Positions 1 through 64,000 of a stretch of 64,000 nucleotides of DNA are shown here, one piece after another (positions within the stretch are counted from its first letter, which is position 1; the number at the start of each line of letters is the position of its first letter). This DNA comes from Treponema primitia ZAS-2. GTDB taxonomy: Bacteria; Spirochaetota; Spirochaetia; Treponematales; Breznakiellaceae. The position numbers and the translations under genes were made by a program. Where the stretch lies: NCBI RefSeq assembly GCF_000214375.1, contig NC_015578.1:2790001-2854000 (forward strand). The letters are read 5' to 3'. The notes under the pieces are model-generated. The model had not been told where the DNA came from. It ran no database searches and saw nothing but the letters and a program-made list of their open reading frames with translations.

Positions 1-741
1 GACGTACTGCAGGAGATACTCCATACCCCGGATATTACCCGACAGGTGGGGGAACTGGGGATGTTTGATCCGGACCTGCTCAGGCTCATCGGCCATGTGC
101 CTAATGAATATTTGTACTATTATTACTACCGGGATCAAAGCATGGCCAATATAAAAAATGCGGAGACCACCCGGGGACGCACGGTGGAGGAAAACAATAT
201 ACGTATGATGGCAGCCCTGACTGCGGCGGATGTAAAGGGAAATCCCGAAGAGGCCCTGAGGATATACCTGAAACATATGTTTGCCCGGGAATCTTCGTAT
301 ATGCAAATAGAAACGGCGAAGAAGGTTATAAACGCCCCAACAGAATTAGTAATGCCCGACAGCGAAGGCTATGCGGGAATCGCCATGGCATTTATTTCGG
401 CCATGGAAAAGAAGGAAAGCCGGTATGTGGTACTTTCGGTACCCAACCAGGGCAGCATCCGGGGCCTTGGGGATGACGATGTGGTGGAAATTACCTGCAA
501 AGTCGATGGGAACGGCCCGACCCCGGTACCCATAGGCGTTGTGGGAGAAGATATCTTTTCAATTATCAAGGCCGTTAAGGCATTTGAACGGCTGAGCGTA
601 CAGGCCATCATTGAAGGTTCGGCGGACTGCGCTGTCCGGGCCCTGATGGCCCACCCCCTGATTGGCTCTTATGGTGCCGCAAAAAACCTGATTGCCGATT
701 TTATGGATCGGCAGGGCGTATACAGCGGACATTGGAGATAA
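1..741 (+). CDS. Glycoside hydrolase family 4 enzyme (6-phospho-glycosidase/alpha-galactosidase type), C-terminal part
   Basis: The reading frame is open from base 1 and stops at TAA 739-741, so only the last 246 codons are present and the N-terminal NAD-binding half lies outside. The segment VPNEYLYYYYYRD (codons about 33-45) matches the GH4 signature region after the catalytic domain, and the end AHPLIGSYGAAKNLIADF is typical of the GH4 C-terminus. GH4 enzymes cleave glycosides, often 6-phosphorylated, by an NAD- and metal-dependent redox mechanism in the cytoplasm. The substrate cannot be read from this part. It lies 26 bases before a solute-binding lipoprotein gene on the same strand, so it is probably in the same operon as the transporter. 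Family assignment is fairly secure; substrate is not. Confidence 0.75.
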   Translation, partial: DVLQEILHTPDITRQVGELGMFDPDLLRLIGHVPNEYLYYYYYRDQSMANIKNAETTRGRTVEENNIRMMAALTAADVKGNPEEALRIYLKHMFARESSYMQIETAKKVINAPTELVMPDSEGYAGIAMAFISAMEKKESRYVVLSVPNQGSIRGLGDDDVVEITCKVDGNGPTPVPIGVVGEDIFSIIKAVKAFERLSVQAIIEGSADCAVRALMAHPLIGSYGAAKNLIADFMDRQGVYSGHWR

Positions 742-767
742 ATTTTAGAGAGAGAAGGAGAAGAAGA

Positions 768-1778
768 ATGAAACTAATGAAGAAGTGTACAGGCGCGTTT
801 CTCACGGTACTCCTGCTGGTTTTACCCGCAGGGTGTAGTAAAAAAGACGGGAATTCTACGGCGAATACAAAAGCCGGGGGAAATCTGGTTATCTATACCG
901 GGTCAGGGACAGAAATTACCGATCCCATCCTGGCATTATTTAGCCGGCAAAATCCCAACATCAAGGTGGAGATTATCAAGGCCGGCTCCGGCGAATTGAT
1001 GGCCCGAATCAGGGCGGAGATCGGAAACCCCGGTGGGGATCTGCTTATCGGGGGAGAACCCTATTTGTATGAATCCAGCGCCGAAGTTTTTGAACCCTAT
1101 GTTTCCCCCACGGATAAGGATATGGTCATTTCCGCATCCGATGGTCTCTGGCATCCCTGGAGTGTAATGCTCACCCCCATTGCGGTGAACAAAGACAGGC
1201 TGCCCAATCAAAGTGCATGGCCGACCAAACTGAGCGATCTGAAAGAGCCCAGGTACAAGGCCGAAAAAATTGCCTTCTGCGATCCCGGCAAAAGCGGTAC
1301 CGGGGCAACCATCGCGAACAATATTGCTTCCCTCTATGACTGGGAGTTCTTTACATCCATGCTGGATAACAGCGAAGTTCTCTCCGGCTCCGACCCGATG
1401 TTTGATGCGGTCAAGGACGGAACCTATCCCATTGGTTTTGTCAACGAAGACTTGGGGGTAAAATGGCTGGAAGTGGGACTACCGATAGCCCTGGTGTATC
1501 CCACCGACGGGGTCATCAACACTGTAGACTGCCTTGGGATCATCAAGGGTGCAAAAAATATGGACAACGCGAAACTGTTTGTCGATTTCTTTGGCTCACC
1601 GGAAAACCACCAGATCCTGGTGAATGAAGTCAAGCGCCGTTCTACCCGCAAAGATGCGAAGTTGGCAGAGGGCATGACCCCCACCACCGCCTACAAGCTA
1701 ATCCAGGCAAACCGTATCTCCCGGGGAGAAATCACCGAGAAATACAACGAAGCCTATGAAATATCCCGCAAGAAGTAG
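768..1778 (+). CDS. ABC transporter solute-binding lipoprotein, AfuA/FbpA-like
   Basis: 336 residues. The start at 768 is chosen because GGAG lies at 757-760 and the product begins with a lipoprotein signal: basic MKLMKK, a hydrophobic stretch, then the lipobox LPAGC with Cys23 as the lipidated residue. The mature protein has the type-2 periplasmic binding fold of the ferric-iron/AfuA group (LVIYTGSGTE near the start, then GDLLIGGEPY). It would capture a ligand outside the membrane and pass it to the permease encoded next. AfuA-type proteins bind either Fe3+ or sugar phosphates; a GH4 gene before it and a PHP hydrolase after it favour a phosphorylated carbohydrate, but this is inference. Confidence 0.85.
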   Translation: MKLMKKCTGAFLTVLLLVLPAGCSKKDGNSTANTKAGGNLVIYTGSGTEITDPILALFSRQNPNIKVEIIKAGSGELMARIRAEIGNPGGDLLIGGEPYLYESSAEVFEPYVSPTDKDMVISASDGLWHPWSVMLTPIAVNKDRLPNQSAWPTKLSDLKEPRYKAEKIAFCDPGKSGTGATIANNIASLYDWEFFTSMLDNSEVLSGSDPMFDAVKDGTYPIGFVNEDLGVKWLEVGLPIALVYPTDGVINTVDCLGIIKGAKNMDNAKLFVDFFGSPENHQILVNEVKRRSTRKDAKLAEGMTPTTAYKLIQANRISRGEITEKYNEAYEISRKK

Positions 1779-1805
1779 GTAACTGTAAATGAGAGGAGGA
1801 GAATC

Positions 1806-3485
1806 ATGAAATATTCTGCCGGTACCCTGGCACGGGGATTTCGGGACCCATGGATTTTGTTTGCCCTTTTTTGTATACTTATTTCCATCGGCCTAATTAT
1901 CCTCCCTCAGTTATCTATATTTCTATCGTCCTTCAGGAACGATCAGGGTATGTTTTCTATCGCTCATTATAAAACTTTCTTTACCGGTTACCGGTATCAA
2001 ACAGCATTGCTGAACAGTATCAAGGTCACCCTTTGTACCACCCTGTTCGCTACCCTGATCGCCGTTCCCCTGGCATGGCTGACAGCCCGGTTTAAATTCC
2101 GTTTCCGTAATGCCCTGATCACCCTTATTACCATGGCCACCGCATCTCCGCCATTTCTCGGCGCCTATGCATGGATCATTTTACTGGGCCGTTATGGGGC
2201 GGTTAACCGGGCGATACTCTGGATAACCGGTATCGAAATGAAAACTTCTTTCCACGGGGGAAATGCGGTGATCTGGGTGATTACCTGGATGATATTTCCC
2301 CTGATATTTTTAATGTCCCTGGACTCCTTTAGCGATGAGGATATATTTCATAAAGAGGCCGCCATGAGCCTGGGGGCTAACCGGCTAAAAAGTTTTTTTC
2401 ACATCGAACTGCCCCTGGCCATGCCCGGCATATTAACCGGTATGCTTATGGCGGGGCTTGCGGCTTTTGCGGATTTTGGAACCCCCATCATCATTGGAGG
2501 CGAATTCCCCCTGCTGCCCACAACGGTATACAACGAATTTGTCAGTGAAGTCGGGAGCAACATGGGGGTGGCCTCCACCACGGGGATCATCATGATCATC
2601 ATCAGTACCATAGCCCTGTATACACAACGGGTAGTCCTGGCGCAGAAAACCTATTCCGCAGTTTCCGTGAAGCACTATCAATTAGCCGCCCCAAACCGCC
2701 GGACCTGTATCATCCTGGTTGTATACATCCTGATAATCCTGATCATGTCCTTTCTGCCCCATATCACCCTCGGTGTAGTTTCCTTTATGAAATGGAAGTA
2801 CGGCGTATTGATGAATCAATTTACCCTGGAAAATTACCAAAAACTTTTCCGGCTCCAACGGACCCCGATTCTTATGACCTTTGCACTGGGCCTGGGCTCC
2901 ACGGCGCTTACCTTTATTTTCGGCATAGGCATTGCCTATATCATTGTCCGGAAACGGTATCCCTTTATTTCTTCCTTTATCAATACAATTATCATGATCC
3001 CCTACGTGATTCCCGGTACGGTTCTGGCGGTAGGGTTTATTATGATCTTTAATAAAAAACCCCTTCTCCTCACCGGGACATGGGTAATCCTGATGCTCTC
3101 TTATTTTATCCGAAAACTCCCCTATTCGGTAAAAAGTTCCGAGGCATCTCTATACTCGGTACACCGGGCACTGGAGGAAGCGGCAATGGCATCCGGCGCC
3201 CGGCCCTTCAGGGCTTTTAAGGATATTACCCTGCCCCTGATGATGGGAGGGGTGATATCAGGAGCCACCCTGTCGTTTCTTCAAATCATGACCGAACTTT
3301 CTTCCACCATTATTTTATACCGTCCCCCCTATGTTACCATGCCTGTGGTCATTTTCGAGAACGCCATGTCCTCGGGGGCGGATTTTGGAATCGCCGCATC
3401 CATGGGGATACTGCTGCTTTTATTTGTATACATTCCCCTGCTGCTGGTTAATAAATTTTTCCGGCTGCGCATAGAAACCGCTTAG
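1806..3485 (+). CDS. ABC transporter permease, fused two-domain FbpB/AfuB type
   Basis: 559 residues with about twelve hydrophobic segments, arranged as two consecutive MetI-like permease halves. Each half has its cytoplasmic EAA loop: EAAMSLGANRLKSF near residue 185 and EAAMASGARPFRAF near residue 460, which dock on the ATPase. One polypeptide thus replaces the usual permease dimer, as in the ferric-iron/AfuB family. A GAGGAGGAG Shine-Dalgarno sequence sits just before the ATG, 27 bases after the binding-protein gene, and the ATPase gene follows 12 bases later. It forms the membrane channel of the importer. Confidence 0.9.
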   Translation: MKYSAGTLARGFRDPWILFALFCILISIGLIILPQLSIFLSSFRNDQGMFSIAHYKTFFTGYRYQTALLNSIKVTLCTTLFATLIAVPLAWLTARFKFRFRNALITLITMATASPPFLGAYAWIILLGRYGAVNRAILWITGIEMKTSFHGGNAVIWVITWMIFPLIFLMSLDSFSDEDIFHKEAAMSLGANRLKSFFHIELPLAMPGILTGMLMAGLAAFADFGTPIIIGGEFPLLPTTVYNEFVSEVGSNMGVASTTGIIMIIISTIALYTQRVVLAQKTYSAVSVKHYQLAAPNRRTCIILVVYILIILIMSFLPHITLGVVSFMKWKYGVLMNQFTLENYQKLFRLQRTPILMTFALGLGSTALTFIFGIGIAYIIVRKRYPFISSFINTIIMIPYVIPGTVLAVGFIMIFNKKPLLLTGTWVILMLSYFIRKLPYSVKSSEASLYSVHRALEEAAMASGARPFRAFKDITLPLMMGGVISGATLSFLQIMTELSSTIILYRPPYVTMPVVIFENAMSSGADFGIAASMGILLLLFVYIPLLLVNKFFRLRIETA

Positions 3486-3497
3486 GAGGCCAGAAGT

Positions 3498-4553
3498 ATG
3501 AAGGACGCTGTTATCCAATCAGTCCCCCTCTATATCCGCACTATTTGTAAATCCTTCGGGGAACACAGGGTACTGGACAATGTCAGTATTGATATTCAGC
3601 AGGGGGAATTCTTTACCCTTCTGGGATCTTCGGGCTGCGGAAAAACAACGCTCCTGCGCTGCATCGCCGGTTTTGAGAAACCTTCATCGGGCAGCATTTA
3701 TTTTGCGGAAAAAGACGTAGGATTGCTGAACCCCTGGGAAAAAGATGTAGGATTTGTGTTCCAGAATTATGCCCTCTGGCCCCACAAAACGGTATTTGAA
3801 AACATTGCCTATGGGCTGAAGCTGCGAAAAAAATCCCGGACCGAAATACAGGAACAGGTCCAATGGGCGATGGAACTTATCAATTTGCCCGATGTGGCAA
3901 ACCGGTATCCGAGCCAGCTATCAGGCGGCCAGCAGCAGCGGATTGCCATTGCCCGGGCCCTGGTAATTCACCCCCAGGTTTTGCTCCTGGATGAACCCCT
4001 GAGCAACCTGGACGCAAAACTCAGGATAAAAATGCGCCAGGATATCCGGGAACTGCAAAAAAGGCTGGGGATTACCACCGTATATGTTACCCATGATCAG
4101 GAGGAGGCCCTGGAAATTTCGGATCATATCGCGGTTATTGATAAGGGAGTTGTCCAGCAAATCGGCGTGCCCGAAGATATCTACGGCACTCCGCAGAACA
4201 GATTTGTTGCGGGCTTTGTGGGGACCAGTAATTTCCTTGCGGGGGAACTTCGGGAAGGCAAGTTCATCCTCCCCACGGGAACCATCATTAGTCAATCTGT
4301 TTCTTCTGATCCCGGCGCAAAGGTACTCAGTTTCCGGCCTGAAAACATTACCCTGGGAGATGCGCCGGGGGCGATCTCCGGAACAGTGGCCGCTGGTTTT
4401 TACCAGGGTACCACATATCGGTATGTGGTACAAATTGATACAGAGACCGAGGTGATCATTGAGGCCAAGGGCAAATTTGCCACCGGCACAAAAATATATT
4501 TTTCGATTAATGACCCATCCTTCTTTGATCAGGAAACCGGAGCGCGTATATGA
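3498..4553 (+). CDS. ABC transporter ATP-binding protein, AfuC/FbpC/PotA type
   Basis: 351 residues. The nucleotide-binding domain shows Walker [10 protein letters not shown] near residue 43, the Q-loop [11 protein letters not shown], the signature LSGGQQQR, Walker [13 protein letters not shown] and the switch THDQ. A C-terminal TOBE-like part of about 110 residues follows, as in the CUT1/ferric/polyamine ATPases. It powers the fused permease encoded upstream. Its last four bases overlap the start of the PHP-domain gene (ATGA), indicating translational coupling and one transcript. Confidence 0.92.
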
Positions 4554-5443
4554 ACATACACAATCCCTACCGGAACGAAGGTGACTGGTATCGCGGAAGT
4601 TTCCATATTCATTCCAAATTCAGTACCTGCGGCTGGCATAATTTAGCAGAACTTGCCCTGGCCTACCGGGACTATGATTTTTTATCCATCAGTGATCATG
4701 ACCGGATAACCACGGAAACAGAGGAACTGAAAAATCATATCCTCTTCCGGGCCCTTGAAGTAAGCGGCGATTGCCATATGTTGCTGGTGGGAACCGGGGC
4801 TCCCCTGGAGGGTACGGTGGATCACACCTTTTCCCCGGAGCATTACCAGTCACTTGCCCAAGAAGCGGTGGCCGGGGGTGGGATCGCCCTTGCCGCTCAC
4901 CCGGTACGCCTTGATGGCCAGCACTGGCAGGAAGAGGATCTGCTGCAAATGTCCTCCCTGACCGGGATTGAAATATTCAGCGGTGACGGTATCCACGTGG
5001 AACAGGATGTGGGTTTTGAGTGCTGGGACCGCCTCTTGAGCCGGGGGCAGCGGCTCTGGGGTTTTGGGAACGACGATTTTCATCATTGGGGACAGGAGCG
5101 CCGGGTCTGGAATGTGGTACATGCGGCGGAACGATCAGGCCGTTCTATTTTGGATGCCATCCGGCAGGGGGATTTTTACGTTTCCTCAGGCTTTGGGTTT
5201 GACCGCATTACCAATGATACTACTAGTATTACGTTTTATCTTCAAACCGGGGCAGCCCAGTTTGAAAACGCCTATAAATACCTTACCCTGTATGGAAAAG
5301 ATGGCCGGGTATTAGCGGAAAAAACCGGGCGTTTCACTGAATTTAGTTATCCCGTGCGGGGGGATGAAGGATATATACGGGCCGAAGCCTACATGAACGG
5401 CGGATACGGCGCTTTTTCCCAGCCCATATTTGTGGAGCCCTGA
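4550..5443 (+). CDS. PHP-domain metal-dependent hydrolase
   Basis: 297 residues. It has the PHP metal-site motifs: HIH at residues 19-21, SDHD at 48-51, AAHPVR in the middle and GNDDFHHW near residue 178. PHP proteins are metal-dependent phosphoesterases; bound Mn, Fe or Zn is typical. The C-terminal 70 or so residues look like a beta-rich accessory domain (TLYGKDGRVLAE). It starts inside the last codons of the ATPase gene, so its activity probably serves the imported substrate, for example removing a phosphate. No signal peptide is visible, so it should be cytoplasmic. The exact substrate is unknown. Confidence 0.8.
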   Translation: MNIHNPYRNEGDWYRGSFHIHSKFSTCGWHNLAELALAYRDYDFLSISDHDRITTETEELKNHILFRALEVSGDCHMLLVGTGAPLEGTVDHTFSPEHYQSLAQEAVAGGGIALAAHPVRLDGQHWQEEDLLQMSSLTGIEIFSGDGIHVEQDVGFECWDRLLSRGQRLWGFGNDDFHHWGQERRVWNVVHAAERSGRSILDAIRQGDFYVSSGFGFDRITNDTTSITFYLQTGAAQFENAYKYLTLYGKDGRVLAEKTGRFTEFSYPVRGDEGYIRAEAYMNGGYGAFSQPIFVEP

Positions 5444-5505
5444 GCAGCAGCCGATGCCCGGCCCCTTGCATGGGTGGTTTTCATTCTGCTATACTCTATA
5501 ATAGG

Positions 5506-5676
5506 ATGGATATTGTAATTAACCCCCGGGGTAACGGCGCTTGTCCTCTCTGTGACCGGAATGGTACCTGCCGTGTTCAGGGTACCCTATTCAAGGCAAT
5601 GGAGGAATTTTCCGCCCAGGATAATCCCATGGAAGTGGTAGTTTACTCATGTCCCCAATTCCAGGAGAAACTGTAA
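5506..5676 (+). CDS. Small Cys-rich conserved protein upstream of prfA
   Basis: 56 residues from ATG 5506. A longer in-frame start at 5470 exists but is poorly supported. The sequence contains [10 protein letters not shown] and a later single Cys (SCPQF), suggesting a small metal- or redox-binding fold. It ends one base before the GTG of prfA and overlaps its Shine-Dalgarno region (CCAGGAG), so the two are probably co-transcribed. The function is not recognised. Confidence 0.55.
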
Positions 5677-5677
5677 G

Positions 5678-6763
5678 GTGAACGAAAGACTCGAATCCCT
5701 ATTACGACGGCATGAAGAAGTATCCCGGTTAATCCAAGACCCAGAACTGGTGCGGGATCAGAAAAAATACCGGGATACCATGAAGGAATACTCCCAGTTG
5801 GAAGCCCTGGCATCCACCCAAAGGGAAACTGAAGAAATTTCCGGGCAACTGGAAGACGCCAAGTCCCTGAGCCAAAATGAAAAGGACCCGGAAATGCGGG
5901 AAATGGCAAAGGAAGAGCTTCGGGAACTGGAAACCCGTCTAAAGGACGCTGAGGACCGGCTCAAATTCCTCCTCATCCCCAGGGACCCCCTGGACGAAAA
6001 AAACATCATCATGGAAATCCGGGCCGGAACAGGAGGGGATGAAGCGGCCCTCTTTGCATCGGACCTCTACCGCATGTACGCCCGGTTTGCCGAAACCAGG
6101 GGCTGGAAATTTGAAATCATGAGCTCCAACGAGACTGAACTGGGGGGCTTTAAGGAAATTGTTTTCTCCATCACGGGCAATAATGTCTACGAAAATCTCC
6201 GCTACGAATCCGGAGTTCATCGGGTCCAGCGGGTCCCTGCTACCGAAGCCTCGGGCCGGATCCACACCTCCGCAGTAACCGTGGCGGTGCTCCCGGAGGC
6301 TGACGAAACCGAAATCGACATACGCCAGGAAGACCTTCGCATCGACGTAATGCGGGCCGGCGGCCCAGGTGGTCAGTGCGTCAACACCACCGACTCGGCG
6401 GTCCGTATCACCCATATCCCCACAGGGGTAGTAGTCCATTGCCAGGACGAAAAGAGTCAGATAAAGAACAAGGCCAAGGCCATGCGTATACTCAGGGCCC
6501 GGGTCTACGAAATGGAGGAAGCCAAGGCCGCCTCTGAACGTGCGGAAGCCCGAAAGAACCAGGTAGGCAGCGGGGATCGCTCGGAGCGCATCCGTACCTA
6601 CAACTTCCCCCAGAACCGCCTCACGGACCACCGTATCAACCTGACCCTCTATAAGCTGGACCTTATCATGCAGGGGGATGTGGAAGAACTCTTTGACGCC
6701 CTCAAACTCTCCGCCCGGGAAGAACTGCTGCAAACCACAGCATCGGTGATCGCCGCTTCCTGA
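5678..6763 (+). CDS. prfA: Peptide chain release factor 1
   Basis: 361 residues, the normal length for RF1. The catalytic GGQ is at residues 231-233 within [18 protein letters not shown], and the N-terminal coiled-coil and codon-recognition domains are complete. RF1 reads UAA and UAG in the ribosomal A site and triggers peptide release. Translation begins at GTG 5678 after CCAGGAG. prmC, which methylates the Gln of this GGQ, follows 11 bases later, the usual prfA-prmC pairing. Confidence 0.97.
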
Positions 6764-6774
6764 CATGGGATCTT

Positions 6775-7755
6775 ATGACCATCCGGGAAGCCCTTATCCA
6801 GGGTACGGCGAGGCTTAAAAAGGCGGGTATAGAAAGTCCGGGCCTGGATGCGGCCCTACTCCTGGCCTTTACCCTCACTACCGTTAAAGAGCAGCTCCTC
6901 CTCCGGGACCGTGAACCCCTGAACGCCTCCGCCGCTGAAAATTTTACCGCACTCCTGGACCGGCGTATAGCCGGGGAATGTACCGCATGGCTGCTGGGCC
7001 GCAAGGAATTCTACGGCCTGGAGTTTATGGTTACCCCGGATGTGCTGGTCCCACGGCCGGACACAGAAACCCTGGTGGAAGCAGCCCTGACCGTTCTGGG
7101 TAAAAGCCCCTCCCCTTCCGGCGCTGCTTGCAACGCCGACTTCAGTCGGAGAGTTCCCCGCGCGACTTGCAACGCCGACTTTAGTCGGAGAGTTCCCCGC
7201 GCAATACTGGACCTCTGCACCGGTTCCGGCGCAGTTGCCATAAGCCTGAAATACCAATGCCCGGAACTCAGGGTCTATGCCTCGGACATCTCTCCCCAGG
7301 CCCTGGCAATAGCCCGGGAAAACGCCGGTCGGCTTTTGGCCGATCAACCAGCTAACCCAGGTGTAGGCACCAGCAGACCGGAAGCCGGCAAGCTTGTCCA
7401 TTTTCTGGAGGGGGATCTCTTTACCCCCCTTACCCCGGATATTCCACCCTTCACCCTCATTACCGCAAACCCTCCCTATGTCCCCTCTGCGGATATTGCC
7501 GGCCTTTCCCCGGAGGTACGGCTGGAGCCCCTTTTGGCCTTGAATGGGGGTAGGGACGGGCTGGACCTGATCCGGCGCATCATTGATGAAGCCCCGGCCT
7601 ACCTTCTGCCCGGGGCTACCCTGCTTATGGAAGCAGACCCTAGACAAATGGCCGCCATTGCCCTAATACTGGAAAAAAGAGGATACCGGAACATACGAAC
7701 CTTTCAAGACCTGTCCGGGCGGGACCGGGTAATAGGAGCGCTTAGTCCGGGATGA
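6775..7755 (+). CDS. prmC: Release factor glutamine methyltransferase with in-frame repeat insertion
   Basis: 326 residues, longer than the usual 280 or so. The SAM-binding motif DLCTGSGAVA and the catalytic ANPPYVP are present. It N5-methylates the GGQ glutamine of release factors. Between the conserved VPRPDTETLVEAAL and ILDLCTGSG it carries about 27 extra residues encoded by two tandem copies of a palindromic DNA repeat (7121-7202), read as CNADFSRRVPRA twice. The insertion keeps the frame and lies in the linker between the N-terminal helical domain and the methyltransferase fold, where extra length may be tolerated. It is directly followed by the RelA/SpoT gene. Confidence 0.93.
   Translation: MTIREALIQGTARLKKAGIESPGLDAALLLAFTLTTVKEQLLLRDREPLNASAAENFTALLDRRIAGECTAWLLGRKEFYGLEFMVTPDVLVPRPDTETLVEAALTVLGKSPSPSGAACNADFSRRVPRATCNADFSRRVPRAILDLCTGSGAVAISLKYQCPELRVYASDISPQALAIARENAGRLLADQPANPGVGTSRPEAGKLVHFLEGDLFTPLTPDIPPFTLITANPPYVPSADIAGLSPEVRLEPLLALNGGRDGLDLIRRIIDEAPAYLLPGATLLMEADPRQMAAIALILEKRGYRNIRTFQDLSGRDRVIGALSPG
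7121..7202 (+). repeat. Palindromic coding repeat, two tandem units inside prmC
   Basis: Two units with a 39-base period. Each reads CTTGCAACGCCGACT, a short loop, AGTCGGAGAGTTCCCCGCG. The inner arms CCGACT/AGTCGG form a hairpin. The 39-base period is a multiple of three, so prmC stays in frame. Related units lie at 8291-8395, 29196-29222 (reverse) and 63579-63675. Confidence 0.9.
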
Positions 7756-7759
7756 AAAA

Positions 7760-10027
7760 ATGGAAGCGGTCATTTCGTCAATCAATGAAAAAATAGCCTC
7801 CTATTCCGCTGAAGATCGGGAACGCATACTCCGGGGCCTTCACTGGGCAGAGAAGCTCTATACCCAAGCCCCAACGAAGTCCCCCGCCGAAGCCCAGCCT
7901 GGCCCGGTACAGCCCTCCGCAGATATCCACTACGCCCTTTCCCAAAGCTTCCAATTCCCCCAGAGCGCCGGAGCAGCAGCCATTCTGGCGGACCTTAATA
8001 TGGATGCCGATACGATCATCGCCGCCCTGCTCCAGCATGCCCTGGAAAACCCGGCGGAAGACATCCGGGAAACCCTCATAGAACAATTCGGCGCATCGGT
8101 GGCCCTCCTGGTCGAAGGGGTTACCAGAATCGCCGACATCTCCGCAAAAAACAAAACTAACCACGAAGCCGAAAATATACGGAAGATGCTCTTCGCCATG
8201 GTCAAAGACCTGCGGGTTATTCTGATCAAGCTGGCGGACAAACTCCATACCATGCGGACCCTGGATCGGGCCGAACCGGAGGATCGGGATCGCGACTTGC
8301 AACTCCGACTTCAGTCGGCAAGTTCCCCGCGCGACTTGCAACGAAGTTCCCCGCGCGACTTGCAACTCCGACTTCAGTCGGCAAGTTCCCCGCGCAAATT
8401 TATCGCCCAGGAATGCCTGGATATCTACGCCCCTCTGGCTGATCGGCTGGGGATTTCCTGGATGAAGGATGAACTGGAGGACCTTTCGCTCAAGCACCTT
8501 AACAGAGAGATTTTCTACCAAATGAAGGAGATAGTATCCCTGAAAAAAGGGGAGCGCCAAGAATTCCTCGACAAGGTTACAGAAACCATCAGGGCCGAAG
8601 CCGCAAAGATGGGTATCACTATTGCTGTGGAAAGCCGAGCCAAACACTTTTACTCGATATACTTAAAAATGCGGAAACGTAACAAATCTATGGAAGATCT
8701 CTACGACCTGCTCGGCATTCGCATACTCTGTGACAGCATAGAGGATTGCTACACCCTTCTGGGCATGGTCCACCGCCTCTGGAAACCCCTGGACGGCCGC
8801 TTCAAAGATTATATCGCCATGCACAAGGCCAATGGCTATCAGAGCCTCCACACCACAGTTATGGGCTCATTTGAGCTCCGGTCTGACCGGAGCTCAAATG
8901 AGCTTGGAGTTAGCGAAACCAACTCCAGTGATTCGCCGCCTGCTTCAGAGGGTCGATTACTAGAAATTCAGATACGAACCTGGGAGATGCACCACATCGC
9001 AGAGTACGGCATTGCCAGCCACTGGCTCTACAAGGAAGGAAGTTCCCCGGAAGTCAAGCCCGGGGATCTCAGTATCGTTAACCGCCTAAAGGACTGGAAC
9101 CAGATCGAAACCGGGGATGGGGATAAGAGATCTTCCGAATCCTTCCTAGAGGACATCAAGCGAGAACTGCTCAAGGATTCTATTTTTGTTTTTACCCCCC
9201 AGGGTAAGGTAATAGAACTGCCCATGGGCGCAACCCCTATCGATTTTGCCTACCACATCCATTCAGCTATCGGGGACCGCTGCGCCGGGGCTAAGGCGGA
9301 TGGATCCATCATCCCCCTCTCAGCGGAACTGCGGAACACCCAGGTAGTAGAAATACTCACCGCCACCAATGCCCGTCCCCATGTAAACTGGCTGCGCTTC
9401 GTAAAAACCGCCAAGGCCCGGAACAAAATCCGCTCCTGGCTTCAGGAAAATGACGATTCGGTGATCATCGAAAAAAACGTCATCGCAAAGAAAAAAACCC
9501 CAGCAGACCAGGCGAAACCCCCTGAAAAGGAAAAACCCCCGGAAGCCCCGGTTCAGCATTTTGTCCAGGAACAGTCCGGGCTTCCCAATGTCGTCCAGGT
9601 CCGGGTGGAAGACGAAAAAAATATGATGATCCGCTTCGCCAAATGCTGCAACCCCGTAGCCGGGGACCCCATTGTGGGCTATGTATCCCGTGGCCGGGGC
9701 ATCATCGTCCACCGGAAAAATTGCAGCAATTTGGCCAACATCCCGGATTTTGCGGAACGGAAAATCGACACGGAATGGGAAAACGGCAACTCCCTTATTA
9801 AGCGCTTCAAGGTTGAGTCCCGGCTTTCTGCGGATCTGTTTTCAGAGATTGAAGGGGCGGTACGGAAACAGCAGGGCCACCTGATTGAAGGCCGGCTTGA
9901 AGAAACCGCCTCTAACCATCTGACAGGGTTTTTCACCATGCAGTTGGAACAAACGGAGGATCTTAAGAAAGTGATGAAAAACATCAGGGGAATCCCGGCG
10001 GTCTACAGTATCATATCGTTGAATTAA
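7760..10027 (+). CDS. RelA/SpoT family (p)ppGpp synthetase with degenerate hydrolase site and two repeat insertions
   Basis: 755 residues in the order HD-like domain (about 1-220), synthetase domain (about 225-420), TGS (about 473-535), zinc-finger-like CCNPVAGD (about 628) and ACT (about 680-755). The synthetase has RFKDYIA at residues 347-353, the RXKD form of the charge motif. In the HD domain the HDxxED motif reads QHALEN at residues 92-97, and the expected upstream His is absent, so hydrolysis of ppGpp is probably lost. Two insertions interrupt conserved blocks in frame: residues about 178-212 (palindromic units) and about 370-395 (a different palindrome, where homologues go directly from HTTV to LEIQIRT). 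It begins 4 bases after prmC. Confidence 0.93.
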   Translation: MEAVISSINEKIASYSAEDRERILRGLHWAEKLYTQAPTKSPAEAQPGPVQPSADIHYALSQSFQFPQSAGAAAILADLNMDADTIIAALLQHALENPAEDIRETLIEQFGASVALLVEGVTRIADISAKNKTNHEAENIRKMLFAMVKDLRVILIKLADKLHTMRTLDRAEPEDRDRDLQLRLQSASSPRDLQRSSPRDLQLRLQSASSPRKFIAQECLDIYAPLADRLGISWMKDELEDLSLKHLNREIFYQMKEIVSLKKGERQEFLDKVTETIRAEAAKMGITIAVESRAKHFYSIYLKMRKRNKSMEDLYDLLGIRILCDSIEDCYTLLGMVHRLWKPLDGRFKDYIAMHKANGYQSLHTTVMGSFELRSDRSSNELGVSETNSSDSPPASEGRLLEIQIRTWEMHHIAEYGIASHWLYKEGSSPEVKPGDLSIVNRLKDWNQIETGDGDKRSSESFLEDIKRELLKDSIFVFTPQGKVIELPMGATPIDFAYHIHSAIGDRCAGAKADGSIIPLSAELRNTQVVEILTATNARPHVNWLRFVKTAKARNKIRSWLQENDDSVIIEKNVIAKKKTPADQAKPPEKEKPPEAPVQHFVQEQSGLPNVVQVRVEDEKNMMIRFAKCCNPVAGDPIVGYVSRGRGIIVHRKNCSNLANIPDFAERKIDTEWENGNSLIKRFKVESRLSADLFSEIEGAVRKQQGHLIEGRLEETASNHLTGFFTMQLEQTEDLKKVMKNIRGIPAVYSIISLN
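8291..8395 (+). repeat. Palindromic coding repeat, three units (one shortened) inside the RelA/SpoT gene
   Basis: A full unit, a shortened unit (ACTTGCAACGAAGTTCCCCGCG) lacking the inner hairpin, and a second full unit. In a full unit ACTTGC pairs with GCAAGT, CCGACT with AGTCGG, and the CGCG ends with each other. It is read here as DLQLRLQSASSPR, a different codon phase from the prmC copies. Confidence 0.9.
8868..8930 (+). repeat. Second type of palindromic insertion in the RelA/SpoT gene
   Basis: A 16-base perfect inverted repeat (8868-8883 with 8885-8900; arm CATTTGAGCTCCGGTC) with a one-base loop, followed by a smaller hairpin GGAGTT/AACTCC (8906-8911 with 8921-8926). It encodes residues not found in homologues, between HTTVM and LEIQIRT. 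It is unrelated to the CTTGCAAC family in the same gene. Confidence 0.8.
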
Positions 10028-10046
10028 AAAATTAAAAATTTTAAAC

Positions 10047-10093
10047 CACAAAGGACACAAAGAAATTTTGATATTTCCTTCGTGTCCTTAGTG
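10047..10093. terminator. Inverted repeat between convergent genes, probable bidirectional terminator
   Basis: CACAAAGGACAC (10047-10058) pairs with GTGTCCTTAGTG (10082-10093) with one mismatch. AT-rich sequence on both sides lies between the RelA/SpoT gene and the convergent ribosomal cluster. It may end transcription from both sides; the U-tracts are not classical. Confidence 0.5.
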
Positions 10094-10110
10094 ATTATTT
10101 ATTCTTACAA

Positions 10111-10311
10111 CTAAGCTGTAGGAACTGTTTTTTTGCCGTGTTTTAGGGCGGCTTTGCAGGTTTTGCAGATCTTTATCTTCGTCTTCGTGTCGCCCTCACC
10201 TACTTCCTGTTCGTAGAGGACCTTGGTGTTTTCCCTGGAACATACCGGGCAAACACCCCGGCCACGGGAAGCGAGTTCCCGAATACCTTTACCTCTGTGC
10301 GCTTTAGACAT
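10111..10311 (-). CDS. Small conserved zinc-ribbon-like protein at the end of the ribosomal cluster
   Basis: 66 residues from ATG 10311, with AGGAG nine bases upstream; a TTG two codons earlier is less likely. Two CxxC pairs (CPVC and CKTC) about 27 residues apart suggest a zinc ribbon, and the sequence is strongly basic, as in small ribosome-associated proteins. It lies 12 bases after rplQ on the same strand, so it is expressed with the alpha operon. No known family is recognised. Confidence 0.6.
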   Translation of the reverse strand: MSKAHRGKGIRELASRGRGVCPVCSRENTKVLYEQEVGEGDTKTKIKICKTCKAALKHGKKTVPTA

Positions 10312-10323
10312 ATCCAATACTCC

Positions 10324-10863
10324 TTAATCAGCCGCCGGCGGAGCGGTCTTTTTGACCCCCACGCCTTTGCCCTTGGCCGCCGTGGGTTTAGCGCCGCCTT
10401 TTGCGCTCTTTTTCCGGTCCGCCTTCTTATCCTTAGCCTCGGAAGCAGCGGAAGCTTTTTTATCCGACTTCTTAGCCGTCTTATCCGTAGCGCCCTCGAC
10501 ATCCAGTTTATAATCCACCAGTTCCAGGATAACCACTTCCGCAGCGTCTCCCAAACGTTCACCCAGCTTGATAATCCGGGTGTAACCACCGGGCCGGTCT
10601 TTCATACGCAGGGCAATATCGGTAAAGAGTTTCGCCACAATCCCTTCATCAAAGAGACGGGCAGAAACAAGGCGCCGATTATGCACCGAGTCAATTTTTG
10701 CCCGGGTGATGAGCTTTTCTGCGCTCCGCCGTATCGCCAGAGCCTTAGTCTTGGTGGTCCTGATCCGTTCATACCGGAAAAGGGAAGTCACCATATTGCG
10801 GTGCAGGGCTTTCCGATGAGCCGCCATCACTTCCAGGGGGTTAAAACCGCTTCTATGATTCAT
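10324..10863 (-). CDS. rplQ: 50S ribosomal protein L17 with long basic C-terminal tail
   Basis: 179 residues. The first 115 or so are ordinary L17 ([28 protein letters not shown]), which lies near the exit tunnel. About 60 residues rich in Lys, Ala and Asp follow, a low-complexity tail absent from the E. coli protein (127 residues). The start overlaps the end of rpoA by 11 bases, implying coupling. Confidence 0.93.
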
Positions 10864-11908
10864 CTTCTTCTTCCTTTTGGGGTGCTATTTTAACCGCGTT
10901 CTTAAGCACGTTAATATCGGTAATGCCGAAACTTAAATTCCATTCTTTAAGTTTTTCCTTAATTTCCTGGAGGGACTTCTTGCCAAAGTTACGGGTCTTA
11001 GCGATATCATCTTCGGTCTTCCGGGTTAATTCCCCGATGGTTTTAATATTGGCGTTCTTGAGGCAGTTAGAGGACCGGACCGAAAGTTCCAATTCCTCCA
11101 CTGGGGTATTGAGGATCTGGCGTATACGCTCGTCATCCTCGTCCAAATCATCATCGGTCCCCAGGTTATTTTCGTCAAAGTTAATAAAAACCGAAAAGTG
11201 ATCCTTGGCGATCTTGGCAGCCTCAGCCAGGGCGTCATCGGGTTTGATGGTCCCGTCGGTCCACACCTCAATCACCAGCTTGTCATAATCACTGCGCTGG
11301 CCTACCCGGGTGGGCTCCACGGCGAACTTCACCTTTTTAACCGGGGAGAAGATCGCGTCCATGGGAATGGTGCCGATGACCTCCACATAGCGTTCGTTCA
11401 CTTCCGAGGGGATATACCCCCGGCCCAGGTCAATCTGAACTTCAAATTCCAGCCGGGCGTCATCCATGAGGGTCATAATATGCTGACCACCGCTCAGTAT
11501 TTCTACCTGGCCGGTACGCTCAAAGTCATCGCTCTTTATCTCCCCCTTCCCGGACCATTCGTAGAGGAGTATGTCCTGTTCCGAATCCTGGGGAAGCCGG
11601 AGCCTGATCTGCTTAAGGTTGTTGATAACCTCAAGGGTATCCTCCACAATATTGGGGATGGGCTCAAATTCGCTGGAAACGCTATGGGCAACCCCTTCGG
11701 TGTCATAAGAAGTGATCTTGACCGCCGTGATTGCATAACCCTGAATTGAGGAAAGTAGAACCCTTCGCAGGGTATTGCCCACAGTCGTACCGAATCCCGG
11801 TTCGAAGGGAGCGGCAATAAATTTGCCATAGTTTGGTTTAAGCTCGCCATGCTCAAAGGTGATACCTTTAGGGCGTTTGAATCCTTTAAGCAGGTTCTTA
11901 CGTGCCAT
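10853..11908 (-). CDS. rpoA: DNA-directed RNA polymerase subunit alpha
   Basis: 351 residues. The N-terminal dimerisation domain contains [21 protein letters not shown]; a linker follows, then the C-terminal domain with the helix-hairpin-helix region [19 protein letters not shown] that contacts UP elements and activators. Slightly longer than E. coli RpoA, with an acidic linker ([15 protein letters not shown]). It sits between rpsD and rplQ, the normal alpha-operon order. Confidence 0.97.
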
Positions 11909-11917
11909 GGGAACTCC

Positions 11918-12553
11918 TTATTTCGAATATAATTCGACGATCATCTGTTCTTTGATGTCCGCCAAATCGGTAATATCACTGCGTCGCGGAGAAGCAAGGA
12001 AGGTTCCCTTCATGCCATCCGGATCAAGCTGCAGCCAGGGCATAACCCCGGATTTGCCGAATTCCTTGAGGGCTTCTTTTATGATCACCATATTTTTTGA
12101 AGGTTCCTTAATTTCAATTACATCCTCTGGCCGTACAAGATAGGAAGGGATATTAACCCTTTTCCCGTTCACCACCACATGGCCGTGAAGCACAATCTGC
12201 CTGGCCTGACTGCGACTGGTGGCGAAGCGCAGACGGTACACCACATTGTCCAGCCTGCGTTCCAATAATATAAACAGATTCTCACCGGTGATGCCGGGCA
12301 TACGCAGAGCTCGTTCAAAGAACAGGCTAAACTGCTTCTCCTGCATTCCATAGATTCTCTTAAGCTTCTGCTTTTCCCGGAGCTGTACCCCGTAATCGGA
12401 ACGTTTCCCTGCCCGGGCTTTAGGATCCTTGCCAGGAGCGGGGCGCTTCTTATTAACGGGGCACTTATCGCTCTTACAACGATCCCCCTTGAGCATTAGT
12501 TTTTTCTGTTCCGCCCGGCAGAGCCGGCAAACCGGCCCGGTATATCTTGCCAT
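11918..12553 (-). CDS. rpsD: 30S ribosomal protein S4
   Basis: 211 residues with the N-terminal Cys region (CRLCRAEQKKLMLKGDRC) and the S4 RNA-binding domain (RLDNVVYRLRFATSRSQARQIVLHGHVVVNGKRVNIPSYLV). S4 is a primary 16S rRNA assembly protein and, in many bacteria, the repressor of the alpha operon. The four N-terminal cysteines suggest a zinc-binding form. It lies 9 bases before rpoA. Confidence 0.96.
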   Translation of the reverse strand: MARYTGPVCRLCRAEQKKLMLKGDRCKSDKCPVNKKRPAPGKDPKARAGKRSDYGVQLREKQKLKRIYGMQEKQFSLFFERALRMPGITGENLFILLERRLDNVVYRLRFATSRSQARQIVLHGHVVVNGKRVNIPSYLVRPEDVIEIKEPSKNMVIIKEALKEFGKSGVMPWLQLDPDGMKGTFLASPRRSDITDLADIKEQMIVELYSK

Positions 12554-12578
12554 AGTTCCTTTTCCTCCTCAGATGCTG

Positions 12579-12606
12579 GCCGCTTAAGGATTAATCCTTA
12601 AGCGGC
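12579..12606. promoter_or_regulatory. 28-bp perfect palindrome between rpsK and rpsD
   Basis: Half-site GCCGCTTAAGGATT followed directly by its reverse complement, filling most of the rpsK-rpsD gap. In RNA it folds into a stem of up to 12 or so pairs. It could be an RNA-processing or translational control element for S4; no U-tract follows, so a terminator is unlikely. Confidence 0.55.
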
Positions 12607-12612
12607 TTGCCG

Positions 12613-12996
12613 TTAAATACGGCGGGTTTTCCGCGGCCTGCAGCCGTTATGCGGAATCGGAGTAACGTCATTGATGGACTTTACCTTAATACCAAGGGCG
12701 CCGAGTTGGCGGATCGCCGATTCCCGGCCGATGCCGGGACCCTTTACGTACACATGCACTTCCCGCAACCCCACCTGGAGCGCCTTCTGGGCAGCAGTTT
12801 CAGTTACGGTCTGGGCGGCAAAGGGAGTCGATTTTTTCGCCCCCCGGAAGCCAAGACCGCCGGAACTTGCCCATGAAATAGCATTACCCATCAGGTCGGT
12901 GATGGTCACAATGGTATTATTAAACGTAGCCTGGATATATACGTTTCCCTCATAGACGGACTTTTTCTCTTTCCGCTTCTTCGTATTAGCAGCCAC
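12613..12996 (-). CDS. rpsK: 30S ribosomal protein S11
   Basis: 127 residues, standard length. Conserved blocks include [26 protein letters not shown] and the basic C-terminus [17 protein letters not shown]11 sits on the platform of the small subunit. The order rpsM-rpsK-rpsD-rpoA-rplQ is the usual alpha operon. Confidence 0.97.
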
Positions 12997-13023
12997 TCTT
13001 TCCTCCGCTATAATTATGCAACA

Positions 13024-13389
13024 TTACTTCTTCTTCCCTGCCACGGTCTTTTTCTTACCCTTCCGGGTACGAGCATTGGTCCGGGTCCGCTGTCCTCGCA
13101 GGGGCAGGCCCTTACGATGCCTGAGCCCCCGGTAACAGCCTATATCCATAAGCCGCTTGATATTCAGGGCTATTTCGGTGCGCAGCCGGCCTTCCACCTT
13201 ATAGTCACTTTCAATGAGCTGCCGCAGTTCATTCAGTTCTTCCTGGGACAGTTCGTTGATAAGTCGTTGGGGATCGATCTTCGCCTTGGTGCAGATTTCA
13301 TCTGCACTGGACCGGCCAATCCCGTAGACATAGGTCAACGCGATGTTTACATGCTTATTGGGGAGGTCAACCCCCGCTATACGTGCCAT
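13024..13389 (-). CDS. rpsM: 30S ribosomal protein S13
   Basis: 121 residues, normal length. [25 protein letters not shown] is the classical S13 start, and [24 protein letters not shown] forms the basic C-terminal tail reaching towards the P site. It follows rpmJ by 8 bases, with GGAGCG upstream of the ATG. Confidence 0.97.
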
Positions 13390-13397
13390 AGACGCTC

Positions 13398-13511
13398 CTA
13401 GCCTTGCTTCTGTTTATGCTTGGGATTCTGACAAATGATACGGACAATGCCGTTTCGTTTAATCACCTTGCATTTATCGCAAATCGGTTTCACACTGGTT
13501 CGGACTTTCAT
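13398..13511 (-). CDS. rpmJ: 50S ribosomal protein L36
   Basis: 37 residues: [20 protein letters not shown], then continuing to the end NPKHKQKQG. It has the zinc ligands of the Cys-type L36 (CDKC, then a Cys and a His). The start is ATG at 13511-13509 and the stop TAG at 13400-13398. It lies between secY and rpsM, as in other spirochaetes, and completes the 50S ribosome late in assembly. Confidence 0.95.
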
Positions 13512-13613
13512 CCCGTTTCTCCCTATAACCCCATGGATAAACCACAGGGTAGCTATCTATTAAAACGAATTTATTGTAATTCGTCAATCTCACCGCACCG
13601 GACCACGCCGGGG

Positions 13614-14942
13614 CTATAAATTCCGGCCCCGCAAGCGCCCTCGTTTAGTCAAACCTTCATGGTGGTGCATTTTCAGCAGCGCCTCCACCTGGCTCATGGT
13701 ATCCAAATCAACCCCAACCAAGATCAACAGTGAAGTACCCCCCATAAGATACGAAATTGAAGAGGGGAAGTTAAACAAATGCTGAACAATAGTCGGCAAA
13801 ACAGCGATAACCGCCAGGTAGAGAGAACCGGGGAGCACAATCCGGTTCAATATCCTGGTAAGGTATTCTTCAATTTTATCAGTACGAATCCCTGGTATGG
13901 AACCACCATTTTCCCGGATGTTTTTCGCTATTTCTATAGGATTCAAGCTTACCTGGGTATAGAAATAGGCGAAAAAGATGATGAGCAACACATACAGTAC
14001 ATTGTACAAGGCGCCCCGGGGGTTTAATGCCCGGGAAACCGCCGCCAGCCAGGCCACATTCCCCCCGATAGTAGAGGCTATCTGGAGGGGGAAGGTCAGG
14101 ATGGAGGAGGCGAAGATTACCGGAATAACCCCGGAAGGGTTAATCTTAAAGGGAATGTAGGTATTCTGGGCGCCGTACATCCTCCGACCCACCACCCGTT
14201 TGGCGTAATGGACGGGAATTTTCCGCTGCCCCTGCTGCTCAAAGATAACCAGGGCAACCACAGCCACAAACATTATAAAGACCACGATCACAAAGACCAG
14301 GTTCAGGTCCCCGTTCCGCACCCTGCCGAAGAGTTCCCACAGGGCATGGGGAAGCCGGGCCACGATACCGGCAAAAATCAAGAGGGAAATGCCATTGCCA
14401 ATACCCCGCTTGGTGATCTGTTCCCCCATCCACATGAGGAACATGGTTCCCGTGGTTACGGTGAGCATGGCCAACAGGGTAAAGGGTAGGATATTAAGGC
14501 TGAGAAGGTTCTCAACACTCCGGGAGATGCTCTGGGCATACTGGGTAACCGCAAAGGACTGGATAAGACAGACCACCACGGTGCCGATACGCTGATATGC
14601 CTGGACCTTCTTCTTACCCCCCTCTTCCTGGGAGATCTTCTTCAGTTTTGGGAAGACGATCAAAAGGAGCTGCATGATGATGGACATTGAAATATAGGGC
14701 ATGATCCCAAGCATGAACACCGAGAAATTGGAAAAAGCGCCCCCCGCAAAGAAGTCAAGGTAGTCTATGATGGCGTTTCCCGAATTCTGCTGGGAAAGGA
14801 AATAAGCGTTTAATTCCCGAACATTGATCCCCGGGATAGGAAGTACCGCTCCCAGCCGGAAAACGATCAGCATCAGGGCGGTAAAAAGAAGGCGTTCCCT
14901 AAGTTCCTTTACCCTAAAAATTCCAACCAGCGGATTAGCCAT
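13614..14942 (-). CDS. secY: Preprotein translocase subunit SecY
   Basis: 442 residues with ten hydrophobic segments. Conserved plug and pore regions are recognisable (LPIPGIN near the start, IPFKINPSGVIPVIFASSIL in the middle, then GTSLLILVGVDLDTM). It forms the channel for protein export with SecE and SecG. Its start overlaps the last base of rplO, so it is translated with the spc cluster. No adk or map gene follows. Confidence 0.97.
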   Translation of the reverse strand: MANPLVGIFRVKELRERLLFTALMLIVFRLGAVLPIPGINVRELNAYFLSQQNSGNAIIDYLDFFAGGAFSNFSVFMLGIMPYISMSIIMQLLLIVFPKLKKISQEEGGKKKVQAYQRIGTVVVCLIQSFAVTQYAQSISRSVENLLSLNILPFTLLAMLTVTTGTMFLMWMGEQITKRGIGNGISLLIFAGIVARLPHALWELFGRVRNGDLNLVFVIVVFIMFVAVVALVIFEQQGQRKIPVHYAKRVVGRRMYGAQNTYIPFKINPSGVIPVIFASSILTFPLQIASTIGGNVAWLAAVSRALNPRGALYNVLYVLLIIFFAYFYTQVSLNPIEIAKNIRENGGSIPGIRTDKIEEYLTRILNRIVLPGSLYLAVIAVLPTIVQHLFNFPSSISYLMGGTSLLILVGVDLDTMSQVEALLKMHHHEGLTKRGRLRGRNL

Positions 14943-15394
14943 TAATCGTTCCCTGCCCCTTCAACGGTGCCCCCGGCTTTCAGGATTTTCTCCTTCGCGG
15001 AAGCGGAAAGGGCTGCGACTTTGAAGTTAAGTTTTTTGGTAAATTCACCATCCCCAAGTATCTTCACCGGCACATTTCCCTTTGCAAGTCCCTTGATGAT
15101 CAAGGAACCGGGATCAACGGTTTCGCCGTTTTCAAAGCGTTTCTCAATTTCTCCCAGATTTACCACCTGGAAAATTTTCCGGAAAGGGTAGTTTGAAAAA
15201 CCCCGGTGGGCCAAGCGCCGGAACAGGGGCATCTGGCCCCCTTCAAATCCGATATAGGTCTTCCCACCCGAGCGGGACTGCTGCCCCTTATTGCCCTTGC
15301 CGGCGGTGGTTCCCCTTCCGGAACCCTGGCCGCGGCCAATGATGCGTTTCTTTTTATTGGCGCCCTCAGGGGCGTGTAAATCAAAATCGTGCAT
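14942..15394 (-). CDS. rplO: 50S ribosomal protein L15
   Basis: 150 residues. The Gly/Arg-rich N-terminal extension (GRGQGSGRGTTAGKGNKGQQ) and the core GFEGGQMPLFRRLAHRGF are characteristic of L15. It shares one base with the secY start and one with the rpmD stop, indicating tight coupling. Confidence 0.96.
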   Translation of the reverse strand: MHDFDLHAPEGANKKKRIIGRGQGSGRGTTAGKGNKGQQSRSGGKTYIGFEGGQMPLFRRLAHRGFSNYPFRKIFQVVNLGEIEKRFENGETVDPGSLIIKGLAKGNVPVKILGDGEFTKKLNFKVAALSASAKEKILKAGGTVEGAGND

Positions 15395-15579
15395 TACTTA
15401 ATCTCCTCAACCGAAACCAAGTGGGAAACGGCTTTTACCATCCCCAAAATTGCGGGACTTGCTTCCTGCTCGGTACTGGAGCCTATCTTTCCCAGCCCCA
15501 GGGAACGAACCGTAGCCCGCTGCTTGGGAAGGGAACCGATGACACTACGCACCAGGCGGATTTTAATCTTCGCTGCCAT
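15394..15579 (-). CDS. rpmD: 50S ribosomal protein L30
   Basis: 61 residues from ATG 15579 (MAAKIKIRLVRSVIG); a start four codons earlier lies inside rpsE. IKIRLVRSVIGSLPKQRATVRSLGL is the L30 signature region. It starts two bases after the rpsE stop and ends in the rplO start codon. Confidence 0.94.
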   Translation of the reverse strand: MAAKIKIRLVRSVIGSLPKQRATVRSLGLGKIGSSTEQEASPAILGMVKAVSHLVSVEEIK

Positions 15580-15581
15580 GC

Positions 15582-16109
15582 TTAACCCCACAATTCATTC
15601 AGGGACTTGCCCCGGTTCTTGGCTACCGCCTTGGCATCCATCATTTTACTGATGCAGTCAAAGGTGGCCTTTACTACGTTATACTGGCTGGAGGCGCCGA
15701 TGGACTTGCTCAGCACATCCGTAACCCCTCCGGCTTCCATGATGGCCCGCACCGGCCCTCCGGCGATAATGCCGGTTCCCGAGCAAGCGGGTTTTAAGAG
15801 GACCCGGGAAGCCTTGAACAGTCCCTGGATCTCATGGGGGATAGTTCCGTTTTTGGTAGGAAGCTTGACCATGTTCCGCTTTGCCTTATCAATGCTCTTG
15901 CGGATTGCCTCGGACACGTCATTGGCCTTACCGAAACCATAACCCACGTTACCTTTCCGGTCACCCACTACTGAAAGAGCGGAAAAGGAAAAACGCCGAC
16001 CACCCTTCACAACCTTGGCGGTCCGGTTCAGTTTTACCAGCTTTTCAATAAATTCTTTTTCCGCAGGCTCCCGGTCCCGGTTTCGATCTCTGTCCCGTGA
16101 ATGTTCCAT
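15582..16109 (-). CDS. rpsE: 30S ribosomal protein S5
   Basis: 175 residues. The N-terminal dsRNA-binding fold has [19 protein letters not shown] and [17 protein letters not shown], and the second domain has [19 protein letters not shown] charged leader ([15 protein letters not shown]) precedes the fold. S5 contributes to decoding accuracy at the mRNA entry site. Confidence 0.96.
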
Positions 16110-16117
16110 TCCGCCCC

Positions 16118-16480
16118 CTAAAACTCTATCCCGGCTTTCCGGGTCCCATCGGCCATGGCCTTTACCAGACCGTGATACAAATAGCCGTTTCTGTCAAAAA
16201 CAACGGCCTTGATATTCTTTTCAAGCAGCCGTTTTCCCAGTACTTCCCCAAGCTGACCGGCCCCTTCAACAGTGGCCTTGATATTCCTCAATTCCTTTTC
16301 CAGGGTTGAGGCGGAAGCCAGGGTATGTCCCTTATCGTCATCAATAATCTGGATAGACAGGGACTTATTGCTCCGGACAACACTCATCCGGGGCCGCTCA
16401 GCGGTACCGGCTATGCGCTTGCGGATATGCACCTTCCGCTTATTCCGTTTTCTGTCTTTTTCAACCATTTTTCGCAACAT
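16118..16480 (-). CDS. rplR: 50S ribosomal protein L18
   Basis: 120 residues with the conserved start [21 protein letters not shown] and C-terminus [21 protein letters not shown]18 binds 5S rRNA together with L5. It lies 8 bases upstream of rpsE. The gap to rplF is unusual in holding two hairpins. Confidence 0.96.
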
Positions 16481-16498
16481 TGCACTTTCCTCTTAGAA

Positions 16499-16536
16499 GA
16501 AACTCCCTTGGGAGTTTCAAGAATCTTTTAGGATTC
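16499..16536 (-). promoter_or_regulatory. Two adjacent hairpins between rplF and rplR
   Basis: GAAACTCCCTTGGGAGTTTC (16499-16518) is a perfect inverted repeat, and GAATCTTTTAGGATTC (16521-16536) is a near-perfect one ending at the rplF stop codon. No T-tract follows, so an RNA-processing or stability role is more likely than termination. Confidence 0.5.
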
Positions 16537-17076
16537 TCATTTAACGCCGGACTTGCCGACTTTTCTTCTGATTAGCTCGTCATCATACCGGATACCCTTG
16601 CCCTTATAGGGTTCGGGGAGCCGGAGCTTCCGAATCTGGGAGGCGAATTCACCTACCCGCTGTTTATCCACACCGCTTACGGTGAGTTTTCCGTTAGGCT
16701 CTGTGACAACTCCAAGGTCCTCGGGGATGCCCACCAGAACCTCGTTGGAGTAACCCAGGTTCATAACGAGGATCTTTCCCTGCACTTCGGCACGGTACCC
16801 AACCCCGGTGATGATCAGGGACCGGGTAAACCCGGTTGAAACTCCGATGACCATGTTATTAAGCAGATTTCGGTACAGGCCGTGGTAGGCCTTGGTCTGC
16901 TTTTCATCGTTGGCCCTATTCACCTGGATAGACCCATCGGTGGGCACAAAACTTACCACCGTGTGGTACTTCTGGGTCAATTTTCCCTTAGGGCCTTCCA
17001 CAGTTATCAGCTCATCCTGAAAACTGACCTTTACCCCCGCAGGAACCTTAACCGGTATTTTTCCGATACGCGACAT
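16537..17076 (-). CDS. rplF: 50S ribosomal protein L6
   Basis: 179 residues, standard length. The start [15 protein letters not shown] and the C-terminal [25 protein letters not shown] are classical L6. It binds near the factor-binding site of the large subunit. It follows rpsH by 10 bases. Confidence 0.97.
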
Positions 17077-17086
17077 AGTTTTCCTC

Positions 17087-17485
17087 TTACCAAACGGTAC
17101 AGATGACTTCTCCGCCGACTTTTTTCTCGGCGGCTTTTTTTCCGGTGGTTACCCCCACGGATGTTGAAACAATGAGGGTACCGTAACCGTTGTATACTCT
17201 GGGCATATTTTTATAGCCCATGTAAACCCGTCGTCCGGGTTTGGACACCTTTTCAATGCCGTGAATAACCGGGCCGGTCTGTTCATCATACTTAAGGAAT
17301 ACCCGAATAGTATTACTACCTTCCTGGTTAACCTTCTTAAAATTCTTGATATACCCTTCGGTTTTTAAGATCTTGACGATCTCAAGTTTCAGTTTCGAGG
17401 TAGGAATATCAACTTTTTCATGCTTTGCCATTCCGGCATTCCGGATCTTGGTCAGCATATCCGCCACGGGATCAGAAACGCTCAT
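17087..17485 (-). CDS. rpsH: 30S ribosomal protein S8
   Basis: 132 residues. [24 protein letters not shown] at the start and [26 protein letters not shown] at the end are typical. S8 binds the central 16S domain and in E. coli represses the spc operon; whether it does so here is unknown. Confidence 0.97.
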
Positions 17486-17494
17486 CCTTTTCTC

Positions 17495-17680
17495 CTACCA
17501 ACTGGATTTAGTGACGCCGGGTATAAGCCCTTCGCTTGCAAGCTTGCGGAAGCAAAGGCGGCACATCTCATATTTCCGCAGATAGCCCCTGGCCCGTCCG
17601 CAGATACGGCATCTGTTAACTTTTCTGGTCTTATACTTAGGCGTCCGCAGCGCCTTGATAATCATCGCTTTTCTTGCCAT
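17495..17680 (-). CDS. rpsN: 30S ribosomal protein S14, short zinc-binding type
   Basis: 61 residues, the short form of S14. It has the four zinc ligands as CRICG and CRLC, within [20 protein letters not shown]. The type Z S14 is usual in bacteria other than most Proteobacteria. Located between rplE and rpsH. Confidence 0.96.
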
Positions 17681-17687
17681 GTATACC

Positions 17688-18237
17688 TCACTTCCTAAAG
17701 GGCATGCCGAACTTGGCGAGGAAGGCCTTGGCCTCCGCGTCAGTCTTCGCCGTTGTGACGATGGCTATGTTCAGTCCTGATACCCGTTCAATTTTATCAA
17801 AATCGATCTCCGGGAAAATAATCTGCTCGGTGATACCGAGGGAATAATTCCCGTGACCGTCAAAGGCATTCTGATTCACCCCCCGGAAGTCCTTAACACG
17901 GGGGAGTGCCACATTCACCAGGCGGTCCAGAAACTCGTACATCATGGTCCCCCGGAGGGTAACCTTGGCGCCAATCTCCTGGCCTTCCCGGATCTTGAAG
18001 TTAGCAATACTCTTGCGGGCCTTGGTTTTGACCGCTTTCTGGCCCGTGATGAGGGTTAGATCATCAATGGCCGCATCCAGGAATTTCTTGTTTTGAAGAG
18101 CCTCGCCTACCCCCATGCTGACAATGATCTTGTCCAGTTTCGGTGTTTGCATGGGCGACTTATAGCCGAACTCTTGAAAAGTCCGGGGCAACCTGTTCCC
18201 GGTAAATCTTCTTAAGCCGCGGTTCGTAGTTCTTCAT
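17688..18237 (-). CDS. rplE: 50S ribosomal protein L5, interrupted by an apparent 1-nt frameshift
   Basis: The normal start is ATG 18237-18235, overlapping the rplX stop as TAATG. It encodes [20 protein letters not shown], which matches the L5 N-terminus. The frame then hits TAA at 18162-18160. The rest of L5 ([14 protein letters not shown] onward to FGMPFRK) is read one frame later. The break lies at an A run on the plus strand (18177-18180, TTTT in the gene), where removing one T restores a continuous L5 of about 182 residues. L5 is normally essential, so a sequencing or assembly indel is most likely; +1 slippage at TTT-T is an alternative. Confidence 0.85.
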
Positions 18238-18599
18238 TATAACGCCTCTCCGCATTTTCTGCAGACCCGGGTTTTGGTGACCTTTGAATCGGGATTCACC
18301 TCAAGTTTATACCCTATCCGGGTGGGTCCGCATTTTTTACAGACGATCATCACATTACTGCTGTGGATCGCCGCTTCCAATTCCACAATTCCCCCCCGGT
18401 CCTGCTGGTTCCGGCGTTTCTGGGCTTTCTTTACGATATTAGCCCCTTCCACGACGACCCGGTCCTTGTCCCGGAGTATCTTGAGGATACGTCCACGCTT
18501 GCCCTTATCTTTTCCGGCAATGATCTGGACGGTATCATCTTTTTTCAGCTTAAATTTATGCGCTGGGAACTTCGTTGCATCTTGCGCTGCTTCAGCCAT
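18237..18599 (-). CDS. rplX: 50S ribosomal protein L24
   Basis: 120 residues with the KOW motif (KDDTVQIIAGKDKGKRGRIL) and VVEGANIVKKAQK. The C-terminal part contains CKKCGPTR and CRKCGEAL, two Cys pairs seen in some bacterial L24 proteins. Its stop overlaps the rplE start codon. Confidence 0.95.
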   Translation of the reverse strand: MAEAAQDATKFPAHKFKLKKDDTVQIIAGKDKGKRGRILKILRDKDRVVVEGANIVKKAQKRRNQQDRGGIVELEAAIHSSNVMIVCKKCGPTRIGYKLEVNPDSKVTKTRVCRKCGEAL

Positions 18600-18622
18600 A
18601 CCTTTCTCCTAATTTCCGCAGC

Positions 18623-18991
18623 CTACAGAACCTCGGGAGCAAGGGATACAATTTTCATGTAATCCTTCTCCCGCAGTTCCCGGGCTACGGGCCCGAAAAT
18701 ACGTTTGCCCTTGGGATTCAAATTCGCATCGATAATGACACAGGCATTATCGTCGAACCGGATATAGGTGCCATCGGGCCTGCGGTACTCCTTATGGGTA
18801 CGCACCACTACTGCCTTTTCAACGGTACCCTTTTTGATGGTCGACGTTGGGAGGGCATCCTTAACGGCCACCACAATTATATCACCGATACTGGCGTATT
18901 TCCGTTTAGAACCGCCCAATACCTTAATACACTGCACAATCTTGGCGCCTGAATTGTCAGCCACGTTCAGGTAAGATTCCACCTGGATCAT
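18623..18991 (-). CDS. rplN: 50S ribosomal protein L14
   Basis: 122 residues, standard length. [17 protein letters not shown] at the start and [23 protein letters not shown] at the end are diagnostic. L14 lies at the subunit interface. It follows rpsQ by 14 bases. Confidence 0.97.
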
Positions 18992-19005
18992 TTTTCACAC
19001 ACTCC

Positions 19006-19317
19006 TTAGCGCGCCCGTTCCAGAACTGCCGCAAGTTTCCAGCATTTTTCTTTACTGATAGGGCGACATTCCACAACCCGCACCCGGTCTCCGATCTTGG
19101 CGTCATTAGTTTCATCATGAGCCTTGATCTTCTTAGTCCGGTTAACATACTTTTTATACAAGGGATGCAGGGTCTTAGTTTCAACGGCGACCACAATAGT
19201 TTTACTCATCTTATCGCTTTTCACAATCCCTACAAATTCTTTTTTACCGCTTCTTACTTTAGATACAACCGGTACTTCCGGCGAAGCTTCTTGCGATACA
19301 GCCTGATCTGCCATCAT
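19006..19317 (-). CDS. rpsQ: 30S ribosomal protein S17
   Basis: 103 residues, longer than usual (about 85) because of a leader of about 20 residues before the core GKKEFVGIVKSDKMSKTIVV. The core also has HPLYKKYVNRTKKIKAHDE and RVRVVECRPISKEKCW. The exact start could be the second Met. Confidence 0.94.
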   Translation of the reverse strand: MMADQAVSQEASPEVPVVSKVRSGKKEFVGIVKSDKMSKTIVVAVETKTLHPLYKKYVNRTKKIKAHDETNDAKIGDRVRVVECRPISKEKCWKLAAVLERAR

Positions 19318-19324
19318 CTACTCC

Positions 19325-19546
19325 TTATGCCTTCGCCGCAAGGATACTTTCTTTCGCTTGCGTTATTTCCTGAGCCCGAATCATGCTATTGAGCCGGGCA
19401 ACTTGCCGACGCATGGTCCGTTTCTGGAGCGGGTTTTCCACATGGCCGATAACCATCTGGAACCGGAGTTCCATATACTTTCTGTTGAGCTCATCCCGCT
19501 TAGCCTTAAGTTCAGCGAAGCTTAGATTCTTAAAAGAATTCCTCAT
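19325..19546 (-). CDS. rpmC: 50S ribosomal protein L29
   Basis: 73 residues from ATG 19546, preceded by GGGAGG. A longer frame to 19594 would overlap rplP and is not convincing. LSFAELKAKRDELNRKYMELRFQ is the L29 signature helix pair, near the exit tunnel. Confidence 0.93.
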   Translation of the reverse strand: MRNSFKNLSFAELKAKRDELNRKYMELRFQMVIGHVENPLQKRTMRRQVARLNSMIRAQEITQAKESILAAKA

Positions 19547-19559
19547 AATCGCCTCCCGC

Positions 19560-19985
19560 CTATGCGCCAAGCTCAAAATCAGAGCGAGCAACAAACTTGG
19601 TCTTTATTGGGAGTTTGGCTCCCGCCAATTTCATCGCTTCTTCCGCCAGGGCTTTCTCAATACCCCCAAGCTCGAACATAACTGTCCCGGGCTTTACCAC
19701 TGCGACCCAATATTCCGGAGCGCCTTTTCCTTTACCCATGCGGGTTTCCGCAGGCTTCTTGGAATAGGGCTTATCCGGGAAGATCCGTATCCAGAGTTTC
19801 CCACCACGTTTTACATGGCGGTTCATGGCGATACGGGCGGCCTCGATCTGCCGATTGGTGATCCACATACGATCCAGGGACACCAGAGCAAATTCGCCGA
19901 ATGCCACGGTGTTTCCACGGGTTGCATTCCCGGGCATATTACCGCGCTGTACTTTCCGATGTTTTACACGTTTAGGACTAAGCAT
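19560..19985 (-). CDS. rplP: 50S ribosomal protein L16
   Basis: 141 residues, standard length. [25 protein letters not shown] at the start, [22 protein letters not shown] in the middle. L16 helps position A-site tRNA. It follows rpsC after a gap that holds a hairpin. Confidence 0.97.
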
Positions 19986-20034
19986 ACTTAATTAACCTCT
20001 TTCCACGCGACTTTTAGCCGCAAAACCAATCGAA

Positions 20035-20051
20035 GTGAATCGAAGATTCAC
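20035..20051 (-). promoter_or_regulatory. Hairpin between rpsC and rplP
   Basis: GTGAATC-GAA-GATTCAC, a perfect 7-bp stem with a 3-base loop. It overlaps the rpsC-rplP junction. There is no U-tract; function unknown. Confidence 0.45.
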
Positions 20052-20052
20052 A

Positions 20053-20760
20053 CTAATTCCTCGCAGGGGCACGATCCCGCTGCCGCTTCCGGACAAGAAC
20101 GCCTGCGTCTTCTTTCTGTTCCTTGCCGTATTTCATTCCATTATAAACCCAGACTTTGACGCCGATAGCGCCGAAGGTGGTATGGGCTTCCGCAAAACCG
20201 TAGTCGATATCCGCCCGCAGGGTATGCAGGGGGATGCGTCCTTCCTTGGCTTCCTCGGTGCGGGACATTTCTGCACCTCCGAGACGACCGGAAAGCCTGA
20301 CCTTTACGCCCTGGGCATTACCCTTTTTGATGGCGTTGGAAATTGCCTGTTTCATGGTGCGCCGGAAACTGCCCCGGGCTAAAAGCTGGCGGGCGATATT
20401 CTGGGCCACGATCTGGGCATTGTTGTCCGCATTCCGGACTTCTTTTATCTTGATCTGTATCTTCTTGGTCACGTGCTTCTGAAGCTCCGCGCCGATCTTT
20501 TCGATATTCGCGCCCTTGATGCCGATGATAACCCCGGGACGGGCAGTATGGATAACAATGGTGATCCGCTGGGGGTGCCGGATGATCTCCAGCTCCGCAA
20601 TATCGGAACCCTTGGTTTCAGACATATTAACGATGAACTTACGGAGTCTTAAATCCTCATGCAGGGTATTGGCGTATTCTTTTGGATCCACATACCACCG
20701 TGAAGACCAGGTTCTATTGATACCAATCCGCAATCCAATAGGATTAACTTTTTGTCCCAT
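20053..20760 (-). CDS. rpsC: 30S ribosomal protein S3
   Basis: 235 residues. [20 protein letters not shown] at the start, the KH domain with [17 protein letters not shown], and the C-terminal [14 protein letters not shown]3 forms part of the mRNA entry channel. It starts directly after the rplV stop. Confidence 0.97.
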
Positions 20761-21132
20761 TTATTTCCCCGCCTTATTTGTCTCATCAATTACCACGGTA
20801 ATGTGGCACATTCTTTTCAGAAGCATATCCGCCCTTCCCCGGGCGCGGAACCAGATCCGCTTCATTCGGGGGCCCTCATCAACCAGAATTTCCCTTACGT
20901 AGAGCATATCCTCATCAAGCTGCTTGTTAGCATTCAGGGCATTGGAGGCTGCGGACTTTACGGTCTTGCGAAGGAGCCTAGCGCCCTTGTGAGGAATATT
21001 TTCGAGTACTGACATAGCTTCGGGATAGGGCTTGCGGCGGATAAGGTCCGCCACGGGCCTAACCTTATAGGGTGAGGCAAGGAGGAATTTGGATATGGCC
21101 CTATAACCGGACTTTACTTTTTTCGTTTCCAT
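20761..21132 (-). CDS. rplV: 50S ribosomal protein L22
   Basis: 123 residues. It contains [22 protein letters not shown] and the loop region [19 protein letters not shown] that lines the exit tunnel and is linked to macrolide action. Adjacent to rpsS and rpsC as in the S10 operon. Confidence 0.96.
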
Positions 21133-21140
21133 ATATCATC

Positions 21141-21422
21141 CTACCCTTTGGAAGCTTTCTTATCCGAACCCGCATGGCCCCGGAATATCCTGGTGGGGGA
21201 AAATTCGCCCAGCTTATGGCCTACCAGGTTTTCCGTAATGTACACGGGAACCCAGTTTTTACCGTTATACACGGATATGGTTCCCCCAACCATTTCAGGA
21301 ATAATAGTAGAACAACGGGAATAGGTCTTAATCATCCTCCGGTCCCCGGCCTTGCTCATTTCCAGCACTTTCTTATAGAGGCTCTTTTCAATAAAGGGCC
21401 CTTTCTTAATGGATCTTGACAC
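21141..21422 (-). CDS. rpsS: 30S ribosomal protein S19
   Basis: 93 residues. [19 protein letters not shown] at the start and [19 protein letters not shown] near the end are diagnostic. S19 lies in the head of the 30S subunit, near S13. Confidence 0.97.
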
Positions 21423-21431
21423 CCTTCTCTC

Positions 21432-22262
21432 CTACTTTTTCTTACCGCGGCTTACGATAAACCGTGTTGAAGGCTTATGCTTATTCCGTGTCTTGAAACC
21501 CTTGGTGGGTTGTCCCCAGGGACTGACCGGATGAATACCCTTGTTCTTTCCCTCGCCGCCACCATGGGGGTGATCGACGGGGTTCATGGCCATACCGCGT
21601 ACTGTGGGACGCACCCCCAGCCAGCGTTTGCGGCCCGCTTTACCGAGTTGCACGTTCATGTGGTCCTCGTTCCCTACGGCGCCGATGGTGGCATAGCACT
21701 TCTTGAAGACCATGCGCATCTCTCCGGAGGGGAGCTTAATGGTAACATAGTCCCCCTCTTTTGCGGCAACCAAGGCGCTGGAACCGGCCGAACGGGCCAA
21801 CTGACCGCCCCGGCCCAGGGTGAGTTCAATGTTGTGGACCGTGAAGCCCAGGGGAATATTCTCCAAGGGCAAGGCATTACCGGCTTCAATGGGCGCTTCG
21901 GGACCGCTTATAATAGAGACCCCTGCTACAAGCCCCTTAGGGGCAAGGATGTACCGCTTTTCACCGTCAACATAGTTTATCAAAGCAATATTGGCGCTCC
22001 GGTTCGGATCGTATTCAATAGTAGCGACCTTGCCGGGAATGCCGAGTTTGTCCCGTTTAAAGTCAATGGTCCGGTAGCGGCGCTTGTGCCCGCCACCCTT
22101 ATGCCAGACGCTGATGCGCCCGTTGGAGTCCCGGCCGGCTTTTTCCGGGCGCCCTGAGGTGAGGGATTTTTCAGGCGTCACATGTTTGGTGAGCTCCGAA
22201 TAATCCAGGCTCTGCCATTGGCGCATCCCAGCTGTTATCGGTTTATACGTTTTAATTCCCAT
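21432..22262 (-). CDS. rplB: 50S ribosomal protein L2
   Basis: 276 residues, standard length. It contains [15 protein letters not shown], the central RNA-binding domain and [23 protein letters not shown], which holds the conserved His near the peptidyl-transferase centre. The C-terminus is [11 protein letters not shown]. Confidence 0.97.
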
Positions 22263-22285
22263 ATATTTCCCCTGCTTCCTTCGGC

Positions 22286-22573
22286 CTACACGCCCTCAAA
22301 AATACTGATCTTCTCGCCCTTGGGAAGGCGGACAATCGCCTTCTTCCAAGGCGAAGTATGCCCGGACCGGTTCCGCTGCCGTTTGGGCTTACCGGCGACC
22401 ACCATAACCGAACAGGCAATAGGGTGGACCTTAAAGAGCCTGCGGATCGCTTCTTTTATTTCTATTTTTGTGGCCGAAGGATCGACCTTAAAAACATATT
22501 TACCTTCTTCCCGCAAGGTATTAGCCTTTTCGGAAAGCACCGGTTCAATAAGAACTTTTTCATAGATGGTCAT
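22286..22573 (-). CDS. rplW: 50S ribosomal protein L23
   Basis: 95 residues. [24 protein letters not shown] at the start is typical of L23, which docks trigger factor and SRP at the tunnel exit. The start overlaps the rplD end by four bases. Confidence 0.95.
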
Positions 22574-23241
22574 TCAGCGGCCTCCCCAGGCGTCTCATCG
22601 CTGGTATAAAAACTACAAAGACTTTTCGCAGCACTTTCCAAAACAATAACCTTGCGTCCATAAAACAGGTCATGGGCTCTCAAACGGTTATAAGCAAGGA
22701 AACTGAGCCAGGGAATATTGGCCCCAGCCTGCCGGAGTTTGGCCCCGACTTGCCGGAGTTCAGGATCATCATCCTTAAGAATTACCACAGTCCGCTCATG
22801 GCCACCGAAATTTTTCAGCAACCCCGCAAGCTCCTTGGTTTTCCCTGAGTCGATGGAAAAATCCTCCACCACCTTAAGGGTATCGCTCTGGGCTTTCAGG
22901 CTCAGAATGGTCTTCAGGGCAAGGCGCTTGGCCTTTTTCGGAATGGCATAGGAGAAATCCCGGGGCCTAGGCCCGAAAACAACCCCACCGCCTACCATAA
23001 TAGGAGATTTTTTATCACCCCTACGGGCGCGGCCGGTGCCCTTCTGCTTATAGGGCTTGGCATTGGATCCGTGGACTTCGCCCCGATCCTTGGTACTGGC
23101 GGTGCCCAGCCGTTTATTGGCAAGTTCATTGTTGATGGCGTACCAGATAAGATCTTCGTTGACCGGAAGGCCGAATACGGCGTCATCCAGTTCTATGTCG
23201 CGAAGTTCTTTGCCATCCTTGGAATACACTTTCCGATTCAT
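22570..23241 (-). CDS. rplD: 50S ribosomal protein L4
   Basis: 223 residues. [27 protein letters not shown] and [21 protein letters not shown] are the conserved L4 loop and core. A small tandem duplication of about 21 bases near 22720-22762 gives [15 protein letters not shown], one extra seven-residue unit compared with the expected helix. In E. coli L4 represses the S10 operon; a comparable leader is not identified here. Confidence 0.95.
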
Positions 23242-23251
23242 TGTTTCCCCG

Positions 23252-23872
23252 CTACTTCTTCACCGCAGCTCTGACCACCACGAGACCCTTATTGATCCCC
23301 GGGACGGCGCCGCGCACCATGATAAGCCTGTTTTCCGTATCAACCTTGATAAGCTTCAGGCTGAGAACCGTTACCTGCTCCCATCCCATGTGGCCTGGCA
23401 GCTTCATATTCTTGAAAGTGCGGCCCGGATAGGTGGACTGCCCGGTGGAACCAGGTTCCCGATGGAACTTGGAACCGTGGGAAGCACGGCCGCCGCTGAA
23501 GCCCCAGCGCTTGATAACGCCTGCCATACCCTTACCCTTGGACACCCCGGTTACATCAACGTACCGGACCCCTTCAAACACTTCTATACCCAGCTCATCA
23601 CCATCGGCAACTTCTTTTTCAAAGTTCCGAAATTCCTTGATGCTCTTTTTCGGCTTGATATTTTCCGAAAACTGCCCGGCATAGGGTTTGGTCACCCTGC
23701 TCTTTTTCTTATCATCAACCCCGAGGAGCACGGCGGAATAGCCGTCCTTTTCCTCAGTTTTCCGGGCAACGACAACATTTGGATCAATCCTCAGAACCGT
23801 TACCGGAACAAGGTTACCCTCATCGTCAAAAACCTGCGTCATGCCCACTTTTTTGGCCATTAGCCCCAACAT
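23252..23872 (-). CDS. rplC: 50S ribosomal protein L3
   Basis: 206 residues from ATG 23872, preceded by GGAG at seven bases. A frame extension to 23896 is unlikely. MLGLMAKKVGMTQVFDDEGN at the start and GFSGGRASHGSKFHREPGSTGQ in the core are classical L3. L3 reaches the peptidyl-transferase centre. Confidence 0.96.
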   Translation of the reverse strand: MLGLMAKKVGMTQVFDDEGNLVPVTVLRIDPNVVVARKTEEKDGYSAVLLGVDDKKKSRVTKPYAGQFSENIKPKKSIKEFRNFEKEVADGDELGIEVFEGVRYVDVTGVSKGKGMAGVIKRWGFSGGRASHGSKFHREPGSTGQSTYPGRTFKNMKLPGHMGWEQVTVLSLKLIKVDTENRLIMVRGAVPGINKGLVVVRAAVKK

Positions 23873-23909
23873 AGTAAACTCCAAAGCGGTTTTCAACCGC
23901 AGATTCTTT

Positions 23910-24218
23910 CTACTGTTTTATCTCAACATCCACACCCGCAGGCAGTTCCAACTTCATTAAAGAATCCATCACTTCTGATGAAGGATTAATAATATCGATC
24001 AGCCGCTTATGGGTGCGCATCTCGAACTGCTCACGGGCCTTTTTATTCACATGGGGAGAACGAAGCACCGTCACCTTGTTGATCCGGGTAGGAAGGGGGA
24101 TAGGTCCGGTGACCTTGGCGCCCGCTTTCTGAACCGTTTGAACGATGGACTTCGCGCTCTGATCTATCAATTCTACATCGAAACCGCGTAACCGTACGCG
24201 AATTCGTTCCTTAGCCAT
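23910..24218 (-). CDS. rpsJ: 30S ribosomal protein S10
   Basis: 102 residues. [23 protein letters not shown] and [26 protein letters not shown] are the S10 signatures. It is first in the S10 cluster and also serves as NusE in antitermination. It is separated from tuf by a strong hairpin. Confidence 0.97.
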
Positions 24219-24234
24219 TATTCCTCCGATAGCT

Positions 24235-24272
24235 TAGGTTTTGTGTTTCGGCTGGCCGGGACACAAAACCTA
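24235..24272 (-). promoter_or_regulatory. Strong hairpin between tuf and rpsJ
   Basis: TAGGTTTTGTGT (24235-24246) pairs perfectly with ACACAAAACCTA (24261-24272), giving a 12-bp stem with a GC-rich loop. It lies 17 bases before the rpsJ start region. No U-run follows, so partial attenuation, RNA processing or translational control of the S10 cluster are all possible. Confidence 0.55.
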
Positions 24273-24290
24273 TAGCCAATCTCTCATCCG

Positions 24291-25481
24291 TTATTCGATG
24301 ATCTCCGTAACCTGTCCGGAGGCGACGGTTTTGCCGCCTTCACGGATAGCTAAACGCAGACCCTTTTCCATGGCAATGGGGTGGATCAATTCGCCCTGAA
24401 TCTCGGCGTTATCTCCGGGCATAACCATTTCTTTCCCTTCAGGGAGGTTGACGGTACCGGTAATATCGGTGGTCCGGAAATAAAACTGGGGACGGTAGCC
24501 GGAAAGGAAGGGTCGGTGACGACCACCTTCCGCTTGGGAAAGACAGTAAATCTGTGCCTTAAACTTGCTGTGGGGGGTAATGGAACCGGGCTTGGCTAAA
24601 ACCTGTCCGCGTTCAACTTCTTTCTTTTCAACGCCCCGGAGCAAAGTACCAACGTTATCCCCGGCCTGGGCATCATCAAGAAGTTTATTGAACATTTCAA
24701 TACCCGTAACAACCGTTTTCTTGGTGGGCCGGATACCGACGATCTCAATTTCTTCGTTCAGCTTGAGCACACCCCGTTCCACTTTGCCGGTTACTACAGT
24801 ACCACGACCAGGAATGGTGAATACATCTTCAATGGGCATCAAGAAGGGCTTGGCGTCTTCCCGGACCGGGTCGGGGAAGTAGCTATCCATGGCGTCCAGA
24901 AGTTCATCAATACACTTGGTAGCCTCGGCATTGTCCGGTTCGGTCATGGCCTTGAAAGCGGAACCCTTGATGATGGGGACCTTGTCGCCGGGAAACCCGT
25001 TGGCGGTAAGAACTTCCTTAACCTCTTCTTCAACCAGTTCGATCAGCTCAGGATCATCAACCAGGTCAACCTTGTTGAGGAATACGATCATGTTGGGCAC
25101 ACCGACCTGGCGGGCCAGGATGATGTGTTCCCGGGTCTGGGGCATAACCGAATCCGGCGCGGACACAACCAGGACAGCCCCGTCCATCTGGGCGGCGCCA
25201 GTGATCATGTTCTTGATGTAGTCAGCATGTCCTGGGCAGTCGATGTGGGCATAGTGCCTTTTCTCAGACTGGTACTCCAGGTGCCGGGTATTGATGGTAA
25301 TACCCCGGGCTTTTTCTTCCGGAGCATTGTCGATTTCGTCGTACTTCATGACCTTGTCGCCGTACTTCTTTCCGCAGTGCATGGTTATTGCAGCGGAGAG
25401 GGTGGTTTTACCATGGTCAACGTGACCAATCGTCCCGACGTTCATGTGAATCTTTGTTCGATTGAACTTATCTTTTGCCAT
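24291..25481 (-). CDS. tuf: Translation elongation factor Tu
   Basis: 396 residues. GTPase motifs GHVDHGKTT (G1), the switch regions with [20 protein letters not shown] (G3) and NKVD (G4) are intact, followed by domains 2 and 3. EF-Tu delivers aminoacyl-tRNA to the ribosome. It has AAGGAGG before the ATG and probably its own promoter at 25554-25582. fusA does not precede it, unlike the usual str operon. Confidence 0.98.
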
Positions 25482-25530
25482 AACGTGTCCTCCTTACATT
25501 TATTAGGTACACAATTAAAATCAATTTATC

Positions 25531-25547
25531 CCCCTCTTTAAAAGGGG
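25531..25547 (-). promoter_or_regulatory. Hairpin in the tuf leader
   Basis: CCCCTCTTTAAAAGGGG (plus strand) folds into a short GC-clamped hairpin between the tuf promoter and its ribosome binding site. It may stabilise or tune the leader mRNA. Confidence 0.35.
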
Positions 25548-25553
25548 TTATCT

Positions 25554-25582
25554 AATATAGCTAAACACTCTAAAGAGTGCAA
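25554..25582 (-). promoter_or_regulatory. Putative tuf promoter
   Basis: On the minus strand TTGCAC (25582-25577), 17 bases, TATATT (25559-25554). The spacer contains the palindrome CACTCT-TT-AGAGTG (25566-25579), which could be an operator. About 70 bases of leader precede the tuf start. Confidence 0.55.
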
Positions 25583-26094
25583 ACTTACAAATAAGTCCGC
25601 TAACAGCGGTACCTATAGCAGAGGGTTAAAGAATTGATTCAGGATAAAGAAGCGAAAGGAAAGTACCTACAAAAAACCCAAAGGGGATTTTTCTGTACCA
25701 GCCGTCCCGTTCCACCTATCTCATCCTGAGAATCCGCAAGGATCCTCATCAACCCAATCCATAAAGCCATTGAAAAAACCCAATTTTTCAACGCCCCGCC
25801 AAGCCACCTGATGATCGGTTTGGACAATAACCCTTTGAGCAGACTGCTCCAGGTTATCGAGACTTCCACGCCGCCCTCATCAATCATTTTGCTATCGACG
25901 AGCAATAGACTATTTTCTGCAACAGAACTCCTGCCACCTCCCGATAATCCGCACGGCGCGGTAATCATCATCCGGCAATTAAAACTGCCGGATTTTTATT
26001 TCAAATAACCATTCCGGGCTAGGCCCGAACCATTCCATCTTCCTGGAGAATCCAATTTATTGGATTCTCCAAAGAAAAATCCAAAGGATTTTTC
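25583..26094. other. Gene-poor 0.5-kb spacer between rpsG and tuf, place normally held by fusA
   Basis: No convincing gene. Several short hairpins are visible: AAAACCC/GGGGATTTT at 25672-25692 (T-rich end on the minus strand, a possible terminator before the tuf promoter), CCGGCA/TGCCGG near 25975-25992, GGAGAATCCAAT/ATTGGATTCTCC at 26046-26071 and GAAAAATCC/GGATTTTTC at 26077-26098 directly after rpsG. A 110-codon open frame on the minus strand (25639-25971) has no recognisable family. Confidence 0.5.
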
Positions 26095-26565
26095 TCACCA
26101 CCTATAATGAGCGAAAGCCTTATTAGCTTCTGCCATTTTATGGGTATCTTCCTTCTTCTTGAAGGCGGTACCGGTATTATTATACGCATCCAGGATTTCC
26201 GCTGCAAGCCGTTCATCCATGCCATGACCGGACCGCGCCCGGGCCGCATTAATAAGCCAGCGCATACCCAGGGCTTCCCGCCGGGATTCCCGAATTTCAA
26301 TAGGAACCTGGTAGGTGGCGCCCCCGACCCGCCGGGACTTAACTTCAACATTGGGCTTTACGTTTTCGATAGCCTTTAGGAAAACTTCCAGGGGCTCCTT
26401 GTCGGCCTTTGCCTGAAGGGTACCCAGGGCATCATGAACTATCCGCAAAGCAACCGAACGTTTACCCTGCCACATCATACGGTTCACAAACTTGGAAACC
26501 ACCACACTATTGTACTTAGGATCCGGTAAAATACCCCGATCCACGGTCTTTTTTTTGCGTCCCAT
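26095..26565 (-). CDS. rpsG: 30S ribosomal protein S7
   Basis: 156 residues. [23 protein letters not shown] and [25 protein letters not shown] are classical S7. S7 nucleates the 30S head and contacts E-site tRNA. It follows rpsL by 10 bases; fusA is missing downstream. Confidence 0.97.
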
Positions 26566-26575
26566 GATTACCCCC

Positions 26576-26950
26576 TTACGCCTTAGGCCGCTTGGCGCCG
26601 TACTTTGAACGGCTGCGCTTGCGGTCTTCTACGCCCAGGGTATCCTTGGCGCCCCGGATAATATGGTAACGGACACCGGGAAGGTCCTTAACCCGGCCAC
26701 CACGGACCAGGACCACCGAGTGTTCCTGGAGATTATGACCAATGCCGGGGATATAGGCGGTTACTTCCGTACCATGGGAAAGGCGCACACGGGCAACCTT
26801 CCGAAGGGCAGAATTCGGCTTTTTCGGGGTAACCGTCATCACACGGGTACAAACCCCGCGTTTCTGGGGACAAGATTGAAGAGCAGGAGACTTCGTTTTG
26901 GAGGTAACTTGCTGCCGTCCAAAGCGAACCAGCTGGTTAATTGTTGGCAT
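26576..26950 (-). CDS. rpsL: 30S ribosomal protein S12
   Basis: 124 residues. [12 protein letters not shown] at the start, [17 protein letters not shown] and [16 protein letters not shown] contain the decoding-centre lysines linked to streptomycin response. First gene of the ribosomal block, behind a good promoter at 26998-27026. Confidence 0.97.
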
Positions 26951-26997
26951 GTACTAAAAACTCCCTTAAATTCAAAAGGCCTTCGATTAGGTAAGCC

Positions 26998-27026
26998 ACT
27001 CTAGCAAAAACATAAAAAATAGTCAA
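26998..27026 (-). promoter_or_regulatory. Promoter of the rpsL operon
   Basis: On the minus strand TTGACT (27026-27021), a 17-base spacer, TAGAGT (27003-26998). Upstream, AGCGGTT/AACCGCT arms (27026-27032 with 27050-27056) enclose an AT-rich loop, a possible regulatory or UP-like element. The A/T-rich spacer and the closeness to consensus fit a strong ribosomal promoter. Confidence 0.7.
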
Positions 27027-27172
27027 GCGGTTTTTAGCAATTTTTTACCAACCGCTATAAAAATCCTATGAGACAAGGACTTAAAAGAATGTATCAGAAA
27101 GTGATGGGGAAAGGCAAGGGGGTTTTGGTGAAATTAGGGGAAAAATTGCAAAAATTGAGCGGGGCGTGAGGA

Positions 27173-27484
27173 TTATATCAAATTGTCAATGTCCCTCTTT
27201 GAGTAGATAAAACGGCGAATTTCCATTACATCATCAATAACAACATAAAAGACGGCATAATTTTTTACATAGATACGATAGTATTTATGTTTTCGGTCTT
27301 TGATCGAGTTATATGCTTTAAAGGATAGTGGCGCGAAAAGGCGCTCTTTTATCGCTTTCTCTGTTTCTTCAACAAGCCGTTCGGCGGCGACTGGATTTTG
27401 CAATTTTATCGCAATATAATCCCTTGCGGCGGCCAAGTCCTGCTCAAAGAGGGGTAAGTACCGCAAGCGGCATTTTTTATCCAT
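27173..27484 (-). CDS. Type II toxin, RelE/ParE superfamily
   Basis: 103 residues with the ParE/RelE fold pattern: RYLPLFEQDLAAARDYIA, then NPVAAERLVEETEKAI and the C-terminal strands YYRIYVKNYAVFYVVIDDVMEIRRFIYSKRD. Such toxins either cleave mRNA on the ribosome or poison gyrase; the sequence does not decide. Its start overlaps the antitoxin gene by eight bases, the usual antitoxin-first arrangement. Confidence 0.8.
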   Translation of the reverse strand: MDKKCRLRYLPLFEQDLAAARDYIAIKLQNPVAAERLVEETEKAIKERLFAPLSFKAYNSIKDRKHKYYRIYVKNYAVFYVVIDDVMEIRRFIYSKRDIDNLI

Positions 27485-27731
27485 GTTTTCGCTTTAGCCG
27501 CCCGAATACTTCCTCGTGGGTATACCGCAGATCTGAGACTTCGGCGGCGTGATCGGCTTCGTCGAGTTTTATCTCAATATCGTTTGTAAGTTCCGCATAT
27601 TTTTCAAGGTTTAAGACCACCATTGCGCCGTGGCCGTTTTTGGTTAAATACACTGGCTCCCCCTCGTTAACGAGGGTCTCTATCTCCGGGAATTTGTTCC
27701 GCAAGTCTGATACCGGCCTGATTTGAATCAT
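27477..27731 (-). CDS. Type II antitoxin, Phd/YefM family
   Basis: 84 residues from ATG 27731 with GGAG upstream. The N-terminus MIQIRPVSDLRNKFPEIETLVNEGEPVYLTKNGHGAMVVLNLEKY is the Phd/YefM DNA-binding domain; the C-terminal tail should bind the toxin. It probably represses its own promoter through the TTATCA repeats at 27747-27774. Confidence 0.85.
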   Translation of the reverse strand: MIQIRPVSDLRNKFPEIETLVNEGEPVYLTKNGHGAMVVLNLEKYAELTNDIEIKLDEADHAAEVSDLRYTHEEVFGRLKRKHG

Positions 27732-27746
27732 AGATAGGCACTCCAA

Positions 27747-27783
27747 TTATCATAATATTATCAATATTTTATCAGAATGTCAA
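27747..27783 (-). promoter_or_regulatory. Promoter and operator of the Phd/ParE pair
   Basis: On the minus strand TTGACA (27783-27778), 17 bases, TAATAT (27760-27755). Three TTATCA half-sites (plus-strand 27747-27752, 27758-27763 and 27769-27774) recur every 11 bases across the -10 and spacer, as expected for repressor binding on one helix face. Confidence 0.6.
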
Positions 27784-27844
27784 GCCGCGAAACAGCAATA
27801 GGCAGGGTTATGGTTTCCTAAAGCAATTCCACTCAGGCGCTATA

Positions 27845-27873
27845 TTGACATTGCAGGGCTTGAAACCTAGACT
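27845..27873 (+). promoter_or_regulatory. Promoter of the potABCD operon
   Basis: TTGACA (27845-27850), a 17-base spacer, TAGACT (27868-27873), 40 bases before the first potential start of potA. Confidence 0.65.
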
Positions 27874-27912
27874 TTAAGGAAAACCTACTATTTTTATATT
27901 GTTAATATCAGT

Positions 27913-29154
27913 ATGTTACGAAAGGAAGCTGTGGACGGTCAGGAATTATTGCGTTTGGAGGGAATTGAGAAGTCCTTTGGGGATACGCCGGTTTTACGTG
28001 GTATAGGCCTTACGGTGATGGCTGGGGAATTTATCACCCTCCTGGGGTCCTCGGGGTGCGGAAAAACTACTACCCTGCGGATCATTGCGGGGCTTGAAAA
28101 GGCCGATGCGGGGCGGGTGTTCCTTTCCGGGGAGGATGTGACGGACCTGGCGCCTAATAAACGGGACGTTAACATGGTGTTTCAGAATTATGCGCTTTTC
28201 CCCCATATGAACGTGGAATCAAATATCGGGTACAGTCTGCGGCTGAAAGGCCGGCCTAAGGATGAGATAAGGGGGACCGTGGCAGAGGCCCTGGACCTGG
28301 TCCAGCTTGGGGGATACGGGAAACGACTGCCCGGGGAGCTTTCCGGGGGGCAGCGGCAGCGGGTGGCAGTGGCCCGGGCTCTGGTGAACCGTCCTAAGGT
28401 GCTGCTTCTGGATGAGCCTTTGGGGGCCCTGGACCTGCGGCTGCGTCGGCAAATGCAGACAGAACTGAAACGGCTGCAACGGCAATTGAACATTACCTTC
28501 ATATATATAACCCATGATCAGGAGGAGGCCCTGACCATGTCGGACCGTATCGCGGTGATGCGGGAAGGACGCTTTGAGCAGATTGGTTCAGCCACGGAGA
28601 TTTACGACAGGCCGAAAACCAGCTATGTGGCCCAGTTTGTGGGGAATGCTAATATACTGCGGGGACGGGCGGGGGTAGTTTCGGGAAATCAAAATTTAAC
28701 CATGGACAACAAGTCGGGGGAGACTGACAAAGCAGGAAAGATACGGGAGACAGATGGGGCGGGAGAGATTATTACCTTTGAGCGGCCTGACGGCTGGGCC
28801 TGGGTTAAGAATAATGGGGAGCCTATTGCCCCGGGGCAGGAACTGACCCTGGCGGTGCGGTCTGAGTACTTGATCTTGGAACCGGTTTTGCCGGGAAACG
28901 GCGGCAGCAGGGAGGAAGGGCTGGAGGCTCAGGTTACTGAGAAGAGCTTTGCCGGGGGGCAGCTGCGGATAAGCGCGGCGCTGGAGGACAGGACAGAGAT
29001 TTGCGCCAGCAGGCAGGGGATAGATTCGCTGCTAGAGGCTGGGCAGCGGGTACGGGCGAATTGGGCCAAGCCTGGACAGGCGGTTATTGTGGACCGGGCG
29101 AATCCGGCCAAGCCTGGGCAGGCGGTTATTGCGGACCGGGAGAACCAGATATGA
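27913..29154 (+). CDS. potA: Spermidine/putrescine ABC transporter ATP-binding protein
   Basis: 413 residues. Walker [10 protein letters not shown], signature LSGGQRQR, Walker [13 protein letters not shown], then a C-terminal TOBE-like regulatory domain. It energises the PotBC channel. ATG 27913 lacks a good ribosome site, while GTG 27931 follows AAAGGAAG, so the true start may be six codons later. The C-terminus holds a 42-base tandem duplication (29065-29148) repeating AKPGQAVI-DR-N. Its TGA overlaps the potB ATG. Confidence 0.93.
   Translation: MLRKEAVDGQELLRLEGIEKSFGDTPVLRGIGLTVMAGEFITLLGSSGCGKTTTLRIIAGLEKADAGRVFLSGEDVTDLAPNKRDVNMVFQNYALFPHMNVESNIGYSLRLKGRPKDEIRGTVAEALDLVQLGGYGKRLPGELSGGQRQRVAVARALVNRPKVLLLDEPLGALDLRLRRQMQTELKRLQRQLNITFIYITHDQEEALTMSDRIAVMREGRFEQIGSATEIYDRPKTSYVAQFVGNANILRGRAGVVSGNQNLTMDNKSGETDKAGKIRETDGAGEIITFERPDGWAWVKNNGEPIAPGQELTLAVRSEYLILEPVLPGNGGSREEGLEAQVTEKSFAGGQLRISAALEDRTEICASRQGIDSLLEAGQRVRANWAKPGQAVIVDRANPAKPGQAVIADRENQI
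29065..29148 (+). repeat. 42-bp tandem duplication at the end of potA
   Basis: Two units of 42 bases encoding AKPGQAVIVDRANP and AKPGQAVIADRENQ. The units differ at a few positions, so the duplication is not recent in the strict sense but has kept the frame. Confidence 0.8.
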
Positions 29155-30056
29155 GCCGCCGCAAGGGTTTGCCACGGGCTTCGGGGACCTTCATTGCGCG
29201 GGGAACTACGTTGCAAGTAGCGTTGCTGCCTATGTACCTTTTTACCCTGGCTTTTGTGGTGGGGCCTTTGCTGTACATGGTTGCCCTGAGCTTTATGCAC
29301 CGGGAGGGGGCCTGGGGGGTGGCGGCGGAATTTACCCTGCGGAATTACCGGCGCATAGGGATTCCGGAATATGCGGGGACTTTCAGTCAGTCCATACAGC
29401 TGGCCCTGTTCAGTACCGCCATGGTTGTCTTAATCGGGTACCCCTTTGGATACTTTATGGCACGGCTGAGGCCGGTATGGCGAAACCGGGTGATGCTGCT
29501 GGTGATCATACCTTTCTGGACCAGTTCCCTGATGCGGCTCTATGGGTGGATCATCGTATTCCGGGCTAACGGGACCCTGGACCGCATACTGATGGCCCTG
29601 GGCATTATCCAAGAACCTCTGAAACTGCTCTACACGTATCCTGCGGTGGTAACCGGGATGATTTACGCATTGGTTCCCTTCATGATCTACTCGGTGTATG
29701 CCAGCGCAGAAAAACTGGACTGGGAACTGGTGGAAGCGGCCAGGGATTTGGGCGCCTCGGCAGCCCGGGCCTTCTTTACGGTGAGCCTGCCCCTGACTAT
29801 GCCGGGGCTGTTTTCCGGCGTAGTACTTACCTTCATACCCTCCATGGGGCTCTTCTTTATCGCAGATATACTGGGGGGCAACAAGGTGGTATTGGTGGGG
29901 AACCTGATCCATGAACAGTTGATGAGAGCCCACGACTGGCCCTTCGCAGCAGCACTGAGCGTGGTACTGATGGTGATGACCACGGTGTTTATTTCCCTAT
30001 ACCGGCGTCTTGCCCGATCCCTTGGGGGGAGCGGGGACCTGGAGGGGCTGGTATGA
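29151..30056 (+). CDS. potB: Spermidine/putrescine ABC transporter permease PotB
   Basis: 301 residues from ATG 29151, overlapping the potA stop as ATGA. Six hydrophobic segments and the EAA loop EAARDLGASAARAFF are present. Residues about 16-24 (ARGTTLQVA) are encoded by a reverse-strand copy of the shortened palindromic repeat (29196-29222), just before the first membrane segment. With PotC it forms the inner-membrane channel for polyamines. Confidence 0.92.
   Translation: MSRRKGLPRASGTFIARGTTLQVALLPMYLFTLAFVVGPLLYMVALSFMHREGAWGVAAEFTLRNYRRIGIPEYAGTFSQSIQLALFSTAMVVLIGYPFGYFMARLRPVWRNRVMLLVIIPFWTSSLMRLYGWIIVFRANGTLDRILMALGIIQEPLKLLYTYPAVVTGMIYALVPFMIYSVYASAEKLDWELVEAARDLGASAARAFFTVSLPLTMPGLFSGVVLTFIPSMGLFFIADILGGNKVVLVGNLIHEQLMRAHDWPFAAALSVVLMVMTTVFISLYRRLARSLGGSGDLEGLV
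29196..29222 (-). repeat. Shortened palindromic repeat, reverse orientation, in the start of potB
   Basis: Read on the minus strand it gives GCTACTTGCAACG, one T, then AGTTCCCCGCGC, nearly identical to the shortened unit at 8331-8356. It is translated from the opposite strand relative to the other coding copies. Confidence 0.75.
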
Positions 30057-30946
30057 AAAACGCAGCAAAGCTATCAGCGCCTAAAATTTATATCGTAGTT
30101 ATTTTACTCATCATGTATATACCTATACTGCTGGTGATAATCTATTCCTTCAATGCCAGCAGGCTGTCTTCGGTGTGGGACGGATTCAGCTTCCGGTGGT
30201 ATGAGGAGCTTTTCCGGGACCGGGCCATGTTCACGGCACTGCGGAACAGCGTAGTCCTGGGACTGCTTGCCAGTTTGTCCGCCGCAGTGATAGGAACCTT
30301 GGGGGCTCTGGGATCAAGCAGAGTGAAGAGAGAGGTGGTGAAGATACCGGGCAGAAATAGGGGGCGCGGGGAAATAGTATGGGTGTTCAGTAAAATTATG
30401 GAATACCTTTCGACCCTGCCCATCATGATACCCGAAATAATCCTGGGCATGGTTTCCCTGGCCTTCTTTGCCCTGCTGGGGCTGCCCCTGGGTATGCTGA
30501 CCCTGGTTATAGCCCACACCTGTTTCTGCATACCCTATGTGTACCTTTTGGTAAAGGCCCGGCTTTCCGGGCTGGATAAAAGTTATGTGGAGGCCGCCCG
30601 GGATCTGGGGGCTGGGGAATGGCGGGCCGCCTATGATATTACCCTGCCACTAATACTGCCGGCGGTAATTTCCGGGGCGCTGCTTTCCTTTGCCATGAGT
30701 TTTGACGATGTGATCGTCAGTGTTTTTGTTACCGGGCCCAATACTAATACTTTGCCTATCAGGATCTATTCCCAGATAAAAACCGGGGTCACCCCAAAAA
30801 CCAACGCCCTCTGTACTTTGATCTTCGCCGTCACGGCGCTGCTCTGTCTTTGTTCAGCTTACTTTGCCCGCACGCCAACAGGAACGCAACGTCCCATAGG
30901 GGACGAGAAAATATTTCGGAAAGAAACAAAAGGAGAAAAACAATGA
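30053..30946 (+). CDS. potC: Spermidine/putrescine ABC transporter permease PotC
   Basis: 297 residues. Six membrane segments with the EAA loop EAARDLGAGEWRAAYDITLPL, then the PotC-type SFDDVIVSVFVTGPNTNTLPIRIY. A stretch of about 20 residues (VKREVVKIPGRNRGRGEIV) between the second and third segments is more basic than usual. It overlaps potB and potD by four bases each. Confidence 0.92.
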   Translation: MKNAAKLSAPKIYIVVILLIMYIPILLVIIYSFNASRLSSVWDGFSFRWYEELFRDRAMFTALRNSVVLGLLASLSAAVIGTLGALGSSRVKREVVKIPGRNRGRGEIVWVFSKIMEYLSTLPIMIPEIILGMVSLAFFALLGLPLGMLTLVIAHTCFCIPYVYLLVKARLSGLDKSYVEAARDLGAGEWRAAYDITLPLILPAVISGALLSFAMSFDDVIVSVFVTGPNTNTLPIRIYSQIKTGVTPKTNALCTLIFAVTALLCLCSAYFARTPTGTQRPIGDEKIFRKETKGEKQ

Positions 30947-32010
30947 AACGATTATTAGTTTCCCTCACGGTCCTGGCTTTGGCGCTGGGAGCTCTCACCA
31001 CGGTGTACGCCGGCGGGTCCCGGGACGCCAAAGCCCAAAAACGGCTTACCATCTATACTTGGACCGAAATGTTCCCCCAGGAGATACTCGACGGGTTTGA
31101 AAAAGAAACAGGGTATACGATCAACTATGTCAACTTTGATGAAAACGAAACCATGCTGACCAAGCTAGAAACAGCCAAGGGCGGAGACTACGATCTGATC
31201 ATCGCCGATGATTATATTATTGAAACCGTAGTTGCCCAGGGGCTGGCACAAAAACTGGACAAAGCAAAACTGTCCAACTACGGCAATATCAACCCCAGCT
31301 ATCAGAAACAGTTTTACGATCCGAATGATGAGTACACGGTCCCCTACGGCGCCGGGGTTCAGACCATTGTCTACGATCCGCAAAAGGTAAAGCTTGATAT
31401 CCAGGGGTATGGGGATCTCTGGGACAGCAGTCTCCGGAACAGCCTGGGGCTTATCGGCAATTACCGGGTGATCAACGGTCTGGCGCTCAAGACCCTGGGG
31501 CAGAGTTACAACACCAATGATCTTTCAGTGATCCGCGCCGCCGGTGAACGGCTCCTTACCCTGGCGCCGAACATCCGGTTGATCAAGGACGATTTCCTGG
31601 AGGACGATCTCCTCTCAGGAGAGATATCCACCGCAGTGATGTATACTTCCCAGGTGACCAAGGCCAAGTTAGAGAACCCCGGCCTGAAGGTGGTATTCCC
31701 CAAGGAGGGAATAGGATTCGGGATCATGGGGGCCTTCATCCCTAGCAAAGCCCCGAACAGCGATGCTGCCCACGCCTTCCTCAACTACATCCTGGATGCC
31801 CAGCGGGGCGCCGAGTGCTTTGAGTACTTGGGTTACTACAGCACTTACTCCGCTTCGGATCCCTACATTGATGCGGAGTTTAAGGAATTTCTCACCCTGC
31901 CTGCGGGGTTCAATGTGAACATGGAGACTATCAAAAACATTGAAGAGCCGGCAGAGGAAGAGCATAGCCGGATATGGACGGCGTTTAAGACTGCTGCGGG
32001 GAGGGAATAG
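30943..32010 (+). CDS. potD: Polyamine-binding periplasmic protein PotD
   Basis: 355 residues from ATG 30943, overlapping the potC stop. It begins with a signal peptide (MKRLLVSLTVLALALG) without a lipobox Cys, followed by LTIYTWTEMFPQEILDGFEKETG, the PotD/PotF family start. YDLIIADDYI and VPYGAGVQTIVYDP line the ligand cleft. It captures polyamine for PotABC. A bidirectional terminator follows at 32313. Confidence 0.9.
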   Translation: MKRLLVSLTVLALALGALTTVYAGGSRDAKAQKRLTIYTWTEMFPQEILDGFEKETGYTINYVNFDENETMLTKLETAKGGDYDLIIADDYIIETVVAQGLAQKLDKAKLSNYGNINPSYQKQFYDPNDEYTVPYGAGVQTIVYDPQKVKLDIQGYGDLWDSSLRNSLGLIGNYRVINGLALKTLGQSYNTNDLSVIRAAGERLLTLAPNIRLIKDDFLEDDLLSGEISTAVMYTSQVTKAKLENPGLKVVFPKEGIGFGIMGAFIPSKAPNSDAAHAFLNYILDAQRGAECFEYLGYYSTYSASDPYIDAEFKEFLTLPAGFNVNMETIKNIEEPAEEEHSRIWTAFKTAAGRE

Positions 32011-32019
32011 GCGGTCGCT

Positions 32020-32196
<177 letters not shown>

Positions 32197-32312
32197 ACAT
32201 GGTCAACATGGGGAAACAGGTATCGCATATCGGGATGGTTTGATGGAGGTCTACGGGATCACATGCCGGAATGTTTAGCACGGGTACGCCTTTGCGTTGA
32301 CCTTTCATAGAC

Positions 32313-32349
32313 AAAAAAGGCGGCAGGGTCCAACCCCTACCGCCTTTTT
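32313..32349. terminator. Bidirectional intrinsic terminator after potD
   Basis: AAAAAA, GGCGGCAGGG, a 6-base loop, CCCTACCGCC, TTTTT. A stable stem with one mismatch and T-runs on both strands, between potD (+) and the beta-helix pseudogene (-). Confidence 0.85.
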
Positions 32350-32393
32350 GTTGCTATTCAGAAAATGACGCCGGCGCTTAGTCCCAACCGGCT

Positions 32394-32415
32394 AAAAGGT
32401 GACAGGCACGCTTTT
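32394..32415. repeat. REP-like short palindrome
   Basis: AAAAGGTGACAGGCACGCTTTT; the core GGTGACAGGCACG is a near-palindrome related to the GGTGACAGTCACC copies at 40958 and 49268. Confidence 0.5.
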
Positions 32416-32435
32416 CGACATGCCGTGTTACCTTC

Positions 32436-33560
32436 TTAGTTATGTCCGGTGAGGGTGGTGCTGGTGCCTCTGCCGCTGCTTTCATCCAGCGCAATAGGCG
32501 CTAAGTTGCCATATTGCGCAGTGCCGCCATTGCGTTTACCGAGCGAAGCACCCCAGCCAGTTGCTCTATTGGCGTTAGGAGCAATTTCACCCGAACCGTA
32601 GACCGTTCCGCCGATCATGGTGAAGGTAGTGACTGCGCCGCTATTACCAGGTTCTACACGCACGCCGCCGGCGTAGGCGGCGCTATTGCCCGACACTGTG
32701 CCGCCGTTCATGATGAATGTCCCGCCTTGGCAGACATTCACGCCGCCGCCGCCCTGGGCGGCTTTATTGCCGGACACTTTTGCATCCCCTGACATGGTGA
32801 ACCTGGCAACGCCGTTACCGGATTCAGCTTTATTGATTTCTACGCCGCCGCCGTCGCGTTGACTAGTATCGGAGTTGTAATTGCCGGTAATAGTTCCGCC
32901 CTGCATATTCAATTCGCCTCCGACAAAAATTAAACTGTAGGTGTTGTTTATTGGGTCGCCGCCAATCCCTGTAGGATAGGGTATGGATGTTCCGGGGTAG
33001 TTTGTATCAGTGGTAAGCCCGTCAAGGATAACAGTACCCGAAAGGGTAAGTTTCTGCCCGGCCGAGACGGCAAGGAGGATGCCCGGAGTTGTCAAATGGA
33101 TTATGCCGCTCCCGTTAATGGTGGCGGCTGCCGTTGTTTCCCCTGGTACTATGACAATTCCGTAGCTGGTTTCGCTTGTGGTGGATTTTGCATTTACCGT
33201 GCCATTCACGGTGAAGGTAGCATTGTTCATTAGAGCGAGGGAACCGCCGGTAAGGTCCAGGGTCTTCCCGGTATTCACTGTCAGGGTATTGCCATCGGAG
33301 ACCACAAGGGTAACGCCGGAAGGAACGCTGACATCGTCGGCAAGGGTCAGGTTAGTAAGGGTGGCCACTTACGCGCCCACTACTGCGACTTTGCCCGGAT
33401 AAAGGGCGTTGAGGGTGTCACGGAACTGCTCCGCAGCCGAGGGCCCCGGAGGGTATGCCCATGGGGTCTTGTTTGAACCGTCATCTCCGCACCCTGACAA
33501 AACTAAACCGAATGTCAGTAACGCTGCTAACATTCCCATTACAATAAACTTATTCTTCAT
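32436..33560 (-). pseudogene. Beta-helix lipoprotein interrupted by an in-frame stop
   Basis: Starts at ATG 33560 with AGGAG upstream: MKNKFIVMGMLAALLTFG followed by the lipobox LVLSGC. After 63 residues (ending KVAVVGA) the frame meets TAA (33371-33369) and then continues without frameshift as VATLTNLTLADDVSVPSGVTLVV and several hundred residues of right-handed beta-helix repeats (FTMSGDAKVSGN, FIMNGGTVSGN). The intact paralogue at 33743-36115 reads smoothly through the equivalent position. It is therefore most simply a nonsense-inactivated copy of a surface lipoprotein. Translation restart at the GTG after the stop would give a secretion-less fragment. Confidence 0.8.
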
Positions 33561-33742
33561 GTGAACAACTCCTTTGCGGTTTTTATGTCCCGCCGACTGC
33601 AATCCGCTACACGGGCTCCCAAATGGGGTGATTTTGCCTGGAAACATGGAAATAACATAATCAATACGGAAAATTTGTGCAATTGCCGCCCGCCTCCCTC
33701 TATCTTAGCATCAGGCGCCTTTTTCCAAGTCAGTTGATACCA

Positions 33743-36115
33743 TTACGGCATGTGCATCGTGTCACTCGCGGCTATACCCTCATTCTCGGTAAGTGTGATG
33801 TTGTTTACTGTGCCGTTGTGGCCATACACCGCTGCGCCGCGGGTATTACCGTTGACAGACGTAACGGTGTTGGCAAGGCTTGGATCCACTCCGTGGTTGC
33901 TGTCGCCGTAGACCGTGCCGCCAGACAGGGTGAAAACGCCACCATCCATCTCCACGCCGCCACCCTCGGCCATGTTAGTGTTGCATGTGGCGGTGTTGCC
34001 CGCAACCATAGTGGTATCCTTCATGATGAAAGTGCCGCTCACGACCACGCCGCCCCCCTCGGCGTTGCCAATGCCGTGCTCGCCGCTGACAGAGCCGGTT
34101 GTGGTGGCGTGGTTGCCTTTAACCGTGGCACTGTTGTTCATGGTGAAAGTACCGGCGTCTACGACCACGCCGCCGCCATGGACCTTGACAGGGCTGGTTG
34201 CGGTGTTGTCTTTGACCGAGGCGCTGTTGTTCATGGTAAAAGTGCCGCTTGCGCGTACGCCTCCCGCCATCGCCTCACCAGAGCCGGTTGCGATGGCGGT
34301 GTTGCCCTCGACCGTGGCGTTGTCGTTCATAATGAAAATGCCTCTTGCGAGTACACCTCCCGCCCTCGCCTCATCAGAGCCGGTTGTGGTGGCGGTGTTA
34401 TCTTTGACCGTGGCGTTGTCGTTCATGGTGAAAGTACTATTGTCATTCACCATCACACCGCCGCCTTCCCTGGCTGTGTTGCCGCTGATGACCGCAGTGC
34501 CTGACATGGTGAAGGTTCCCTTGTTGACACCTACCCCGCCGCCGCCCGCTTCGAGGGCTTTGTTACCGCTTATCGTACCGCCCTTCATGGTGAAGGTTCC
34601 GTTTTCGTCGTCGACACACACCCCGCCGCCGCCTTCATGATTGGCCGTATTACCGCTTATTGCACCGCCTTTCATGGTGAAGGTTCCGGTTCCATCGATC
34701 CGCACCCCGCCGCCTTGATAATCGATAGCCGTATTACCACTTATCTCACCGTCTTCCATGATGAAGGTTCCATTCTCGATCCTCACACCGCCGCTGTACT
34801 TGGCTGTGTTGCCGCTTATCGTACCGTATTCCATGGTGAAGATTGCGTCTCTGTTGACAAACACCCCGCCGCCACCATCGTTATTGGCCGTATTGCCGCT
34901 TATCGTACCATTCTTCATAGTGAAGGTTCCTTTATAGACTTCCACCCCACCGCCACCCCATTCGGTGGCCGTGTTGTCGCTTATCGTACCGCCTTCCATG
35001 GTGAAGATTGCGGTATCACCGACGCTCACCCCGCCGCTGTCCCGGGCTGTGTTGCCGCTTATCGTACCGTTCTTCATGGTGAAGGTTCCCTTCCAGGCTT
35101 CCACCCCGCCGCCGCTCGATTCGGTGGATGCGTTGCTGCTTATCGTACCGCCCTCCATGGTGAAGACTGCGTTTTCGCCGACTTGCACGCCGCCGCTACC
35201 GGTGGTGGCTGTGTTATCGCTTATCGTGCCGTCTTCCATGGTGAAGGTTCCCATCCAGATATCTACACCGCCGCCTTCACCGATGGCGTTGTTGCCGCTT
35301 ATCGTGCCGCTCTTCATGATGAAGGTACCGTTTTCGTTGACCTTCACCCCGCCACCGGAGTGGTTGGTGGCGTTGTTGCCGCTTATCGTGCCGCCTTCCA
35401 TGGTGAACTTCCCGCTGCCCTCCACCGTCTCGCCGGACTTATTAGTATAACTACTTTTATACACGGACACACCGCCGCCATGGCCGGTAGTGGTGTTGCC
35501 CGTAATCGCGCCGCTTTTCAAGACAAACTCGCCGCCTGCACCCACCCTTACCAATGAGTTGTCGTTGTCTTCCCGTCCGACCAGCCTAACGCCGTCAAGG
35601 GTAAGTTTCCGGTTATCAACATTTTTATTACCGCGGGCTTCGAGGAGGTAGCCCTTGCCCTTCAGGTAGATGGTCCCGCTCCCGTTGATGATCCCCCAAC
35701 TTGCGGTATCTTCCAAACGGATTGCGTTACTGGTGGCGTTCAACGTACCGTTCACGGTCAATGTCACATCGTGCAGCAAGATGGCCGCAGAGGGGTCGCC
35801 CGAAACATCGGTAACATCAAGGGTAACGCCAACGGGCACGGTGAGGTCGGTGACGCCTACCCTGCCGGTAATTTTTACGGTGGCACTGTTCGCCTCCGCG
35901 CTTCCCGGTTTTATGGCGTTGATGTCCGCAGCCAACTGAATAGCCATGGCTAGAGCCTCCGGCGTAGGTTCCGGTACAGGCGTAGGTTCCGGTACAGGCG
36001 TAGGCTCCGGTACAGGTGTGGGTGTGGTGGTGCCGTTATCACAGCCTGCCAAAACCAGCCCTACTGTCAACAATGCTGCCAAGACTCCCGTCACAATCAA
36101 TTTGTTCTTCTTCAT
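33743..36115 (-). CDS. Large beta-helix repeat lipoprotein
   Basis: 790 residues from ATG 36115. MKKNKLIVTGVLAALLTVG and the lipobox LVLAGC give a lipoprotein; a TPVPEP linker of three DNA repeats follows (35961-36014). About twenty repeats of the pattern GGGV...GTFTM..GTISGNTA run through the rest, predicting a right-handed parallel beta-helix like Pmp/adhesin passenger domains. There is no C-terminal autotransporter barrel, so it should be anchored by lipid at the membrane, perhaps surface-exposed. DNA-level similarity between repeats makes expansion and recombination likely. Ligand unknown. Confidence 0.85.
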   Translation of the reverse strand: MKKNKLIVTGVLAALLTVGLVLAGCDNGTTTPTPVPEPTPVPEPTPVPEPTPEALAMAIQLAADINAIKPGSAEANSATVKITGRVGVTDLTVPVGVTLDVTDVSGDPSAAILLHDVTLTVNGTLNATSNAIRLEDTASWGIINGSGTIYLKGKGYLLEARGNKNVDNRKLTLDGVRLVGREDNDNSLVRVGAGGEFVLKSGAITGNTTTGHGGGVSVYKSSYTNKSGETVEGSGKFTMEGGTISGNNATNHSGGGVKVNENGTFIMKSGTISGNNAIGEGGGVDIWMGTFTMEDGTISDNTATTGSGGVQVGENAVFTMEGGTISSNASTESSGGGVEAWKGTFTMKNGTISGNTARDSGGVSVGDTAIFTMEGGTISDNTATEWGGGGVEVYKGTFTMKNGTISGNTANNDGGGGVFVNRDAIFTMEYGTISGNTAKYSGGVRIENGTFIMEDGEISGNTAIDYQGGGVRIDGTGTFTMKGGAISGNTANHEGGGGVCVDDENGTFTMKGGTISGNKALEAGGGGVGVNKGTFTMSGTAVISGNTAREGGGVMVNDNSTFTMNDNATVKDNTATTTGSDEARAGGVLARGIFIMNDNATVEGNTAIATGSGEAMAGGVRASGTFTMNNSASVKDNTATSPVKVHGGGVVVDAGTFTMNNSATVKGNHATTTGSVSGEHGIGNAEGGGVVVSGTFIMKDTTMVAGNTATCNTNMAEGGGVEMDGGVFTLSGGTVYGDSNHGVDPSLANTVTSVNGNTRGAAVYGHNGTVNNITLTENEGIAASDTMHMP
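35961..36014 (-). repeat. Three 18-bp tandem repeats encoding the Pro-rich linker
   Basis: Plus-strand unit GGCGTAGGTTCCGGTACA three times, one with a single change. It encodes TPVPEP repeats between the lipobox and the beta-helix. Confidence 0.9.
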
Positions 36116-36165
36116 GCCAATTCCCCTTATAATGCGGTCTACCACTGCCAGTCACTTAAAATATT

Positions 36166-36240
36166 TTACGATGAGGGTGTCGTAATCAGCGTGTTGCCTG
36201 TAATCGCGCCGTTTTTCATTACAAACTTCCTTTGTAAAAA
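36166..36240 (-). pseudogene. Relic of a third beta-helix protein
   Basis: Reads KFVMKNGAITGNTLITTPSS then stop, the same repeat motif as in the neighbouring lipoprotein (FTMKNGTISGNTA). No start or signal is present. It shows that at least three related copies were once here. Confidence 0.55.
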
Positions 36241-36265
36241 TACATCGGTTCAAGAAAATAGGAAA

Positions 36266-36400
36266 GGTGCCTGGCGCCAAAACAACCATGAAAAACTACC
36301 AAAAAGCGGCTCTGGAGGATATTTACGACTTTTTAGGCCGCATAATCAGCGAAAAAATCCAAAAATTAGACTGATCGGCACCGGAACGGTGCCTGGCGCC
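36266..36400. repeat. Pair of REP-like palindromes around a 28-codon open frame
   Basis: GGTGCCTGGCGCC occurs at 36266-36278 and again at 36388-36400, in the same orientation. Between them ATG 36288 to TGA 36374 encodes MKNYQKAALEDIYDFLGRII and eight more residues; it may be a truncated gene or chance. A related palindrome lies at 49469-49481. Confidence 0.5.
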
Positions 36401-36516
36401 CTTGGCTTGCCATGGCTTCCCACCCCAGGCGACCCCATTACAGAACCAGGGTCTGGAAAAAAATCCATCAGACATGCTATAGTTTTGGAGAATTTTCTAA
36501 AAAAGGGGGTTTTTGT

Positions 36517-36924
36517 ATGGCATATACTTGGGATCTCAGCCTCGCCACGGGGCAGGAACTGATTGACGAACAGCACCAGCAATTATTTGCCGCTATCAAT
36601 GATCTATTGCGGGTGAGCGGCCAGGGAAAGACTGAGGAAATCAAGAAAAGCCTGGATTTCTTAAACAACTATACTATCAAGCATTTCTTTGATGAGGAAC
36701 AGATTCAGAAAAAGTACAACTATCCGGATTACGAAAACCATAAAAAGCTCCACGAGCATTTTAAAGCGACGATCCGGGATCTGTCCCACCAGCTTATCCT
36801 TAATGGGGTTACCCCGGAGCTGACGGACAGGCTCTGCAAAACCGCCGGGGACTGGCTGGTGGGCCATATCAAGGGCCAGGATTTGAAACTGGCGGCGCAT
36901 ATTAAAGCCACGGACAAAAAATAG
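36517..36924 (+). CDS. Bacteriohemerythrin
   Basis: 135 residues from ATG 36517, with AAGGGGG before it. The di-iron ligands of the family are present: His in DEQHQQLF, HFFDEE, the pair in ENHKKLHEHF, and HIKGQD near the end. It binds O2 reversibly at a non-haem di-iron site, and in anaerobes usually serves O2 storage, sensing or scavenging. It is a stand-alone domain with no methyl-accepting part, so cytoplasmic. It converges with pepF; no clear terminator lies in the 45-base gap. Confidence 0.92.
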   Translation: MAYTWDLSLATGQELIDEQHQQLFAAINDLLRVSGQGKTEEIKKSLDFLNNYTIKHFFDEEQIQKKYNYPDYENHKKLHEHFKATIRDLSHQLILNGVTPELTDRLCKTAGDWLVGHIKGQDLKLAAHIKATDKK

Positions 36925-36968
36925 GCTGACCCTGGGTGATTGTTTCCCAAAGCTCAGGCTTAAACAGC

Positions 36969-38774
36969 TTACCCCTTTAGCAGCCCCTCTAACTCATCCA
37001 CTATCCTGCCGAAAGCCTGGCAGGCTTTTTCCACCGGCGCCGGGGAGGACATATCCACCCCGGCCAGTTTGAGTGAATCGATGGGGAACCGGGAGCCGCC
37101 GCTTTTCAGAAAGGCGAAGTAATCCTCCCGCTCCTTTGCGCCGCCGCCCAGGACCCGGTCAGCCAGGGCCAGGGCAGCCGAAATGCCGGTGGCGTATTTA
37201 TACACGTAGAAGGCATTGTAGAAGTGAGGGATGCGAAGGCCCTCAAGATCGCTTTCAGGCTCAAAGACCATTTCGGGGCCGAAGTATTTTTCCTGTAGGG
37301 CGCGGTATTCGCTGCGGAGAAGTTCCGCCGTTAAGGGGTCGCCGCTTTCTTCCAGCTCGTGGGTCCGCTTTTCAAATTCTGCGAACATGGTCTGGCGGTA
37401 CAGGGTGGCAAGAATGTCGTCCGCACGTTTACTGAGCAGGTAGAGCCGCAGTTCCCGGGAGTCCGCAGTTTTATTGAGCTGGCGGAAAAGGAGTTCCTCA
37501 TTAAAGGTGCTGGCCACTTCGGCTTCAAAGATGGTGTAGCCGTAGTGCATGAAGGGGTTTGAGGCGGCGGAATACCAGGAGTGCATGGAGTGGCCCCCTT
37601 CATGGGCCATGGTGAATATGTCCCGGATGGAGTCTTCCTTGTAGTTTATCAGAATATAGGGGTCCCCGGTATAGGAACCGGAAGAAAAGGCGCCGGATCG
37701 TTTGCCCTTGTTTTCATAGCGGTCGGCCCAGCGGCCCAGGAGGCCCGAGCGCAGGGTGTCAACGTATTCGCTGCCCAGGGGCTCAAGGGCAGCGGCTACC
37801 AGGTTCACCGCCTCATCCCAGGTGGTCCGCGTTGCCGCCCGGGGGGCAAGGGGAACGTAGACATCGTAATGCCGCAGCTCATCCAGCTTGAGGGCCTTTT
37901 TCCGTAGGCCGTAGTAACGGTGCAGGGGCGCAAGGTTGGCGTTCACCGTGGACACCAGGTTATCATAGACGCTCTGGGGGACATTGTCCGGGAAGAGGGC
38001 TTCCGCCAGGGCCGAAGGGTAGCCGCGGACCCGGGCATGGATCACATCGTTTTTGACAGAGCCGCTATAGAGGGCTGCCAGGGTGGTCTTGTGGGTTTCA
38101 AACTGTTGGTAGAATTGCTGATAGGCCAGGCGGCGGAGTTCCCGGTCCGGATGCTCCATAAAGACTGACCAGAGGGACTGGGAAAGGGGCCGTCTGCCTT
38201 CCGGGGTATCCAGCTCCCCAAAGTCGAAATCAACGTTGGTAAGCACAGAAAAAGTTTCCGAGGGGACATTCTCCCCTTCCGCATGGAGGGCGATGATCCG
38301 CTCCTCTCGTTCGCTCAGAATATAGGGCTTATAACGTAACAGTTTTTTCAGGTAGATCGAATAATCGGCAATACGGGGGTGCTGCAGAAAGGCCCGCATA
38401 TCCGCCTCCGGGATGGCCTGGATTTCCGGCGTGTCCCAGGAAGCGGCGGCCAGGCTTTTGGCTTCCGCCATGACAAACCTGCCGCTCATGGTCTGGGCGG
38501 CATTGTCCCCCTCGTCTTCGGTTTGCCGGAGACTGCTGTAAGCCCCCAGGCGTTCCTCCAGCAGGCCCAGGTCCCGGCTAAAGTCCAGGTAATCAGCCAG
38601 GGTTTCTGCGGATTTGCCCAGGGTACCCCTGAAACCGGGAATCCGCCCGGTCAGGGTTTCATATTCCTCAAGGGACTTTGCCCAGGCCCCGTCATTTGGA
38701 TAGAGTTTGGAAAGGTCCCAGGTATCCTGGGGCTTTACTTCGGAACGGGAAGGTATGCGTGATTCGTTTGCCAT
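36969..38774 (-). CDS. pepF: Oligoendopeptidase F (M3 family zinc peptidase)
   Basis: 601 residues, the usual PepF length. The active site HEGGH is at residues 391-395, followed by SMHSWYS; the family signature TWDLSKLYPND is at the start. It cleaves oligopeptides of about 7-17 residues in the cytoplasm. No signal peptide. The start region overlaps no other gene; an end copy of a repeat (38786-38810) lies just upstream and could carry its promoter. Confidence 0.93.
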   Translation of the reverse strand: MANESRIPSRSEVKPQDTWDLSKLYPNDGAWAKSLEEYETLTGRIPGFRGTLGKSAETLADYLDFSRDLGLLEERLGAYSSLRQTEDEGDNAAQTMSGRFVMAEAKSLAAASWDTPEIQAIPEADMRAFLQHPRIADYSIYLKKLLRYKPYILSEREERIIALHAEGENVPSETFSVLTNVDFDFGELDTPEGRRPLSQSLWSVFMEHPDRELRRLAYQQFYQQFETHKTTLAALYSGSVKNDVIHARVRGYPSALAEALFPDNVPQSVYDNLVSTVNANLAPLHRYYGLRKKALKLDELRHYDVYVPLAPRAATRTTWDEAVNLVAAALEPLGSEYVDTLRSGLLGRWADRYENKGKRSGAFSSGSYTGDPYILINYKEDSIRDIFTMAHEGGHSMHSWYSAASNPFMHYGYTIFEAEVASTFNEELLFRQLNKTADSRELRLYLLSKRADDILATLYRQTMFAEFEKRTHELEESGDPLTAELLRSEYRALQEKYFGPEMVFEPESDLEGLRIPHFYNAFYVYKYATGISAALALADRVLGGGAKEREDYFAFLKSGGSRFPIDSLKLAGVDMSSPAPVEKACQAFGRIVDELEGLLKG

Positions 38775-38785
38775 AATGAATACAG

Positions 38786-38825
38786 TATAGCAACTATTCT
38801 CAGTTTATGACAGCTGTTTGGGGTA
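38786..38825. repeat. Solo end copy of the MITE-like element
   Basis: TATAGCAACTATTCTCAGTTT at 38786 matches the left terminal repeat at 39716 (TATAACAGTAATTCTCAGTTT) and the inverted right end at 40021-40040. It occupies the divergent region between pepF and the LEA lipoprotein. Confidence 0.65.
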
Positions 38826-38854
38826 AACAGGAATTGTTGCCGATATTGTGGGGT

Positions 38855-39706
38855 ATGAAGAAGTGGCTTTTTCCCCTGGTTGGGGCTTTTTTGTTGTGCA
38901 TCTCCTGCGCTACCAAGGCGCCGCCGCCGGAGGAGCCCCAGGCGCGGCTGTCCCTGGGCTTTGATCATATCGAAGCCCTTTCGCCTGAGGATATTACCCT
39001 GTTTTTTGCGGTGGAGGGGGAGAACCCCCGTTCCTCGGCTTTGGATATCAGTCTGGGGGAATGGGAGCTTTTCCTGAACGGGGCGAAGGTGGAGAAGGGC
39101 ATAGCGGTGAGCCTGGACAAGGGAACCCTGGAAGCCCTTTCATCAGGAACCGTTCCTCTGTCGATACATTTGGGTGGAGAAGCCCTGGCCCTGCCGGACA
39201 AAAGCGGGTTTATTGAGTATAATGCGGGTATAACCCTGAGCCTGATCCTGCACTACCAGGGCGGGGAAAGCCTCCGGGAGCAGGTCAGCACGGAGATTGA
39301 TTTTCCCCGGATTCAGATTCCGGAATTTACCATTTCCTCCATGGCGGTGGTACAGGCGGAACTTATCAATACCCGCTTCAAGGTACGGCTGAGAATCGAC
39401 AATCCGAACAATTTTCCCCTGGAACTTTCATCTTTTGCCTACGAACTCTACGGCGCAGGCCGCTACTGGGCAGAAGGTAAGGAAACCAAAGTCATGCCGA
39501 TCCCACCCCAGGGTTCGGCGGAACGGGATCTGTATCTCCTGATGAATTTTATTAACATGAAACGGGAGGTGCTGGATCAGGTCATCGCCATGCGGAATGT
39601 CCGCTACCGTTTCACCGGGGATGTACTGGTCGGCACAGGTATTGAGTACCTTCCCCGGTTCACCATGAGCTTTGACCGGTCCGGGGATTCGCCGGTAATT
39701 CAATAA
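38855..39706 (+). CDS. LEA type 2/WHy-domain lipoprotein
   Basis: 283 residues from ATG 38855. An upstream in-frame ATG (38807) lies in repeat sequence and would bury the signal. MKKWLFPLVGAFLLC with the lipobox CISC gives a lipoprotein. Two successive beta-sandwich units follow, the second with VQAELINTRFKVRLRIDNPNNFPLEL, the WHy/LEA-2 signature. Such proteins are linked to desiccation or stress tolerance in other organisms; in treponemes the role is unknown. Confidence 0.7.
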   Translation: MKKWLFPLVGAFLLCISCATKAPPPEEPQARLSLGFDHIEALSPEDITLFFAVEGENPRSSALDISLGEWELFLNGAKVEKGIAVSLDKGTLEALSSGTVPLSIHLGGEALALPDKSGFIEYNAGITLSLILHYQGGESLREQVSTEIDFPRIQIPEFTISSMAVVQAELINTRFKVRLRIDNPNNFPLELSSFAYELYGAGRYWAEGKETKVMPIPPQGSAERDLYLLMNFINMKREVLDQVIAMRNVRYRFTGDVLVGTGIEYLPRFTMSFDRSGDSPVIQ

Positions 39707-39715
39707 GGCGTCCTG

Positions 39716-40040
39716 TATAACAGTAATTCTCAGTTTATGATGACTGTACTGGGGTACCGACCGGGGAGGGAGGGCAATGCCCCCCGACCCTAACCTGTAG
39801 AACCTGCTTACGGAGCCCCTGCGGGTCTCCTCCAGCAGAGAATTCCAGAGACGGGTCGGGGGGCATTGCCCTCCCTCCCCGGCCATTATTTCCGTATATA
39901 CTAAAAGCATTGTTATACGTAACTGTAGGAATGCCTTAGGCTAAGGCTAAACATAATAGTACGCAATACCCTGTATCCCCTGTGTTGACCCGCCCCTCCC
40001 GGAGAATGAGCCACCCTTGGTTAAACCGAGAATTGCTATA
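39716..40040. mobile_element. MITE-like element with terminal inverted repeats upstream of efp
   Basis: Left end TATAACAGTAATTCTCAGTTTA (first 20 at 39716-39735) and right end TTAAACCGAGAATTGCTATA (40021-40040) are imperfect inverted repeats. Inside are the long-stem element (39761-39882) and, near the right end, an inverted copy of the left flank of the 32020 element (39990-40027). No transposase is encoded. It is non-autonomous, about 325 bases. Confidence 0.65.
39761..39882. repeat. Long-stem element with conserved core (second copy)
   Basis: 30-base perfect inverted repeats (39761-39790 with 39853-39882, left arm starting CCGGGGAGGGAGGGCAATGC) enclose a 62-base core. The core matches the 32099-32165 core at TAAC.TGT.GA, the central GGGTCT region and GAATTCCA.AGAC, while the arms differ. 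The stem is thus conserved in pairing rather than in sequence. Confidence 0.8.
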
Positions 40041-40137
40041 TCCCCGTAGACGAGACCGCAAAAATCTGTATACTATTCTATACCCGTGTTTTTCAGGCGT
40101 TATATCGTCTTAATTTTTATATAAGGGTGAGGATTTT

Positions 40138-40701
40138 ATGATACGAGGCGGAGATATAGTCAAAGGGAGCTGTCTGCTCCAGAAGGGCCAGCCCTACCTG
40201 GTGGTAGATCGGGAATTTCATAACCCCGGCAAAGGAACCGCTATTGCGCGGGTTAAAATGAAGAGTATCAAGGATGGCGCCGTATTGACCATGACCATCC
40301 CTACCCAGCAGGAGGTTGAGGATGCCACGGTGGATGTCCATACCTGCCAGTTCCAGTATGCGGATTCCGATAATTATCACTTCATGGATAACGAGTCCTT
40401 CGACCAATATGAGGTACCCATTAGCGATATGGTGGAGAAGAAGTGCTACCTGAAGGATGGGGATGTCTACGATCTGAGCATCTGGGAAACTAAGGTGATT
40501 GATATCAAAATCCCCTTAAAAATGGTCTTCACGGTGGCGGAAAGCGAGAACTATATCAAAGGCGACACGGTTTCCGGAGCTACCAAGCCCATCGTTACCG
40601 AAACGGGACTGACCGTCCGGGTTCCCCTATTTATCAAACAGGATGAACGGATCCTGGTGAACACCGAAACCAATGAATACGTGGAGCGGGTGAATAGCTA
40701 A
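40138..40701 (+). CDS. efp: Elongation factor P
   Basis: 187 residues, standard length. The N-terminal KOW-like domain carries the loop HNPGKGTAIARV with the conserved Lys that is modified in many bacteria, followed by two OB domains (GLTVRVPLFIKQDERILVNTETNEYVERV). EF-P relieves ribosome stalling at proline runs, relevant here as the beta-helix lipoprotein has a TPVPEP linker. A MITE-like element ends 97 bases upstream. Confidence 0.96.
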   Translation: MIRGGDIVKGSCLLQKGQPYLVVDREFHNPGKGTAIARVKMKSIKDGAVLTMTIPTQQEVEDATVDVHTCQFQYADSDNYHFMDNESFDQYEVPISDMVEKKCYLKDGDVYDLSIWETKVIDIKIPLKMVFTVAESENYIKGDTVSGATKPIVTETGLTVRVPLFIKQDERILVNTETNEYVERVNS

Positions 40702-42103
40702 TCCTGATATAACGCCATACATCACCAAAGAGGTCCCCTTCAAATTTCGGGGGATCGATTTTCGTTTTGCCCTGTCCCAGGGGCTTTTCAGTTCCGCCGA
40801 CATTGATACGGGCTCCCGGCTGCTCCTCAGGGTGCTTTCCCAAATGTGGGATGACGATAAGGCGGCTGGTCGGCCTTTGCCGGTATCCGTGCTTGATGCA
40901 GGCTGCGGGGTTGGGGTACTGGGCATCTGCGCAGGGCGGGCTCTGGCCGCCGAAAATGGTGACAGTCACCTTTTTTCGCAGCTGTGGGTCCGCGCCCAGG
41001 ACCGGGATGAACTGGCCCGGGCCTTTACGGCGTTTAATGCCGCCCTAAACGGGGTTTTCCCTTCTGCATTACAGGCTTATACGGAACCGCTCCTTGCCGG
41101 CCCCGGCGCTCCCTGGGATCTGATCCTATCCAATATTCCCGCCAAGGCGGGGAAGCCGGTGCTATTAGACTTTATCTCCCGGGCCGCTGCCCTGCTTAGT
41201 CCCGGTGGCAGGACAGCTTTGGTAATTGTTAATACCCTTGCCGATCTAATCCGGTCCCGAATCATTGAGCTTGGACTAGCGCTGATCCGGGATGAAACCG
41301 GAAAGGGGCATACAGTTCTGGTTTTTGGCCCCCGGCCCGACATAAGCCCACAGAAAATGGCGGAGGAAGTTGAGACGGAAGGGACAGGAACCGCCGGTTT
41401 TCTCCGGCAATGGCCGGCTTATTTTCGAGACGCCGGAGACTTTGAGATAGAAACTTGTTCCTACCACATTGACGCCTTCCAGGGTGTGGCGGACTTCGAT
41501 ACCCCAAGCGGCGCGGTTCAGGCAGCGGCAAAGCTGGTGAAACGCCTAGGACTGCGCCCGGCAGCAGGACCGATCCTAGTACACGAACCGGACCAGGGGC
41601 ATTTCCCAGCGTGGTTGCTGCAGCACCTGGGCACGGGGAAACCCCCGCAAGCCATAACCGGCCTGCTGGTCTTGAGCGGCAGAAATATCCTGGCCCTGGA
41701 AGCGGCCCGACACAACAGCTTTCTTGCCCTGGAAGGCGGCATGGGGGGAAACGATACGAGGAATTGCGGCGCGGGAGAAAGCAGCGCGAGGAAAACTGGC
41801 GCCTTCGGCATTATCCTGGCGCCCGCAGTGGATCTGCTCATGGACAGGGAAGTGCTGGCTGCTGCGGCTCATGGCGCCTACAGTTTTATTACGCTGTTTC
41901 CGGAATTGGTTCCCCAGACCGACCGGCTGGGCGCGTACTGGGACGGGCTTGCGGCGCTGTTGGCAGACGGGGGTGTTGGGGTAATCGCCCTGCCCTCCTC
42001 TGGCGCAGAACGATTTGACCGAGAGAAGCCCAAGGGGTTTACCCGGCTGGGCGATTTCAAACGCAAAGGATTCCGGGCACTGGCCTACCGGCATTCGGGG
42101 TAA
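40694..42103 (+). CDS. SAM-dependent methyltransferase, RsmC-like, with unusual start codon
   Basis: 469 residues if it starts at ATA 40694. The conserved N-terminus (PYITKEVPFKFRGIDFRFAL, then SQGLFSSADIDTGSRLLL) lies before the first ATG (40832) and there is no ATG, GTG or TTG in frame after the upstream stop. ATA 40694 has GGAG at seven bases and overlaps the end of efp. The SAM motif is DAGCGVGVLGICAG and the catalytic loop SNIPAKAGKP (usually NPPF in RNA methyltransferases). The C-terminal 200 residues are not recognised. A GGTGACAGTCACC palindrome lies within the gene (40958-40970). The target is probably rRNA but unproved. Confidence 0.75.
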   Translation: MANPDITPYITKEVPFKFRGIDFRFALSQGLFSSADIDTGSRLLLRVLSQMWDDDKAAGRPLPVSVLDAGCGVGVLGICAGRALAAENGDSHLFSQLWVRAQDRDELARAFTAFNAALNGVFPSALQAYTEPLLAGPGAPWDLILSNIPAKAGKPVLLDFISRAAALLSPGGRTALVIVNTLADLIRSRIIELGLALIRDETGKGHTVLVFGPRPDISPQKMAEEVETEGTGTAGFLRQWPAYFRDAGDFEIETCSYHIDAFQGVADFDTPSGAVQAAAKLVKRLGLRPAAGPILVHEPDQGHFPAWLLQHLGTGKPPQAITGLLVLSGRNILALEAARHNSFLALEGGMGGNDTRNCGAGESSARKTGAFGIILAPAVDLLMDREVLAAAAHGAYSFITLFPELVPQTDRLGAYWDGLAALLADGGVGVIALPSSGAERFDREKPKGFTRLGDFKRKGFRALAYRHSG

Positions 42104-42294
42104 AAAAACCCGGAGTCCCTTTCATACCACACAACGTGCACTACTAGAAGGTCTCCGGGAAAATACTCAGACCCAATCAGGCGGAAAGGGCATGAGCCGA
42201 TTGACCGCCGCCGGAATAATCGAAGAAAGGGGCGACGATTATTCCGGTTTTCATGGATCGTATTTTGCTGTTTTTGAGAAACCCCTCAGGGTTC
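42104..42294. other. Spacer between the methyltransferase and the iron operon
   Basis: No gene seen. GAAACCC/GGGTTCC near 42279-42296 and CCGGAATAATCG/CGATTATTCCGG (42211-42222 with 42236-42247) form hairpins; the second is a perfect 12-bp stem and may end one of the converging transcripts. Confidence 0.45.
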
Positions 42295-42711
42295 CTACTT
42301 TGACGCCGCCTCCAGGGCAAGCTCCGTTGCCTCAATAAACTGATTATAGGCAATAGTGGCGCCGCTTACGGCATCCAGGTTCTTCAAGCTTTGGGTTTCC
42401 ATGTACTGCCGCTGATATTGGGCCATGGCCCGTACCGCAAGCTGGGCCTTGTCGTAAAAATCCTGGTTGGAAATTTCACCATTGACCTTGCCGTAGTTCT
42501 CATCTTTTATACTTCCGTCTTTCTGGTGGGTGATAAACACACAATCAGTAACCTTGCCATCCCTCAGGGTAAGTGCGATCTCCCCCCAGGCGCCGGTATC
42601 GTCCAGGGCGCTCTTTCCTCTGTAGGTACCGTCCTTATACGCAGTTTTACTACATGAAAAAAACAGTAACGCTGCCCCGCAGAGTACTATAATAAAAAAT
42701 ATCTTTTTCAT
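42295..42711 (-). CDS. FMN-binding lipoprotein
   Basis: 138 residues. [20 protein letters not shown] is a lipoprotein signal with Cys20. The rest is an FMN_bind domain, with DAVSGATIAYNQF, where the Thr in SGAT is the usual site of covalent FMN attachment by ApbE. It is last in the P19/FTR1 operon and overlaps the ATPase gene by four bases. A role as an extracytoplasmic electron carrier, for example to reduce Fe3+ before or during transport, is likely but inferred. Confidence 0.85.
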   Translation of the reverse strand: MKKIFFIIVLCGAALLFFSCSKTAYKDGTYRGKSALDDTGAWGEIALTLRDGKVTDCVFITHQKDGSIKDENYGKVNGEISNQDFYDKAQLAVRAMAQYQRQYMETQSLKNLDAVSGATIAYNQFIEATELALEAASK

Positions 42712-43403
42712 AAAACTCCCTCCTTCTTAGCGCTTGCCGCTTCCTCATTATCAATAATCCTCGCGACCCTCCCGTGTTCTAACACTACCGTGCGCTGAGC
42801 GTCCTCGGCAACTTCAGGGTCGTGGGTAACCACCACAAGGGTGCTGCCCTCCCGGTGAAGGGTCTTAAAAATTTCCAGGACCATGGATTCGTTTGCCTCG
42901 TCCAGGTTGCCCGTGGGTTCGTCCGCCAGGATCAGCATGGGGTAGTTGATCAGCGCTCGGGCAATGCAGACCCGCTGCTGCTCGCCTCCGGAAAGCTGGC
43001 TGGGAAGGTGCCTGGCACGATCCGCCAGGCCGACCCGGTCCAGGGCTTCCAGGGCTTCCTTCTCGTCAGGCATGGAGTGGTAGTACTGGGCTACCATGAC
43101 GTTTTCCAGGGCGGAGAGGTACTTTACCAAATGGAACTGCTGGAATATCAGGCCTATCTTATCCCGCCGGGTGGTGGTGAGGTTTTTGGAACTCTCCTTA
43201 GCAATATTAACGCCGTCCAGGATGACATCCCCTGTGGAGGGTTTGTCCATGCAGCCTATGATGTTCATCATGGTGGTTTTTCCGGAACCCGAAGGGCCCA
43301 TGATGGCAAGCCATTCCCCTTTCCGGACTGTGAGGTTAACATCCCGCAGGGCCTTGAGGCTCCCGTAGGTTTTTGAAATGTCCCGTAACTCAAGTAAATC
43401 CAC
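42708..43403 (-). CDS. ABC transporter ATP-binding protein, MacB/LolD type
   Basis: 231 residues. Walker [11 protein letters not shown], signature LSGGEQQR, Walker [14 protein letters not shown]; the last is typical of the LolD/MacB group that pairs with FtsX-type permeases. It would drive mechanotransmission to the two permeases encoded upstream in the operon. In the Campylobacter P19 locus the equivalent set assists iron uptake. Confidence 0.93.
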
Positions 43404-43442
43404 TTATGCTCCTCCTAAAAAACAGAAACAGTGTTTTTGCCT

Positions 43443-44585
43443 TCATTCTCCCCGTAACACTATTGCAGGGTCAACTTCTGTGGCGCTCCGCACCGGAATC
43501 AGGCAGGCCAGGCCGGTGATAAACACCGACGCAATAACCGTGAGGGGTGCCAACTGGGGTATAAAACTGATGGGCCGGTTAAACACGTTCATGGCCACAG
43601 CCTGGGCAAAGATAAAGCCGAATACTGCGCCCAGGAGCCCGCCCAGAGCCCCCAGGAAGGCGCCCTCCCCCAGAAATTCCAGAACCAGGGCGGAATTCGC
43701 CGCCCCCAGGGCTTTCCGCAGCCCGATTTCCTGGCGGCGTTCAGCCACCACGGCCATCATGGTGGTGGCCACACAGATCATGATGAGCAGTAATACTATC
43801 ACGGTAACCAGGTACACCAAGCCCTGGAGCTTGGTAAGCACCGCACCTTCGGACTGGGTAACCCGCTTAACCAGCCGGGCCTCAGCGCCGGGAATACCGG
43901 CGCTTATCCGATCTGCCAGGGCCTGGAGATCCTCCCCTGAGGAGCTGACGCTGCATTCCACCACATCAATTCTATCCCCTTCGGCCATCATGGCCTCAAA
44001 GTCAGACAGGGACATGAAGATAAAGGCTTCCTCGGTCCCGCCGGTTTGGACTATGCCTGAGACGGTAAATTCCCGGCTCATTCCCTGCCCGCGGCTGTCG
44101 GTCCCGGTAATGGTAAAGGGGCTCCCTAGGTTAAGGCGGATCATCTCGGATACCTGCTGCCCGATCAGGGCCTCCCCTTCCCGCTCAGGCCAGCGGCCTG
44201 ACACAAACCAGTAGGGGCTTGCCTTCCGGGCTTCGGCCAGATCCGTCCCAGCTGCCATAAAGGGCTGCTCGTTGATCTTCACCATCCGGTAACTGTACGG
44301 GGCGGCGCCGATAAGTTCCTCCCCAGGCAGATATGCTACCGCAGCCTTCACGGTCTCTGTGGTCAATACCGTTTCAAGCCCCGACGGGACAATAACCAGG
44401 TTGGCCCCGTAGGAGCGGAATTCCCGGCCCATTTGCCGGGGGATGTCGTAGTAAACCGTGATAAGTCCCGACAGTATCGTTGCGCCAATAGCTATTGCCA
44501 GCAATGCTACGAACATCCGGGACCTGCGCCGGACAATGGAACTGACCACCATTTTTATGAAAAAGCGCTGCCGTTTACCTGCCAT
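43443..44585 (-). CDS. FtsX-like ABC permease (second of pair)
   Basis: 380 residues. One N-terminal membrane segment, a periplasmic domain of about 230 residues (MacB core-like) and three C-terminal segments around ERRQEIGLRKALGAANSALVLEFLGEG, the FtsX family motif. It overlaps the preceding permease gene by 11 bases. Two different permeases probably form a heterodimer. Confidence 0.9.
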   Translation of the reverse strand: MAGKRQRFFIKMVVSSIVRRRSRMFVALLAIAIGATILSGLITVYYDIPRQMGREFRSYGANLVIVPSGLETVLTTETVKAAVAYLPGEELIGAAPYSYRMVKINEQPFMAAGTDLAEARKASPYWFVSGRWPEREGEALIGQQVSEMIRLNLGSPFTITGTDSRGQGMSREFTVSGIVQTGGTEEAFIFMSLSDFEAMMAEGDRIDVVECSVSSSGEDLQALADRISAGIPGAEARLVKRVTQSEGAVLTKLQGLVYLVTVIVLLLIMICVATTMMAVVAERRQEIGLRKALGAANSALVLEFLGEGAFLGALGGLLGAVFGFIFAQAVAMNVFNRPISFIPQLAPLTVIASVFITGLACLIPVRSATEVDPAIVLRGE

Positions 44586-45858
44586 GGAGCACCTCCGCAG
44601 GGCGCAGGGACAGGAGCAGCCGTATTGAAGGGATACTTCCCACCAGGGTGACCAGGAGCACCAGAACCGCTACCAAGGGTATCACCATGGGTTTTATGTC
44701 TATTGCCTGGCTGAACACGGACTGGCCGATGATCTGGGCGAATCCCAGGCCGGCGAAATACCCCGCCGCGCCTCCAACAATTCCGGTGATAATGATCTCC
44801 GTCAGTATCAGTGCGGATACCGGGCCGTCGTAGGCTCCCACCGCCTTGAGAAGGCCGATTTCGTTGGCCCGCTCCATGACGCTGGTGGTAACCAGGTTGG
44901 AAATGCCCAGGGCTGAACCGGCCAGGCTCAGTATCGTTATCAGGAGCATCAGCAATTGTGTTTTTTCCAGAATAGCGCCTTCCGATTCAGCAACCATGCG
45001 TATGGGCTTGGACACCGCATCGCTGATTACTTCATCAATCTGATAGCAGATGGCGCTTACATAGGCGGTGCAGTACCAGGTCTCCCATTCCTTAATGGAA
45101 AGGCTTTTTGGGTCCTGCCCGGCCCGGCGGGAAAGCTCGTTATCCGGGGTGGTCAGGGCGCTGACTTCAACGCTGCTCACCAGGCCCGGCCTGCCCGCCA
45201 GTTCCTGGGCCGCGGCCAGGGTGGTGTATATCCACCCATCCTCGTCCCCCCCGGCGTTAAATATCCCCCGCACCCGGAAAGTTTTAGCCCGGGCAAGGCC
45301 ACCGATGGTGATAGTATCCCCCGCAGCGATATTATAGCGCCGGGCAGCCAAGCGGCCCACCATGACCTGACCGTCATCCCCGTCATTGAGCCAGCCGCCG
45401 CCGGTGTCCCACCAGGACTTCATGTTCCGCATCCCCGTATCCAGGGATTCCCCGGTGGGAAGGTCCAGGTGATGACCAAACCAGGTTCCCACTACCTTAA
45501 CATCTTCAGTATTGCTGTTGACCTTTGCACGGGTGTTGAGGTAGGGGGTAAAGTCGACGATGTTAAAAGCCCAGAATATGGTCTTGATATTGCCCAGCTC
45601 CGATTCCGGCAAATACTTGTCCGACACCCCGCCGCCGTCGCTGACCCCGTAGAGATCGTCCAGCAGAGAAGCGCCCCGGGGCACCACGTTGATATTGGCG
45701 CCGTAGGTTTTCAGCTCCTGGTTTACCTTATCCCCCACATCAAGCATCACGTTCAGCATTGCTGTGGCCAGGGAGGCTCCCAGGGCAACCGTAAAGGCTA
45801 TCATCAGCATTTTCCCCTTTTGGCGGAAAAGCGCACGTCGTACCATTCTCCAGAACAT
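44575..45858 (-). CDS. FtsX-like ABC permease (first of pair)
   Basis: 427 residues from ATG 45858, one base after the DUF2318 gene; a longer frame would overlap that gene. MFWRMVRRALFRQKGKMLMIAFTVALGASLATAMLNVM is the first membrane segment, followed by a large extracytoplasmic domain and three C-terminal segments with ERANEIGLLKAVGAYDGPVSALILTE. Equivalent to the paired permeases in P19 iron loci. Confidence 0.9.
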   Translation of the reverse strand: MFWRMVRRALFRQKGKMLMIAFTVALGASLATAMLNVMLDVGDKVNQELKTYGANINVVPRGASLLDDLYGVSDGGGVSDKYLPESELGNIKTIFWAFNIVDFTPYLNTRAKVNSNTEDVKVVGTWFGHHLDLPTGESLDTGMRNMKSWWDTGGGWLNDGDDGQVMVGRLAARRYNIAAGDTITIGGLARAKTFRVRGIFNAGGDEDGWIYTTLAAAQELAGRPGLVSSVEVSALTTPDNELSRRAGQDPKSLSIKEWETWYCTAYVSAICYQIDEVISDAVSKPIRMVAESEGAILEKTQLLMLLITILSLAGSALGISNLVTTSVMERANEIGLLKAVGAYDGPVSALILTEIIITGIVGGAAGYFAGLGFAQIIGQSVFSQAIDIKPMVIPLVAVLVLLVTLVGSIPSIRLLLSLRPAEVLHGR

Positions 45859-45859
45859 A

Positions 45860-47110
45860 CTATTTGAACCGCCCTTTTTCGTTTTCCAGGTCCCCGGTAG
45901 ACACCACCATGGTTCCCCCCCTGAGGGCGTAGGCCAGGGGAACCGGATTGCAGCCCCCCTTGAAACCAATGGTAGAAATATTCATCACCACATCGCAGAG
46001 CCGGCAGATGACCTGCCCCTTCCGTTCATAATACCCCGTGGCACCGCATATATCACAGGCGTCAAGGCCGACCCCATAGGCGATTTCGTTTTTCCGTATC
46101 ACGATGAACCGCACCTCGGTATTATCAGAAGTGTTAAAGGCAAAACGGTGGAGATGCCCGTCACTGACCTGGTCAATGGGGATAATGATCTCTTCCCCCA
46201 CAATGCTCATGGGTTCCGCCGGGGAAAGGGTTACCCCCTGTTCCGCATAGGATTTAACCGCCGTAAGGGTGGTAAGGGAAACCCCAAAGCCCAGAACTAC
46301 TGCGATACTCCAACGCCGGTTCCGGCGCATGGCAGAGCGGATCTTCCGGTGTTCCGCAGGGTTGCTGTAATTCTGGTTAGGATAGAAACTCTTCACAAAC
46401 AGGAAAACAGGCAGAAAAAATGCTATAGCCATGATAGCATAAAGAAAAAACACATTATTGTTAATCGTCACCACAATTATTCTGAAAACCCAGCGTACCA
46501 TGGGTATGATACGCCGGGCAAAGAGAAACTGAATAATCGCAGACAATTGATTTACCATATTAATAACAAGGCCAAGGGTGAGAAAAAGACGTAAAAGTTT
46601 GTCAGGCAAGACAGTGCCGGCATTAAAAAGCGCCAGGGCGGTAATCAGGACGATCCCAAGCCCCGCAAAGAACCCTATGATCTTAAAAAGAAAATCTGTA
46701 CTAAAGACACTTTCCCCTGCCAGGAGGAATTCTGTTGGATACAGGAATAATGTGGGAAGGACGTAAAAAAACAGGGACGCCGTAAGAACAGCGCCTGCAC
46801 AATCCATGGTCCGGCGGTGCAGTTTTGGAAAGCTTTTTTCCAAGACTCCCCAAAGGAGCAGGATAAACACGATCCCCCCAATGATAGCGATGGATAAAGT
46901 CCAAGTATTAAAAAACCCCCGGTTTATGAGGGCAGTGGTACGCCGCAAAACTGCAAGAATCGCCGATGCAACTACCCCGGCTATACTCCCCGCAGCCAGC
47001 CATTTCTTCCGGCCCGGGTCGCCTTTTTTAAAAATTACCGCAAATAATAAAGCGGTGAGAATCGCCGTGGTCAGCGAAGTATGCACAACCTGAATGAGAT
47101 ACCTAAGCAT
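45860..47110 (-). CDS. DUF2318-domain membrane protein of the P19/FTR1 iron system
   Basis: 416 residues. Seven or so membrane segments are followed by an extracytoplasmic domain with DACDICGATGYYERKGQVICRLC and ISTIGFKGGCNP. The CxxC pairs and the later Cys suggest a metal or redox centre. In Campylobacter-type loci the same family sits between P19 and the FtsX permeases. It probably passes electrons or metal; the reaction is not established. Confidence 0.88.
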   Translation of the reverse strand: MLRYLIQVVHTSLTTAILTALLFAVIFKKGDPGRKKWLAAGSIAGVVASAILAVLRRTTALINRGFFNTWTLSIAIIGGIVFILLLWGVLEKSFPKLHRRTMDCAGAVLTASLFFYVLPTLFLYPTEFLLAGESVFSTDFLFKIIGFFAGLGIVLITALALFNAGTVLPDKLLRLFLTLGLVINMVNQLSAIIQFLFARRIIPMVRWVFRIIVVTINNNVFFLYAIMAIAFFLPVFLFVKSFYPNQNYSNPAEHRKIRSAMRRNRRWSIAVVLGFGVSLTTLTAVKSYAEQGVTLSPAEPMSIVGEEIIIPIDQVSDGHLHRFAFNTSDNTEVRFIVIRKNEIAYGVGLDACDICGATGYYERKGQVICRLCDVVMNISTIGFKGGCNPVPLAYALRGGTMVVSTGDLENEKGRFK

Positions 47111-47146
47111 GAAACCCCTTTCTTCACTTAGTAATTAGGAATAAGA

Positions 47147-47216
47147 AGTGAGGAATTAGGAAACAAGGAGAAAGATTTGCGCTTCACCCCTCATTCCTAA
47201 CTACTAATTCCTCACT
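47147..47216. promoter_or_regulatory. Inverted repeat between the P19-like and DUF2318 genes
   Basis: AGTGAGGAATTAG (47147-47159) pairs perfectly with CTAATTCCTCACT (47204-47216). It may be an RNA-processing or attenuation structure that sets P19 level apart from the membrane genes. Confidence 0.45.
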
Positions 47217-47227
47217 AATCAGTTATA

Positions 47228-47809
47228 CTACCACTGAGGCCCTGCATAGGCCACGTTCCATTCAGCAACCAGGGGCTGGCCCCAGAAGCGGCCGGGTACG
47301 CCAGTGGTCTTGTCCACGTGGAGCACATAACCCTGGGCTTCGGGATTCTGGATGAAGAATTTGACCGTATACTCCCCGATGCCGTTGAGTTTAACATTGG
47401 CGCCGTAGTGAGGGCCATCGCTGGCGTTCATGGGCATAAAAGTCCCTTCGATTTTCCAGCCGCTGGGCTGGCTAATCTCATACCGGACCGTAAGGTTGGG
47501 AACAAAGTCACCGACCCCATAGCCCAGCTCGTTCTCCAGGGCGGAGATATCCGCTTCAATGTGTATATCCGACTGGGACGCAGGAAGACCTGCAGCAGCG
47601 GGGATCATATCCACAGGCTGGAAATAGACGCCCGCCACATTGAGGGGCCCTAATTCAAAATCATCCCCTAAAGGAAATTCCTCGAAACCCGCAACCTCGC
47701 CGGGGGCAACCGCGCTGGCGGGCCTGGTTCCCTGCTGACCGCCGCCGGCAAAGGCAAAGGCGGTGCAGCCCGCAATCAATAGAAGTACCATCAGTTTTCT
47801 GATATTCAT
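47228..47809 (-). CDS. P19/Tp34-type periplasmic iron-binding protein
   Basis: 193 residues with a signal peptide ending near FAFAGGG. The family metal ligands are visible: the Met of VDM, His and Glu in SDIHIEADI, Met and His in FMPMNASDGPHYGANV, and His in YVLHVDKTTG. P19 and T. pallidum Tp34 are dimeric copper/iron-binding proteins that deliver iron to the FTR1 permease. Between FTR1 and DUF2318 genes, as in known loci. Confidence 0.93.
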   Translation of the reverse strand: MNIRKLMVLLLIAGCTAFAFAGGGQQGTRPASAVAPGEVAGFEEFPLGDDFELGPLNVAGVYFQPVDMIPAAAGLPASQSDIHIEADISALENELGYGVGDFVPNLTVRYEISQPSGWKIEGTFMPMNASDGPHYGANVKLNGIGEYTVKFFIQNPEAQGYVLHVDKTTGVPGRFWGQPLVAEWNVAYAGPQW

Positions 47810-47878
47810 GTACTCACTCCTTCCTAAATTTTTTTCTCATGGCTTAAATACCTTGAGTTAATACCATTGTTAATAATC

Positions 47879-49087
47879 CTACACTGCCGCCGCAGAACTG
47901 AGACGCTTATTCCGCTTGAGCTGCATCACAAAGGTTATGACCGTGGCAGCCAGCAGCAGTATCTGTGGGATAAGGGTTTCCAGGGTGGGATAGATCCCCA
48001 GGATATCCACGGAACCGACAAAGGAAACCGGAGTAACCCCGATAAGATTTCCTTCCTGAAGCTCCTTGATGCCGTTACCAATAAAGGTGACCGACATGAG
48101 GAAGAGCAGCACACTGGTGCCCAGGAAAAAGGGCTTCAGAGGCAGACGGAAACTCACCACCCGGATAAGGATATAGACAGCCACCAGGATCACTGCGCCT
48201 ATGCCCAGGCCGAGCCACACCATGTTGACATAGCTTTGGGTTTGGGCCAGCAGAGCCTGGTAAAAGAGGATCGTCTCGGCGCCTTCCCGGAAAACCGCCA
48301 GGAACGCTGCGAAGGCCAGAGAAAACACGGAACCCTTAGTTATGGAACTTTGAACCTTTCCTTCTATATAAGAGGTCCATGCTTCGGCTTCCGCCTTGGA
48401 TACCATCCAGTTGCTTACATAGAAAAGCACCGCCACGGCCACCAGCATGGTGACCCCCTCAAGAATCTCCTGGCCCTGCCCGCTGGCATTGCCTGTCAAG
48501 GCGTTCAGGATAAAGGCCATGACCACACTGAAGCCCAGGGCCAGAATCGCCCCCCAGTAAACCGGCTTGGTACTTTTTTTGTTCCCGCTTTTTAAAAGGT
48601 AGGCCACAATGGCCCCCACCACCAGGATCGCCTCAAAGCCTTCCCGGACTATGATCAGCAGGGAACCCAGGAAAACCCCCAGGGCGCTCTCCCCTTTGCC
48701 GTCCAACTGGTTGGCATCCTCCCTAAGGTACTGCACCAGGAGATCCAGGGCCTGGCGCACCTCATTGTTTGGGGCGCGATTGGTCATAGCTTTCTTAATA
48801 ATACTGAACTGGTACTCCACTTTGGCGGCCCGAGCGCCTGAGACATAGGCCATCACGGTTTTTTCAAAGCCGAGTTTTTCATAATACCCAAAATAGGCCG
48901 TATCCACCTGATCTTTGGCAGTATCAATGTCCCCGGTCAGGTAGGTATTGTAAGACTGGTTTATCACATCCCGCATTTCATCCACTATCTCATTCCAGGA
49001 TGCAAAGGCGGCAAAAACCGGCGTGGAAATCATGCTTACCATGACCACTATCAAGATAGATAAAACTAACTTTTTACGCAAAATCAA
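47879..49087 (-). CDS. FTR1-family iron permease
   Basis: 402 residues. A signal-like segment and a periplasmic helical region of about 115 residues precede seven membrane segments. The two iron-translocation motifs are REGFE (IIVREGFEAILVV) and REGAE (AVFREGAETILFY). FTR1 proteins carry iron across the inner membrane. First gene of the operon; promoter and possible operator at 49121-49171. Confidence 0.94.
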   Translation of the reverse strand: MILRKKLVLSILIVVMVSMISTPVFAAFASWNEIVDEMRDVINQSYNTYLTGDIDTAKDQVDTAYFGYYEKLGFEKTVMAYVSGARAAKVEYQFSIIKKAMTNRAPNNEVRQALDLLVQYLREDANQLDGKGESALGVFLGSLLIIVREGFEAILVVGAIVAYLLKSGNKKSTKPVYWGAILALGFSVVMAFILNALTGNASGQGQEILEGVTMLVAVAVLFYVSNWMVSKAEAEAWTSYIEGKVQSSITKGSVFSLAFAAFLAVFREGAETILFYQALLAQTQSYVNMVWLGLGIGAVILVAVYILIRVVSFRLPLKPFFLGTSVLLFLMSVTFIGNGIKELQEGNLIGVTPVSFVGSVDILGIYPTLETLIPQILLLAATVITFVMQLKRNKRLSSAAAV

Positions 49088-49120
49088 CCCCCTAGTTAGA
49101 ATTTGCTTACTATGTATTAT

Positions 49121-49171
49121 AGGACTAACTAATTATAAAGAAAAGATAGCAAGGCCTAACTTTTATGTCAA
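49121..49171 (-). promoter_or_regulatory. Promoter and putative metal-regulator site of the iron operon
   Basis: On the minus strand TTGACA (49171-49166), 17 bases, TATCTT (49148-49143). AGTTAGGCCT (49161-49152) lies in the spacer and AGTTAGTCCT (49130-49121) downstream, direct repeats 31 bases apart, three helical turns. TTAG half-sites resemble those of DtxR/TroR-type repressors. Promoter fairly clear, operator tentative. Confidence 0.55.
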
Positions 49172-49510
49172 GCGGGTTTTGGGGGAAATTTGGATAAATG
49201 AGGAAGAAATTTCACCACGAAGGAACAAAAAGGAAGGGGAATATATAATGGACCCTTCTTTCCAAAAGGTGACAGTCACCTATATCCGAGGATAATTCTT
49301 GATTTTTTAAAACACCCGCGATATATTTTCAGTAGCTAACACGAAAAAAAGGGGGGTATGACATGGACAATCCAGGCGACGCATATAAACACGCCGCTTC
49401 CATAGTAACTAAAATAACTAGTACTCCCCCCCACCACCGATAGGTTTACTAGGATACTAGGCAAATTCGGCGCCTGGTGCCGTTCAGCAATGGCAAAAGA
49501 AAATCAAACA
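49172..49510. other. Repeat-bearing spacer between the iron operon and vapBC
   Basis: Contains ATATATAATGGACCCTTC (49241-49258), also found at 55811-55828, then AAAAGGTGACAGTCACCTAT (49264-49283) and GGCGCCTGGTGCC (49469-49481), both REP-like. A 26-codon frame (ATG 49363) behind a GGGGGG run is weakly supported. Nothing else recognisable. Confidence 0.55.
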
Positions 49511-49554
49511 ATATGCCTAAAAATAATTGACAAGGCATATCATTTACCTATAAA
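49511..49554 (+). promoter_or_regulatory. vapBC promoter and operator
   Basis: TTGACA (49527-49532), 16 bases, TATAAA (49549-49554). The arms ATATGCCT (49511-49518) and AGGCATAT (49533-49540) flank the -35, a likely VapB-binding site. Confidence 0.65.
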
Positions 49555-49574
49555 ATATGCATAGGAGGATATTC

Positions 49575-49766
49575 ATGAGAACGACCTTGGATTTACCTGA
49601 AACATTAGTCGCAGAGGCCATGGAAATAACCAATATTTCCACGAAAAAAGGAGTTATTATGACAGCATTGGAAAATTTAATCCGTGCAGAAAAAATTAAA
49701 GGAATTAAAGATTATGCCGGAAAAATTGATCTTGGAATTGACATTGAAAAAATGAGGAAAAGGTGA
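49575..49766 (+). CDS. VapB-type antitoxin
   Basis: 63 residues from ATG 49575, with AGGAGG upstream. MRTTLDLPETLVAEAMEITN is a ribbon-helix-helix DNA-binding start of the VapB (DUF2191-like) group; the Lys-rich tail should bind the toxin. Base composition is much more AT-rich than the neighbours, suggesting transfer. The stop overlaps the toxin GTG start. Confidence 0.85.
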   Translation: MRTTLDLPETLVAEAMEITNISTKKGVIMTALENLIRAEKIKGIKDYAGKIDLGIDIEKMRKR

Positions 49767-50146
49767 ATAATATACTAGTGGATTCATCGGCATGGATAGA
49801 ATATTTCAAGACCTATAAAGATTACGCCTTTATTGACGATCTCATAGACAATAATTCAATATGCACCAATGATTTAATCTTAACAGAATTATTGCCGTCA
49901 ATGATTCATAAAAAAGAAAAACATTTAATAGTATTACTTAACAGTGTAGTAAAATATGAAATAGAAATTGACTGGAAAGAATTACAGAATATTCAAGTTA
50001 AAAATTATAAGCATGGATACAATGATATAGGGATAACAGATTTAATAATTGCACAAAATTGCTTGCAAAATAATTTATCATTAGTTGCACGGGATAAACA
50101 TTTTAACGAAATGGCCGAGTATTTACCTTTAAAAATGTATAAATAG
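49763..50146 (+). CDS. VapC-type toxin, PIN-domain ribonuclease
   Basis: 127 residues from GTG 49763. PIN-domain acidic residues: Asp in ILVDSSAWIEYF, Glu in LILTELL and Asp in IGITDLIIA and VARDKHF. VapC toxins cut RNA, often tRNA or rRNA, with Mg. AT-rich like vapB, with which it overlaps by four bases. Confidence 0.87.
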   Translation: MNNILVDSSAWIEYFKTYKDYAFIDDLIDNNSICTNDLILTELLPSMIHKKEKHLIVLLNSVVKYEIEIDWKELQNIQVKNYKHGYNDIGITDLIIAQNCLQNNLSLVARDKHFNEMAEYLPLKMYK

Positions 50147-50180
50147 GCAACGCAGAGGCGGCAAACATTGTTTTGAGGTA

Positions 50181-51665
50181 CTAGAGCTCCGCGTCCTCAT
50201 CCAGGGGATACAGGGGCCGGGTAACCCGTTTATAGGGGATACTTTCCAGCACTTCATTGGAACAGCCCTTGGAGGTGGCGAGGATGGCCCGCCGGGCAAT
50301 GGTACGGAAACAGGGCTCCAGGTAGCCCAGCTTTACTACCACCAGGCTGTAATCTTCCGCCTTTACCCCCAGACTGGGGAGCAGATCCGGGTCGCCAAAG
50401 CCGATGTGGGCGGAGGTGATGGTAAAAAGAATGTTTCCCGAGGATGCCAGTACCAGGTCCGATTTATGGGGGCCGAAATTCCGGACAATGTTCCGCACTT
50501 CCAGGCCCAGAGGGATCTTTTTGCCGTTCAGGGTGTCCCAGTTCCCCCCCAGGGTGGTGTCTACCACTGCGCCTATTCCCGCCTTGACGCAGACCGCAGC
50601 AGCGGGGGCATCGTAAAAGCCGCTGTACAGTAACGGTGTGGGCAGTTTTTCTACCATGTCAAGCCGGGCGAGGATTTTTTCCAAAAGGTCCGTAGAGTCC
50701 CCGGCGGCTCCGGCTGTGGGGTTGTCCCCGGAATCAGAGACAAACACCGGCTTTTCATGGTTCTCCAGCACCGCCCGGTAAGCCGCCTCCATGGCTGCCG
50801 CCGAATCGTAATATTCGCTGCGGAAAGCAAATTCCCTGCGGCGTTTCCAGAACTGGGCCGCCAGGTTTTCTGTTACCGCAGCTATTGTATTGGCTGAAGT
50901 CTCGTTTTCAGAAAACCCTGTGACCAGGGCGCAGGCGGCATTATGTTCGTCATCCGCCCAGGGGAAGCCCAGCAGAAAAGATGCCCCCAGGATGCCCGGG
51001 CGTTTCTCCGCTTCCCGGCACAATTCAATCAGGGAGGACATGGGCTCCGCCTCGGATTCGGACTTTTCCCCGGCGATAAGCATGGGGATCCGGCGGTAGG
51101 CGGTGTAGAGCTTTTTTCCGGTTTTCAGACTGGTCAACAGCATTGCTGCGGCATGGGCGCCGGTTTCAGCGCAGTCAATATGGGGGGCGGTTTTATAGCC
51201 CACAAAGCCGTTTACCGCATCCAGCATTTCCTTAGTAACCGTGGCATGCATATCCAGGGATGCTGTGCACGGGACATGGGGCAGGATTTTTCGGATATGG
51301 GCCAGGAGATCCCCTTCGGCGCAGCCCAGGTTTTCTACCTTCATTGAGCCGTGCAGGGCCAGACAAATTCCGTCTATGGGCCCCGCCGCCAATGCTTCCC
51401 GGATACTCAGGATAAATTCAGCCCTAAGCTCCTCGTACAAGGAGTGGGACACCACCCCGTTTGGTACTGCCCGGGCCATCAGGGCCGGAACCAATTCGCA
51501 GCCCGCTTTTTTTAATGTTTCCACGATTCCCGCTATGGCAGATTGGGGAGCGTAGCCCGGCACAAGCAGTTCTGCTCCCCGGGCAATTAAAAAATCCCTC
51601 GCCCCGGTGATAATGGGATTCAGGGTATTAGACTCATGGTTCATGCCGCCAATCAGAATACGCAT
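50181..51665 (-). CDS. MlrC-family (M81) metallopeptidase-like protein
   Basis: 494 residues. MRILIGGMNHESNTLNP at the start, DMHATVT and GYKTAPHIDCAETG in the N-terminal half and the C-terminal MlrC domain are characteristic. Metal ligands are probably the Asp and His residues in these motifs. MlrC was first described in microcystin degradation, but most members are found beside transporters and their substrates are unknown. It follows the sugar-type ABC permease genes by nine bases, implying use of the transported compound. Confidence 0.87.
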   Translation of the reverse strand: MRILIGGMNHESNTLNPIITGARDFLIARGAELLVPGYAPQSAIAGIVETLKKAGCELVPALMARAVPNGVVSHSLYEELRAEFILSIREALAAGPIDGICLALHGSMKVENLGCAEGDLLAHIRKILPHVPCTASLDMHATVTKEMLDAVNGFVGYKTAPHIDCAETGAHAAAMLLTSLKTGKKLYTAYRRIPMLIAGEKSESEAEPMSSLIELCREAEKRPGILGASFLLGFPWADDEHNAACALVTGFSENETSANTIAAVTENLAAQFWKRRREFAFRSEYYDSAAAMEAAYRAVLENHEKPVFVSDSGDNPTAGAAGDSTDLLEKILARLDMVEKLPTPLLYSGFYDAPAAAVCVKAGIGAVVDTTLGGNWDTLNGKKIPLGLEVRNIVRNFGPHKSDLVLASSGNILFTITSAHIGFGDPDLLPSLGVKAEDYSLVVVKLGYLEPCFRTIARRAILATSKGCSNEVLESIPYKRVTRPLYPLDEDAEL

Positions 51666-51674
51666 AAAGACCCC

Positions 51675-52523
51675 TTATTCTTTAAGTGCCCCTTCCCCAA
51701 AACCCTTAATCAGCTGGGCATGGAAAAAGAAGTAAAAAATTATCATAGGAATGATACCGATCACCAACGCTGCGTACTGCATTCCGTATTCAATGTTGTT
51801 CCGCCCTGCAAACAGGGTAATCGCCACCGGGAGGCTTTTCATGGACGCCTTGGTGGTAAAAATAAACACAAAGAGAAATTCGTTCCAATGCCGCAGAAAA
51901 GACAGGATCACCATGGTGGCGATCACCGGAGTAGACAGGGGCACTATCATGGCCCAGAAAATATGCCGGTATTTGGCGCCATCCATTTCCGCCGATTCTA
52001 TCAGCGCGTCCGGTATACCTCTGATATAGGAAATGGCGATCATCACCGACATGGGAAGATCAAAGGCGATATAGGGCAAAATTACCCCGATACGCCGGTT
52101 TATGATCCCCACTTTTACCTCCGCGAGAAACAGGGGGATGATCACCGCATGGACGGTAATCATAAGCCCTACGGCAAAGGCGGCGGTAAAAAAGGCGCTG
52201 CTTTTAAAGTGGAATTTGACAATTCCGAAAGCAGCAGCCAGGGACAGGAACAGTGTCGCTACGGTAGCTACAATGGTGTAAATAAAACTATTTAACAGCG
52301 CCGTGCCCAGATTGCCCAATTCCCAGGCCCTGAAATAATTGTTCAGCGATGGGTGCTGAGGCAGGCGCAGGGGGTGAAGAACGATTTCCGCATGGGGTTT
52401 AAGGCTGGAGTACCCAAGCCACACCAGGGGAAATATGGTCAGCACCGCAAAGGCTACCATTAAAAAGTATGCGGCTATACGCCAATTGAGGGGCGCTTTG
52501 CGCAGTAATGGTGTTTCCATCAT
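51675..52523 (-). CDS. Sugar-type ABC transporter permease, MalG-like
   Basis: 282 residues with six membrane segments and the EAA-like loop ESAEMDGAKYRHIFWAMIVPLSTPVI. The C-terminus LIKGFGEGALKE matches CUT1 permeases. It pairs with the permease encoded six bases upstream. No ATPase gene is present, so a shared ATPase (MsmK-like) probably drives the system. Confidence 0.9.
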   Translation of the reverse strand: MMETPLLRKAPLNWRIAAYFLMVAFAVLTIFPLVWLGYSSLKPHAEIVLHPLRLPQHPSLNNYFRAWELGNLGTALLNSFIYTIVATVATLFLSLAAAFGIVKFHFKSSAFFTAAFAVGLMITVHAVIIPLFLAEVKVGIINRRIGVILPYIAFDLPMSVMIAISYIRGIPDALIESAEMDGAKYRHIFWAMIVPLSTPVIATMVILSFLRHWNEFLFVFIFTTKASMKSLPVAITLFAGRNNIEYGMQYAALVIGIIPMIIFYFFFHAQLIKGFGEGALKE

Positions 52524-52529
52524 AACCCC

Positions 52530-53411
52530 CTATTCTACCTTGAAAATTTTTGATACTCCCCGGGTGAGGAGCAGAGAAAGGACAATAAAACCGATAATGA
52601 TGATGGACAGGGCGCTCCCGTATCCGTAATTCTGATGGACAAAGGTGGTATTGTACATATACACGGCGATAACCTCGGTGTAATGGGCAGGCCCGCCGCC
52701 GCTCATGGAATATATTAAATCGAAGCTCTTGAAGCTTCCGGCAATTGCAAGGATTGAGTTGATAAAGATCACATACCCTAAAATGGGCATGATTATTTTA
52801 AGGAATATGGTCCCTTCCCCCGCCCCCTCCAGTTGGGCCGCTTCAATAAAGCTGTTGGGTATACGCTGGAGGTTCGCCAGAAAAATTACCATATACAAAC
52901 TGGTATGCTGCCACAGCAGGACAAACATGATGGGTATGATGGCAAGATCCTTGTTTTCCACAATGGTGATGATATAATCCTTGTTGCCCGTAATGGTCCG
53001 CACTAAAGCGGGGAGTATCCCTACGGGGGAAAACATCCGGTTCCAGAGCTGGGCAATAATAACCGAAGATATGGTTATGGGCAGGAAAATAAGTACCTCA
53101 AAGACGTTCGACTTTTTAACCATCTTCCGGTGGAGCATATAAGCCAGGAGCATGCCCAGGGGAATCTGGCCGAACACGGAAATGAGGACGATAAGGATGT
53201 TGTTGCGCAGGGCGATATGGAACACCGGGTCCTGAAACATCCTGATATAGTTATCAAACCCTACAAAGCGCATCTCCCCGTAGCCCTTCCACTGGGTAAA
53301 CCCCAATACAAAGCTGAAAAACACCGGAAAGATCATAACACTGATAAATATAAGAAAAGCGGGGAGGATAAAACAGTAATGGCTGATTTTCCGTGAAAGT
53401 TGGTACTTCAT
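52530..53411 (-). CDS. Sugar-type ABC transporter permease, MalF-like
   Basis: 293 residues from ATG 53411. Six membrane segments; the loop IEAAQLEGAGEGTIFLKIIMPIL is the CUT1 EAA motif. The longer frame to 53441 adds MDTIYRRGCV without a better ribosome site. Follows the binding-protein gene. Confidence 0.9.
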   Translation of the reverse strand: MKYQLSRKISHYCFILPAFLIFISVMIFPVFFSFVLGFTQWKGYGEMRFVGFDNYIRMFQDPVFHIALRNNILIVLISVFGQIPLGMLLAYMLHRKMVKKSNVFEVLIFLPITISSVIIAQLWNRMFSPVGILPALVRTITGNKDYIITIVENKDLAIIPIMFVLLWQHTSLYMVIFLANLQRIPNSFIEAAQLEGAGEGTIFLKIIMPILGYVIFINSILAIAGSFKSFDLIYSMSGGGPAHYTEVIAVYMYNTTFVHQNYGYGSALSIIIIGFIVLSLLLTRGVSKIFKVE

Positions 53412-53513
53412 AACACACCCCCGCCGGTAAATAGTGTCCATCTATGATGTACATCATAGACGGACACTGAATCAATATTCCCCGAAAGGCGCTCTGCCCT
53501 TCGGGGATAGAAA

Positions 53514-54821
53514 CTATTTTTTCCGGTTTGAGTCGTTAGCGGCGACCCAGGCTTCGTATTCCGCTGCAAGCTGGGCAGGGGTCTTGCTCCCCATCATTAC
53601 CGCCTGTATGCCGGGGTTAAGCAGGTTGTTTACTCCCTCGCCGTCCATCACCGCGTCAATGACATAGCCCATGGTTTGGGAATTGGTCAGTTGGATGTAC
53701 TGCCGGTTCAGGGAGTCCAGATCGTATTTGGAATAATCCAGCTTGTAGGTGGGCACGGTGCCGTATTTCATCAATATATCCAACCCTTCCTGGCCGTAGA
53801 TGAAGCTGAGGAATTTCCACGCCGCATCAGCCTTTGCCCCGGTGAGCTTGGCGTTCATTGCCAGGGCTTCCCCCAGGGTGGCGGCGCTTGAGCCGTGGAC
53901 CACTTCGCCGGGTACTTCCGGGAAGGCGATGGCTTCATACTGGGCGTAGTCCGCCGGGGCGGCAGCGCCTTTCAGAGCCCCAACCCGCCAGCCTGCATCC
54001 AGGAGGTATACTGATTTTCCCTGTACAAAGTCGCCCCATCCTTCGGGGCCCTCAAGCTGGTTCACACCGGCGGGGAAAAGCTGGGTGTCTACCATACGTT
54101 TGATCACCGCCAGGGCATCCACAAAGGGCTTGTCGGTGAATTTCGCCGTTCCCGCCCGGGCCTTGTCAAACCAGGCGGTGCCGCCCATGCGGTCTACCAG
54201 CATGGAGAGGAGCAGGGACTGGGCCTGCCAGACCCCTTTATTGGCAAACATCAGGGGGGTATAGCCTGCGGCGCGGATTGCCGGAACCTGGGCGATCATT
54301 TCATCCAGGGTTTTGGGGGTGGTGAGCCCCAGTTCTTTCTGGAGTTTAGTATTTACATACACCACCGTACAGACCGCCATATTGGGGGAAATGATGTAAA
54401 TCTCTCCGTTGGGCCCCTGGGGCCCCCAGATGGCGGGGGTATAATTGGCCTTGAAGGAATCGGTCAGGTAGGGACGAAGATCCTTCACTAAACCCCGGTC
54501 CAGGATGTAGCTGGAACGGGACCCTACGTAGGTGGTAAAGATATCGGGAATATCCCCGGTAGCTGCCATGGCCTGGAATTTATCGTGGAACTGCTCCCCG
54601 GAGACATACTCAAAATCCAGCTTGATATCCGGGTACTTCTCGGCGAAGGCCGCCAGGGTAACCGGCCAATACTCGTATTGGGGGGACGCAAGGTCGATTT
54701 GGTGGTACACCGTAAGGGTTACTGCACCGCTGGTGGCACCGCTGGTGTCCTTGCTCGGCCCGGCAAAGGCCATGGTCATGGCGGTGAGCAAAAGCGCCGC
54801 CACTAAAACTAATTTTCTCAT
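53514..54821 (-). CDS. Extracellular solute-binding protein, family 1 (sugar-type)
   Basis: 435 residues from ATG 54821. MRKLVLVAALLLTAMTMAFAG is a signal peptide without lipobox Cys. LTVYHQIDLASPQYEYWPVTLAAFAEKYPDIKLDFEYVSG and GDIPDIFTTY are typical of CUT1 binding proteins. Ligand not readable, but CUT1 systems usually take oligosaccharides. Divergent from the CBM9-like gene. Confidence 0.9.
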   Translation of the reverse strand: MRKLVLVAALLLTAMTMAFAGPSKDTSGATSGAVTLTVYHQIDLASPQYEYWPVTLAAFAEKYPDIKLDFEYVSGEQFHDKFQAMAATGDIPDIFTTYVGSRSSYILDRGLVKDLRPYLTDSFKANYTPAIWGPQGPNGEIYIISPNMAVCTVVYVNTKLQKELGLTTPKTLDEMIAQVPAIRAAGYTPLMFANKGVWQAQSLLLSMLVDRMGGTAWFDKARAGTAKFTDKPFVDALAVIKRMVDTQLFPAGVNQLEGPEGWGDFVQGKSVYLLDAGWRVGALKGAAAPADYAQYEAIAFPEVPGEVVHGSSAATLGEALAMNAKLTGAKADAAWKFLSFIYGQEGLDILMKYGTVPTYKLDYSKYDLDSLNRQYIQLTNSQTMGYVIDAVMDGEGVNNLLNPGIQAVMMGSKTPAQLAAEYEAWVAANDSNRKK

Positions 54822-54967
54822 TTTTTCTCCTCCTAAAATGATTTGCAACAGGTCATTCCCAAAAGCGTATATTTTAAAAATAAGCCTTTTTCAACGGGCA
54901 TAATATGCTATAAAGTGTATTTGGGCAAGAGAGATGAAAAAATATGCCCTTAAACCAGGAGTTTTGT

Positions 54968-55783
54968 ATGCACCAGGATACCCTTCAGAACGGCCTTCCA
55001 GCTGAGTATACCAGCCGCCGGGTCCGCAGCCCCTTCCCCATAGACGGGGATTTGACCAAACCGGCATGGCAGGGGGTACCCAAGTCCCCCCGCTTTGTGG
55101 ACATGGTGTCCGGGGAGCCCGCCTTTTTTGACACCCGGATGGCAAGCCTCTGGGACGAAAACAACCTGTACCTCGCCTATTGGCTGGAGGAACCGGCCCT
55201 GCGGGCCACTATGACCGAGCGGGATTCCCTGGTTTGGTTTGATAATGACGTGGAACTCTTCCTGGACGGGGAGGATTGCTACTACGAGCTCGAAATTAAC
55301 ACCCTGAATACGGTGTACGAGGTCTTTTTTATCTACCAGGATGCCCTGAAGCGGGGCACCAGGTTTGATACCCCGGAATTCGACCTCTACCAGCGGGATG
55401 TGGATGTACTCTGCGGATTCCAGGACAGCAGCCGGTACAAAAAACACCCCCGGGGCAAACGCTGGGCCTTCATGGACTGGGACTACCCGGGTCTCAGGAC
55501 CGCAGTACAGACCGCAGGGACCATCAACGATCCCTCCACGGTAGACCAAGGCTGGACCGTGGAAATCGCCCTCCCCTGGGAAGGCCTGAAAAAGCTGCTC
55601 CCCAGCCGGAGCTTCCCCCCCGCCGAAGGGGACTCTATCCGGGCGGCTTTCTTCCGCTTTGAAGCCCTGCGCTACCACAACAAAACAGTGGCCGAAAGCC
55701 CCGGCTGGGCCCTGAGCCCCCACGGAGTCTACGATTCCCACATCCCGGAAAAGTTTTCCTATCTCCACTTTACTGAGGCGTAA
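54968..55783 (+). CDS. CBM9-like carbohydrate-binding domain protein
   Basis: 271 residues from ATG 54968, with CCAGGAG upstream. FPIDGDLTKPAWQGVPKSPRFVDMVSGEPAF, LWDENNLYLAYWLEEP and DNDVELFLDG are the CBM9-like beta-sandwich signatures. No signal peptide, so apparently cytoplasmic, unusual for a sugar-binding domain. Divergent from, and probably co-regulated with, the sugar-type ABC transporter. Confidence 0.78.
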   Translation: MHQDTLQNGLPAEYTSRRVRSPFPIDGDLTKPAWQGVPKSPRFVDMVSGEPAFFDTRMASLWDENNLYLAYWLEEPALRATMTERDSLVWFDNDVELFLDGEDCYYELEINTLNTVYEVFFIYQDALKRGTRFDTPEFDLYQRDVDVLCGFQDSSRYKKHPRGKRWAFMDWDYPGLRTAVQTAGTINDPSTVDQGWTVEIALPWEGLKKLLPSRSFPPAEGDSIRAAFFRFEALRYHNKTVAESPGWALSPHGVYDSHIPEKFSYLHFTEA

Positions 55784-55810
55784 GGAAGCGATTGATTATC
55801 AGCAGGGAAA

Positions 55811-55858
55811 ATATATAATGGACCCTTCGAGTCCGGCAAGTTCCTGCGGAACTTGCTT
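55811..55858. repeat. Shared repeat plus non-coding palindromic unit
   Basis: ATATATAATGGACCCTTC (55811-55828) is the same as at 49241-49258. It is followed by AGTCCGGCAAGTTCC-TGC-GGAACTTGC, a hairpin (55836-55856) matching the end of the coding palindromic unit, here outside any gene. Confidence 0.65.
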
Positions 55859-55929
55859 ATGGTGAACCATTCTTCCGGAAAACAAAAACCTCGCCCTAAA
55901 GGGCGCGAATAAAAGGCCCCATCACATCA

Positions 55930-55980
55930 TTGACAAATAGAGTTATTTGTATTATATTTACATTGTAATAAAGTACAAAT
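55930..55980 (+). promoter_or_regulatory. Promoter and operator of the RelB/YoeB pair
   Basis: TTGACA (55930-55935), 17 bases, TATATT (55953-55958). ATTTGTA (55945-55951) and TACAAAT (55974-55980) form inverted arms, with TTACATTGTAA (55958-55968) at the centre; likely autoregulation. Confidence 0.65.
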
Positions 55981-55992
55981 GAAGGTATATAT

Positions 55993-56259
55993 ATGGCTCA
56001 TTCAAGCGTAATTCAGGTCCGCCTTGATACGGAATTAAAAAAGGATGCAGAAAGCCTGTTTTCCGATCTGGGACTTGATACCCCTTCGGCTATACGGCTT
56101 TTTTTAAAAAAGGCCGTAGCTCACAACGGTATCCCCTTTGATGTCATCCGGCAGGATGATTTTTATAATCCCCATAATATGGCCCACCTAAAAAATGTTC
56201 TGGCGGATCTTAATGCCGGAAAAGGCGTACAACATAATTTGATCGAGGATGATGAATAA
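55993..56259 (+). CDS. RelB/DinJ-family antitoxin
   Basis: 88 residues. VIQVRLDTELKKDAESLFSDLGLDTPSAIRLFLKKAV is the RelB/DinJ ribbon-helix-helix domain; the C-terminal NAGKGVQHNLIEDDE is an acidic toxin-binding tail. Overlaps the toxin gene by 11 bases. Confidence 0.88.
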   Translation: MAHSSVIQVRLDTELKKDAESLFSDLGLDTPSAIRLFLKKAVAHNGIPFDVIRQDDFYNPHNMAHLKNVLADLNAGKGVQHNLIEDDE

Positions 56260-56518
56260 TCTGGTTTGGCATCCTGCCGCCTGGGAAGATTATATCTATT
56301 GGCAAGGGCAGGATAAAAAGATCATAAAGCGGATAAATTTACTTATAAAAGATATTTTCAGGAATGGAAATGCCGGTATAGGAAAACCCGAACCCCTGAT
56401 TGGTAACTTAACCGGTTTGTGGAGCCGCAGAATTGACGAAAAAAATCGCCTTGTCTATCGAATTATGAATTCAGATGTAGAAATTGCCGAATGTCGAACT
56501 CATTATGGCGCTAAATAG
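56249..56518 (+). CDS. YoeB/Txe-family toxin
   Basis: 89 residues. WHPAAWEDYIYWQGQDKKIIKRINLLIKDI and GLWSRRIDEKNRLVYRI, ending THYGAK, match YoeB, including the Glu, Arg and terminal His-Tyr of the active site. YoeB cuts mRNA on the ribosome at the A site. A RelB-type antitoxin upstream is a common mix. Confidence 0.88.
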   Translation: MMNNLVWHPAAWEDYIYWQGQDKKIIKRINLLIKDIFRNGNAGIGKPEPLIGNLTGLWSRRIDEKNRLVYRIMNSDVEIAECRTHYGAK

Positions 56519-56770
56519 CTATTTCCGGGACCGCCGCTTTTTTAACCTTCCCAACCACTTTTTGTAATAGGTATTGGTTTATTTTATACAGTTTATCCCT
56601 TTTTATAGGTTACCCGAAGCGAATTTGCTTTTTTTATAAATCAAGTTCCCCGGAAGAGCTATACTTTGATAAGAAAAGGGCGGAAATCTAGACAAAAAAT
56701 TTAGATATTCTGCACTTTTCGGCTTTTTACTGGAATTATTCAGGATTTTCAGTGTAAAGGCGGGGTCGGT
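56519..56770. other. AT-rich spacer before the giant lipoprotein gene
   Basis: No gene. Several T-rich tracts; no promoter close to consensus was found. The start at 56771 has GGCGGGG as its only ribosome-site-like sequence. Confidence 0.5.
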
Positions 56771-59700
56771 ATGGCAATATTTTTAAAAAAAGTCCTACTT
56801 TGGGCAGCAGTACTGCTGATTATCTTCTTTTTTTCCTGTGAAAACCCTATTCAGCCCGGTTTGGGCCCCAAGGCAGACGTGGTTCCCCCGAAATTTCACT
56901 TCGGGATAAGCCCCGTTTCAGGGAGCTTCATCAGCGGGACCACCCTTTTTACCGGGACATCCTGGGATGATATAAAGATTGCCAAGGTAGAAATCTTCCA
57001 TAATAAACAGTGGCGGGATATCACTACCCTTGAGATAGGCTCCGGCAAGTGGACCTATGCCTTTGATACCACCACCGAGCCCGATGCCCCCATGCTGGTA
57101 CGATTCCGGACCACCGATACTTCCGGGAAAACCACAGAGACCGAGCAGCTTTCCTACACCATAAAGAACCGGCCACCCCGGATCAGATTGAATATCCCGG
57201 GTATTGCGGAACTTGACTTTGATAAGGAAAACTTAAATACCCTTCTGGCAAGGAAGGAAAACCATATTCCTGTGGTAAACGATCTTATGGGCCTGGCAAG
57301 CGACACCCTGGGTATCAAGCAGGGCTACCCCCGGATCATGTTCTGGCCCAGGGAATATGATACCGATGGGGATGGCATTATTGATACTAATGACTATGTG
57401 CCCGGTGAGGGAGACACAAAATACGGGGTCTGGCGGGCCGCCGATATGCTAAGCGACAAAGATGGTAAATTGGCAGTCCAATTCAGCTACCCCCTGGTTA
57501 AACCGGTTCCGGTTAACGGCGCCTGGGAACTGCCCGAGCCGGGTTCCCGTAATTTTGAATACCTCGAACCTGGGACCTACCGGTTCAAGATTCAAGTCGA
57601 GGATATGAACGGCACACTAAACACCTATCCTAACCGGACAGACAACACTATTAGAGATGAGGAAACAGGAAAAGTTCCGGTTTCGCCGGAGCAGCACCCC
57701 AACCAATATATACAGGTTCAGCTTATTGCCACCACAAACCCGGTGATAAAAATTCTGGGTAAATTTCCTTCCTTCTATAACGGGAGCAGGGATTTTATAG
57801 TAAACATGTCTGTAACAGGAGCCAATCCCATAGAAAGAGTCCGGGCAAAAATAGGGGACGGAGATTTCAACAGTGGAACTATTTTCAGGGTATCCCACTC
57901 CGGTGGAAACTTCTACACCCTCACTATTCCTCCCTCAGGTATAACCATTAAGGGGCAGGGAATACTGTACCTGGAAGCTATGGATATTACCGGGAGGAGC
58001 GCCGGCGCCAGCAGGGACTTTGTGGTTGACCAGACGCCGCCCAGGGTAGTGATCAACGAACCGGCCAACGGGACCCAGGTAACCAGTCAAACCCAATTCA
58101 AGGGGATCACCGAGGACAGGGAAACATCGGTAAGCGCCCTCTACTATGCCCTGGGAGAAGAGGAAACCAGGATGGTTTACCCCAACAGCGACGCTATCTG
58201 GCATGATACAGGCCTGGGCGCCGGGGGAGCGCCCTCGAACCTCATTACGCCCATCCCCAACAGTTGGAGCGGCAGCATCTACAGCTGGACCTGGACCTTT
58301 GACGATATTGGCTCTATCGCTTCTATAAATCACCCTGAATTATATGTAAGCCCCTATGGGAATCCCTATGATAATCTCTGGAAACTTCCTTTAAAATTAA
58401 AAGCCATTGACGCCGCAGGTAATGTAACTATATTAAACCACTTCGTAATTATTGACCCTGACAGCGACAAGCCCAGGGTTAGCATCAACAGCCATAGTAA
58501 CAACCAGGTAGTTGGCGGCGAAGTCCGCATCAGCGGTACTGCCACTGACAATGAGTGGATCCACGGTGTTGAGGTACAAGTACGCAGGCAGCCGGATGGG
58601 CAATATACCAACACAAACAGTAATACCTGGGGGAATCCTATTACCGGAAATTACGGAAATGGTTTTTGGGCGCCCGCCACCATAGTGGGCGCCAACGGAT
58701 CCATTGTAAGCTGGTACTATAATCTGAACGCCTCGGGGAATCTGGATCCTATGGACAAGGACCAGCGTTTGGTGGAAGTACGAGTACGGGCCAGGGACGC
58801 CTATCTCTCAAATCCGGAACTTCCCAAATCCTACAGTCCTGAAAGTTCAGTGGCCCTTATATTTGACAGTGCCGTTCCTACCATCAGTGATATTACCATT
58901 GTCAAGAACGGTTCTGTAAATAATTACAGTTCCGGCCTTATGGTTTCCGGTAGTTTTACTATCCAGGCGAAGATACGGGATGAAGGGGGCATAAACAGTA
59001 TTAAATGGCGGGGTGAAGAGCTGGGAACCTATTTGGAGCTTCTTAACCGGAACAATCCCGGCAGGGATCCCTGGGTTGAACTTCCCCCGATCAGAATGCC
59101 CGGGAACACCCTGGTCAGGGGCAAAAAATACCTGATAAGAAGCGGAAGGCCCGGCCTTTTTACCCCCCTGGGCGCTTCCCCCAATGACAGACCGGGAAAC
59201 TGGTTTATCGCCCGGAGAGACGGCGCCGTTCCTCCGGGGGGATCGGTCTTTGAAGCGTCGGATTTCGGCGGGGTGCAGCTTTTTGAGTATACCCTGAATA
59301 TACCCAGGGATACCAATTCCGCTTGGTATTCCGGCAGATACCTTAACAATGCGGGATACTACACTCTGGATATCCAGGCCCAGGACAACACCGATCCTGT
59401 GGCTTTCATGACCCAACACACCATTAGTCTCCAGATAGACAACTACTACCCTGAAGGTTCCTATACGGGAAATTTCAACGCCACCACTGCCCGCTACTCC
59501 CTTTCCGGGGAAGGGCGGGATACCGGGGCCGGGATTATCGTCCAGGGCGTCGATATGATCGCCGCCTGGTTCTCAAGGAAGATAAACGGCGCCGATACCT
59601 ACATATCCCTCAGGGAAAAGGCTATGGGCCCTATGCCGGCTTCTGATTTGACCACTCTGATGGTAAAATCAGGAGGCGACAGAAACGCTGCGCCCTATTC

Positions 59701-62700
59701 AATCCCCTTCCCTAAACTGTCTTACAGAACCGATCCTGACCGGACAGCCTATTCCAACAGGTCAGTCCTGGTGATTAACAATAACGGCGTTATCACCGGC
59801 GCCGACGGGATCAGCCGGTTCTACTCCTTTACGGGCAATCCGGAAAAAGTATGGTCTGCGGAATTTGACACCACAGGTTTGTATGACGGTCCGGTAACCC
59901 TCCACTATGCAATTTTTGATAGAGCGGGCAATGTCAGCTATTACACCAAGGGCCTGATAATCAAGAACAACCCCCCGGTTATTACCAGGGTTTCCCTTAA
60001 AACGGACATGGTGGGCCATGCCCCGGGCAGTGAAGTCTGGACTGCTAAGGATATTACCGCCAACTGGGAGTCCACTAACTTTACCAGCCGTAATAAAACC
60101 CTGCGTTTTTCCATCTATTCAAACGGAGGCAATAACGCTATCAACTACCGTGTTAGTTATATTACTGGGGAATCCCCGGTGGACACGGATATCACAAATC
60201 TTATCCCGGGGAGGGTCTACCGGATCACCAACGAAGGGGACGGCTCAGCCTGGCTTTCTGTGGGAGCGCCGGATCATATAGCAGGGACGGCCTTTATCGC
60301 CTCAGGCCCGGCGTATACCGGGGCAAGCGGCAAGGCCAGGGAGATACTTATTTCCAATACCGCTTCTCAGTCCAAGGCTGGCATTGCTCCAGCCGGGGTG
60401 AACCGCATTGACCTCAGTTTTACTGCAGCAGACTTCGGAACCGGGGGCATCCCCGATTCCGACCTGGCCGTTCCCAACCAGGCGCGGTTCTTCCTGAAGG
60501 CATGGGATACCATGGTGAGCGGGGGAACCGAACTGGAACAGCTTTCAAATTTCAGGATACTCGGCCTTAACATTGACAATATCGACGAAACAGAACCGAT
60601 GATTGCCATCGCCCCATTTGGGAAACGGTTCAGGGTTCAACAAGACAGCAGAGATGCGGACAGTATCCTGGAACCAGTGGCTGCCTATACGGAAAATATC
60701 GTTGTTTTAGGCAGCGGGGTTTCTGCGGGCCATGTCCAATACGCCGAACACAGTAACGATAAGGTTCCTGATGTCAGCGGCAGTGTTATTATTCTGGGAA
60801 AGGTCGCGGATAACCAGCGCCTCACCCACATTAGCGCTCAGATAAGCGGGTTTGACGGCGGCGGCGGCGTGGGGCAGGAATTCATCCTGGCCCAGTGGGA
60901 TGACCGTGTATCCGCCATTAGGCCGGTGGCAGAGCACACCGTTTCCGATGTGGCTGAGAGAAATGCCGACTGGGGCTTTGAGACCCTAAGCGGGAGAGGG
61001 AACTTTACCCTGGAATACGGCCATGCATTAAACTGGAAATTTGCCTGGAACAGCGCAGCTATCGCCAACAGGGTGGCCCATGATGTGACCATCACCTTTA
61101 GGGTTTATGATATCCGGACAGGCGGCGGGCCGAACAGCGCTTCTTCCGCCCGGATGCTGGTGGATGTGGTTCCCTATATTGCCAGGATAGATTCGGGGCT
61201 TTCCTCAGCCTATCCAGCCCAGCCTTCGGCCTTTGACCGTTCAGCCCTGGGTTGGTATCCGGTCCGGGATAATGAAACTATCTCCATCAGGGGCTTTAAC
61301 TTCAACGGCGCCGCTACAAAGGTTACCCTAAACGGAAGGGGGCTCAGTATTACTCCGGTAAACGGGGAGGAAACCACCTGGATAAGAGCCGCCCTAAGCG
61401 CCGCCGATGTTTCAGGCCCCCTGACGGTTTGGGTGAACAACATTGAATCCAATAACAACCGCAATGATAATACCGCGTCCTACAACAGGGAACCCAATGG
61501 TTTGAACAACAATACCCTTACCGATGACCGTAATCTGTATGTATGGAGCATCCAGCCCTGGATAAACAGCACAGCCCTGTCCAGTCCCTTCATGCGCATG
61601 GACAGCGGAAGCCATGTCTATATGTCCTACGGCAGGGAGACCGACACTATGTACTTTAACAAGGATAGGGTCGAACTGGATCTCCTGGAACAGTGTTTTA
61701 ACAAGTACCACAATACTACTGTGGCATCTGATTCCAGCGGGAATATGTACGGCGCCGCCACCAATACTGACCGCCTCACCAACGTTCCTGACCGGGCAAC
61801 ATCCTTCACCTTCTACAGTTGGGGGGCGGGCTCCCAATCCCTGGGGAGGCAGTCCCATTACCATGCCGGTACCAACAAACGCCGGCTGGAACTGAGCTAT
61901 AACGGCAGTACCGGCATTTACGATGTTGAGCGGGTGCAGATACCCCGCATCGCCGTTACCGGTGCCGGGACTCCCGGGGACCCCGCAAAAATCTACATGA
62001 GCTACTACGACGGAAACAACAAAAATAACCCGGTGATATTCCGGTACGGGCTTAGCACGGGACCAAATGCCTTAACCGGCGGTATTGGGACTGATCTGTT
62101 CAACAACAATCCGGGAACTGCGCCAAGCGCTCAGGTGATTGCCAATAACAACACTTTCTATAAGGGCGGCTTATATACCGCAGCGGGCGGCCTGAGTAAC
62201 GGCCGGGGGGTTATCGCCTGGCATGATGCCCCGGGCCGGCGGCTGATGTATTCCTATTCAAATACCCTGGATCCTTCCACCATGTCCACCCCCGACTGGC
62301 AGGCAAACGCCAAAGTTATTGACGCCGATTTCGCCGGGTGGTACGTAGACCTGGCGGTGGACAGCGATAACGGCATCCATATCGCCTACTACGCCAACAG
62401 TACAGGTGACCTCAAATACGTTTACCTGCCTTCCTACTATGCAACTCCCCGGGTAGTTACCGTAGATTCCTACCTCTCGGCGGGCACTAAACTCATGATC
62501 ACTGTCCGGAAGGAGAATGGCGTACAGATTCCCTATATCTCCTACTACCACGCTTCATTTAGCCAAACCTCAAATTCAGTACGGGTGGTTTGGAAAATAC
62601 CGGGTACTCTTACCCATGGCGCAATAAACGACATCTATACCGGCGCCTGGGAGGCAATGACCGTGCCAACTGCGAACATACCCTGGGATGAATATGTCTG

Positions 62701-62821
62701 TAACGGGGTCCCCACCCGCAGAATCGATACCGGCCCATTAAGCATGGTGGACCTCACTAATAGTGTGTTCATAGGGTATCACACGGATAAAAACTATGAG
62801 CGGGCGTATATAAAGAAGTAA
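56771..62821 (+). CDS. Giant Ig-like domain lipoprotein, 2016 residues
   Basis: MAIFLKKVLLWAAVLLIIFFFSC is a lipoprotein signal (Cys23). Several Ig-like beta-sandwich units follow, recognised by repeats of VDQTPPRVVINEPANGTQV, IDPDSDKPRVSINSHSNNQVVGG and IKNNPPVITRV. A calcium-binding loop DTDGDGIIDTND lies near residue 197, and an IPT/TIG-like domain (SIRGFNFNGAATKVTLNG) near residue 1510. The C-terminal 400 residues (YMSYGRETDTMYF, GIHIAYYANSTGDLKYVYL) look like a beta-propeller. It probably lies on the cell surface as an adhesin or glycan-binding protein; the ligand is unknown. The partial gene after it begins 10 bases later. Confidence 0.85.
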   Translation: MAIFLKKVLLWAAVLLIIFFFSCENPIQPGLGPKADVVPPKFHFGISPVSGSFISGTTLFTGTSWDDIKIAKVEIFHNKQWRDITTLEIGSGKWTYAFDTTTEPDAPMLVRFRTTDTSGKTTETEQLSYTIKNRPPRIRLNIPGIAELDFDKENLNTLLARKENHIPVVNDLMGLASDTLGIKQGYPRIMFWPREYDTDGDGIIDTNDYVPGEGDTKYGVWRAADMLSDKDGKLAVQFSYPLVKPVPVNGAWELPEPGSRNFEYLEPGTYRFKIQVEDMNGTLNTYPNRTDNTIRDEETGKVPVSPEQHPNQYIQVQLIATTNPVIKILGKFPSFYNGSRDFIVNMSVTGANPIERVRAKIGDGDFNSGTIFRVSHSGGNFYTLTIPPSGITIKGQGILYLEAMDITGRSAGASRDFVVDQTPPRVVINEPANGTQVTSQTQFKGITEDRETSVSALYYALGEEETRMVYPNSDAIWHDTGLGAGGAPSNLITPIPNSWSGSIYSWTWTFDDIGSIASINHPELYVSPYGNPYDNLWKLPLKLKAIDAAGNVTILNHFVIIDPDSDKPRVSINSHSNNQVVGGEVRISGTATDNEWIHGVEVQVRRQPDGQYTNTNSNTWGNPITGNYGNGFWAPATIVGANGSIVSWYYNLNASGNLDPMDKDQRLVEVRVRARDAYLSNPELPKSYSPESSVALIFDSAVPTISDITIVKNGSVNNYSSGLMVSGSFTIQAKIRDEGGINSIKWRGEELGTYLELLNRNNPGRDPWVELPPIRMPGNTLVRGKKYLIRSGRPGLFTPLGASPNDRPGNWFIARRDGAVPPGGSVFEASDFGGVQLFEYTLNIPRDTNSAWYSGRYLNNAGYYTLDIQAQDNTDPVAFMTQHTISLQIDNYYPEGSYTGNFNATTARYSLSGEGRDTGAGIIVQGVDMIAAWFSRKINGADTYISLREKAMGPMPASDLTTLMVKSGGDRNAAPYSIPFPKLSYRTDPDRTAYSNRSVLVINNNGVITGADGISRFYSFTGNPEKVWSAEFDTTGLYDGPVTLHYAIFDRAGNVSYYTKGLIIKNNPPVITRVSLKTDMVGHAPGSEVWTAKDITANWESTNFTSRNKTLRFSIYSNGGNNAINYRVSYITGESPVDTDITNLIPGRVYRITNEGDGSAWLSVGAPDHIAGTAFIASGPAYTGASGKAREILISNTASQSKAGIAPAGVNRIDLSFTAADFGTGGIPDSDLAVPNQARFFLKAWDTMVSGGTELEQLSNFRILGLNIDNIDETEPMIAIAPFGKRFRVQQDSRDADSILEPVAAYTENIVVLGSGVSAGHVQYAEHSNDKVPDVSGSVIILGKVADNQRLTHISAQISGFDGGGGVGQEFILAQWDDRVSAIRPVAEHTVSDVAERNADWGFETLSGRGNFTLEYGHALNWKFAWNSAAIANRVAHDVTITFRVYDIRTGGGPNSASSARMLVDVVPYIARIDSGLSSAYPAQPSAFDRSALGWYPVRDNETISIRGFNFNGAATKVTLNGRGLSITPVNGEETTWIRAALSAADVSGPLTVWVNNIESNNNRNDNTASYNREPNGLNNNTLTDDRNLYVWSIQPWINSTALSSPFMRMDSGSHVYMSYGRETDTMYFNKDRVELDLLEQCFNKYHNTTVASDSSGNMYGAATNTDRLTNVPDRATSFTFYSWGAGSQSLGRQSHYHAGTNKRRLELSYNGSTGIYDVERVQIPRIAVTGAGTPGDPAKIYMSYYDGNNKNNPVIFRYGLSTGPNALTGGIGTDLFNNNPGTAPSAQVIANNNTFYKGGLYTAAGGLSNGRGVIAWHDAPGRRLMYSYSNTLDPSTMSTPDWQANAKVIDADFAGWYVDLAVDSDNGIHIAYYANSTGDLKYVYLPSYYATPRVVTVDSYLSAGTKLMITVRKENGVQIPYISYYHASFSQTSNSVRVVWKIPGTLTHGAINDIYTGAWEAMTVPTANIPWDEYVCNGVPTRRIDTGPLSMVDLTNSVFIGYHTDKNYERAYIKK

Positions 62822-62831
62822 GGATGAATAA

Positions 62832-64000
62832 ATGGAAAAAATAAGCGATGGAGAAAAATTCCCTTGGAACCGTGTTCCCCGGCTCCTGAAAGCAGCCATT
62901 ATTGCCGCCGCAGTTTTTCTGGCAGGAGGCATACTCTGGCTCATCCTCTGGCCCCGGCCCACCTGGTATGTGGAGGAGCGCTTCGTCATGGATTGGGAAT
63001 TTGTGCTCAAGCGTAACGATCCGCCCTTTACCCGCATCAGGGCCTATACCCCGGAGAAAGGGCCGCCCCGCCGGGGAACGGGCTGGATCATCACCGGGGA
63101 TTTGGGAGATAGCGTCGGAGATTCGGGAGATAGCATCGGAACTTCGGAAGGCAGTGTCAGAGATTTGAGAGACAGCTCCGGGGATTTGGGAGGCAATGTT
63201 GGAACTTCGGGAGACGCCTCCGGAAAAGCCTGGGGCGCCGTGCGGATTATGCGCTTCCCCGATGAAACCCTCAGCGAGGTCTCAGGTGGAGACAGCCCCG
63301 ACAGCACCCTTGCGGACGCCGGGGAAAACCGGGACACCCTGCTTTTAGCCTTGGACCCCTGGCTGGTATTCCGCAAACACTCCCATCAGGGACTGTCCCG
63401 GAACCGGGCCGAGGCTGCCGGAGAGGGATCACTATTATTGCCCGGCGGAGAAGACGAGGCGCTTTGGGCATGGGCATCCCAGCTTCTCCAGGAAAGACCC
63501 GGTATATTTACTGAGGAAGACGAGACCTGGAAGCGGACCCTGGAGGAGCTACCAGGAGACAGCCGTTTCTGGCAGGAAGCGCTACTTGCAACGCCGAATT
63601 CAGTCGGAGAATTCCTCGAGCTACTTGCAACACCGACAATAGTCGGCCCGACTATTGTCGGCAAGTTCCTCGCGCAGGAAAGCTACTGGTTTGACACGGT
63701 GGACCTGCTCCTTCGGCAAGGGCTGTCCTGGCTCTACGCCCCCCTGAGCCGTATGCGGGAACTGTCATCCTATGATATGGGGCTTCTCACCGCAGAGACT
63801 TTTCCCTGCAGGCCCGAGTGGAATGAGTACGGTCTCCAGGCGGAGATTCTCCAGGCCATACCCATGCCCGGCAAGGGGCAAACAGAAAAACTGGCGGTGG
63901 CTAAAGCCTGGCTTCTAAGGCCCGAAATTCAAACCGCCATTGCGGATCAGCTGAAGTGGATCCCCGCCCATCCCCAGGGTGAGGCCTATAACCCCATCAG
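62832..64000 (+). CDS. Membrane-anchored protein with low-complexity and palindromic repeat insertions, 3' end outside window
   Basis: From ATG 62832 the frame stays open to the end (389 codons). The N-terminus has a single membrane segment (AAIIAAAVFLAGGILWLILW) after a short basic tail. Residues about 92-134 are a Gly/Ser/Asp repeat (GDLGDSVGDSGDSIG and similar) from related DNA units at 63107-63222. Residues about 250-282 (LATPNSVGEFLELLATPTIVG onward) are encoded by palindromic repeats. The remainder is not recognised. It probably forms an operon with the giant lipoprotein upstream and may help export or anchor it; this is inference. Confidence 0.75.
   Translation, partial: MEKISDGEKFPWNRVPRLLKAAIIAAAVFLAGGILWLILWPRPTWYVEERFVMDWEFVLKRNDPPFTRIRAYTPEKGPPRRGTGWIITGDLGDSVGDSGDSIGTSEGSVRDLRDSSGDLGGNVGTSGDASGKAWGAVRIMRFPDETLSEVSGGDSPDSTLADAGENRDTLLLALDPWLVFRKHSHQGLSRNRAEAAGEGSLLLPGGEDEALWAWASQLLQERPGIFTEEDETWKRTLEELPGDSRFWQEALLATPNSVGEFLELLATPTIVGPTIVGKFLAQESYWFDTVDLLLRQGLSWLYAPLSRMRELSSYDMGLLTAETFPCRPEWNEYGLQAEILQAIPMPGKGQTEKLAVAKAWLLRPEIQTAIADQLKWIPAHPQGEAYNPI
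63107..63222 (+). repeat. Degenerate tandem repeats encoding a Gly/Ser/Asp stretch
   Basis: Units of the type GGAGATAGCGTCGGAGATTC and GGAGATAGCATCGGAACTTC recur with changes. They fall between more ordinary coding sequence, suggesting local slippage or insertion. Confidence 0.7.
63579..63675 (+). repeat. Palindromic coding repeat, two units, in the last partial gene
   Basis: First unit CTACTTGCAACGCCGAATTC continuing AGTCGGAGAATTCCTCGAG; second unit with a larger perfect inverted repeat CCGACAATAGTCGG / CCGACTATTGTCGG (63633-63646 with 63648-63661). It is read as LLATPNSVGEFLE, the third codon phase for this family. Confidence 0.88.

Follow-up and report, generated by a model that had tools for sequence, protein, structure and literature searches.

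A hairpin repeat family that has not been catalogued before is dispersed in the genome of Treponema primitia ZAS-2 and is kept as a folded single strand. It comprises about 43 copies in this genome and has relatives across many termite-gut spirochaetes. We deduce that a folded single strand is under constraint because the arms of the copies show genuine compensatory variation. Two copies lie in the window, the 64,000-nt stretch analysed here (genome positions 2,790,001-2,854,000). The initial annotation had proposed for them a structured RNA or a DNA hairpin; the hairpin stands as a constrained single strand, and RNA and single-stranded DNA (ssDNA) are not separated.

Copies in the window and in the genome

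Both window copies described initially were confirmed, one with arms of 30 bp that contain no mismatch and the other with perfect 18-bp arms (Table 1). Compared with dinucleotide shuffles, the folds of the copies gave z = -9.9 (39761-39882) and z = -6.5 (32081-32183). The 39716 copy consists of an A-type hairpin, after which comes the end of a B-type unit; the terminal inverted repeats that had been said to frame this copy are present on both sides. Its core contains internal loops and the inner helices P2, P3 and P4. The poly-G stretch within one arm of copy 32099 reflects either homopolymer growth or a sequencing or assembly error.

Table 1. Positions of the features of the two copies within the window
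Feature	Position	Strand	Remark
Left terminal inverted repeat ACAGTAATTCTCAGTTTA of whole repeat unit	39720..39737	+	Genome 2829720-2829737
Outer arm P1, left side, 30 bp	39761..39790	.	0 mismatches versus 39853-39882; from fold
Conserved core, 39716 copy	39791..39852	-	5'-GTCT N TGGAATTC ... TCTACA N GTTA-3'
Outer arm P1, right side	39853..39882	.	Pairs with 39761-39790
Partner ('B-type') hairpin unit, left-end remnant	39990..40039	-	Own hairpin absent
Right terminal inverted repeat	40022..40039		Within B-type remnant 39990..40039
B-type backbone, left flank CGCTGTTTAAACAAGGCGGCTCATTCACC	32016..32044	+	
40-nt poly-G run in outer left arm of second copy	32045..32084	+	
Outer arm P1, left side, 18 bp perfect	32081..32098	.	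From fold
Conserved core, second copy	32099..32165	-	A-T at the variable P2 pair
Outer arm P1, right side	32166..32183	.	Pairs with 32081-32098
B-type backbone, right flank	32184..32235	+	

The core pattern GAATTCCANAGAC gave 43 matches in the 4,059,867-bp genome versus 0 for a reversed-pattern control, so the concern that there might be no other copies is removed. Judged from the genome-wide pattern search and the fetched stretches, on which all counts in this genome are based, 42 of the 43 matches are family copies. These show the left and right blocks, the former being TAACNTGTNGA (a CAAC variant in L033), around an inner region, and their arms are nearly always paired; the remaining exact match (L030) is without left block and arms. 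Covariance model R1, for which plain hairpins score up to ~50 bits (reverse-strand matches) and anything below ~60 bits is uncertain, revealed at least one further strong copy, located at 409,403, as well as several fragments. Complementarity of the arms, claimed at first for the two window copies, holds for nearly all of the 42 and is disrupted in four (L001, L016, L026 and L033), where one arm has a homopolymer, other sequence or a deletion. The left arm of L001 contains a poly-C run, from homopolymer growth in the arm or from sequencing or assembly error. Decayed partial copies adjoin intact ones at L002 (about 1600-1660), L008 and L031, some of them having apparently lost inner parts between the arms. 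A search of the window against Rfam at gathering score gave 0 matches; by E-value, four loci gave generic microRNA-hairpin matches and a few other sub-threshold ones, none of which was accepted.

Nearly every copy (41 of 42) is intergenic, outside long ORFs. Flanking gene orientation was ++ in 14 cases, -- in 13, -+ in 9 and +- in 6, and the neighbouring genes were diverse, with no common family or recurrent transposase seen among them. In view of this random orientation and diversity, cis-regulation of a gene set was rejected. Most copies are single; eight close pairs, 200-460 bp apart, are convergent on the first-written strand. The spacers between some paired hairpins (L020, L022, L027) contain repeated flank-like stretches.

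Several unrelated backbones made of inverted repeats carry the copies, at least three in this genome and others elsewhere. Copies with the A/B backbone of this genome have terminal inverted repeats in common, as MITEs do, and the other backbones differ. The terminal end pattern was found at 8 places in the genome; the ends resemble TATA...TATA, and neither a clean empty site nor a target-site duplication was established. Insertion into pre-existing hairpins, considered as a source of the differing arms, was rejected since copies of the same class share flanks outside the arms. The element is absent from the orthologous site next to efp in three relatives, and also from those next to each of the two genes that border L002 (four and three loci), although gene order at those two loci differs in the relatives, so these are not clean empty sites. 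In the relative G120 (G120:C14), efp (window 40138-40698) adjoins an ABC-transporter gene; in the present genome a long distance separates the two, and each lies next to a copy, L002 in the case of the transporter gene. Copies and breakpoints of rearrangement may thus coincide.

A region of 1.0 Mb spanning dnaA, from 3.17 Mb across position 0 to 0.11 Mb, contains not one of the 42 copies (chance ~6e-6). With dnaA near 1.4 kb and the terminus placed at ~1.6-2.0 Mb from noisy sampled skew, the folding strand coincides with the lagging-strand template for 18 of the 24 unpaired copies (p = 0.023). This replichore bias is the main hint, a weak one, of ssDNA over RNA.

Pairing, core and folding strand

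We aligned 46 copies, 37 from this genome and 9 from two other spirochaete assemblies. Paired cells made up 93.5% versus 66.8% after shuffling, and the covariation score was 0.668 versus 0.183 after shuffling and no more than 0.196 after sliding, so that the compensatory variation suspected from two copies is borne out. The outer arms are ~24-31 bp long; their 24 outer pairs were 91.7% paired, with two-sided changes at 23 of the 24. The short helices P2 and P3 likewise covary and were 100% paired. For 91 matches from other genomes the score was 0.680 versus 0.186, in an alignment made by the model itself and hence fitted to it.

Exceptions to pairing in the arms are strongly asymmetric. On the strand as first written, within 20 bp of the core, there were A.C exceptions in 36 distinct contexts versus G.T in 2 (p = 5e-9), and a separate alignment method that scores both alike gave 42 versus 7 (p = 4e-7). 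Such an A.C excess corresponds to G.T or G.U wobbles on the complement, indicating that the complement is the strand that folds (the minus strand in the window). The near-absence of G.T had also been considered as a sign of upkeep at the DNA level, an idea abandoned when the A.C counts were added. A matching G-to-A excess was not seen in the flanks of the same copies, which argues against plain mutation bias as the source of the asymmetry. In other genomes the A.C:G.T counts ran in the same direction in G007 (17:0), G051 (17:3) and the genomes with a single fetched copy (18:6), and leaned that way in G080 (6:2). The asymmetry fails in G016 (9:10) and G020 (6:5), and G048 leans the opposite way (7:17, p = 0.06). 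Two apical loops of the G048 copies (L043-L047, L049, L078-L092) fold as GNRA on that opposite strand.

Predicted energies agree with the wobble pattern in this genome: the complement folds better in 39 of 42 copies, by a mean of -6.85 kcal/mol, and its consensus energy is -74.1 versus -68.9 for the other strand. The constrained folding strand favoured by the evidence is thus the complement of that written in the initial annotation, whose strand has to be reversed.

Read on the folding strand, the core has the order 5'-GTCT, P2, GAATTC, P3, GNA, P4 with a bulged A, loop, P4', GNA, P3', YTCNA, P2', GTTA. The variable P2 pair is C-G, A-T or T-A in this genome and also G-C in others, and the position adjoining P3 is C.A, T.G or T-A, never C-G. 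A core-structure pattern fits 41 own copies and 37 others; because the letters of the core blocks and GNA loops, and some of those in P4, are set by the pattern itself, this is a count of fitting copies and not an independent rate for the GNA/GNA loops and the bulged A. Among these 41 own copies, every pair of P3 is intact, and in P4 G-C and C-G replace one another. Apical loop types were mixed as a discriminator between RNA and DNA, and we draw no conclusion from them. A kink-turn reading was discarded, as the letters do not match. Integron attC sites have the paired ends RYYYAAC ... GTTRRRY; here a left TAAC is present but the right end is AGAC, and an attC assignment was likewise discarded.

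Distribution in relatives and search for a mobilising enzyme

The covariance-model search of relatives suggested at the outset was productive, with matches in 28 further genomes of the spirochaete family. In all, 29 of the family's 120 genomes and 18 of its 57 genera had model matches (E <= 0.001), the matches at L070-L076 (42-58 bits) being less certain, as they lie within the score range of plain hairpins. Cores read from the 28 other genomes, one each, have mostly the same core blocks or close variants. A phylum-wide model search, which scored no more than nine candidates in each genome, gave none outside the family, and viral contigs gave no match.

A link to Y1 or IS605-type transposases, which had been suspected, was not found: Y1_Tnp (PF01797) was matched in 18 of 29 element-bearing genomes versus 57 of 91 others (Fisher p = 1). 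The 11 element-bearing genomes with no Y1_Tnp match include G016 and G020, which have 28 and 24 model matches; these two, like many genomes in the comparison, are incomplete MAGs. RVT_1 was matched in 12 of 29 element-bearing genomes versus 32 of 91 others (p = 0.66). In this complete genome, with its 42 copies, RVT_1 (PF00078) had no match, and a retro-mobilised RNA dependent on RVT_1 was rejected. Neither these two association tests nor the flanking genes yielded a mobilising enzyme.

Possible origins of the repeat and its place among known elements

The explanation we prefer, held tentatively and at somewhat less than an even chance, is that of a non-autonomous dispersed repeat kept as folded ssDNA and moved in trans by a putative enzyme. 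The hairpin into which the complement of the first-described strand folds would be the functional unit. This fold would be read as ssDNA, mostly on the lagging-strand template during replication; a putative trans-acting enzyme would copy or move the repeat, and spreading would continue only for copies whose arms pair and whose core is intact. In this proposal, pairing is all that counts in the arms, which are therefore free to drift, and recognition of the core keeps it fixed. It is conceivable, if rather doubtful, that the family represents a new class of mobile repeat, defined by its single-strand fold and not by its ends, with exchangeable backbones, a core that is kept and a putative trans enzyme that is neither Y1 nor RVT_1.

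A structured RNA is a close rival of the ssDNA reading and a real possibility, though well short of an even one. Here the complementary strand would give a structured non-coding RNA that the repeats carry to many sites and that binds a protein or acts in trans, the copies being kept since the RNA works. Exceptions of the G.U type, the GNA/GNA internal loop, the bulged A and the covariation of the helices are all common traits of RNA, and the core is conserved across many genera; however, G.U tolerance and GNA loops suit DNA as well as RNA, orientation to the flanking genes is random, selection on each of dozens of copies would be unusual, and the Rfam searches, of the window at gathering score and of four loci by E-value, gave no family. 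Complementarity could also arise by mutation bias with no function. Quasipalindrome correction, in which hairpin-templated strand switching copies mutations between arms, is known in E. coli and would account for arms that are near-perfect yet free in sequence. It leaves unexplained why the core is constant from genus to genus, why the exceptions are asymmetric between strands at 36:2 and why P3 is never broken in this genome, and we consider it improbable.

Two kinds of known mobile repeat have still less to recommend them. If the copies were ordinary MITEs of a DDE transposase (e.g., IS630-like), the hairpin would be a by-product of terminal inverted repeats, which do occur, like TATAGCAATTCTCNGTTTA, in one backbone, with other inverted-repeat ends in other genomes. 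Yet backbones that are unrelated have the core in common, it stays conserved even where the ends vary, and pairing is better in the arms adjoining the core than at the ends, making this origin very unlikely. We give hardly more than a slight chance to a REP/REPIN-type element moved by a Y1 (RAYT/IS200-IS605) transposase. Hairpins, inverted pairs, intergenic sites and compensatory changes are as in REPINs (PMC3116915), but PF01797 and thus a RAYT showed no association with the element, 11 element-bearing genomes, two of them copy-rich, lack a Y1 match, and Y1 does not recur among the flanking genes in this genome.

The repeat nevertheless resembles REPIN- or MITE-type repeats in how it works, a likeness in behaviour and not a demonstrated membership in a named group. 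For REPINs, or REP doublets, of Pseudomonas and other bacteria, compensatory changes and a predicted ssDNA or RNA hairpin have been reported; they are likewise dispersed, intergenic and non-autonomous, and occur as inverted pairs, an arrangement seen here in the eight close pairs only (PMC3116915). REPs, however, are 20-40 bp long (PMC3733652) and tied to RAYTs, whereas the present unit is ~100-130 nt, has a large core with internal loops and showed no Y1 association. The MITE-like palindromic repeats of bacteria (ERIC, Correia/NEMIS, RUP and YPAL) are similar in being ~100-200 bp, intergenic and endowed with long stable stem-loops and terminal inverted repeats (PMC2229807), the last found here in some backbones; they differ from a family with one core across unrelated backbones and genera, covarying arms and a strand-specific tolerance of wobbles. 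Stem-loops of Borrelia plasmid repeats are also intergenic spirochaete repeats with compensatory base-pair changes (PMC2674063), but belong to another organism group; the likeness concerns these described features. The Termite-flg and Termite-leu RNA motifs (Rfam RF01729 and RF01730) were described from the termite hindgut only (PMC2864571); neither was among the Rfam matches, in the window or at the four loci.

These results add a strongly supported, uncatalogued family of structured elements to a major group of symbionts, and illustrate that the strand asymmetry of wobbles can reveal the folding strand of a palindrome. Should mobility depend on the fold, the mobiliser would lie outside the two enzyme types tested. 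The copies are also candidate sites of rearrangement in these genomes.

Follow-up and report, generated by a model that had tools for sequence, protein, structure and literature searches.

A 24-bp repeat with an optional palindromic core, dispersed within and between the genes of Treponema primitia ZAS-2

In the last, partial gene of the window analyzed here (64,000 nucleotides of Treponema primitia ZAS-2, NC_015578.1, positions 2,790,001 to 2,854,000), a palindromic repeat that also occurs in prmC and in a relA/spoT gene is read as part of a protein, which raises the question of whether it is kept for the hairpin that it can form or is there for some other reason. The initial annotation had described a third coding copy in the remaining codon phase, with an expanded stem whose different but still pairing sequence suggested selection for structure. 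The sequence, the coordinates and the in-frame reading were verified on the DNA and its translation, and the phases do differ (1 in prmC, 2 in relA and 0 in the last gene). Two repeat units, of 39 and 54 bp, lie at 63579-63671 and are translated in frame as ALLATPNSVGEFLELLATPTIVGPTIVGKFLA, within a host gene whose translation contains ...EALLATPNSVGEFLELLATPTIVGPTIVGKFLAQ... and which has no Pfam match at E<=1e-6. The units of the window and their host genes are as follows:

62832..64000, + strand: host gene, the last partial gene, which runs off the window (stop-to-stop frame of 408 aa, L035)
63579..63617, + strand: 39-bp unit (24 bp plus one 15-bp core) in the last partial gene
63594-63607, inside the 39-bp unit 63579..63617: core CCGAATTCAGTCGG, with one broken pair
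63618..63671, + strand: 54-bp unit (24 bp plus two cores in inverted orientation)
63633..63646, + strand: core copy CCGACAATAGTCGG, left arm of the 14-bp inverted repeat
63648..63661, + strand: core copy CCGACTATTGTCGG, reverse complement of 63633..63646 without a mismatch
63672..63676, + strand: terminal GCGCA; this right boundary is conserved in the repeat family
6775..7755, + strand: prmC, host gene, whose orthologues lack the insert
7121..7159, + strand: 39-bp unit in prmC, codon phase 1
7160..7198, + strand: 39-bp unit in prmC, in tandem with 7121..7159
7760..10027, + strand: relA/spoT, host gene; four relatives lack the 34-residue array
8290..8328, + strand: 39-bp unit in relA, codon phase 2
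8329..8352, + strand: 24-bp short unit without a core, in relA
8353..8391, + strand: 39-bp unit in relA
18564..18587, - strand: solitary 24-bp unit with 3 mismatches, at a gene edge
29200..29223, - strand: solitary 24-bp unit ACGCTACTTGCAACGTAGTTCCCC, probably intergenic

The 14-base perfect inverted repeat is present, as recovered by an arm-length scan (63633-63646 and 63648-63661; arm 14, loop 1, spacer C), but the "expanded stem" is actually two adjacent cores in inverted orientation, exact reverse complements that include the asymmetric AATA/TATT loop. Since perfect inverted copies make up 6 of the genome's 12 adjacent core pairs (2 are direct copies), one fold-back inverted duplication accounts for the pairing and explains this stem best, rather than compensatory selection. 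The pairing is thus real, yet it is no evidence for selection on structure, because fold-back yields it in one step, as independent compensatory changes would not; the first core of the locus, CCGAATTCAGTCGG, is mispaired.

The window also holds repeats of other kinds. The same host gene has a 21-bp in-frame tandem repeat (63095-63192, GDLGDSV/GDSGDSI), and within the relA frame there is an apparently single-copy perfect palindrome with 19-bp arms (GCTCATTTGAGCTCCGGTCTGACCGGAGCTCAAATGAGC, 8865-8903), possibly another fold-back duplication. A 42-bp tandem duplication at 29053-29144 neighbors a decayed 17-bp tandem (29182-29214) that resembles the minus-strand 24-bp unit; 40 G in an unbroken run at 32045-32084 are likely to be a hypermutable tract; and a long array of degenerate repeats of about 81 bp (34475-35410) appears to be a repetitive coding region.

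The pattern CTTGCAACNCCGACTNNNGTCGG has 6 matches in the window, where 100 shuffles gave 0, and 55 genome-wide against 1 for the reversed control, which excludes chance, and the search of the genome (one contig of 4,059,867 bases) recovered a family of at least 162 units at 119 sites. Its basic unit, and its commonest form, is 24 bp long, N-ACTTGCAACG-N-AGTTCCCC-GCGC followed by A, and an optional 15-bp palindromic core, CCGACTTTAGTCGGC, is located between ACG and AGTT in 0, 1, 2 or 3 copies, giving lengths of 24 (113 units), 39 (40), 54 (6) and 69 bp (1), every one a multiple of three. The sole core doublet with an odd 2-nt spacer makes a 55-bp unit at 804988, outside genes. Arrays step by exactly 24 or 39 bp and may mix the forms, as in the short-short-long-short-short array at 927622 and the long-short-long array of relA. 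A replication-strand bias was ruled out by the 60 versus 59 split of the sites, taking the origin to be near coordinate 1, and a gene-orientation bias is not marked (33 same, 26 opposite). Two related sequence types (TTCCAGCG...AGCTTCCCGCGGA and TTTCAGTA...) bear the same core at the same place, and eight core places outside recognized units were inspected, most of which belong to contexts of type A, B or C, and three of which resemble chance GC-rich palindromes. Tandem 39-bp repeats of a third, core-related type (AACTTTCAGTACCGACTTCAGCCGG...) were seen in L152 near position 1000.

Net insertion is shown by the empty sites that orthologues and paralogues carry. Three same-chromosome paralogues of the last gene lack exactly the 31 residues encoded by its two units (93 bp, 39 + 54), SelA of two relatives lacks exactly the 13 inserted residues, and the arrays are missing from RelA of four related genomes and likewise from the UvrD relatives. 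In solitary units, the right boundary GCGCA is conserved at 91-100% per base and the left GCGC is weaker (67/84/83/97% per base), and the empty alleles have CGCA or GCGC at the insertion point in relA (G144), selA (G141 and G142) and one paralogue of the last gene. The 4-bp GCGC at both ends is the only end repeat apparent in the unit. An ordinary target-site duplication was rejected, as a left tetramer that deviates is unmatched on the right; nor do the ends have the duplications of varying sequence that mark a MITE. One 24-bp unit in a methyltransferase-like gene of G141 and G143 (L253 and L254, compared with L255 and L256) causes no net change in length, the alternatives being replacement or insertion plus deletion.

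About half of the 119 sites are intragenic, and these copies occupy all six classes of phase and orientation and add a few amino acids without breaking the host gene. The hosts are for the most part ordinary genes and include dnaA, where the insert sits between the N-terminal and ATPase domains, recG, mutL, mutS2, selA, gatB, uvrD, DnaX, TrpF, a NifH/NifD-type fusion and a family-B polymerase, among others; those of replication and repair lie at genome positions 617 (DnaA), 352299 (RecG), 1555174 (MutS2), 1733363 (MutL), 3564485 (UvrD), 3891371 (DnaX) and 294698 (DNA polymerase B). No stop falls inside the element at any of the 49 intragenic sites called from flanking codon usage alone, against 8.8 expected (P about 2e-5) if phase and orientation were random. 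The copies suit their frames: the long ones have TTCA (relA, 965556 and 3552055) in the forward phase in which TTTA would make TAG, and in the reverse phase where GCGCTA yields TAG all five copies have a different base. Because intergenic copies have the same lengths, divisibility by three is a property of the element itself.

Among relatives, the 24-mer (up to 2 mismatches) is present in 15 of the 195 family genomes, mainly in one other genus and in sister species, with 33 copies in G172 and 13 in G152 and none for the reversed control, and there too the copies form exact 24-bp tandem steps, in frame within long ORFs. Exact matches in the GTDB-species collection come from six contigs, five of Treponema MAGs and one of a "Spirochaetia bacterium", and the named matches are Treponema MAGs from termite gut. 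Viral contigs gave no exact match, and carriage by viruses was rejected.

The sharp ends, the insertion into empty sites, the exact-step arrays, the modular number of cores, the stop-free frames and the occurrence of the 24-mer in other species are all observed, and on their basis we regard the repeat as probably a non-autonomous, selfish, dispersed cassette akin to the palindromic elements of Rickettsia and the small dispersed repeats of cyanobacteria, which inserts at GCGC^A and which genes tolerate because the net gain is 24 + 15n bp in every case. A copy would enter just behind a target (G)CGC and before the A, bringing its own right-hand GCGC, so that a fresh GCGC^A is left and repetition of the step may lengthen tandem arrays. 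The 15-bp palindromic core would be a second module, which took up its place between ACG and AGTT and may multiply there, through direct slippage or through fold-back (template-switch) synthesis; the fold-back route presumably produced the perfect 14-bp inverted repeat of the last gene. Because the 24-mer has hardly changed between genera with diverged proteins, we infer that something sequence-specific copies it. No mobilizing gene was found for the repeat, the three Y1 transposase genes of the genome adjoining no unit, and movement is deduced from sequence comparison. The G141/G143 copy that lies inside a gene with no net length change relative to its relatives speaks against this reading, as does the mismatch of left and right GCGC where one deviates. 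As a tentative extension, the repeat could be an ultra-small mobile cassette of a new class, with a length of 24 bp, site-specific at GCGC^A through a putative sequence-specific enzyme, codon-modular in size, with a self-multiplying nested palindrome, and spreading through termite-gut treponemes.

The pattern at the GCGC boundaries could, as read from the sequences, come from template switching as well as from an enzyme. Spread might then be enzyme-free, with replication forks switching template at GCGC microhomology, copying a unit or array from elsewhere and switching back; errors of replication would then be enough to give rise to the dispersal, the arrays and the core doublets, and no dedicated machinery would be involved. 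A degenerate left and a near-perfect right GCGC are what microhomology entry and exit predict, half of the core doublets are perfect inverted copies, and the G141/G143 copy replaces sequence with no net gain. However, replication error gives no reason to favor one particular sequence, and the 24-mer is nearly identical in several genera with a very uneven copy number among relatives (0 to over 100), which leaves this a rather unlikely account of the family.

With regard to known systems, the cassette reading places the repeat closest to the palindromic elements of Rickettsia (RPE) and Wolbachia, which it resembles in being dispersed, in frame in unrelated protein genes as well as intergenic, of several sequence types and with no transposase known of its own. 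RPEs are about 100-150 bp long (PMC3767692, PMC10969869), and a palindrome over the whole element is expected of them, whereas the insert here is 24/39/54/69 bp, only the optional 15-bp core being palindromic, and forms tandem arrays in a spirochaete host. The repeat thus behaves as a smaller counterpart of the Rickettsia palindromes that invade genes. Cyanobacterial small dispersed repeats (SDR) have a size of about 20-27 bp. They are dispersed, occur in tandem in varying number and are possibly mobile (PMC2884548), and the repeat shares with them, as far as a comparison by description goes, the small size, the tandem habit, the sharp ends and the empty sites; it differs in its phylum, in having about half of its sites within genes, and in its nested palindromic module and strict 24 + 15n lengths. 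PARCEL is likewise a coding repeat with dyad symmetry, but is 75 nt long and codes for a single conserved amphipathic motif that occurs chiefly in membrane proteins (PMC2996958), unlike a 24-nt repeat read in all frames in many housekeeping genes. The 24-bp repeat therefore works like an RPE and resembles an SDR in size and tandem habit, and it lacks features that define RPEs and REPs. No described match to it was found in the open-access literature, so an earlier description in subscription journals is possible.

REP elements were weighed not only as a likeness but as an explanation, in which a RAYT-type Y1 tyrosine transposase would mobilize the repeat. The repeat is short, dispersed and sometimes palindromic, the genome has three Y1_Tnp genes, and GTAG-/CGTC-tagged REPs are likewise small repeats that have been recorded within genes, notably those of replication and repair (PMC3733652), as are the hosts DnaA, RecG, MutL, MutS2, UvrD, DnaX and the family-B polymerase here. 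Against this, the position table has no conserved GTAG or CGTC tag and no such unpaired tag stands at the hairpin end, most units are hairpin-free, arrays run head-to-tail where REPs form predominantly head-to-head dimers, and, unlike GTAG-type REPs, which flank their cognate gene, the units are absent from the roughly 1.5 kb around each of the three Y1_Tnp genes. Over the 195 genomes the two do not co-occur: the repeat is present without a Y1_Tnp match in G141 and G142, G151 and G160 have it and are not among the listed genomes with a match, and genomes with 21 or more Y1 matches are without it, with the caveat that MAGs are incomplete. Mobilization by RAYT was accordingly rejected as improbable.

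A host function of the hairpin or DNA motif, such as a binding site or an mRNA element kept by selection, returns to the suggestion with which we began, and part of that suggestion stands. The inner stem of the core is paired in 98% of cells, and at positions 4/11 one pair has switched in concert from A-T to G-C (Fisher p 2e-6 on 82 cores, with shared descent not corrected for). Sister species (G141-G144; L197-L212) each hold 7-10 solitary copies of CGGACTNNAGTCCG, a core variant (CGGACT..AGTCCG) that keeps the stem and comes without the 24-bp unit, and none of CCGACTNNAGTCGG, of which ZAS-2 has 49 copies with none of CGGACTNNAGTCCG; in G141/G143 one of the sister-species copies lies in relA, where ZAS-2 has its array. 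Such a split favors either constraint or common copying of the palindrome. However, the stem is missing in 113 of the at least 162 units (70%), and for that reason the hairpin is not the feature that unites the family. The search for compensatory changes across copies, proposed in the initial annotation, returned the one covarying inner pair but outer helices that are paired in only 80-83% of cells, with two-sided changes in 1 of 360; the folding check proposed alongside it was similarly divided, as the last-gene stem has an RNA fold z of -6.1 while the 24-bp form does not exceed shuffles in folding, as RNA or as DNA. The window has no Rfam match, copy number varies widely among relatives as noted, and the strand and gene-orientation biases are not marked, which together make a host function improbable. 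Selection on the encoded peptide, for which the frames that stay open across inserts might speak, is highly improbable, since the six phases and orientations give unrelated peptides in unrelated proteins, one L218 gene carries two arrays in two different phases, and this reading is thus already contradicted by the phase data.

Most known repeats that invade genes and lengthen the proteins while leaving them intact come from Rickettsia and Wolbachia, and intragenic REPs are scattered among other organisms. The spirochaete set is large, apparently recent and spread over essential genes, and comes with orthologous empty sites and graded relatives. For annotation, odd inserts of 8, 13 or 18 residues in these proteins should not be taken for domains. 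If the cassette does move, it would be among the smallest mobile units known and would offer a direct route to how tiny sequences get copied.
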